From Thermococcus sp. (GTDB lineage Archaea; Methanobacteriota_B; Thermococci; Thermococcales; Thermococcaceae), in assembly GCF_027052235.1 (NCBI RefSeq), contig NZ_JALUFF010000049.1:1-36582 (forward strand): 36,582 nucleotides of DNA, read 5' to 3'. Shown here in pieces: positions 1 through 36,582 of the stretch. The number at the start of each line of letters is the position of its first letter. The first letter of the stretch is position 1. A program made the position numbers and the translations under genes. The notes below the pieces were generated by a model, which was not told where the DNA came from, did not search any database, and was given only the letters and a program-made list of their open reading frames with translations.

Positions 1-67
1 GACCCCGTGACTCGCATGGCTTAGTCGGACCCCCATAGCAGTGGCCTCCGGCAGGATCAACCGGAAT
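1..67 (-). rRNA. rrs: 16S ribosomal RNA, 5' end (partial)
   Basis: The reverse complement begins ATTCCGGTTGATCCTGCCGG, the highly conserved 5' end of archaeal 16S rRNA, and continues with the expected GGCCACTGCTATGGGGGTCC segment. The gene is transcribed leftward and runs off the window edge, so only about the first 67 nucleotides are present. The start is placed at the usual archaeal mature 5' end; one or two bases of uncertainty remain. Confidence 0.97.
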
Positions 68-455
68 TGAGCAAGGAGTACGGCCGGTGGGACTTCCCTT
101 AGCGGGAAGTACCAAAATTCCCGTCCGGGGTTTGGTCGGGGTGCCGGGCCTGCCTTACCCCCGAGGGGTCCGCCTTTCGGCGTTTCCTCGGGAGCGCACC
201 TTTTGTCACCCGGGCTGGAGGGCGGGGTTCATCGGTGGGTGCTTTGCACCCGTTCCCCCCGACGCCGCCGTCGTGGCGCCCGGGTCTCAGCGCCCTGTTC
301 GGGCGCTCCACCCTATAGGCCCAGATCCCCGTGATGAAAAATTTTTGCAAAATTTGTATCCGGCGGTATTTTTGAAAAATAAACTGTCAGAAGAGCCCGC
401 TTAAATGCACATTTTTAAACATGAAGATGTTAAACATTTTGCAGGGATAAGAGCA
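68..455 (-). promoter_or_regulatory. 16S rRNA leader and promoter region
   Basis: This stretch between the 16S gene and prs has no convincing protein gene. Positions 68-335 are very GC-rich, as expected for a pre-rRNA leader that pairs with the trailer for processing. Positions 92-110 form a perfect 7-bp hairpin (ACTTCCC, five-base loop, GGGAAGT) about 25 nt before mature 16S. Positions 335-450 switch to AT-rich sequence with several minus-strand TATA-like runs (for example TTTAAAAATG near 405-415 and TTTATTTTTC near 370-383), so the promoter most likely lies there. I cannot say which TATA element is used. Confidence 0.6.
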
Positions 456-1310
456 TCACTCCCGGGCGGATTGAAGACCCACTATCTCCGGAACAATACT
501 TATCCTCGACACCGGAGTAGGTATGGTGTTCGTGACCGCGAGCTCATCGACGGCCTTACTAACCCTCTCTATCGCCCCCTCCGCGAAGACTCCATGGGTG
601 ACCCCAACGAATATCCTACCGGCCCCGAGCTTTCTCAGGATTGACGAAGCCTTTATCATCGTCCCCCCGGTGCTTATGATGTCGTCCACTATGAGGACGT
701 TCTTTCCACGGACGTCCACCTCTACGGGCCTCATCTCAACTTCGGTGGGGGATATCCTGCGCTTTTCAAAGTGGCTGTACTCAACCCCAAGGAGCTCCGC
801 AACGGCCTTCGCCCTCCCCAGAGCACCCTTGTCCGGGGCCAGAACGAGGCCCTCCCCTAGCTTTTCTCCGAAGTACTCCGCTATGGCCCTAGCTGGGGAT
901 ACGTTGATTGCTTTTCCCGGGAAGTAGGAGAGTGTCCGGGGGTTGTGAATATCGACGACATAGAGCTCATCGTAGTAGAGGCCGAGGGCCCTCATAACGG
1001 CCCTGACACTGACGGGTTCGCCCTCCTTCACCACCCTGTCCTGCCTGCTGTAGGCGAAGTAGGGAACAACGGCCCTGAGCTTTTCAAAGCCCCTCTCTCT
1101 GAGGGCGTCCCCTATGAGTAATAGCTCCAGTATCCTCTCATCCTGGGGGTAAAAGGTCGAGCTGACGACCGTCGCTTCACTTCCGCTCCCCATGACCCTG
1201 ACGTATTTCTCCCCGTCCGGAAACTTCCTGAGTTCAACCTCAATGATTTCGGCCCCCAATTGGCGCATCTCGTCTTCAAGGTGTTTTGCGCCACTGCCGA
1301 TGACGAACAT
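456..1310 (-). CDS. prs: Ribose-phosphate pyrophosphokinase (PRPP synthase)
   Basis: This 284-residue enzyme makes phosphoribosyl pyrophosphate from ribose 5-phosphate and ATP for nucleotide, histidine and tryptophan synthesis in the cytoplasm. It has the family motifs [21 protein letters not shown] and the PRPP-binding loop [14 protein letters not shown]. Length is normal for the short archaeal form. An upstream in-frame start at 1427 exists, but the start at 1310 is preferred. It has a GGAGGTGA ribosome binding site a few bases upstream, matches the family N-terminus (MFVIGSG), and lies downstream of a TATA box at 1351-1358. The extra 39 residues would overlap the DUF1614 gene and are not protein-like. 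Confidence 0.95.
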
Positions 1311-1350
1311 GAGGGTCACCTCCATTGACGCGAACGTGTAGAACCCAGCC

Positions 1351-1358
1351 CTTATAAA
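1351..1358 (-). promoter_or_regulatory. TATA box of prs
   Basis: Reverse-complement TTTATAAG sits about 44 bp before the prs start codon. That gives a short leader containing the strong GGAGGTGA ribosome binding site. Its position between the DUF1614 stop and prs suggests prs has its own promoter. Confidence 0.55.
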
Positions 1359-1365
1359 CCCAGCG

Positions 1366-2067
1366 TTAAACCAGCAGAACGGCAATGACCCCCGCGAGGA
1401 ATATGCCGTCGAAGGTTCCGGCACCACCTATGCTGACCATCGGAGCACCGAGCTTCTTCATCTTGCCCCAATTCATAAGGTCGGCCCCTATGAGAACCCC
1501 AAGGGTTCCGCTCACGTAGGCAACGACCGTTGGATTTCCGTCTCCGAAGGCCCAGCCGAGGAGAACGGCCATCAGGGGTGGAAACAGGGAGGGCATGGCT
1601 ATACCGAGGCCCCTCACAGGCCTGGCAACGGCGTTGCTGAAGAGAGATGCCACGGCAACGGCCAGCAGAGTGTTCACGAGAAGGCCGTACTGGGAGTACT
1701 CAATCATCCTTATGAACTCGTATATCACAACGCTCACGGGGACGAGGGCTCCTCCAACATTGATAGCTATCACTGTCTTTCTCTCCTCCCAGTCGAAGTA
1801 TGGGACGCTGTAAAGAAGACCGAAGAGACCGGCAGAATGGACACGTATCACTGGCTCGTATGTTACTTCCTCCGCTATGGGGATGTTTATGAAGCTCCCA
1901 ACGAGGGCGAAGGTGAAGAGCGTAACCGCAACCTGGGGCGGGATTCCCAGCCGGTGAAAGGCGAGCATAACCGCACCGGAGAAAAGAACAAAGACGAGGA
2001 CGAAGAAAAGGGCCACGAGAAGGAAGAAAGGCCACCTGAGGGCCGGGAAGAGGAAGCGCCTACTCAT
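1366..2067 (-). CDS. DUF1614 family membrane protein
   Basis: This hydrophobic protein of about 233 residues has an N-terminal membrane anchor (about residues 10-35) and several further membrane segments. It ends in the glycine-rich motif [16 protein letters not shown], typical of the archaeal and bacterial DUF1614 family, whose function is unknown. The start at 2067 ([12 protein letters not shown]) overlaps the stop of the ASCH gene by 8 bp, suggesting translational coupling. A longer reading frame upstream lies inside the ASCH gene and is rejected. Operon with the ASCH gene is inferred from this overlap. Confidence 0.8.
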
Positions 2068-2425
2068 CCTTGACCACCACGTTGGCCCATATCTGGACTC
2101 CCCTGGCCATCTCAACGTCCTTGGGCTTCTCAAAGCGCTCAGCATTTCTAAGAACCCATACGTAGAGTGGCTTTCCGTTGGAGTATTCCCTCAGGAACTC
2201 GGGGCTGGCCCTGTGCTTTTCCTCGTGCTCAGCCAGCTCCTCCGGAGTGAAGGGACCGAGAACCTCAACGAGTTCGGCCTTTCCTATCGCCTTCCCCTTG
2301 GATATTATCAGAATCTCACCCCTAACCCTCGTCCGGGACTTCCTTATCTCCCAGACCTTCTCGCCGTCCACTATAAGGCTCGCAAAGGGCTCCCTGACTA
2401 TTAGACCCTTCCTCTTCATACCCAT
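2060..2425 (-). CDS. ASCH domain protein
   Basis: This small protein of about 121 residues matches the ASCH fold, a beta-barrel related to PUA domains and thought to bind RNA or modified nucleotides. Visible family features are [23 protein letters not shown] near the N-terminus, the [14 protein letters not shown] strand pair, and a C-terminal [11 protein letters not shown] strand. The TATA-like TTTTATTA at 2449-2456 lies about 27 bp before ATG 2425, so the mRNA is probably leaderless. ATG 2419 and an upstream TTG at 2434 are alternative starts. Specific substrate is unknown. Confidence 0.8.
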
Positions 2426-2448
2426 CGGTTTCAAATAGGGAGCGACCT

Positions 2449-2456
2449 TAATAAAA
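2449..2456 (-). promoter_or_regulatory. TATA box of ASCH-DUF1614 operon
   Basis: Reverse-complement TTTTATTA is centred about 27 bp upstream of ATG 2425, the spacing expected for transcription starting at or next to the start codon. No ribosome binding site is visible, in keeping with a leaderless transcript. Confidence 0.45.
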
Positions 2457-2515
2457 CCAACGCTGGGAAAACTTTAAGTCCGCTTTGGAGAAGGCACTTT
2501 AAGGAGGTCAAGCCG

Positions 2516-3151
2516 ATGAGGATAATCTGGTACGGACACTCATGCTTCTGGATTGAGACGAAGGGAGTGAAGATATTGATAGACCCCTACCCTGAGGTCG
2601 ACGACGACAGGATAGGGGAGGTGGATTACATACTGATAACCCACGAGCACACCGACCACTACGGGAAGGTTGAGTTGCTATCGAGGCTCAGGGGGGCAAC
2701 GGTAATAGGACCCAAGCAGGTCTACCTCATGGCGGTGAGCGACGGCATAACCCGGGCGAGGGAGATTGACATCGGGGAGACCATAGAGCTGGAGAACGGC
2801 GTTAAGGTGACCGCTGTCCCGGTAGAGCACCCTTCGAGCCAGTATCCTGTTGGCTACCTCATAGAGGGCGACAAGAGGGTTCTGCACCTCGGGGACACCT
2901 ACGCGAGCCCAATATTTCAGAGACTCCGGGGTAAGGTCGACATACTCCTCGTTCCAATAAGCGGACGCTCCACCGCGAACGAGCGCGAAGCAGCTCACAT
3001 AGTGGAGGATATAAGGCCGAGGATAGTAATTCCCATGCACTACGGTGTTTATGGCGAGGGCGACCCGGAAAAGCTCGCCGAGGAGCTGAGGAAGAGACGC
3101 GTCTGGGTTCTCGTCAAGAGGCCCGAGCTTTATAGGGAGATGACCTTCTGA
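2516..3151 (+). CDS. Metallo-beta-lactamase fold metal-dependent hydrolase
   Basis: This 211-residue protein has the metal-binding signature HEHTDH (about residues 43-48). Further candidate ligands are the histidine in HLGD (about 123) and the histidine in PMHYG (about 175). It fits the UPF0173/UlaG-like group of MBL hydrolases; the substrate cannot be told from sequence. The ribosome binding site AAGGAGGTCA at 2501-2510 decides the start. The stop codon is 9 bp before the radB start, so the two are likely co-transcribed. Confidence 0.88.
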
Positions 3152-3160
3152 GGGAAAGCT

Positions 3161-3823
3161 ATGCTCTCAACCGGCTCCAGGAAGTTGGACGAACTCCTGG
3201 GCGGGGGTTTCGGAGAGGGGGTTCTCACACAGGTATACGGGCCGTACGCAACGGGGAAAACAACGCTGGCAGTTCAGACGGGCCTCCTCAGCGGGGGGAA
3301 GGTGGCTTACGTTGACACCGAGGGTGGCTTTTCACCTGAGAGGCTCACTCAGATGGCCAGTTCCAGGGGCATTGATCCAGAGGAGGCCCTCTTCAGATTC
3401 GTACTCTTCACCCCGGCCGACTGGAAGGAGCAGAGAAAAGTCATAGGCTCCCTTAAAAAGCTCGTCGACGAGACCTTCTCCCTCATCGTCGTGGACTCCA
3501 TAACAGCCCATTACCGGGCGGAGGAGAACCGGAGCGGGCTGATAGCCGATTTAAGCAGACAGCTCCAGATACTCCTCTGGCTGGCGAGAAAGAACTCTAT
3601 TCCTGTCATAGTTATAAACCAGGTTCACTTCGACACGAGGCTTGAGAGGACGAGACCCGTCGCGGAGCACACACTGGGATACCGGTGCAAGGACATACTC
3701 AGGCTCGACAAGCTTCCAAAGCCGGGCCTCAGGCTGGCAGTCCTTGAGAGGCATCGCTTCAGGCCGGAGGGTGTTATGGCCTACTTCAGGATAACGGAGA
3801 AGGGCATCGAGGACGTTGAATAG
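3161..3823 (+). CDS. radB: DNA repair and recombination protein RadB
   Basis: This 220-residue RecA-family paralogue is found in Euryarchaeota. Walker A is GPYATGKTT at residues 27-35 and Walker B is LIVVDS near 107-112. It has the short length typical of RadB and lacks the N-terminal helix-hairpin-helix domain of RadA. RadB binds ssDNA and ATP weakly and is thought to assist RadA or interact with Hjc resolvase in homologous recombination. A GAGGGAAAG ribosome binding site overlaps the end of the MBL gene, indicating a two-gene operon. Confidence 0.94.
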   Translation: MLSTGSRKLDELLGGGFGEGVLTQVYGPYATGKTTLAVQTGLLSGGKVAYVDTEGGFSPERLTQMASSRGIDPEEALFRFVLFTPADWKEQRKVIGSLKKLVDETFSLIVVDSITAHYRAEENRSGLIADLSRQLQILLWLARKNSIPVIVINQVHFDTRLERTRPVAEHTLGYRCKDILRLDKLPKPGLRLAVLERHRFRPEGVMAYFRITEKGIEDVE

Positions 3824-3827
3824 GGGG

Positions 3828-3900
3828 GTAATAACCCGCCCAAGTTCATCGGCTCCGCCTTCGGCGGCACTCCCCGGGCGGTGATAGTTTTGTCTTCCCA
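3828..3900. other. GC-rich structured intergenic element
   Basis: After the radB stop, CCGCCC and GGGCGG form an outer stem. Inside lies a second perfect stem CCGCC/GGCGG closed by a UUC loop, with unpaired bases on both sides. On the plus strand the structure is followed by TTTTGTCTT and could be a terminator. On the minus strand it is preceded by an AT-rich stretch and could be a small structured RNA. I see neither H/ACA nor C/D boxes, so the role is open. Confidence 0.4.
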
Positions 3901-3980
3901 CCTAAAAGGTTTCCGGTTGGTGCAAGCTTACCATAAAAAATTCTTAAGTCTTCGGGGAAATAACCGAGGGTAGTGTTTTC

Positions 3981-4172
3981 ATGGTCAGGGCCATAATTCC
4001 GGACCAGAAGACGATTCGTGATTCCGAGAGAAGAGCTAGAGTGAAGACCAAGGAGTTCCTAAGGGAGAAAGGGGAAGCGAGGGAGTACTCAGTGCTGGAA
4101 ACCATAATCGGGCTGATTCTCATTCTCATAGTCATTGGTTTCGTGCTCTTCGTGCTACGCAACTACCTCTGA
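3981..4172 (+). CDS. Small single-span membrane protein, unknown
   Basis: This 63-residue product has a charged N-terminal half rich in Arg, Lys and Glu (residues 8-38). A single strongly hydrophobic segment follows (about 41-61, rich in Ile, Leu, Val), and the protein ends RNYL. It looks like a membrane-anchored protein with a cytoplasmic basic/acidic head. A TTCTTAAG element near 3940 and a weak GAGGG site upstream fit an independent gene. No family recognised; the composition and clear membrane helix argue that it is real. Confidence 0.6.
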   Translation: MVRAIIPDQKTIRDSERRARVKTKEFLREKGEAREYSVLETIIGLILILIVIGFVLFVLRNYL

Positions 4173-4204
4173 TTCACGATAAGAATTGAAAAGTTGAGAA
4201 AAGC

Positions 4205-5551
4205 TCACTTCCTGAGCTTCTCACAGTTCTTAACCCACTCCTCAAGAACGTCCTTGAGCTTGGGCTGGCCGATCTCCTCAAGCTCGTACTTGACGCGAAC
4301 GGCCGGCTTGTTGAGGTTCATGAAGCGCCTAAGGTCAACGGGGGTGCCCATGATGACGACGTCAGCATCGGCCCTGTTGATGGTCTCCTCGAGCTCCTTG
4401 ATCTGCTTCTTGCCGTAGCCCATTGCAGGAAGGATGACGTCGAGGTGCGGGTACTTCTTGTAGGTCTCGACGATTGAGCCGACCGCGTAGGGCCTCGGGT
4501 CGATTATCTCCTTCGCCCCAAACTTCTTAGCTGCAACGTAGCCTGCCCCATACCTCATACCACCGTGGGTGAGCGTTGGCCCGTCCTCGACAACTAAGAC
4601 GCGCTTGCCCTTTATCAGCTCTGGTTTGTCAACGAATATCGGCGAGGCCGCCTCGATGACGGTAGCGTTCGGGTTGATCTTCTCGATGTTCTCCCTGACC
4701 TTCTGGATGTCGTCGCGGTTGGCGGTGTCGATCTTGTTGATGATTATCACGTCAGCGCTCCTGAAGTTGGTCTCACCGGGGTGGTACTTGAGCTCGTGAC
4801 CCGGCCTGTGCGGGTCTGTAACCACTATCCAGAGGTCGGGAACGTAGAACGGGAAGTCGTTGTTTCCGCCGTCCCAGAGGATTATGTCGGCCTCTTTCTC
4901 GGCCTCGCGGAGAATCTTCTCGTAGTCAACGCCGGCATAAACCACCATTCCCCTCTCGATGTAGGGCTCGTACTCCTCCCTCTCCTCGATGGTGCACTCG
5001 TATTTGTCGAGGTCTTCAAAGCTTGCAAACCTCTGGACGACCTGCTTCCTGAGGTCGCCGTAGGGCATCGGGTGCCTTATGGCAACGACCTTGTAGCCCA
5101 TCTCCTGGAGCAGTTTGGCGACCTTCCTTGAGGTCTGGCTCTTTCCACAGCCGGTTCTGACGGCGGTAACAGCGACGACGGGCTTGCTGGACTTGAGCAT
5201 CGTGCTCTTTGGTCCGAGGAGCCAGAAGTCGGCTCCAGCGGAGTGAGCCCTGCTAGCGAGGTGCATGACGTGCTCGTGTGAGACGTCTGAGTAGGCGAAG
5301 ACGACGATATCTATATCGTGCTCCCTGATTATCTTCTCCATGTCATCCTCGCTCCATATCGGAATCCCGTTCGGGTAGAGCTCGCCGGCGAGTTCGGGCG
5401 GGTAAATTCTTCCCTCGATGTCCGGTATCTGCGTAGCCGTGAAGGCCACGACCTCGTATTCTGGATTGTCCCTGAAGAAGACGTTGAAGTTGTGGAAGTC
5501 CCTGCCAGCGGCGCCCAAAATGAGAACCCTCTTTCTCTTCTTCTCCGGCAT
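4205..5551 (-). CDS. cpgS: Cyclic 2,3-diphosphoglycerate synthetase homologue
   Basis: This 448-residue protein matches the family annotated as cyclic 2,3-diphosphoglycerate synthetase. It has an N-terminal Rossmann-like region (VLILGAAGRDFHNFN), a P-loop-like RTGCGKSQT at about 140-150, and NKIDTANRDD as in G-protein-like folds. The enzyme is known from methanogens, where it makes a thermoprotectant. Whether Thermococcales make that compound is doubtful, so the true product may differ. The start at 5551 (MPEKKRKRVL) has a GAGGTGATC ribosome binding site; a frame extending to 5644 lacks one and crosses the TATA element at 5601-5610. Confidence 0.8.
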   Translation of the reverse strand: MPEKKRKRVLILGAAGRDFHNFNVFFRDNPEYEVVAFTATQIPDIEGRIYPPELAGELYPNGIPIWSEDDMEKIIREHDIDIVVFAYSDVSHEHVMHLASRAHSAGADFWLLGPKSTMLKSSKPVVAVTAVRTGCGKSQTSRKVAKLLQEMGYKVVAIRHPMPYGDLRKQVVQRFASFEDLDKYECTIEEREEYEPYIERGMVVYAGVDYEKILREAEKEADIILWDGGNNDFPFYVPDLWIVVTDPHRPGHELKYHPGETNFRSADVIIINKIDTANRDDIQKVRENIEKINPNATVIEAASPIFVDKPELIKGKRVLVVEDGPTLTHGGMRYGAGYVAAKKFGAKEIIDPRPYAVGSIVETYKKYPHLDVILPAMGYGKKQIKELEETINRADADVVIMGTPVDLRRFMNLNKPAVRVKYELEEIGQPKLKDVLEEWVKNCEKLRK

Positions 5552-5600
5552 GTGGATCACCTCAAAAGCATTTAATCCGGCACTGGTGTATCCCCTTTGG

Positions 5601-5610
5601 CTTTTATAAC
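5601..5610 (-). promoter_or_regulatory. TATA box of cpgS homologue
   Basis: Reverse-complement GTTATAAAAG lies about 54 bp upstream of the start codon at 5551. Transcription from about 25 bp downstream would leave a leader holding the GAGGTGATC site. Confidence 0.5.
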
Positions 5611-5713
5611 GGTTTTCGTTGAGCGTTGAAAGGTTCCGGTGCAATTCATTCGGAAAGGGAATAGCTCACCTGAAGGACTTTCAAAAACTCCCCGCACCCA
5701 GCATACCGAAACC

Positions 5714-5722
5714 CCTATATCC
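5714..5722 (+). promoter_or_regulatory. TATA box of alaX
   Basis: CCTATATCC is centred about 25 bp before ATG 5743. No ribosome binding site is visible, so this looks like a leaderless promoter facing away from the cpgS homologue promoter. Confidence 0.45.
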
Positions 5723-5742
5723 TCCATCCCCAACTCCCGGAC

Positions 5743-6192
5743 ATGGACGAGGTTAGAACACACACCGCCCTCCACGTGGTGAAGGGAGCGGTTGTCAAGG
5801 TTCTTGGAGAGAAAGCCAAGTGGACTGCATCAACCTACGTTAAAGGCAACCGGGGAGTCCTGACGGTCAAGTTCGACCGAAAGCCCACTCCGGAGGAGGT
5901 CAGGGAAATAGAGCGTCTCGCCAACGAGAAAATCAGGGAAAACGCCCCCGTCAAGGTTTACGAGCTCCCGCGCGAGGAGGCCAAGAAGCGCTTCGGCGAG
6001 GATATGTACGACCTCTTCCCGGTTCCCGAGGAGGTAAAGGCCCTCAAAGTGGTCGTCATCGAGGGCTGGAACGTCAACGCCTGCAATAAGGAGCATACGA
6101 AGACGACGGGAGAAATAGGGGCGATAAAAATTAGGAAAGTCCGCTTCAGGAGGAGCAAGGAGCTTTTGGAAATTAGCTTTGAGGTTCTCTGA
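5743..6192 (+). CDS. alaX: Alanyl-tRNA editing protein AlaX
   Basis: This 149-residue free-standing editing domain hydrolyses mischarged Ser- or Gly-tRNA(Ala). The zinc ligands are visible: HTALH near the N-terminus (H7, H11), and a cysteine and histidine in [13 protein letters not shown] (C114, H118). Length fits the short AlaX-S class, which lacks the C-terminal extension. The 3' end overlaps the convergent ATPase gene by 20 bp. Confidence 0.9.
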
Positions 6193-7429
6193 GCAGAAAC
6201 TTCCAGAGTGGAATTACATCGATGATCTTCCCCCCCTCCCTGAGCTTTTTTTCTTCGTCCATCGTGACGAGGGTGAGCTTATCAACCCCTAGTCTTTTGC
6301 CGGCCTTGAGGAGTCCGAGGACTTCCCTTTCGTAGTTTGAGGGCGTTATTTCGTACGTAACCTGAACCAGCTCCGTAACTTCACCCCCAACTCTAATGAC
6401 GAAATCCACTTCGCTGTCTCCATCGGAGTAGTAGGAGAGCTCAATCAGAGGATTGCGGTAGCTTTTCTCCCGCAGGAGCTCCAGAAAAACCAAGTTCTCA
6501 ATTTTTCTTCCAGCATCTTGGCCCTTAAAGAATAGGCTTGTAAAGGCAGTATCCACAAGGTAGAGCTTTCTTGGACTCCGCATTATCCTTTTTGTGGACG
6601 TTGAAAAGAGCGGAAGCTCGAAGATGAGGAAAGAGGACTCCATTGCGTGAAGGTAGTTCATAATCGTCTTAACGTTCGCCTCAACTCCCAGCCCTTTAAG
6701 CGCCCTCTGGAGGGAGCGATAGGTGAAGTAACCCCCGCAGAGCGATAGGACGTAATAGAAAACCTCCCGGAACTCCCTCACGTCCCTGAAGGCGAAGTGC
6801 TCTATTATGTCGCGGTAGAATATCGTCTCGAGTATTGAAATAACCTTCTCGCGCGATTTCGTCAGCCACACTTCCGGAAAGCCCCCCCACTTTACGTACT
6901 CGTCCAGGAGTTTCCTGAGCTTACCCCTCTCCCTGAATGTCATCGGCCTCTCTTTTCCGGCGATCTCACGAAACGACAGGGGGAGAATCAGCTTTGAAAG
7001 GTGCCTTCCCCTAAGCTTTGAGGGTATCTCCGATGAGAGAAGGGCAGAGGATGAGCCGGAGACGTAGATGTTGAAGTCACCAACGTCGTGGAGCCATCTC
7101 AGTTTTGTGTCCCACTCGTCCCACTCCTGGATTTCATCGAGGAAGAGCGTAACCCTTCCCTCCGGAAACTCCCTCCTGATTTCCTCCGCCAGCTGGCGGG
7201 CGGTGAGCTTCCTCAGCTCGGGCTCATCGAAGGGAAGGTAAAGAACGTTTTCACCCTTCTCAATGAGTTCTCTGGCGGTTCTGAGCATTAGGAATGTCTT
7301 CCCGACCCTTCTCGGGCCGACTATGGCCTTTATGTCGCTTCCCCTCGGGAGGTTAATTTCCCTCGGAATCTCTTCTCCCTTCTCAAGGGCACCGAGGTAT
7401 TCGAGTGTTATCTCTCTGAGGCCAATCAT
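6173..7429 (-). CDS. AAA_14/DUF4143-type ATPase
   Basis: This ATPase of about 418 residues belongs to a family abundant in archaea. Walker A is GPRRVGKT (residues 38-45). Walker B is [12 protein letters not shown] (about 95-106), followed by sensor-like [13 protein letters not shown]-(D/E)XK-like DUF4143 half includes [16 protein letters not shown] near the C-terminus. Biological role is unknown. The start at 7429 is chosen because the TATA element at 7449-7459 is about 25 bp upstream; an 11-residue longer form starting at 7462 would begin upstream of that promoter. The promoter is flanked by repeated half-sites (see separate entry). Confidence 0.85.
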
Positions 7430-7439
7430 GTTTATTAAC

Positions 7440-7483
7440 AATACACAATTATATATAAGCATTGTGTATTAAAAATACACAAA
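7440..7483. promoter_or_regulatory. TATA box flanked by repeated operator half-sites
   Basis: AATACACAAT occurs at 7440-7449, its exact reverse complement ATTGTGTATT at 7461-7470, and a near copy AATACACAAA at 7474-7483. The first pair brackets the minus-strand TATA box (CTTATATATAA, 7449-7459). The second and third copies form a 9-bp-arm inverted repeat with a 3-bp spacer. This is the layout of a repressor-controlled archaeal promoter; the regulator is unknown. Confidence 0.7.
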
Positions 7484-7505
7484 AGTAAGTGAGAGTAAGT
7501 GGGGC

Positions 7506-7813
7506 CTAAGGAGCGGTCTCGAAGAGAACGGTGAAGTCACTATCGAAGGTGAAGGCCTTTCTTATCTTCAAGCGCTCCATCATGGCAAGGGCCAGTGCGT
7601 CTATCATGTTAAGCCCCTTCTTGTCGGTGTATTTGAAGAATAACTCCCATGCTCTTTCCCAGTCGCCCTCTGTTTCCCTCTCCATAGAGATGAACTTGCT
7701 TGAAGTGTAGAGCCTGTACTGCTCAAGTGCGACGTCCTTGCCGACGTGCTTGCTCACGCCGTTGAGGGACTGTGTCGAGATAAATCAACCTCTGGTTTCA
7801 GTGGCTTCGCCAT
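7506..7813 (-). pseudogene. Decayed PIN-domain toxin (VapC family)
   Basis: The readable C-terminal part (7506-7757) ends IDALALAMMERLKIRKAFTFDSDF, the last conserved helix and acidic strand of PIN ribonucleases. The N-terminal LIYLDT strand with its catalytic aspartate is present at 7771-7788 but in another frame. A plausible start MAKPLKPE (ATG 7813) is in a third frame. In the readable part, LYTSS runs directly into KFISMERETEGDWERAW, skipping about 20-25 residues of the PIN core. With two frameshifts and an internal deletion the toxin should be inactive. It was probably coupled to the upstream antitoxin remnant, whose stop overlaps ATG 7813. Confidence 0.75.
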
Positions 7814-7927
7814 TCAACAACTCCCCAGTCATCGTCGTGGCTGGCTTTCCTACCCTCTAGCTCAACAACGCCGAAGTCCTTCCATATCGGGGTCGTTTTC
7901 TATTTCCTGTAGTTTGCCCCCTTCCAT
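7798..7927 (-). pseudogene. Decayed antitoxin gene partnering the PIN toxin
   Basis: Reading from ATG 7927 gives MEGGKLQEIENDPDME before the frame is lost. A one-base shift restores a protein-like segment, FGVVELEGRKASHDDDWG, which continues VVEWRSH to a stop at 7798-7800 that overlaps the toxin start region. The small size, acidic composition and overlap with a PIN gene suggest an antitoxin. I do not recognise the exact family. The segment starts 13 bp after the LigB-like gene. Confidence 0.5.
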
Positions 7928-7940
7928 GTGCCTGTCCCCA

Positions 7941-8732
7941 TTAGTTCTTCCTCACCCACAGCGCTCCCGCCATGCCAAAGTATGTTGGACAGGCATAGGC
8001 GCTCTCCCTAAGCTCAAATTCTCCAACCCTCATAGCTCCGAGCATCATGAGCATCTGCCAGTAGCTGTCAACCAGGGCTTTTCTCACCAGCTCCTCGGGA
8101 ACGCTGGGAAGCTCTTCAAGCCGGTTCTCGTTGATGAGCTCCATGATAAGCCTGTCGTACTCCTCGCTCTCCTTTACCTTGCCGTAGGGACCGTTTTCGC
8201 TGTGCCCGTGTCCGTGGTCAGCGCTGACTATAAGGGCTATCCTCTTCCCGCTCTCCTCAAGGACTTTCCCGAGGATTTCGCCCGACTTCACGAGGGTTTT
8301 CCTGTCAATTCCCCTCGACGGCGTCATCAAAACCAGAGGCCTCTTTCTGAGGAACTGGAGGGGTATTAGCTCTCCCCAGCTGAGGGGCCAGCGGGAGTAT
8401 TGACCACTCCTGCTGGCAAAGTTCAAATCAACTATTGGAATTCCGGCATCTTTTTCGGCCCTGTATATTTTCTCGGCCAGTTCTCGATCGGTTTTCCACT
8501 CCCCCGGAAGTTCAACTCCCTCGAAGCCGAGCCACGAAATCAGGTTCTCCGCCATAACAACGCCGAGGTGGTCGCTCATTCTCACGTTGTGCGGGCTTAT
8601 CAGGACGTAGGAGTCAACATCAGAGAAGGCTCTCCCGATGTCCCTGAGAACCTCCGCCAGCTTTCTAGTCTCCTCATCAGGGGGCTCCAAAACCGGGTTT
8701 CCGTGGGGCATCAAACCTATTCCGACGAGCAT
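7941..8732 (-). CDS. LigB-like (class III extradiol dioxygenase superfamily) protein
   Basis: This protein of about 263 residues has the histidine-bearing motifs of the LigB/MEMO superfamily. These are GLMPHGNPVLEP near the N-terminus, LISPHNVRMSDH (about 47-58), a central SRWPLSWGELIPLQFL and SADHGHGH (about 170-177). Members bind a metal but the archaeal substrates are unknown. The start at 8732 is preferred because GAGGTG lies 6 bp upstream; ATG 8738 and GTG 8741 would leave no room for it. It follows thrC within a few bases, suggesting one operon. Confidence 0.72.
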   Translation of the reverse strand: MLVGIGLMPHGNPVLEPPDEETRKLAEVLRDIGRAFSDVDSYVLISPHNVRMSDHLGVVMAENLISWLGFEGVELPGEWKTDRELAEKIYRAEKDAGIPIVDLNFASRSGQYSRWPLSWGELIPLQFLRKRPLVLMTPSRGIDRKTLVKSGEILGKVLEESGKRIALIVSADHGHGHSENGPYGKVKESEEYDRLIMELINENRLEELPSVPEELVRKALVDSYWQMLMMLGAMRVGEFELRESAYACPTYFGMAGALWVRKN

Positions 8733-8737
8733 TCCCA

Positions 8738-9880
8738 TCACCTCAGGCAGTTTTCAAGGTTTTCGAGGGGGCACTCCCTAGCTTCCCCGCCTTCCGCATG
8801 GGGGAGTGTCTTCAATCCCGAACCAGTAAGAATCGAAACTACCTTTGACCCCTCGGAAATAACATCACTCTGGGTGAGCTTCTTCAGCGCGGCAATTCCA
8901 GTCGCGCTCGCGGGCTGGACGAAGAGGCCTTCTCCCGCGAGCTTTTTCTGCGCTTTGATGATTTCCCCATCGCTCACCGCAACGCACTTCCAGCCGAACT
9001 CCCTTAGGAGCTTCAGAACCGCGTTACCGCTCGGTGGGTAGGGGTTGGCGATGGCCTTTGCTATCGTTTCTGGCCTTTCGAAGCGCTCGATTTTTTCTTT
9101 CCCCTCTTTGAACGCCCTGCATATCGGTGAACAGCCTTCCGCCTGAACCGCAACGAGCGTGGGGAGCTCATCAATCAGCCCGCTTTCCTTCAGCTCGATG
9201 AATCCCTTCGCTATTCCCCTGAAGAGGCCCCCAGAGCTGGTGGGAATCAAAACGTAGTCCGGACTCAGCTCCTCCGCTATCTCAAAGGCGATGCCCTTGT
9301 AGCCCTCAACGCGAAACGGGTTGTCGGAGTTTATGAAATAGATACCGAGCTTCTCTCCAAGCTTCAGGCTCTCGAAGTAAAGCCTCCCGTAGTCGCCTTT
9401 AACCCTTATCACGTCCCCGCCGTAGACGGAGATGGCTTTCACCTTCTCGTCGCTCGCGCTTTCAGAAACGAGGATTTTCGCCTTAAGGCCAAAGCGCGAT
9501 GCGTAGGCTGAAACGCTGGCCCCCATGTTGCCGGTCGAGACCGTTCCGACGGCCTTATAGCCCGCTTTGAGAGCGTAGCTCACCGCCAGAAACGTTCCCC
9601 TGTCTTTAAAGCTCCATGTGGGATTAACCGTTTCGTTCTTGAGGTAGAGCTTTACCCCAAGTTCCTTTCCGAGCTTTGATTTGATGAGAGGTGTATCGCC
9701 TTCACCGAGGGAAAGCCCAAGCTCTGGCTCGATGGGCCAGAAGTCGTAAAACCTCTCCCAGACTGTCTTGGCGATGTAAGGCTCTCCCTCAAAGAGTTCA
9801 AACTCCACCGGCTCACCGCATTCGCACCTCTGCACGGGTTTATCGTACTCCCTTCCGCAGATTGGACACCTAAGCCTCAA
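8738..9880 (-). CDS. thrC: Threonine synthase
   Basis: This 380-residue PLP enzyme converts O-phosphohomoserine to threonine. It has an N-terminal zinc-ribbon-like CPICG...CEC cluster (residues 5-31), the PLP lysine in SFKDRG (K92), the STGNMGASVSAYA phosphate-binding region and PTSSGGLFRG. Translation starts at a TTG codon, supported by GGAGGG 6 bp upstream and by the family N-terminus. It overlaps the protease stop by 11 bp. Confidence 0.93.
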   Translation of the reverse strand: MRLRCPICGREYDKPVQRCECGEPVEFELFEGEPYIAKTVWERFYDFWPIEPELGLSLGEGDTPLIKSKLGKELGVKLYLKNETVNPTWSFKDRGTFLAVSYALKAGYKAVGTVSTGNMGASVSAYASRFGLKAKILVSESASDEKVKAISVYGGDVIRVKGDYGRLYFESLKLGEKLGIYFINSDNPFRVEGYKGIAFEIAEELSPDYVLIPTSSGGLFRGIAKGFIELKESGLIDELPTLVAVQAEGCSPICRAFKEGKEKIERFERPETIAKAIANPYPPSGNAVLKLLREFGWKCVAVSDGEIIKAQKKLAGEGLFVQPASATGIAALKKLTQSDVISEGSKVVSILTGSGLKTLPHAEGGEARECPLENLENCLR

Positions 9881-10955
9881 CCCTGACCCTCCTAACGGCT
9901 TTCAGCAAAACAACGTTGCCCTCACGGGTTATCGTGAACCTCGCGTAGTCGTCCTTACCGGCGAGTCCCCTTAGGGTCTCGGCAAATAGCTCTGCCGAAT
10001 TCTCGCTTGAGAACTCGACCTTCCAGAGGAGGACGTAGTCGGTTCCGTTAACTGCCAAAACCAGCCTGTCGCCGAGCCAATCCTTGGAGACCTTCCAAGC
10101 GGTCGAGTTGCCCAGTTTCGCACTGTCGCGCAGGAGGACGTAAACGTAGAAGGCCCCCATCCTGTCGTCCCTCATCACCGTCCAGTTGGCAGGGACGCCC
10201 AGGGAGACGTTTACGGGGGTTACGTTTTCGAGGTAGAGCTCGGGGTTCATTATCTGGGCCGTCGAGACAGGGTAACGTCTGTAGGCGCTGTTCACGAGTT
10301 CCCAGCCACCCTTCTCATAGAGGTATCTCACGAAGCGGTCGCCGTAGACGTAGGGGAACCTCCCGAGATCGTCCAGAGGGTTGCCCCCGAGCGACCTTAT
10401 CTTGTATATCGGTATCCCGTTGAGCTTGCAGTAGATGTCCGCCACGAGGTCTGCATCACCCTCAACGAGCGCCCTGACGGCTAGCGTCCCGTCGAAGGTG
10501 TCGGCACCGTATTTGGCGTTGAACCACTGCCTCTGGAGGACATGGACGAGCTCGTGGGCCAAAGCCCTCTTCGCCATGCTTGGGTTTGCCTCGAAGTTCT
10601 CCCCTATGATGTAGACCGTGTTCCCAACCGTCATAGCTATCCATCCCGCCTCCTCCTGCCTCTTGGCCCTCTCAAAGGAGTAGTTGCCCGGTATCAGGAG
10701 AGTAAGCTTGTATGTCAGCTCGTTGACCCTGTCCTCAGCTGGTGGACTTGAGAACATCCTTATTGCCTCGGCGCGGGTTATCACGACTATCCTCGGCATT
10801 TCCTTGAAGTAGAGACCCCTTATTTCCTCGTCGGCTTTGATTATCTCCCTGACCTGCTCAAGAACGGAACCCCTCGGGTATGCGAGCTCAACGGCAGAGC
10901 AGAGTGAAACAAGCAGAAGGCCGACCAGCACGAGTGCAACGAAACCTTTCCTCAT
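9870..10955 (-). CDS. Secreted or membrane-anchored HExxH metalloprotease-like protein
   Basis: This protein of about 361 residues has a hydrophobic signal/anchor segment (about 4-20) followed by an extracytoplasmic domain. The zinc motif HELVH (H134, E135, H138) and a downstream EGDADL (E165) follow the gluzincin pattern, so it is probably a zinc peptidase. The start at 10955 is chosen because the TATA element at 10978-10984 lies 26 bp upstream and the signal peptide begins there. The 14 extra residues of the longer frame reach into psmB. Substrate unknown. The overlap with thrC looks like compact packing rather than shared function. Confidence 0.75.
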   Translation of the reverse strand: MRKGFVALVLVGLLLVSLCSAVELAYPRGSVLEQVREIIKADEEIRGLYFKEMPRIVVITRAEAIRMFSSPPAEDRVNELTYKLTLLIPGNYSFERAKRQEEAGWIAMTVGNTVYIIGENFEANPSMAKRALAHELVHVLQRQWFNAKYGADTFDGTLAVRALVEGDADLVADIYCKLNGIPIYKIRSLGGNPLDDLGRFPYVYGDRFVRYLYEKGGWELVNSAYRRYPVSTAQIMNPELYLENVTPVNVSLGVPANWTVMRDDRMGAFYVYVLLRDSAKLGNSTAWKVSKDWLGDRLVLAVNGTDYVLLWKVEFSSENSAELFAETLRGLAGKDDYARFTITREGNVVLLKAVRRVRVEA

Positions 10956-10977
10956 GGCAAGAAATAGTTGGGGGTTG

Positions 10978-10984
10978 TTAAAAA
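10978..10984 (-). promoter_or_regulatory. TATA box of metalloprotease gene
   Basis: Reverse-complement TTTTTAA lies 26 bp before ATG 10955, consistent with a leaderless mRNA covering the protease, thrC and perhaps the LigB-like gene. Confidence 0.45.
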
Positions 10985-10993
10985 GGGATTGGT

Positions 10994-11593
10994 TCAATCG
11001 TTAAACTCCACGAACTCCTCCTTCATGCCATTCTTGGTGATGACGACCACTTGAACCTTCTTGCTCCCGGTGTAAACATCGCGCTTTCCAGCGGTTCTGA
11101 CGGCCCTTACGGCGAGTTCTCTGGCCTCTTCAACGCTCATGTCCTTCTTAAAGCCCTCTTCAAGAACCGCTATTGCAAAGGGACTGCCCGAGCCCGTGGC
11201 AGTGTAGTCATCGAATATCAGACCGCCGAGGGGGTCGAGGTTGGCCAGAGTCGGCTCTTCAACGTAGCCACCTATGATTATCTGGACGAGGTAGGGGAAC
11301 CACTTGTTCTCGTTGAGTATGTTGCTGAGCAGGTGCGCCATGGCCTTAGCCGTCATAGGCCTGCCCCATGTAAACTGATAATAGCGAGCCTCCGCCTCAA
11401 GCATTCTCGCGAGCGCTTGAACGTCGCCCACGCTTCCAGCGGTGGTTATCGCTATCCTGTCGGTTATCGGAAGGATTTTCCTTATGTTGAGGGTCTCCAC
11501 CATGTGGTCAAGCGATGCCTGGGTGTCAGCGGCGAGCACAACACCGTCCTTTGCCTTCACTCCAACAGTCGTCGTCCCGGTCTTCTTCTCCAT
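10994..11593 (-). CDS. psmB: Proteasome beta subunit
   Basis: This 199-residue subunit forms the catalytic rings of the 20S proteasome. A short propeptide MEKKTG precedes the catalytic threonine of TTTVGV. Counting from it, D17 (in AADTQAS) and K33 (in NIRKI) are both present, so the subunit should be active. The motifs [12 protein letters not shown] and GSGSPFA are also family-typical. Thermococcales carry two beta genes. The start at 11593 follows GGGGTGAG by 6 bp; the GTG at 11602 is rejected. Confidence 0.94.
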
Positions 11594-11627
11594 TTCTCTC
11601 ACCCCTGATAGAAACGCTCGAATGGTT

Positions 11628-12356
11628 TTAAACCTTTGCCGGCCTCGGGAGGACGACCCTCTGACCCTCGACTTCCCTGATGAGAACCCTCACGCCGTAG
11701 GCCTCGCTGAGGACTTCTCCAGTGAGCTCACTTCCCTTCCCCTCCCAGAACTTGGCCCCGTCCTTCAGGATAACCATCCTATCGGCGTAGTTGAGGGCTA
11801 GGTTGAGGTCGTGGAGAACCGCTATAACGATTTTCTCCCGCTTGAGCTCGCGGAGGAGCTCCATTATCATGACCGAGTGGTTAACATCCAGATGGCTCGT
11901 CGGCTCGTCGAGGAGCATAACCCTGCTCCCCTGGGCCAGGGCCCTCCCTATAAGGGCCAGCTGGAACTCTCCACCGGAGAGGTCGGTTATCCTGTCCTTT
12001 CTCCTCTCCCAGAGGCCGACCCTCCTCAGAGCTTCCTCAACGCTTCCCCTCGTTATGTAGGCACCCATCTCGACGAACTCCTCCACGGTGAAGGCGAACT
12101 GCGGGAAGGAACTCTGGGGGACGTAGGTGATGTAATTTGCCCTTTCGGAGGGCTTAAGGGCGAGGAGCTCCACCCCGTCAACCCTCACCGTCCCCTCGGC
12201 CCTGAGTATGCCTGAGAGGCACTTTAGGAGTGTCGTCTTTCCAGCGCCGTTGGGCCCGATTATGGCGAGGAGCTCGCCCTTCTCTGCCCTCAGCTCAACT
12301 TCCCTCAGGACTTCCCTCTGCCCGTAGGAGAAGCTTACCTTGGCCGTGAGCCTCAT
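11628..12356 (-). CDS. ABC transporter ATP-binding protein, FecE/BtuD type
   Basis: This 242-residue ATPase energises the permease encoded just upstream. Walker A is [10 protein letters not shown] (about 33-42), the signature is DLSGGE, Walker B is [12 protein letters not shown] and the switch histidine is in VLHDLN. Its ATG overlaps the permease stop (4-bp overlap), so the two are translationally coupled. The transport substrate, probably iron-siderophore, haem or cobalamin, cannot be settled because no solute-binding protein gene lies nearby. Confidence 0.9.
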
Positions 12357-13366
12357 GCCACGAGCTCACCCCTCTTGTGCTTCATTAGGAGGTAGAGGAA
12401 GAAGGGCGCTCCCATAAGGGCCGTGATTATCCCAACCGGAAGAACCGTCGGCCTGGCAACCGTTCTGGCCAGCAGGTCTGCGAAGACGAGGAGCGTCCCT
12501 CCGAAGAGGGCACTCGCCGGGGTCAGGTCGCGGTGGTTGGGCCCGAGGAGGAGGCGGACGATGTGGGGGCTCATCAGGCCCACGAAGCCTATTATCCCCG
12601 AGGTGTAAACCGCAAAGGCCGTCAGAACCGCCACCGTGAAGAGGAAGAGCTTGCGATAGAGGTGGACGTCGAGGCCGAGGGCTATGCTCTCCTCGCCGAA
12701 GAGGATTAAGTTGAGCTCACGCCACTTCAGGGAGAGGAAGCCCGCTCCAAGGGCTGAGACGACCAATATGAGGAGCACCTTGCCCCATGTTGCCCCGCCG
12801 AAGCTCCCGAGGAGCCACATCATGGTTATCTGGGTGCTCTCGGGGTGGGTGGCGTAGACGTACCATGTGCCGGCGTTAGCTAAGAAGCCGTAGGCTATAC
12901 CCGCAAGGAGGAGGGTATCGACGGGGATTCCTCCGTCAACCTTCGAGACCGTGTAAACCACCAGAACGGAGAGGAGGGAGAAAACAAGCGCGAAAGGCCC
13001 CATGTAAACGGGACTTACGAGGGTCGCGAGGGCGGCGCCAAGGGCAGCGCCGGAGCTTATGCCGATTATGTAGGGATCTGCAAGGGGATTTCTAAAGAGG
13101 GCCTGTGAAGCGGTTCCAGCGGATGCAAGGGAAACGCCGACGAGGTAAGCGAGCAAAACCTCGGGAAGGCGGAGCTCCCAGACTATGAGGAAGTAGCGAG
13201 GCTCCCCTCCGACCTTCCATCCTGTAAAGCGCGCGAGAGTGAGCTTTACGCCGTAGGCAATCCCGGCGGTAACGTCGGAAAAGCCCAGCTTTACCGGGCC
13301 AACGTAGACGCCGAGGAGTATGGAGAGGAGCGAGAGCAGTGCCAGTGTGGGGAGCCACTTCCTCAT
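12353..13366 (-). CDS. FecCD-family ABC transporter permease
   Basis: This integral membrane protein of about 337 residues has many predicted helices. It carries FecCD/BtuC motifs such as NPLADPYIIGISSGAALGA and IGFVGLMSPHIVRLLLG. It imports iron complexes or corrinoids across the membrane together with the ATPase. The start at 13366 is preferred because the TATA element at 13388-13395 is about 25 bp upstream (leaderless); the 15-residue longer version would begin upstream of that promoter. Confidence 0.88.
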   Translation of the reverse strand: MRKWLPTLALLSLLSILLGVYVGPVKLGFSDVTAGIAYGVKLTLARFTGWKVGGEPRYFLIVWELRLPEVLLAYLVGVSLASAGTASQALFRNPLADPYIIGISSGAALGAALATLVSPVYMGPFALVFSLLSVLVVYTVSKVDGGIPVDTLLLAGIAYGFLANAGTWYVYATHPESTQITMMWLLGSFGGATWGKVLLILVVSALGAGFLSLKWRELNLILFGEESIALGLDVHLYRKLFLFTVAVLTAFAVYTSGIIGFVGLMSPHIVRLLLGPNHRDLTPASALFGGTLLVFADLLARTVARPTVLPVGIITALMGAPFFLYLLMKHKRGELVA

Positions 13367-13387
13367 GTGCTGGAGTTTTTGTCCACC

Positions 13388-13395
13388 CTTTAAAT
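13388..13395 (-). promoter_or_regulatory. TATA box of FecCD transporter genes
   Basis: Reverse-complement ATTTAAAG is centred about 25 bp before ATG 13366, just upstream of the nurA stop on the adjacent gene. It separates the transporter from the recombination operon. Confidence 0.5.
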
Positions 13396-13403
13396 GCTTT
13401 GGC

Positions 13404-14735
13404 CTATTCAAGAGGTGAGCGGCCGTACTTGAGAAATACCCTGAGGTGCGGTGCCTCCCTCTTGATTATGTTGAGAAGTGCCGAGAGCTCGGCCTCGAAG
13501 GCCTTCTTCTCTATCTTAACGCCCTCGTGGGTCCTCTGAAGTGGCCTGAAGTAGCCGCTGCTCTCGTGCCACAGGATTTCGCTCAAAAGCTCGTCGTTGA
13601 TTTCTCTGTTGCTCTGGAGGAGGTAGATAACCCCACCGCGCATGGTGCGGATGTACGCGGAGTAAACTCCCTTGGAGCTCATCTTCTCGGTTTTCGGGAA
13701 GAACTTCCTCAGCGACTCCGGGAGGGAGTGCTCCACCTTAACCGGCTCCGGGAACGGCAGATAGCCCGGAACTTCCTCGCCGAACTTATTCCGGAGGTAG
13801 GCGTCTAGATAGGGCACGTCGGGGAGGTCAACGCCGGCTTTCTTTGCAAACCTCTTTGTATAGAAGCTCTTGGCGACGTAAATCAGCCCCACATCCATGC
13901 CGAGCAGCTGCTCAAGGGAGTAGAGGTATTCGATGTAGCTCAGAACAACGTGAATGGCCTCCCTGATGTCCTCGATGACTATCTCCCGGCAGTACTTTTT
14001 CCTCAGGCTCTCCACAGCTTCCTCCACGCTTTTTCCCCTGTAGTTCTCAAGGGCATCGAGGGGTATCAGCACCTTTTCCGGCGCGGTTTCGCAGTTTCTA
14101 ATCCTGATTCCCTTTGAGTGGGCAATGAGCTTGTTCCCGAAGAACTTCCTGAAAACGTCTTCCATGAGGGATTCCGCGAATATTACCCCCTCATGGCTCT
14201 TCCGCTCTTTTTTCAGCTTGGACTCAAGGTAGTGGTAGTTCTCGCCGAGCCTCTCCAGCACGAACTCTATCATGGAATTAAACTCGTCCTCCAGAATGAC
14301 CTGAAGGGCGTTTATGCCCCTTATGCTCTCGGGGTAAACCGGTGGCCTCGTCAGGGAGCCCGTTAAAGTACCGTCCATCATCACGTAGTCAACGCCGCCG
14401 AGTTCGCCAGAGAGGTAGCCGAGCTTGTTCTCAAGGGTCTCCATCTGGAGCCTTATTATCTGGTCAGAAATCCCCTGGTTGTAGAGCATGGCGTTGGTGT
14501 AGACCAGCCTGTAAGCCGGCCCGTTGCCGAAGGCGTAGCTTGAGACGGCGTAGAATATCGTCCCGCTGAGCCTCTGCTTCCCCTGACTTCCGTCAACGGC
14601 GTAGACCCTGCTGGGTCTCCTCTCAGGCAGTTCCCTCCACTCCAGCCCCTGGAGTTTCCTGACAGCCTCCAGGTAGCCCGTCTCAAGCATGTCCTTGATC
14701 CTGTCAACGCTCTTCCTGTCTATCAGCCTATACAC
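13404..14735 (-). CDS. nurA: DNA double-strand break repair nuclease NurA
   Basis: This 443-residue 5'-to-3' nuclease works with HerA helicase and Mre11-Rad50 to resect DNA ends for homologous recombination. Catalytic aspartates are visible in YAVDGSQG (D48) and VMMDGTL (D121), the RNase H-like core of NurA. Its ATG overlaps the rad50 stop by 8 bp. It is the last gene of the herA-mre11-rad50-nurA unit. Confidence 0.94.
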
Positions 14736-17379
14736 CGAGCTCCACCTCGCTCACCTTTGAGACCCCGTTCTCCAGGGTTACGCGGATGACCCTGTCGGCC
14801 GCGTCTTTGAGCTCTTCATCGTGGGAAACGACTATGACCTGAGGTATCTTCCTGAGGTAGCGCTGCATTATGTCAACGAGCCTCCTCCGCCTCTCTTCAT
14901 CTAGGTATGGGGTGGGCTCATCAAGAATCAGGAGACTCATCTCACCGGCGAGATAGAGCGATAAGGCGAGCCTGAAGGCCAGCCCGAGGGCAATCCTCTC
15001 GCCCCCGCTGAGGAAGCCGAGGCCGTATTCCTTCCCGTCGTAGACGACGCCGAGCTTCACCCTGTTGTCCTCGGCCTTCACGGTGACGCCGGAGTACTTC
15101 TCCTCCGTGAGCTCCTCGAATATCTCGCTCGCTATCCTCCCAACCTCGCTGAGGGCGTCCTCCCTGAGGAGGGCCTTGAAGCGCTTGACCTTCTCCCTCA
15201 GTTCCTGAACCCTTTCGCGGGCCTTCCTGAGCTTTTCGAGCTCCTCCTCCTTTTCCTTCCGCCTCTCCTTCTCTATCCTGAGCTTTTCAATGCTGGCCTT
15301 CAGCTCGTCCCGCCTCTTCTCAAGGGCATCGAGTTTGGCCTTTTTGCCGGCGAGCTCCTCCCGGAGGGCAGTCAGGCGCTCTCTCGCTTCCTCGTGCTCC
15401 TTCTGGTCGTAAGCATTTTCCTTGCCGGCGAGCTCCTCCCGGAGGGCCCTAACTTTCCCCTCCTTCTCCCTCATCTCCTCCCTGAGGGAGGCAATCTTGC
15501 CTTCGAGCCTTTTCATAAGGGCCTTCTCCCTCTCAAGTTCCCTTTCGGAGTCTTTAAGTCCGAGGTATTCCTTGTAAAGGGGTTCGAGGCGGGAAACTTC
15601 TCCATCGAGTTCCTCAAGACTTGAAAAGCCCAGGGAGGAGAGCTCACCCTCAAGTTTCTTCAGTTCCTCCTCAAGCCGGGAGAGTTCTTCCTCAAGCTTT
15701 GCCTTCTTCTCCCCAAGGGACTTCTCCGAACCAATCTCCCTGGATATTCCCTCAAGTTCGCCCTCGATTCTCCCCAGCCGGGCCTTTACATCCTCGTACT
15801 CCCGGGCCTTCTTCTCAAGGGCCTTAAGGTCGTAGCCCTTAAGCTTCTCCTCAAACTCGCGAACCTGTCCGAGGATTTCCCTCTGGGATATAAGTTCCTT
15901 CTCCCTCTTCAGGATGTCCTCGACTTTTCCAAGCTCATCCCTCAGCTCATTCTCCCTGGCTTCCAGCCTCTTCATCTCAGAGGAGAGCTCCTTAACCTCA
16001 AGGCGGTACTTCTCAAGGAGTTCCTTCCTGTGCTCCTCTGTGAGGGGGCTCCCGCAGACCGGGCACTTTCCTTTGGCCTTTTTCAGCTCCAGAATCGCCC
16101 TGTTCCTCTCGCTTACCTGACTCCTCAGCTCACCGCGTCTGCCTTTAATGGACTCAATCTCCTTCTGGATTTCCTCGCGTCTCTTTTTTGCCATCTCAAT
16201 CTCCCTGGAGAGCCCCTCTATCTCCTCCGGCGTCATTTTGAGCTTCTTCTTCAGCCCCTTAAGGTTCTCCATTATGGCCCTTGCTTCCTCAAACTCCTTC
16301 CTGAACACCTCAAGCTCCTTCAGCCTCTTCCTCAGCTCTTCCCTCTCCTTCTCAAGTTCTTCCTTCTTCTTTTTCTTTTCCTCAAGCTCTTTCAGCCTCT
16401 CCTCTATGCTCCTGAGGCTCGCCCGGTAACTTTCCATGCGCTTTTCAATCCCGGCCTTCTCCCTCAAATACCTCTCCTTGAAGGAGCTGAGCTTCAGGTA
16501 ACGCTCGGCATCGTTCTCAAGCTCTCTGGCACGTTTCACCTTCTCCTCAAGCTCCCCGATGCGCTTCCCGCCCTCTTCGGCCCTCTTCTCAAGCTCCCTC
16601 ATCCGGGCCTGCAGGGCCTTGAGCTCGCCCTCGCCTTTCTCAAGCTCAACCCTCAGCGAGTTTATCTCCCCCTGGAGAGCGTCCAGCCGGCCGACCTTAT
16701 CCTCCAGCTCCCGAACTTCCGCCGTAAGCTTCGGTATCAGCGGAGCCAGGTTGTTTATCTCCCTCAGGGTTGCGGTGAGCTCCCCCTCAAGCTCCCTGAT
16801 GAGCTCGTCTATCCTCTCGGTGCTCTTCAGGTAGTCCTTGGTTGACTTTATGCGCCTCTCAATCTCCCTCCTGACCTCAAGGAGGTTGCTGTAGGCGTTT
16901 TCATACCTGTCCAGACCGAGAACCTGTCTCACCACCTTCTCCCTGCTCTCGTCGCTCTCAAGTATTGCGTCGATTTCCCCCTGGCGTATGTATATCGCGT
17001 TTAGGAAGACGTCGTAGGGGACCATCTTCTCGACCCAGTCCCTAACCCCCTTCTGACCCGTCTCAAGCGCCTTCCAGGAACCGTCGTAGTACTTGACGAA
17101 GGCCAGTCCGCGGGTGATGTTGCGGTGTATCTGGTATTTGACACCGTCCTTTTCGATGAAGACGGTTATCTCGGTTGATGTTCCTCCGATGCGCATGAAG
17201 TCGTCCTTCTTCAGGTCTTTGGGCTTGGTGGGCCAGTAGAGGCCGATGAGAAGGGCGTCGAGGAGGGAGCTTTTACCGCTCCCGTTCTGGCCGACTATGA
17301 GGTTTATCCCGCCCGTGAAGGTTACCTTGGTCAGCTTGTGTGACCTGAAGTCCTTGATTATGAGCTTCTCAACCTTCAT
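14728..17379 (-). CDS. rad50: DNA double-strand break repair ATPase Rad50
   Basis: This 883-residue SMC-like ATPase partners Mre11. Walker [10 protein letters not shown] lies at about 30-38. Two long coiled-coil arms, rich in Glu, Lys, Arg and Leu, flank a zinc hook CPVCGSPL at about 438-445. The C-terminal part carries the signature [19 protein letters not shown] and Walker [15 protein letters not shown]. Length is normal for Pyrococcus and Thermococcus. The start overlaps the mre11 stop by 4 bp and follows a GGTGGGAG site. Strong antisense frames over the coiled coil are composition shadows. Confidence 0.97.
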
Positions 17380-18686
17380 CTCCCACCACCGAGCCAGGCC
17401 GTCAGGTCTCCCGCCCTCTTAACCTTCGGAAGGACTTTCTCCTTCCTCTTTTCCTCCTTCCGCCCCTCAGCTTTTTTGCTCATCTCAGGCTTCTCCGGCT
17501 TTTTAGCCGGTTCTTCCTCCTTCTGTCCGAGGAAGAGTTCGATTACCTCCTCGATGTTATCAAGCCTCTTCTCCCCTGTGAGCTCTATGACCTTCAGCTC
17601 GAAGGGGGTGAAGTACTCCTTGGCGAGGGGAGCGCGAGAGCTACCTAGCTTGGACTTTCTGCCCTCGAAGCGGGTCCTCAGGTGGAGATAGCGGACGTTG
17701 ATGATGGCCTGAAGGGAGGAAACGTCGAAGGGTCTCTCCCACCTTACGTCAATCCTCACAAAGGCCTCCCCCGGAATCTTCGCCGAGAGGCGCTTGAGTT
17801 CCCTCCTCACAGTTTCCTCGTCGGCCTTTATCTTGACGTCTATGAAGGGCCTGACCTTCAGCTCGACGAACATTGGCTTCCAGTCCTCGACGATGTAGAA
17901 CCCCTTCCTCGTCCCGGCCTCGGGAACAAAGCTCCTACCGTTCCAGCGATATCTAATCTCGTAGTCACCGAAGTCCCAGCGCTGGAGCGAGCCGGGATAA
18001 ACTAGCGTCCCAATGTCATAGCTCGTTACGAACTCCCTGTGTATGTGACCGAGGGCGTAGTAGAGGTAGCCCTTTGGGAGGTCGGCCATCTTCAGCTCGT
18101 AGTAGTCCCTCTGGCTTTCCGGCAGTTTCCCCATCATCTCCTCGACGAGTTCCTTTATCCCCTGGTGGAGCATCAGGATGGCATCCCCGGCGGGATGGAA
18201 AATGTCCGAGAGTTTATTCCTCTCAAGCCACGCCGCGCTCATGTACTTGAGACCGTGTATCTCAACGGTTTTGCTGCCTCTCTCAAAAACTCCCTTGACA
18301 AGGTACTTTCCGGCAACTTTCTCGCTGGTGAGGTGGTCGTTCTCAACCTTCTCCTCCCTCAGCCCAACAAGGTTTAGGAGGCCGAGCCTCTCAAGGAGAT
18401 GATATGCCGAAACCTTCCTCTGGGTTCTGTCGTGGTTGCCCTCTATGGCGAAGACCGGGATTCCTTTCTTCTTTGGGAGCTCCAGTATCTCGATGGCCTC
18501 CTTTATCGTCTCGGGACTTGGCCTGCTGGAGTGAAATAAGTCGCCAGCGATGAGTATGAAGTCAACCTTTTCGGCGACGGACTTCTCAATCGCCTCCCGA
18601 AAGGCCTTCGCGAACTCCTCGGCCCGATAGGGCAGTCGGTACTGCTCGAAGCCGAGGTGGACATCCGCTATGTGGGCGAACTTCAT
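17376..18686 (-). CDS. mre11: DNA double-strand break repair nuclease Mre11
   Basis: This 436-residue manganese-dependent nuclease is the partner of Rad50. All phosphoesterase ligands are seen: DVHLG (D8, H10), AGDLFH (D49), GNHDR (N84, H85) and the later GHIHRE. A charged tail of about 45 residues, rich in Lys, Glu and Pro, probably helps bind Rad50 or DNA. The gene begins only 18 bp after the stop of the vestigial toxin gene, so it lies in the same transcript as herA despite the inserted cassette. Confidence 0.97.
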   Translation of the reverse strand: MKFAHIADVHLGFEQYRLPYRAEEFAKAFREAIEKSVAEKVDFILIAGDLFHSSRPSPETIKEAIEILELPKKKGIPVFAIEGNHDRTQRKVSAYHLLERLGLLNLVGLREEKVENDHLTSEKVAGKYLVKGVFERGSKTVEIHGLKYMSAAWLERNKLSDIFHPAGDAILMLHQGIKELVEEMMGKLPESQRDYYELKMADLPKGYLYYALGHIHREFVTSYDIGTLVYPGSLQRWDFGDYEIRYRWNGRSFVPEAGTRKGFYIVEDWKPMFVELKVRPFIDVKIKADEETVRRELKRLSAKIPGEAFVRIDVRWERPFDVSSLQAIINVRYLHLRTRFEGRKSKLGSSRAPLAKEYFTPFELKVIELTGEKRLDNIEEVIELFLGQKEEEPAKKPEKPEMSKKAEGRKEEKRKEKVLPKVKRAGDLTAWLGGGR

Positions 18687-18703
18687 TCCATAACACCAAC
18701 CCT

Positions 18704-18823
18704 TCAGCTTTTTACAAAACTCAGTGCTTGACGTGGGGTAATCCTTCCCATATCCGTGCCATCAAAATCAGAGTCGAAACTAACTATTTTTAAACCGTGT
18801 TTCTTGGTGTCCACAAGGAACAT
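18704..18823 (-). pseudogene. Vestigial PIN toxin (vapC), core deleted
   Basis: A 39-residue open frame starts MFLVDT, the first strand of a PIN ribonuclease with its catalytic aspartate. It jumps straight to KKHGLKIVSFDSDFDGTD, the final strand region that normally lies about 100 residues later. The middle of the domain, with the remaining catalytic acids, is gone, so this is a toxin collapsed by an in-frame deletion. Its ATG overlaps the antitoxin stop by one base (TGATG), the usual vapB-vapC coupling. Confidence 0.78.
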
Positions 18824-19026
18824 CAGTCCCACCATTCCATGGCCTTGTGCTGGAGCTCTAAGGACGTGTACTTTTCCCTAAACTCCCTGAGACCACCCTT
18901 CCACTGGAGCTTTAGTTTCCCCCTCTTATGCGGAACCCTCCTTTCGAGAAGGAACTCTATGTAATCGATGACCTCCCTCTTTAGGTCTTCTGGGAGCTTA
19001 TCAAAGAGGTCTTTTATGTCTTCCAT
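18823..19026 (-). CDS. VapB-like antitoxin (DUF2281 type)
   Basis: This 67-residue protein begins MEDIKDLFDKLPEDLKREVIDYIEFLLE. That is the amphipathic helical pattern of DUF2281/VapB-type antitoxins found with PIN toxins. Its C-terminal half is basic then aromatic, ending KAMEWWD. A GGTGAGAGG site decides the start at 19026; a longer frame to 19053 lacks support and overlaps the herA end. It appears intact, although its toxin partner is deleted. It lies inside the herA-mre11 operon. Confidence 0.78.
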   Translation of the reverse strand: MEDIKDLFDKLPEDLKREVIDYIEFLLERRVPHKRGKLKLQWKGGLREFREKYTSLELQHKAMEWWD

Positions 19027-19057
19027 CCTCTCACCATCCCTATTTCGTCTCACGTTC

Positions 19058-20870
<1,813 letters not shown>

Positions 20871-20889
20871 TACTCCGGCGAGTGGAGGG

Positions 20890-20950
20890 AAAGAATCAGC
20901 CAGGAATCCGGTCATCATCCTCCCGTCAGGTTCGAGAGTGCTCATCACGC
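20890..20950 (-). ncRNA. C/D box guide sRNA (2'-O-methylation)
   Basis: All four boxes are present in order on the minus strand. They are box C GTGATGA (20948-20942), D' CTGA (20929-20926), C' ATGATGA (20918-20912) and D CTGA (20899-20896). The guides are 12 nt each: GCACTCTCGAAC before D' and CCGGATTCCTGG before D. The D'-C' spacer is 7 nt. These are the dimensions of archaeal C/D sRNAs. Such RNAs bind L7Ae, Nop5 and fibrillarin and direct methylation opposite the fifth base before D or D'. Predicted targets contain CCAGGAAUCCGG and GUUCGAGAGUGC; I could not identify them. Ends are approximate. Confidence 0.88.
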
Positions 20951-20967
20951 AACCGGACGTAGTCCCT

Positions 20968-20985
20968 CAAGGCTTAAAAGCCTTG
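20968..20985. promoter_or_regulatory. Palindromic, probably bidirectional TATA element
   Basis: An inverted repeat with 8-bp arms, CAAGGCTT-AA-AAGCCTTG, has TTAAAA/TTTTAA at its centre. On the minus strand the centre lies 28 bp before box C of the sRNA. On the plus strand it lies 25 bp before ATG 21002 of the GNAT gene. Both spacings suit archaeal TATA-directed initiation, so one element may serve both. Confidence 0.6.
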
Positions 20986-21001
20986 GGGAGGAGTTAAGAG
21001 C

Positions 21002-21499
21002 ATGAGCTCTTCCATGAGGAAGGAGATTAGAATACCACTGGCGATGGTTATAATCAGGCCCGCAAAGCTCTTTGACATAAGTGAGGTCATGAGGATAGAG
21101 CGCGAGTCCTTCAGGGAGGCTTACCCAAGGGGGATTTTCCTCGTCTTCCTTGAGAACAATCCCGATACTTTTCTGGTTGCGGAATACAACGGAAAGGTTA
21201 TCGGCTACGTAATGGCCTACCTGAGGCCGGACCTTGAGGGGCACATAATGAGCATAGCCGTTGATCCAGCGTACAGGGGAAACGGCATAGGCTCGGCCCT
21301 CCTGACGGAGGCCATAGAGAGGCTCATAAAGAGGGGCGCCCGCTACATCGGCCTCGAAGTGAGGGTCAGCAACGAGAAGGCGATAAGGCTCTACGAGCGC
21401 TTCGGCTTCAAGAAGGTGAAGAGGATCGTAGGCTACTACGCCGACGGTGAAGATGCATACTATATGATTTTACCGGCTGAGGAGTGGAGGGGGAGCTGA
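21002..21499 (+). CDS. rimI: GNAT N-acetyltransferase, archaeal RimI/Ard1 type
   Basis: This 165-residue protein has the acetyl-CoA-binding motif AVDPAYRGNGIGSALL (about 81-97) and the later YERFGFKKVKRIVGYYADGEDAY, as in N-terminal protein acetyltransferases. It probably acetylates protein N-termini in the cytoplasm. The core starts at VIIRPAKLFDI; the start at 21002 is used because GGAGG lies upstream, but ATG 21014 or 21044 are possible. The stop overlaps the endA start by one base. Confidence 0.87.
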   Translation: MSSSMRKEIRIPLAMVIIRPAKLFDISEVMRIERESFREAYPRGIFLVFLENNPDTFLVAEYNGKVIGYVMAYLRPDLEGHIMSIAVDPAYRGNGIGSALLTEAIERLIKRGARYIGLEVRVSNEKAIRLYERFGFKKVKRIVGYYADGEDAYYMILPAEEWRGS

Positions 21500-22005
21500 T
21501 GATAGTCTTTTACCTCAGCGGGAACAGGGTTTTCTCAACCGATAAGAACGCGATAGACGGCCTTTACAACAACCGCCACTACGGCAAGCTCGTCAACGGG
21601 AAGGTGTTCCTCTCTCTAATTGAGGCGGCCTATCTGGTGGAGAGGGGAAAGATAGAGGTCAGGGACGGCAGGAGAAGGCTAACCCTTGAGGAGATTATGA
21701 AGCTCGGAAGGAAGGAAGACGAGCTGTTCGATGCCAAGTACCTCGTCTACAAGGATTTGAGGGATAGGGGCTACACCGTAAAGTCGGGTTTAAAGTTCGG
21801 CTCCCACTTCAGGGTTTACAGGAGAGGAATGGATGAACATTCGCAGTGGCTCGTCTGGGTTGTCCCCGAGCATAAAACGCTTACGCCCCACGACGTGACG
21901 GCTCGCGTGAGAGTAGCCCACGGCGTCAGAAAGGAGATGATAATGGCCGTTGTTGACGACGACGGTGATGTTACATACTATAAGGTCGAGTGGGTGAAGT
22001 TTTGA
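21499..22005 (+). CDS. endA: tRNA-splicing endonuclease EndA
   Basis: This 168-residue homodimeric endonuclease cuts bulge-helix-bulge introns in pre-tRNA and also processes rRNA precursors. The catalytic triad is visible as Y107 (in HFRVYRRG), H114 (in DEHSQW) and K145 (in HGVRKEM). Its ATG overlaps the GNAT stop (CTGATGA), with GGAGGGGGAG just upstream as ribosome binding site. Length is typical of the alpha-2 type enzyme. Confidence 0.94.
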   Translation: MIVFYLSGNRVFSTDKNAIDGLYNNRHYGKLVNGKVFLSLIEAAYLVERGKIEVRDGRRRLTLEEIMKLGRKEDELFDAKYLVYKDLRDRGYTVKSGLKFGSHFRVYRRGMDEHSQWLVWVVPEHKTLTPHDVTARVRVAHGVRKEMIMAVVDDDGDVTYYKVEWVKF

Positions 22006-22053
22006 GAACCATGCAATCCTCAGTTCATTTCAATTTGATCTCCGCTGCAAAAT

Positions 22054-22078
22054 CTTTAAATAAGAGGGAGAATCTCCC
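22054..22078 (+). promoter_or_regulatory. TATA box followed by a 13-bp palindrome
   Basis: TTTAAATAA (22054-22063) is the likely TATA box for the membrane protein gene starting at 22094. Just downstream, GGGAGA-A-TCTCCC (22066-22078) is a perfect inverted repeat between TATA and the expected transcription start. A protein bound there would block initiation. It may instead be a short hairpin in the leader. Confidence 0.45.
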
Positions 22079-22093
22079 CACTAGGGGAATAAT

Positions 22094-22864
22094 GTGGACT
22101 TACTAATGGGAATACTAATTTTCGCTTTGATATGGGCAGGCCCCTCAGCCATTCTTTCGGCGTGGCTTATGTCAAAGATTTCCAAGGAGAAGCTTTTAAA
22201 TGGGTTCGTTGGATCGCTGGTAATAACAACGGGTTTTATATTCGCAGTGATAGGAGCCATTAAATTATCCTCAACACTCCACAACGACATTATAGCACAG
22301 ATTACAATTCTCGCTTACTTTCCCCTTGCAGGCTTTGTGTGGGGTGGCTTGGACTACTTAAAGGAGCACGAATTAGAGATCGCTCAACTTCTAACGAAAC
22401 TTGGCATTCCACCACTGGCGGCAGTGATTGTGGGGGCCGTTGAGATTGCGGGAGCAGTATTACCTCCTATATTTCTGCTCTTGGAGCTTCTCCAATCAAT
22501 GATCCCTGGAATTTACTGGCTTATTGTAAGGTTACTCCTCAAAAAGATCCTCAGGATGAAGGAGGCTCTTAAATTTGAACTCTTACTGGCAGGCATTGGG
22601 TTTATATCGGGGAAATTGGCTTACTCACTCTTGTTCATACTCCACAGAGGTCTTACCCCTGTATCAGAAGCAAAGGTCTTACTATTGCTTCCACTCGTAC
22701 CGTATATAGTTATCGGGATCATAGATAGCGTATTCAACATCCGGATTGAGAGAAAAAACCTCAAGGAGAGAGCAGTTTTAGTTATCCTATCACTGTACCT
22801 CTCGATTGCATTTGTGGTGTACGTCAATTTTGTATTGGAGATGCTGGCTCACGGGAGCGCATAA
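22094..22864 (+). CDS. Multi-span membrane protein, unknown
   Basis: This 256-residue very hydrophobic protein has about seven predicted helices (about residues 3-26, 38-60, 68-84, 105-135, 137-150, 162-182, 195-250). I recognise no family. The start is a GTG (22094) after AGGGGAAT; ATG 22106 is an alternative. Codon use is AT-richer (ATA, TTA, AAA) than neighbouring core genes. Together with the odd region downstream, this suggests a recently gained or fast-changing gene. Confidence 0.65.
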   Translation: MDLLMGILIFALIWAGPSAILSAWLMSKISKEKLLNGFVGSLVITTGFIFAVIGAIKLSSTLHNDIIAQITILAYFPLAGFVWGGLDYLKEHELEIAQLLTKLGIPPLAAVIVGAVEIAGAVLPPIFLLLELLQSMIPGIYWLIVRLLLKKILRMKEALKFELLLAGIGFISGKLAYSLLFILHRGLTPVSEAKVLLLLPLVPYIVIGIIDSVFNIRIERKNLKERAVLVILSLYLSIAFVVYVNFVLEMLAHGSA

Positions 22865-23175
22865 AAACCAAAGAGAAAAGAAAGTCCGCTTATTCCAATG
22901 GACTGTTTCTGGATTATCCAGACTTCTCCCCGTTGAGCCTTTCCCGTATTCACCTGCGATCCATGGAAGATAAACGGGCGTAAGAATCATCTCATATAGA
23001 TACGCTCAGAACCCTGAACTCAAGAAAACCTATGAGATTGCCAGAGACACGTTGGGTAGCCATCACAAGGAAAACCGCCCCTGGTGGATACCATAGGAGG
23101 ATAACCTCAAGCGCGAACCTCGTGAAGCCTGATTGTGGACAGGTTGATTGAAAGAGTGAGGAAAACACAAAAACC
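22865..23175 (+). pseudogene. Gene-poor stretch with a possible gene remnant
   Basis: No intact gene is seen here. One plus-strand frame reads RYAQNPELKKTYEIARDTLG and continues SHHKENRPWWIP to a stop near 23093. It goes on in the same frame past that stop with EDNLKREPREA to a further stop. An adjacent frame earlier reads GLFLDYPDFSPLSLSRIHLR. The segments look like coding sequence broken by stops and frameshifts. The family is not recognised. No tRNA, sRNA or clear promoter is visible. Confidence 0.35.
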
Positions 23176-24363
23176 TCACTTCAAAAAGCCAGTCTTCTTC
23201 CCCAGGTCTTCGAAGGCGTCTATAACGTACTGCAGGTCCTCCTTGCTGTGGGCCGCGGAAGGTTCGAGCCTTATTCTGGCAGTTCCGAGCGGGACGGTTG
23301 GATAGACTATCGCCTGGGCAAAGATGTTGTACTCGTCGTAGAGCCTCCTGCTGAACTCTTGGGCGAGCTTCTCGTCGTAGAGCATAACGGGAGTAATCGG
23401 GTGCTTTGTGTTGCCGAGGTCGTATCCGAGGTCTCTCAATCCTTTCTGGAGGAAGTGGGTGTTGTCCCAGAGCTTTCTGACGAGCTCGTCGCTCCTCTGG
23501 AGTATTTCAACGGCAGCTATGGCAGCGGCGACATCGGGCGGATTCGGCGCGCTTGAGAAGAGGAACGGCCTTGCCCTCTGGCGGAGGTACTCGATTGCCT
23601 CCTCTGGACCGGCTACGTAGCCGCCTATGACACCGAAGGCTTTACTTAAAGTTCCCATCTCGAAGTCAACCTTGTCGTGGAGATTGAAGTGGTCTACAAT
23701 TCCTCTTCCGCTGTCGCCGAGAACGCCTTCACCGTGTGCATCGTCAATGTAGAGTATGGCATCGTACTGTTCGGCAAGCTCAGCCATCTCCGGGAGAGGA
23801 GCGAGGTCACCGTCCATGGAGAAAACTCCATCGCTGACGATGATTTTCTTCTTCTTGTCCTTGTTCTCCTTGAGCTTCCTCTCAAGGTCTTCCACGTCTA
23901 TGTGCTTGTAAATCACCTTTGGAGCACCGCTGAGGCGCATTCCGTCTATTATGCTCGCGTGGTTCAGCTCTTCGCTTATGAACACTCCATCTTCGCCCTT
24001 CTTGAGGAGGGCACTTATGGCTCCAAGGTTGGCGTTGTAACCGCTCTGGAAGAGGATTGCAGCTTCCCTCTTCTTGAACTTGGCGAGCTTCTCCTCCAGC
24101 TCGACGTGGAGCTCCATCGTTCCGGCTATCGTTCTAACGGCCCCAGCGCCGACACCGTAGTCGAGGATTGCCCTTATAGCTGCATACCTGATTTCGGGAT
24201 GTGCCGCAAGACCGAGGTAGTTGTTGGAGCACATGTTGAGAACTCTCTTTCCATCAACCACAACCCAAGGGCCCTGGGGGCTTTCGAGCTTCCTTATAGT
24301 CACGTAGAGGCCCTTCTCCTTAAGCTCCTGGAGCTCTTCCCTAATCCAGTCGAGCTTCCCCAT
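23176..24363 (-). CDS. kbl: Glycine C-acetyltransferase (2-amino-3-ketobutyrate CoA ligase)
   Basis: This 395-residue PLP enzyme of the alpha-oxoamine synthase family interconverts 2-amino-3-ketobutyrate plus CoA with glycine plus acetyl-CoA, the second step of threonine degradation. Motifs are [48 protein letters not shown] and the PLP lysine in TLSKAFG (about K240). Close relatives make other oxoamines, so specificity is inferred. The start at 24363 follows GGTGGT; the in-frame GTG at 24372 is less likely. The TATA box is at 24393-24402. Confidence 0.88.
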
Positions 24364-24392
24364 GAGAACCACCGGTTGTAGTTGGACATCGA

Positions 24393-24402
24393 GGTATAAA
24401 AG
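24393..24402 (-). promoter_or_regulatory. TATA box of kbl
   Basis: Reverse-complement CTTTTATACC is centred about 34 bp before the kbl start. It is just upstream of the GGTGGT site and close to the end of the neighbouring YdjM-type gene. Confidence 0.5.
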
Positions 24403-24418
24403 TTTTGCACTGAACCGC

Positions 24419-24877
24419 TCAGTGCAGTCTGATTATGGCCGTGAGGAGCGTTAAAAGGGCGAGTGCGAGACTTCCGCCGATTTCCAGCCTGTAATCGTGC
24501 CTTTTCTCTGGGTATCTTTCGATTAGCTTAACCTCAATCCCAAAATCCATCGGCCCGGTAACGGCAATTGACAACCCCCAACCACGCTTCGAAAGGGGGT
24601 AAACCGGGGGAATCACCCCCGTGAAGAAGTCAAGGAACAGGTGACTGAGCCAGCCGAGGGCAAAGGCTAGAGGGTAGCCCCCGAGTAGAACTGCCACGAG
24701 AAGAGCAGGGAGGAACAGAAGGAGTGAGTGGAGGTACGAGCGGTGCTCTCCAGCCAAGACGTCGATGTCAGGGAAGACCGCTCCGACGACTAAGGCCGTC
24801 AGGAAGACCAGAGATGGTTCGGGTGAGAGCGCTAGATATACCAGACTCGGAACCGAGGCGTGCTCAAGCGGATCCAT
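24419..24877 (-). CDS. YdjM-type membrane-bound metal-dependent hydrolase
   Basis: This protein of about 152 residues starts [17 protein letters not shown]. It shows the family pattern of membrane helices with histidines and aspartates: [18 protein letters not shown] and [12 protein letters not shown]. Such proteins (YdjM/LexA-regulated family) are predicted metal-dependent phospholipase-like hydrolases, mostly uncharacterised. The start at 24877 matches the family N-terminus and lies 27 bp after a TATA-like element at 24901-24909 (leaderless). The 64-residue longer frame would read through the rfcS start region. Confidence 0.75.
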
Positions 24878-24884
24878 GGCAAAA

Positions 24885-24911
24885 GCCTTAAACATTTCGA
24901 GAAAATAAGCC
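24885..24911. promoter_or_regulatory. Overlapping divergent promoters (YdjM-type gene and rfcS)
   Basis: Only 48 bp separate the two start codons. The plus-strand element CTTAAAC (24887-24893) suits rfcS. The minus-strand element CTTATTTTC (24901-24909) suits the YdjM-type gene. The two TATA boxes point away from each other and overlap in footprint, so their transcription may interfere. Confidence 0.45.
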
Positions 24912-24925
24912 TTTAGGTGAAAGCC

Positions 24926-27526
24926 ATGCCCGAGGAACCGAGGGAGGTTAAAGTCCTTGAGAAACCGTGGGTTGAAAAGTATCGCCCACAGAGGCTGGAC
25001 GAGATAGTTGGTCAGGATCACATCGTCAAGAGGCTCAAACACTACGTTAAAACCGGTTCTATGCCGCACCTGCTCTTTGCAGGCCCTCCTGGCGTGGGGA
25101 AGTGCCTCACGGGAGATGCCAAGGTCATAGCAAACGGCGGGCTAACAACCATTGGCGAGCTAGTTGAGAGGATTGGCAAAGGAAGGTTTGGTCCAACACC
25201 GGTTAACGGCCTCAGGGTTCTCGGAGTTGACGAGGATGGCAAGCTGAGGGAGTTGCCGGTGGAGTACGTCTACAAAGACAAAACCAGTGAGCTCATCAGG
25301 ATAAGGACGAGACTGGGCAGGGAGCTTAAGGTTACCACATATCATCCCCTCCTCGTCAACAGAAAGGACGGAAGAATTGAATGGGTTAAAGCCGAGGAAC
25401 TTAGGCCCGGGGACAGGCTTGCAGTCCCGCGCTTCCTCCCCGCGGTTCTCGATGAAGACCCTCTCGCGGAATGGCTCGGCTACTTCATAGGCGACGGTCA
25501 CGCGGATTCGAACACCAACGCGATAACCTTCACCAACACCGATGAAAGGCTTAGGAAGCGCTTCATGGAGCTTACAGAGAGACTTTTCCCCGACGCAAGG
25601 GTTAAGGAGAGACTCCACAAAAACCGCGCTTCAGATGTTTACGTGAACTCAAAGATGGCGAAGGAGCTCGTTAAGAGCCTCGGCCTCGCGGGCAGAAAGG
25701 CCGACAGGGTTTACATACCAACGGAAGGGTGGAAAGGACTTCGCTCCTTCCTGAGGGCCTACTTCGACTGCGACGCCGGAGTTGAGAGCAACGGCATAGT
25801 CCTCTCAACCGCGAGCAGGGAGATGGCTGAGCAGGTCTCCTATGCACTCGCGGGGCTTGGAGTTGTCGCCAAAATCAGGAGCAAAACCGCCAAGAGGCGC
25901 ACCTACTACTACGTTGTTATCTCGGGCTCGGAGAACATTTCACGCTTCCTCTCCGAGGTCGGCTTTTCCGTGGAGGAGAAGAGGAGAAAGGCTGAGGCCT
26001 TGATAAAGAAACCAAACCCCAACATCGGCTCCCTCTACGCCGACAGAGAGCTTATCTCATATGTCAGGGACAGACTTAGGCTCAAATTCTATGACGACAA
26101 AGTCAGGTGGAGTCCCGAAAAGGCAAGGAAAATCGCCTGGGAGCTGATGAAGGAAATCTACTACCGCCTCGACGAGCTGGAAGGGCTTGAGAAGGCCCTG
26201 TCGAAGAGCATCCTTATTGACTGGAGCGAAGTGGCTAAGAGAAGGAAGGAAATAGCCGAGAAGACGGGGATAAGGCCAGACAGACTCCTTGAGTACATAA
26301 ACGGCAGGAGGAAGCCAAGCTTGAGAAACTACCTCAGGATTGCAGATGCCCTTGGAATCGGGCTTGAAGAAACGATAGAGGCCATGAGAACTTTCGCCAG
26401 GAAGTACTCAAGCTACGCGGAGATTGGAAGGCTTATCGGCACCTGGAACTCGAGCGTAAGGGTAGCCCTTGAGAGCAACACCGAGAAAATAGAGACCCTT
26501 GAAGAGATCAGGAAGGCCGAGCTGAAGCTCTTGAGGGAAATCCTGAACGACGAAAAGCTCAAGAGGGGAGTGGCTTACCTAATCTTCCTCGCCCAGAACG
26601 AGCTCCTATGGGACGAGATAGTCGAGGTCGAGAGGCTCAAAGGCGATTTCGTAATCTACGACCTCCACGTGCCGGGCTACCACAACTTCATAGGCGGCAA
26701 CCTTCCGACGGTTCTCCACAACACAACGGCAGCTTTAGCCCTCGCGAGGGAGCTGTTCGGCGAGAACTGGCGCCACAACTTTCTGGAACTTAACGCGAGC
26801 GATGAAAGAGGCATAAACGTCATCCGCGAGAAGGTGAAGGAATTTGCAAGGACGAAGCCGATAGGAGGGGCGAGCTTCAAGATAATTTTCCTTGATGAAG
26901 CGGATGCTCTAACGCAAGACGCCCAGCAGGCGTTGAGAAGAACGATGGAGATGTTCTCGAACAACGTGAGGTTTATTCTCAGCTGTAACTATTCGTCAAA
27001 GATTATTGAGCCAATTCAGTCAAGATGTGCCATCTTCCGCTTCAGACCGCTCAGCGACGAGGCCATAGCGGAGCGCATCAAGTACATCGCCGAGAACGAG
27101 GGACTTGAGCTAACCGAGGAGGGCCTTCAGGCAATTCTTTACGTCGCTGAAGGCGACCTGAGGAGGGCTATAAACGTCCTTCAAGCTGCTGCCGCCCTCG
27201 ACACGAAGATAACCGACGAGAACGTCTTCCTAGTTGCCAGCAGGGCAAGACCAGAGGACGTCCGCGAGATGATGACCCTAGCTTTAGAGGGCAACTTCCT
27301 TAAGGCGAGGGAAAAGCTGAGGGAAATTCTCCTCAAACAGGGCCTCAGCGGTGAGGATGTCCTCATCCAGATGCACAAGGAGGTCTTCAACCTCCCGATT
27401 CCGGAAGACAAAAAGGTGGCTTTGGCGGACAAGATAGGCGAGTACAATTTTAGACTCGTTGAAGGGGCCAACGAGATGATACAGCTCGAAGCTTTACTCG
27501 CTCAGTTCACCATAATGGGCAAGTGA
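24926..27526 (+). CDS. rfcS: Replication factor C small subunit with intein
   Basis: The 866-residue precursor holds an RFC small subunit of about 326 residues split by a 540-residue intein. The subunit, with RFC large, loads the PCNA clamp on DNA. Extein motifs are [17 protein letters not shown], Walker A GPPGVGK followed after splicing by [14 protein letters not shown] (Walker B) and SRCAIFRF (arginine finger region). The start at 24926 has an AGGTGA site; three extra residues from a GTG at 24917 are rejected. The stop overlaps the rfcL start. Confidence 0.96.
25103..26722 (+). mobile_element. Homing intein in RFC small subunit (RFC-a site)
   Basis: The 540-residue intein sits directly after the Walker A lysine. 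Splicing residues are all present: N-terminal Cys (CLTGDAKV), block B TTYHPLL with its histidine, and a block F region ending [14 protein letters not shown]. The C-terminal end is VLHN, followed by Thr as the +1 residue. Two LAGLIDADG motifs, LGYFIGDG and [10 protein letters not shown], keep their acidic residues, so the homing endonuclease looks active. A helix-turn-helix-like region (about residues 380-440 of the intein) follows. Same insertion site as known Pyrococcus and Thermococcus RFC inteins. Confidence 0.95.
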
Positions 27527-28971
27527 TGGCTATGAGCGATGTTCCGTGGGTCGAGAAGTACAGGCCGAGAAGGCTGAGCGAGATTATCAACCAGGAGAAG
27601 GCGATAGAGCAGGTTAGAGCATGGGTTGAGGCGTGGCTTCACGGCAACCCGCCGAAGAAGAAGGCCTTAATCTTAGCGGGCCCGCCGGGAACGGGAAAGA
27701 CGACCACTGTTTACGCTCTGGCGAGGGAGTACGGCTTTGAGGTAATCGAGCTCAACGCGAGCGACGAGAGAACCTACGAAAAGATAGAGCGCTACGTTCA
27801 AGCGGCTTACACGATGGACATCCTCGGGAAGAGGAGAAAGCTCATATTCCTCGACGAGGCCGACAACATGGAGCCGAGCGGTGCCAGGGAGATAGCGAAG
27901 CTCATCGACAAAGCTAGAAATCCCATCATAATGAGCGCCAACCACTACTGGGAGATACCGAGGGAGATAAGGAACAAGGCCCAGATAGTCGAGTACAAGC
28001 GCCTCACCCAGAGGGACATCATCAGGGCCCTCGTCAGAATTCTGAAGCGTGAGGGCAAGACGGTTCCCAAGGAGATACTCTACGAAATAGCAAAGCGCTC
28101 CAACGGCGATCTAAGGGCTGCTATCAACGACCTCCAGACGGTTGTCACTGGGGGAGTTGAAGACGCGAGGGAAGTTTTAGCTTACAGGGACGTTGAGAAG
28201 AGCGTCTTTCAGGCTCTTGCTCAGGTTTTCGCCACCGACAACGCCAAGAGGGCCAAGATGGCAGTCCTTGGAGTTGATATGTACCCCGACGAGCTCCTCC
28301 TCTGGATTGACGAGAACGTTCCCTACGTCTACTACAAACCCGAGGACATAGCCAGAGCTTACGAGGCAATAAGCAGGGCCGACATCTACCTCGGCAGGGC
28401 CAAGAGGACGGGCAACTATTCCCTCTGGAAGTATGCAACCGACATGATGACCGCTGGGGTTGCGGTTGCAGGCGTCAAGAAGAAGGGCTTCGTCAAAATC
28501 TACCCGCCGAAGACGATAAAGATACTCACCGAGAGCAAGGAGGAGAGAAGCCTCAGGGATTCCATCCTGAAGAAGGTCATGAAGGAGATGCACATGGCAA
28601 AGCTTGAGGCCATAGAGACCCTCCACTACCTCAGGGTAATCTTCGAGAACAACCCGGACTTAGCTGCTCACTTCACCGTCTTCCTCGACCTGAGCGAGAA
28701 GGAGGTCGAGTTCCTCGCTGGAAGCTCCGAGAAGGCCAAGACCATCTGGGCTAAGAGCATGAACATAGAGAAGAAGCTTAAGAGGGAAGGCGAGCTTGAG
28801 GCAAGGGCGAGAGAAGCCGAGAAGAAGGCCAGGGAAGAGGAGAAGGAGGAGGAAGAAATCAGCGAGGAGGAGCTTGAGAAGGCTGAGAAAGAAATAGAGG
28901 CCGTCGGCAGGAAGAAGGAGGAAAAGAAGAAGGGCAAGCAGGCGACGCTCTTCGACTTTCTGAAGAAGTGA
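27526..28971 (+). CDS. rfcL: Replication factor C large subunit
   Basis: This 481-residue clamp-loader subunit has Walker [10 protein letters not shown] (about 49-57), Walker [10 protein letters not shown] and an RFC box [14 protein letters not shown]. The tail is highly charged, Glu/Lys-rich, and ends in a PCNA-binding (PIP-like) motif [11 protein letters not shown] 27526 overlaps the rfcS stop; ATG 27532 is possible. The two subunits are therefore made from one transcript, fitting the 1:4 RFC complex. Confidence 0.95.
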
Positions 28972-29006
28972 TAATTGATAGATAAAAAGAAGATAGATTA
29001 TATTGG

Positions 29007-30422
29007 TTACACAGTACGTAAGACTTTGGTAGTATTAGATTGGTTCTTTGAGTTTTCCTCATCCTGCGAGCATATTGTATCTCGTATTGAATAAATAAAC
29101 TCATACAATGTTGTTCTATCTAGCACCCAACGTGGGTGTGCATCAATAATTTGTTCTGCCCATTTTTTTGCCCTATCTAATTTTTCACAAGAATTTAAAA
29201 TTTGTAATGATTTTAATGATTGATTTAACATATAATCGTCTTTGCTATATTTAGCATACGCCCCCATTATAATGTGCCACCCATTTATTAAGCCGATAAT
29301 ATCCTCCATGTACTTTTTCCCCCCTTGTTCAGTTTTTCTGGATATATTAGCAACAAAATTCATTAATTCATTAACTCCAGAAAATACAACGTTTATCACA
29401 TAATCAAGATTTTTATAAGAGGCTCTCCATGCAATGTCTTCCAGCATCTGTGTAGTTCTCATTATTGGGGTGTTTTTCTCATAGTCTGTTCCTTCTTCAC
29501 CATATATTAAGAATTTCCTAATACTATCTGAGATGCTATCATCAAGCAACACTGTTGATATGAACTTTTTATTAATTCGAACTAAACTTGCAATTGTTTC
29601 ATCTATCACAAACCTATCTTCTAAAAAATTTTCCGCAATATGATTTATACTCCAAGATATTTCTATTACTATACTAATTAGCTCTGCACACACTCTAATT
29701 TCTCTTTGATTAATAGTTAATTTCATAACATCTTCTATTAAGCTTTCTATTATATCCAGAATTTTTGGAATTATGTAATACTTCTTATCTGCCGCAAGAC
29801 GTACTATAATTGAAAATAACGGACCAGTAGAGTTTCTCTTGATTCTCATAAGGACTTGCTTGGTATTCAAGTCGTTATTTCTAGTTAGATAGCCATCTAT
29901 AGTCTTCAGGCATTTTCTTTTTAGTGATTCTGCAAGATATAAAACATTCATTCTTTTTTTCACATACATGAAATATGGAACTAGCGCTAATAGTAATACA
30001 ATTGAAAAAATAACATTAATATAAATTACCCATTGCATGGTGATTATAAATTTTCCTAAGGAAATAGGTGTTAAAAAAAATCCCCCCATGATCAAAAGAG
30101 ATAGAACAGCATTAGCTAGGAACAATGCTAAGTATAGTATATCTGGAAGTCTGAAAAATTCATCAATTAAAAGTTCGCTGTAATTGTAAGACAGTTGAAT
30201 AGCTAATAAAATAAAAGTAAATATCATTGCAAAAGCTGCAACTAGTCCTTGGAATATAGAACTTATTAAATACCGAGAGTTCTCATTTATTTCTGAATGC
30301 CCCCAAACCGGAGGATATCTCAGAAGTATCCCAACAGTTAACATTATCACAATAAAACCCATTAACCCAACATATAATGTCAACGGAGTTTCATCATCTT
30401 GATCTTTAATCATGACGCTCAT
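29007..30422 (-). CDS. AT-rich membrane protein, unknown (DUF2254-like features)
   Basis: This 471-residue product has about four membrane helices in the first 155 residues. A long helical cytoplasmic domain follows, rich in Ile, Leu, Asn and Lys. The YNYSELLIDEFFRLPDIL region and helix arrangement recall DUF2254 membrane proteins, but I am not certain. Base composition is strikingly AT-rich compared with neighbouring rfcL and DUF835 genes, and codon use is dominated by ATA, AAT, TTA and AAA. This suggests horizontal acquisition. The start at 30422 follows ATAGGAATTC; its promoter may be AAATATCC near 30450. Confidence 0.65.
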   Translation of the reverse strand: MSVMIKDQDDETPLTLYVGLMGFIVIMLTVGILLRYPPVWGHSEINENSRYLISSIFQGLVAAFAMIFTFILLAIQLSYNYSELLIDEFFRLPDILYLALFLANAVLSLLIMGGFFLTPISLGKFIITMQWVIYINVIFSIVLLLALVPYFMYVKKRMNVLYLAESLKRKCLKTIDGYLTRNNDLNTKQVLMRIKRNSTGPLFSIIVRLAADKKYYIIPKILDIIESLIEDVMKLTINQREIRVCAELISIVIEISWSINHIAENFLEDRFVIDETIASLVRINKKFISTVLLDDSISDSIRKFLIYGEEGTDYEKNTPIMRTTQMLEDIAWRASYKNLDYVINVVFSGVNELMNFVANISRKTEQGGKKYMEDIIGLINGWHIIMGAYAKYSKDDYMLNQSLKSLQILNSCEKLDRAKKWAEQIIDAHPRWVLDRTTLYEFIYSIRDTICSQDEENSKNQSNTTKVLRTV

Positions 30423-30495
30423 GAATTCCTATAACTTAGAATGGATATTTGAATGTTTCCATCCCAGTATCCTTCCAACTACAAATACCTTTTAT

Positions 30496-31389
30496 TCAAT
30501 ATTTCAATGATTTTGTAAAACCTTCGCCTCCCCTTTCGGAACCCTTAGCGCGGGCATTTTTCTTCACCTTCAGCTCTGGGGGTAACGTCTCGAAAAGTGC
30601 TGGGCCAAGCACTTCCCTGAGAACAAGCCCTACATCTACCATTTCGAACTCCTTTCTGAGTATTGACAGCTCCACCTTTTTTAAGGCACCGGGGGTGACG
30701 AGGAGCACGATGTGGCCACCGTGGAGAACCGCCATGTCCTTGGCAGAGATCAGGAACTTAGCGAGTCCCTTGAAGTCGTTGTAGAAGAGGAGGTACTCAA
30801 CGCCGTCCACGTAGACAACGCCTCCGGGGTTCTGCATGAGGAACCTCTCTATCCTCTGGAGGATGACGTGGAGATCCGTTGGGCTCACACTACTCTCATG
30901 TTCAACCCTGCTAAGCCAGATGTACTCGTCGGGAAGAACCCCTGTCTTGGCCGTCCACTCCTCGAGGGGAACGCGCGTTATGACCATTAGTGGCACCCTT
31001 GCATAGCGGTAAAGGGCCCGGATCAGGGTAAAGGCGTCTTCCTGACTTTCAATCAGGATTGCGTGGGGGGCGGGGAGTCTTTTGCTAACCCGCTTTCTGG
31101 CCTTCAGCTTTCTCAAGATATCGAGAACCGCAGCCGCGAGCATAAGGTAGCCAAAGGTGGCGGAGGCCGCCATAACAACCCACAGCTTACGGGAGTAGAA
31201 GACGGAGAGTGTAACCCCCAGGGCTGTTCCGAAGCCGAAAAGAAGAAAAGACTCGCAGAGAACCCTTGCAAGGGTTTTGAATGGCTCATCGTGCTTTCTG
31301 TATTCCCGAAATGAGGCCGCTACCCCGAAGATGCCAAGGATTACGAGGAATGCAATTGCAACGTAGTAACCGAGATACAGTACGTCCAT
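30496..31389 (-). CDS. DUF835 domain membrane protein
   Basis: This 297-residue protein has four membrane helices in its first 95 residues (about 4-24, 43-64, 67-90). A cytoplasmic DUF835 domain (about 105-265) follows, with the motifs PGGVVYVDGVEYLLFYNDFKG and GGHIVLLVTPGALKKVELSIL. DUF835 is an uncharacterised family common in Thermococcales, resembling a Rossmann-like ATPase/receiver fold. The C-terminal tail is basic. It probably starts at 31389; the upstream AT-rich GTTTTTTT stretch may hold a promoter. Confidence 0.78.
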   Translation of the reverse strand: MDVLYLGYYVAIAFLVILGIFGVAASFREYRKHDEPFKTLARVLCESFLLFGFGTALGVTLSVFYSRKLWVVMAASATFGYLMLAAAVLDILRKLKARKRVSKRLPAPHAILIESQEDAFTLIRALYRYARVPLMVITRVPLEEWTAKTGVLPDEYIWLSRVEHESSVSPTDLHVILQRIERFLMQNPGGVVYVDGVEYLLFYNDFKGLAKFLISAKDMAVLHGGHIVLLVTPGALKKVELSILRKEFEMVDVGLVLREVLGPALFETLPPELKVKKNARAKGSERGGEGFTKSLKY

Positions 31390-31434
31390 CGAACCGCCTG
31401 TACGGTACTTAGATGTTGTCCAAAAAAACTTTTT

Positions 31435-32358
31435 CTAACGCCAGTAGGGCTCGCGCATGAGGACGGCCTTCTTAAAGATTTCAACGATTTCACCGTCGCT
31501 CGCACCGTTTCTCATGGCGGTTATGAAGTCTATCAGGTCGTCGTTCCTCAGCAGGCAGGTCTTGAACATGCCGTTGGACGTAACCCTCAAACGCGTGCAG
31601 TTGGCGCAGAAGATCGTGTTGTGCATCGCCCTGACAACTTCAACCTCGGCAACTCCGTAGTCGGTCGGAACGAAGTACTTCTTTCTCCTGTGCATTCTCC
31701 TCTCCCTGATTTCTACTGCCCTCTTTTCAAGCTCCCTCTCAACCGGTTTGAGCGGGTAGAAGTACTTCCTGAAGAAAGAGGTTTCAGTCATCTCCCTCGG
31801 TGCCTCAAGCTCGATGAGCTGGAGTATCGTCCCGGTTTTAGCCGAGAACTCGACCATGTCCCAGATTTCACCATCGTTCAGGCCCTTCATGACCGTCATG
31901 TTGAGCTTGACCGGGCTGAGATACTTTACCGCCTCCTCGATTCCTTCAAGAACGGTTTCAAGCATGTCGACGCCCGTTATTCGCTTGTAAACCTCTCTCC
32001 TGAGGCTGTGGAGGGAGACGTTCACCCTGTCGAGGCCGGCCTTCGCGAGGGGCTTTGCGAGCTCCTTCAAGCGACTCCCGTTGGTCGTCATGCTTAAATC
32101 GACCACGTAGGGCTTTATGCGCCTCACGATTTCGATTATGTCCCCCCTGACGGTCGGCTCTCCGCCGGTGAGCTTGACCTTCTTAATGCCCAGCAGGGAA
32201 GCTATCCTGACGAGCCTCTCGATTTCCTCAGGTGTCATCTCGTTTTTAGCTAAAAACCTCTGGCCCTCGCGGTGGCAGAAGAAACAGCGGAAATTGCACT
32301 CCTGGGTGAGCGAAATCCTCAGGTTCGTCACTGGCCTCCCAAAGCGGTCGTAGAGCAC
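31435..32358 (-). CDS. moaA: GTP 3',8-cyclase MoaA (molybdopterin synthesis)
   Basis: This 307-residue radical SAM enzyme catalyses the first step of molybdenum/tungsten cofactor synthesis, needed for the tungsten enzymes of Thermococcales. The N-terminal 4Fe-4S cluster motif CNFRCFFC is at residues 21-28. The second cluster cysteines lie in [10 protein letters not shown] and FKTCLL (about 250-270). [11 protein letters not shown] is the SAM-binding region. It starts with a GTG after GGGGAGG. Confidence 0.92.
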
Positions 32359-32484
32359 CTCCCCTCCCCCGAAGGAGTAGAGTTCAGTTTAAAATAAAGC
32401 TTTTGGGTAAGTGTTTTTGTTTAACCAGCCCAATCGAAAAGTAAAAGTAGTTGCCGGGAGACTTAAGGTTTAGGGGGTCTGGGT

Positions 32485-33213
32485 ATGAACGCCGAAGAAC
32501 TCAGGACTGTTCTGAACCGCCTTGAAGAGCTTCACTCGTCCTTTGAGGAGGCCTTCTCGGAGCTTGTCTCTGGTGGTGCCGGGATAGAGACTATAAAGGT
32601 TCTGCACGAGCTGTCCTCGGAAAAGCTTGAGCTGAGCACAAGGCTTTACAAGGAGCTGACGAAGGTGGGGGGAAGAGCGGAGGAGGCATCGAAAGACCTA
32701 TACCGGAACGAGCACCAGATGAAGTTCCGCCTTGAGGAGCTCCTCAGCCTGGCAGGCAGGGAGGACTTTACATCAAAGGCCCGGTTCAAGAGCTCGCTTG
32801 AGCGTCTGATCCAGTTTCACAGGCTCTACGACTACGCCGTTAGAAAAGACCTCGGGGAACTGTCGGCCGAGATAGAGGGGCTGGCCTTCCTGGGCGAAAA
32901 CCAAAAAAAGGTTCCGGTGAGCATACTTGAGGAAATCAGAAAGACCCGGGAGATTGAGGGAAGGCTGGAAAGGCTGATATCCTTTGTGAGGAGGCTCTAC
33001 TCCCATCCAGCCGACGTTTACAGGGCCGAGGAGGCTCTAAAGGCCTGGCACTCCCGCGGTCTGCTCTGGGTTGAGGCGAGAAACGTTGAGAAGCTCAGCG
33101 GTGTGAGGGACGCTGGGGAGATACTCGAAGGACTCACTCTCATCGGAGTGGTTGAGAAGAAGATGAGGGGTGGTGAAAGTGTCTACAGACACAGGGCCTA
33201 CGGTGAGGATTAG
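32485..33213 (+). CDS. Uncharacterised helical protein coupled to FAU-1
   Basis: This 242-residue cytoplasmic protein is almost wholly alpha-helical and charged, with probable coiled-coil or helical bundle segments (about 1-60, 75-130, 140-170). The C-terminal part (about 175-235, [20 protein letters not shown]) may be a winged-helix-like domain. I do not recognise the family. The 3' end overlaps the FAU-1 start by 35 bp in another frame, implying translational coupling and perhaps a shared RNA-related function. TATA-like ACTTAAGG at 32461-32468. Confidence 0.72.
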
Positions 33214-34594
33214 GGGCATATACAGCACGGCCTTGACGAAGCTCTTCCTCGACAGGGGCTTCGGAATAAGCCAGCCGAGCAACAAGATCGTCGAGCGCTT
33301 CGGCCTCGAAAAGACCTACGACGAGTTCGACGTTGACATCTACGACAAGAAGGACAGGCAGGGGGTTGTTCTGGTCGGGAACGCGGTTGAGGAGGCCAAG
33401 AGGGTCTTCGAGGAGGAGTTCATAGACGTCTTTTTCAGGAGGCTCCCCTACCAGCTTTACGGGATATACAAGGGGCTCGTGGTAAAGGTCGATGAGAGGT
33501 TCGTTTACGTTGATATAGGGAGCGCCATAGGGACGGTTCCAAGGCAGGAACTCCCCCGGGCTGGAGAAGGCGACGAAGTCCTCGTTCAGGTCAAAAAGCA
33601 CAACCTCCTCCCCCACCTGAGCACGACCCTCACCGTTCCCGGTGATTACGCCGTTCTAATCCCGAAGCCGGTCGGGGCGCAGAGGCACGTCAAGATATCG
33701 AGGAAGATACGGGACCAGAAGGAGCGGGAGAGGCTGAGAATCCTCGGGCTGAGCATAGACCTTGGCGAGTGGGGAATCCTCTGGAGGACTGCCGCAGCCT
33801 ACAAGGACTGGAACACCCTCAGGGACGAGATAGTCAGGCTCTCAAAGCTCGCCGACAGGCTGGAGAAGGCGGACACCTACTTCGCTCCCTCACTCATAAT
33901 CGAGGGCCGGAACATCTACGAGGTCGAGTTCGGTGGAGGAGCCAAGAAGAAGCTCGACGAGATAAGGAACAGAGTAGTGCCGACCGTTGAGGGGCACCAC
34001 TCATTAAAGGCCAAGGACCCGGAGCTGGGCTTCGCCGTTGAGATAGCGGAGGGGATTCTCTCGAAGGTTCCCGGCCAGAGGATGAAGGTAAACGCCGGCT
34101 TCTGGGAGGCGTTGGTTGAGAACAAGGGGCCGAAGAGGGGCTGGCTTTTCAGATTCGAGCACGTGAAGCCGGACGGCCAGCTCATAAAGATAGGGCCGGG
34201 AGAGGTTGTTGAGGTCTCGAAGAGCCCCCTAAAGGTCACCGTGCGGAGGAACCTGAGGCCCGGAAAGTTCTACGACGGTCTTGAGCTCCCGATAGAGCCC
34301 GGGGACTACGCCATAACCGAAATAGAGGCCGGGAAGTGGTGGTTCGTGCACAGGTATTACGATAGGAACGGCAATCTGAAGGGGGAGTACTACAACATAA
34401 ACACGCCTGTCGAGATTTACCCGGACGGGGCAAGATACGTTGACCTGGAGGTGGACATCGTAAAGTGGCCCGACGGGACCAAGGAGATAATAGATAAGGA
34501 GAAGCTGGCCCGGCACTACGAGGAAGGCATAATAAGCGAGAAGCTCTACCGGGCCGTCCTCAGGATAACTCAGGAGGTTTACGAGAGGGTCTAG
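33179..34594 (+). CDS. fau-1: RNA-binding protein FAU-1 (AU-1)
   Basis: This 471-residue protein has the same length as Pyrococcus FAU-1, an AU-rich RNA-binding protein related to RNase E/G and reported to act in rRNA maturation. It has an S1-like region ([17 protein letters not shown], about 95-150) and a DUF402 domain in the last third ([16 protein letters not shown] and [10 protein letters not shown], about 345-410). Translation starts at GTG 33179, with GGTGGTGA just upstream. Two in-frame GTGs at 33170 and 33173 lie within the ribosome binding site. Confidence 0.93.
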
Positions 34595-34608
34595 GAAGTG
34601 CTTTGCGT

Positions 34609-34634
34609 CTTTTCTTGGCTTTTTATCGATTTTT
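34609..34634 (+). terminator. T-rich terminator after FAU-1
   Basis: Three T-runs of four to five bases (34610-34613, 34620-34624, 34630-34634) follow the FAU-1 stop by about 15 bp. Runs of T on the coding strand are the usual termination signal in Thermococcales. Confidence 0.5.
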
Positions 34635-34696
34635 GAAGAAACAGCCGAATTGCATCGCTGAGCGTAGGACGAGAAGGAGGAAGGGATTAAAATCAC

Positions 34697-34789
34697 TCCC
34701 TTTACCTCTACAAGCGCTCCATCGAGAAGGCCCTCTTTGCCATCCAGCTCAGGAAGACTGACAAAGCAGAGATAGCTATTAAGCTCTGA
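34697..34789 (+). pseudogene. Possible gene remnant before the second ATPase
   Basis: A short open segment reads SLYLYKRSIEKALFAIQLRK and ends KTDKAEIAIKL plus a stop. It looks like coding sequence (alternating charged and hydrophobic residues) but has no start, and a stop codon lies just upstream. It may be the 3' end of a lost helical protein gene. Weak evidence. Confidence 0.25.
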
Positions 34790-34803
34790 TTCTTCTTTTA
34801 AAC

Positions 34804-34860
34804 CCTGAGAACTCACACTTCTCAACATTTATAAAGTGTTGAGGACTATAACTTCTCAGG
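34804..34860. promoter_or_regulatory. TATA box nested in inverted repeats
   Basis: CTCAACA (34821-34827) and TGTTGAG (34837-34843) form a perfect inverted repeat around TTTATAAAG, the TATA box. Outside them CCTGAGAACT (34804-34813) pairs with ACTTCTCAGG (34851-34860) at 9 of 10 positions. ACTTCTCA also recurs as a direct repeat at 34817 and 34851. This is a compact operator-like array controlling the ATPase at 34868, whose ribosome binding site AGGTG follows at 34858. Confidence 0.65.
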
Positions 34861-34867
34861 TGTTCCT

Positions 34868-36061
34868 ATGAGGCTGGGCAACATCACCTACATGAACCCG
34901 TGGTGGGAGGGGAGAGAGGACTACCACGTGAGGCGCTGGAAAGAGCAGAGGTTACACTGGAGGCCAAAATGGCTGGAGAAGCTTTCGCTTAGGCCGTTCT
35001 CCCTCAACTTCATCCTCGGCCCGAGGCAAGTTGGGAAAACCACCGGGATAAAGCTCCTGATTCAAGACCTCCTGAAGGATAACCCGCCTGAGGCGGTTCT
35101 CTACATCAACGTCGAGGTTCTTCCAAGCCACCGCGAGCTTTTAGACCTTCTCCGTGAGTTCCAAGAGCTTAAGGAAAAAGAAGGAATTAAAACGGGTTAC
35201 ATTTTCCTCGACGAGGTTACATCACTTGAAGGTTGGTGGCGGGGGGTTAAACCGCTCATAGATGCTGGCCTCTTGGAGAGAGATGTAGTTACGGTTACTG
35301 GCTCAAGCTCCCTGAGGGTCAAGAGGGACATCGAGCTCTTCCCGGGCAGGAGGGGAGAGGGTAAAACAATAGAGGTAATGCCCCCCTCATTTCCGGAGTA
35401 CGTTGAGATAATGGGACTTAAGAATCCAGAACTGATGAGGGAAAAAGTCTTGGAGCTCTTCAATTCATACCTTGAGACGGGAGGGTTCCCGGCATCAATA
35501 AATGGCCTCCCAATGGACGACCTCCTCGGGGCTTACATTGGGGAGTTCGTTCGATTCGGGAAGAGCCTTGAGATAGCGAAGGAAACGCTCTCAGCCCTGA
35601 TAAGGAGCGCTCCCTCGGCGACGAGCTTCAGGGCCTTAGCCAGTATGACCTCCGGCTACTCCTACAAGGTAATCCAAGACTACATAGAGTTCTTCACCGA
35701 GCTTTACATCCTCGGAATAGCCTATCTCAAACAGGGTAACCATGTGCTCTACAAGCGCGAGAAGAAGTTCTTCTTCCGCGACCCTCTCTTGGCGAGGCTT
35801 TTCTCGGTCTGGAGCGGGGCGGAGCTTAGGGAAGATGCACTTTACGAGTGGGTTGTTCAGGAACACCTCTACCGGCGCTTCGGCGAGGTTTACTACTACA
35901 GGAACTCCTATGAGGTCGATGCAGTTGCTGGAAATCTGAAGGTCGAGGTGAAAGCGGGAAAAGCTCACCGTAGGTATCCAAAGGGTGTAAGGGTTTTGGA
36001 GAAGGAGGACGTGCCCTTCTTCCTCCTTGAACTTACTCACGGAAGCGCTTCTCGATTTTAA
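34868..36061 (+). CDS. AAA_14/DUF4143-type ATPase (second copy)
   Basis: This 397-residue ATPase has Walker A GPRQVGKT (residues 51-58), Walker B YIFLDEVTS (about 113-121) and sensor VTVTGSSSLRVK. The DUF4143-like C-terminal half has the nuclease-like pattern EVDAVAGNLKVEVKAGK (about 352-368), in which D and K residues of a PD-(D/E)XK fold are visible. It is a distant relative of the ATPase at 6173-7429, not a recent duplicate. Role unknown; promoter is operator-like. Start ATG 34868 follows AGGTG. Confidence 0.85.
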   Translation: MRLGNITYMNPWWEGREDYHVRRWKEQRLHWRPKWLEKLSLRPFSLNFILGPRQVGKTTGIKLLIQDLLKDNPPEAVLYINVEVLPSHRELLDLLREFQELKEKEGIKTGYIFLDEVTSLEGWWRGVKPLIDAGLLERDVVTVTGSSSLRVKRDIELFPGRRGEGKTIEVMPPSFPEYVEIMGLKNPELMREKVLELFNSYLETGGFPASINGLPMDDLLGAYIGEFVRFGKSLEIAKETLSALIRSAPSATSFRALASMTSGYSYKVIQDYIEFFTELYILGIAYLKQGNHVLYKREKKFFFRDPLLARLFSVWSGAELREDALYEWVVQEHLYRRFGEVYYYRNSYEVDAVAGNLKVEVKAGKAHRRYPKGVRVLEKEDVPFFLLELTHGSASRF

Positions 36062-36080
36062 TGCACTCCCTCCAGATATT

Positions 36081-36132
36081 ATACCCTTCGGGAGAAGGGA
36101 AATCCATAAATACCCGGAGGGAGAAGGGAAAT
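36081..36132 (+). repeat. Imperfect 23-bp direct repeat, 29-bp period
   Basis: ATACCC, three variable bases, then GGGAGAAGGGAAAT occurs at 36081-36103 and again at 36110-36132. Only the three middle bases differ. The second copy includes the ribosome binding region and first two bases of the start codon of the gene at 36131. The CATAAATA between them may be the TATA box. Confidence 0.6.
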
Positions 36133-36582
36133 GAGCGATCCATGTAGCCATTCTCACGAGGAAGGCACTCTCTTCGGTATTCTACTGTTGGTTGCGGGAA
36201 TCTTTTTCCTGTATGGGGCTTTTGGAAACACTGGGGCCAGTGGGATGTCCAGGATATTGGCAGGTATTATCGCCGCCAGTGGCCCTATGCTTGCAGCTGG
36301 CATAATAGACAAGTATAACCAAACAGTTCCAAAAATGGATCCCCAGATAATCCTGTCGCAATGTAAAGATGAATGGAATAGTCTAAAAAATGCAAAAAGT
36401 GACATAGAACGGCTAGAAATCGTCTATGAAAACGCAGTTAATGTGTCTCGTAAAGCTCTTTATGGATTTCTAGAGATATGGATAGAAACAGGAGTTGCAC
36501 TAGGATTACTGCTATTGGGTATACTCAAGGGATGGTTTATCTCATCAACTGTCATACAGCTCTCCGGCGTTATTCTTTCCCT
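36131..36582 (+). CDS. Membrane protein, 3' end truncated by window edge
   Basis: An open frame from ATG 36131 runs without a stop to the end of the window (150 residues seen). It starts MSDPCSHSHEEG and has a hydrophobic stretch at about 13-33 and a second at about 40-60. A charged helical segment (about 75-110) follows, then another membrane helix (about 122-150). A GGAGGGAGAAGGG ribosome binding site precedes it. The second half is AT-rich like other accessory genes here. Family not recognised. Confidence 0.65.
   Translation, partial: MSDPCSHSHEEGTLFGILLLVAGIFFLYGAFGNTGASGMSRILAGIIAASGPMLAAGIIDKYNQTVPKMDPQIILSQCKDEWNSLKNAKSDIERLEIVYENAVNVSRKALYGFLEIWIETGVALGLLLLGILKGWFISSTVIQLSGVILS

Follow-up and report, generated by a model that had tools for sequence, protein, structure and literature searches.

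In a Thermococcus genome, the gene for the C/D box sRNA sR5 and the rimI-endA operon lie head to head around one TATA element. We consider it probable that sR5 is transcribed leftward and rimI-endA rightward from this single symmetric BRE-TATA-BRE promoter, and that sR5 guides two methylations of 23S rRNA. The locus lies in a 36.6-kb stretch of DNA (36,582 nucleotides, hereafter the window), which we analysed together with the corresponding loci of related genomes. The sR5 family and two-way archaeal promoters are each known already; what is new is their pairing at this locus and the evolutionary record that accompanies it, and a limited literature search found no paper describing an sR5-rimI pair. 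This pairing would take bidirectional archaeal promoters beyond antisense noise, to a case in which both genes are functional. Promoter merging in a compact intergenic region, and not regulation, is the most likely origin of the arrangement.

The sR5 gene and its neighbors

The features of the locus are listed below; the alignment referred to comprises 13 sR5 sequences from four genera.

20895-20951, minus strand: C/D box sRNA gene sR5 (RF01304); Rfam cmscan 51.8 bits against a gathering cut-off (GA) of 40, E = 3.3e-9
20942-20948, minus strand: C box GTGATGA, read directly; core TGATGA invariant in the alignment
20930-20941, minus strand: D' guide GCACTCTCGAAC, read directly; 10 contiguous pairs with 23S rRNA, guide/23S covariation between genera
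20926-20929, minus strand: D' box CTGA, read directly; invariant in the alignment
20912-20918, minus strand: C' box ATGATGA, read directly; TGATGA invariant in the alignment
20900-20911, minus strand: D guide CCGGATTCCTGG, read directly; 11 contiguous pairs with 23S rRNA
20896-20899, minus strand: D box CTGA, read directly; invariant in the alignment
20968-20985, no strand: very likely bidirectional promoter, BRE-TATA-BRE, CAAGGC-TTAAAA-GCCTTG; from spacing and comparative BRE evidence
20974-20979, no strand: TATA core TTAAAA (TTTTAA on the minus strand); from a TATA core scan
21002-21499, plus strand: rimI, N-terminal acetyltransferase (GNAT); TIGR01575, 123.8 bits against a cut-off of 86.4
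21484-22005, plus strand: endA, tRNA-intron lyase; TIGR00324, 135.3 bits against a cut-off of 59.6
19058-20827, minus strand: herA; NF040819, 985.8 bits against a cut-off of 970

A sequence-only reading of the window had proposed a C/D box sRNA with the full set of four boxes and a pair of 12-nt guides, and the positions it gave proved exact. Because the locus scores above the gathering cut-off for sR5, orthologues above the cut-off occur in 60 of 94 Thermococcaceae genomes, and the box pattern including the D guide recurs in 35 of the 61 genomes of the genus (a reversed-pattern control gave no matches), the sRNA belongs to this known family. The window's own genome holds a single sR5 match. 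That relatives would keep the box positions, as the reading had anticipated, was borne out by the alignment, in which the core boxes are invariant, as is segment CGGATTCCTG of the D guide. The locus thus shares with RF01304 its boxes, its guide positions and its D guide sequence. Two features differ within the family: the D' guide varies between genera in step with 23S rRNA, and most Pyrococcus have other genomic neighbors. Folding of the sR5 RNA alone gave z ~0, which is uninformative, as expected, because C/D sRNAs fold with protein. Judged by family score and conservation, 20895-20951(-) holds a genuine, conserved sR5 gene, with a predicted sRNA 5' end at ~20949-20952.

The GNAT gene that the earlier reading had placed divergent from the sRNA is indeed so oriented, and is identified here as rimI. 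The start of endA overlaps the end of rimI, and by position the two form one operon. The sRNA had also been described as lying upstream of herA, which is correct as to position, herA being downstream on the same strand. It is an incidental neighbor: it has its own TATA, TTTAAA at ~20862-20868, and in many relatives it is not adjacent, the usual neighbor of sR5 being the divergent rimI.

The shared TATA element

The palindrome CAAGGCTT-AA-AAGCCTTG is found exactly at 20968-20985. Exact inverted repeats with 8-bp arms and a spacer of 0-4 nt number four in the 36.6-kb window, with a null mean of 3.7, and since only ~0.012 are expected per 120-bp region, it is unlikely that one fell in the gap between the sRNA and rimI by chance. 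Its center is a TTAAAA core that stands 25 nt from the C box of the sRNA and 22 nt from the rimI ATG, with a CAAGGC BRE on each side, and no second TATA-like core was present between the two genes among the cores scanned. The suggestion that one TATA element lies at the right distance for both the sRNA and the divergent GNAT gene therefore holds. The palindrome as such fared differently: this genome alone has perfect arms, and relatives conserve instead the TATA core flanked on both sides by an A-rich BRE. We interpret 20968-20985 as, very likely, a bidirectional promoter with BRE-TATA-BRE architecture.

The spacing is well conserved. The gap between core and ATG is 22-24 nt in 40 of 40 sR5-rimI loci, and the gap between core and C box spans 25-39 nt in Thermococcus. 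In T. kodakarensis the median distance from TATA to transcription start is 23 bp, and ~14% of mRNAs are leaderless (PMC4247193). Given this median, the spacings predict that the sRNA starts 1-4 nt before its C box, so that no 5' processing would be needed, and that the rimI mRNA is leaderless, starting at or near its ATG; like the leaderless mRNAs of T. kodakarensis, it would have a 5' UTR of ~0-2 nt.

We propose that TBP would bind the near-symmetric TATA core and that TFB, by binding the BRE on either side, would set the direction of transcription. Two start sites ~50 bp apart would follow, at ~20951 for the sRNA and ~21002 for the rimI mRNA. There is close precedent in P. furiosus, whose BRE-TATA-BRE promoters were shown, both in vitro and in RNA-seq data, to fire in two directions from start sites separated by 49 bp (PMC6640164). 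The resemblance extends from the symmetric TATA with a BRE on both sides to the spacing, ~50 bp predicted here against 49 bp measured at PF1918. The P. furiosus products were, however, interpreted as non-functional antisense RNA (PMC6640164), whereas the present locus has conserved genes on both sides, the sRNA and rimI-endA.

A different symmetric element occurs in relatives. In the interval from the shared TATA to the C box, and just upstream of the latter, most sR5-bearing Thermococcus carry GGGGTGGCCACCCC, a palindrome perfect over 14 bp, or a shortened version of it (L054, L060, L064 and others); it is absent from the window. Of 61 genomes, 15 have the exact 14-mer, once each and in every case at the sR5 locus, and by spacing it would lie at the very start of the sRNA transcript.

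Comparative record of the promoter and competing readings

Among loci sharing one TATA, a second, sRNA-facing BRE accompanies sR5. By a criterion chosen post hoc, after the sequences had been seen, AA at -5/-4 on the sRNA side is present in 30 of 31 Thermococcus shared-TATA loci with sR5 and in 3 of 14 Thermococcus loci without it; in the single sR5-bearing exception, G030, the AA is displaced by one base. At eight loci belonging to two outgroup genera (g5 and g6) the sRNA and rimI each have their own TATA, and there the sRNA-facing AA is found at the rimI TATA in none (0/8). On the rimI-endA tree, the presence of sR5 changes at least five times within Thermococcus. The BRE state in the three well-supported independent contrasts went in the predicted direction or tied, never the opposite way, with p = 0.25 at best; the comparison falls short of significance because only three such contrasts exist. 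The second BRE is thus associated with dependence of the sRNA on the shared TATA, under a post hoc criterion and with non-significant contrasts.

This association bears on an unlikely alternative, in which the sRNA is real and the TATA serves mainly rimI, sR5 being processed from a longer transcript or driven by an unseen element and the palindrome having arisen by chance. Some T. kodakarensis snoRNAs are embedded in 5' UTRs or ORFs and have to be released by processing (PMC4247193), and the variable gap between core and C box, set beside the fixed gap between core and ATG, favors such a reading. Yet the extra 8-12 nt of the wide-gap species are mostly the leader palindrome, which would begin at about the predicted start, and the second BRE tracks the presence of sR5. 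The scan for other cores between sRNA and rimI, and the low chance of such a palindrome in the gap, likewise speak against processing, and we favor transcription of both genes from the shared promoter.

sR5 was not found in G014, G015, G016, G023, G027, G034, G035, G040, G042, G045, G055, G056, G060 or G067, and this methylation guide appears to have been lost repeatedly in Thermococcus while rimI-endA stays. In four further genomes (G017, G026, G038 and G039) a gene of ~1.4-1.5 kb or more splits sR5 from rimI, and a TTAAAAG-type promoter is kept on both sides of the intervening gene. At L061, L065, L068 and L025 the gene lying between sR5 and rimI, ~1.4-1.5 kb long, encodes a secreted-looking protein.

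Pyrococcus offers a parallel with another sRNA family. We take genome G004 to be P. abyssi and G024 to be T. kodakarensis. The latter assignment agrees with the position of sR23 (RF01138), matched at 1371731-1371782 in G024 and published at 1371729-1371790 for T. kodakarensis (PMC9014305). In P. abyssi (L166 / L175) the same rimI operon faces a C/D sRNA, in this case sR23, across a single TTTAAA, which implies that promoter merging at rimI happened more than once. Three other Pyrococcus with sR23 beside rimI (G005, G006 and G008) differ in having two TATAs.

These observations weigh on the idea that the two genes are paired for a reason. It is distinctly unlikely, in our estimation, that selection for coupling rRNA modification with protein acetylation and tRNA splicing has led rimI-endA to fuse its promoter repeatedly with that of a divergent C/D sRNA (sR5 in Thermococcus and sR23 in P. 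abyssi), one TATA then forcing a choice between the guide and RimI/EndA. Quite improbable is the related proposal that the shared TATA was selected for coupling as such, through competition or co-regulation between a 23S methylation guide and RimI/EndA output. Both would be in keeping with the single TATA of P. abyssi, and the second with retention of the divergent pair across much of Thermococcus. Against coupling stand the at least five changes in sR5 presence while rimI stays, the four split pairs, and the two TATAs at the three other Pyrococcus sR23-rimI loci. The functional link between RNA modification and processing genes that the sequence-only reading had drawn is unsupported by the data analysed here; sR5 has apparently been lost in several lineages that retain rimI-endA.

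Highly improbable, finally, is the view of the palindrome as an operator at which a repressor or activator controls both genes. The dyad is perfect, with 8-bp arms centered on the TATA core, but a comparison of 54 rimI promoters turned up the exact form in no genome except this one. The core and the A-rich BRE positions persist in relatives, with symmetry of 3-7 out of 9 in the other shared-TATA loci, and the second arm decays where sR5 has been lost. Together the loci make up a clean natural series (two TATAs, one shared TATA, the sRNA lost, and the pair split by a gene) in which to study how the BRE sets the direction of archaeal promoters, and this series comes with two easily measured RNAs.

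Predicted guide targets in 23S rRNA

With L7Ae, Nop5 and fibrillarin, sR5 is predicted to guide 2'-O-methylation at two 23S guanosines. We scanned the rRNA of six relatives for the targets, as no 16S/23S match was found in the window's own assembly. The D' guide GCACTCTCGAAC forms 10 contiguous pairs with UAUCGAGGGUGC in 23S, and the D guide CCGGATTCCTGG forms 11 with UCAGGAAUCCGC. Taking the fifth base from the D' or D box as the methyl site, the guides thus paired to the relatives' 23S predict modification of G2370 and G2403, respectively (G017 numbering), 33 nt apart. G2370 aligns to E. coli position 2276, and G2403 to 2309, where E. coli has A.

Both duplexes are imperfect. The exact 12-nt targets that had been proposed, CCAGGAAUCCGG and GUUCGAGAGUGC, were absent from the relatives' 16S and 23S scanned, where the best paired sites have 10-11 contiguous pairs; exact complements are unnecessary, and two 23S guanosines are predicted as targets across imperfect duplexes. 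Nor did the suggested tRNA targets materialize: TTCGAGAGTGC was found at three further positions in the window's own genome, none of them inside a tRNA called by ARAGORN.

Neither guide match beats shuffled guides when taken alone, so that only joint and covariation tests count. In the joint test, shuffled guide pairs landed no more than 60 nt apart on the same rRNA in 36 of 4000 trials (0.9%). As to covariation, the D' target varies at two 23S positions between genera (UAUCGAGGGUGC, UAUCGGGGGCGC and UAUCGAGGGCGC, with UAUCGGGGGUGC in two genomes), and the D' guide mostly changes along with it at these positions. Swapping guides between genera introduced an extra mismatch in three of the five swaps tested. 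If these pairings are used, Thermococcus would carry two 23S methylations, Gm2370 and Gm2403, that several of its species should lack. Genomes without sR5 keep the same 23S target sequence wherever a match to it was obtained.

The sRNA gene lies 9-28 kb from its predicted 23S target gene in all g1 and g4 genomes compared; this is not so in G087 or in G004. At the edge of the contig (204-306(-) and 1-67(-) of the window), the H/ACA sRNA Pab19 is located just upstream of the 16S rRNA 5' end, and a snoRNA has been reported in a like position, just upstream of the 16S 5' end, in the rRNA leader of T. kodakarensis (PMC4247193).
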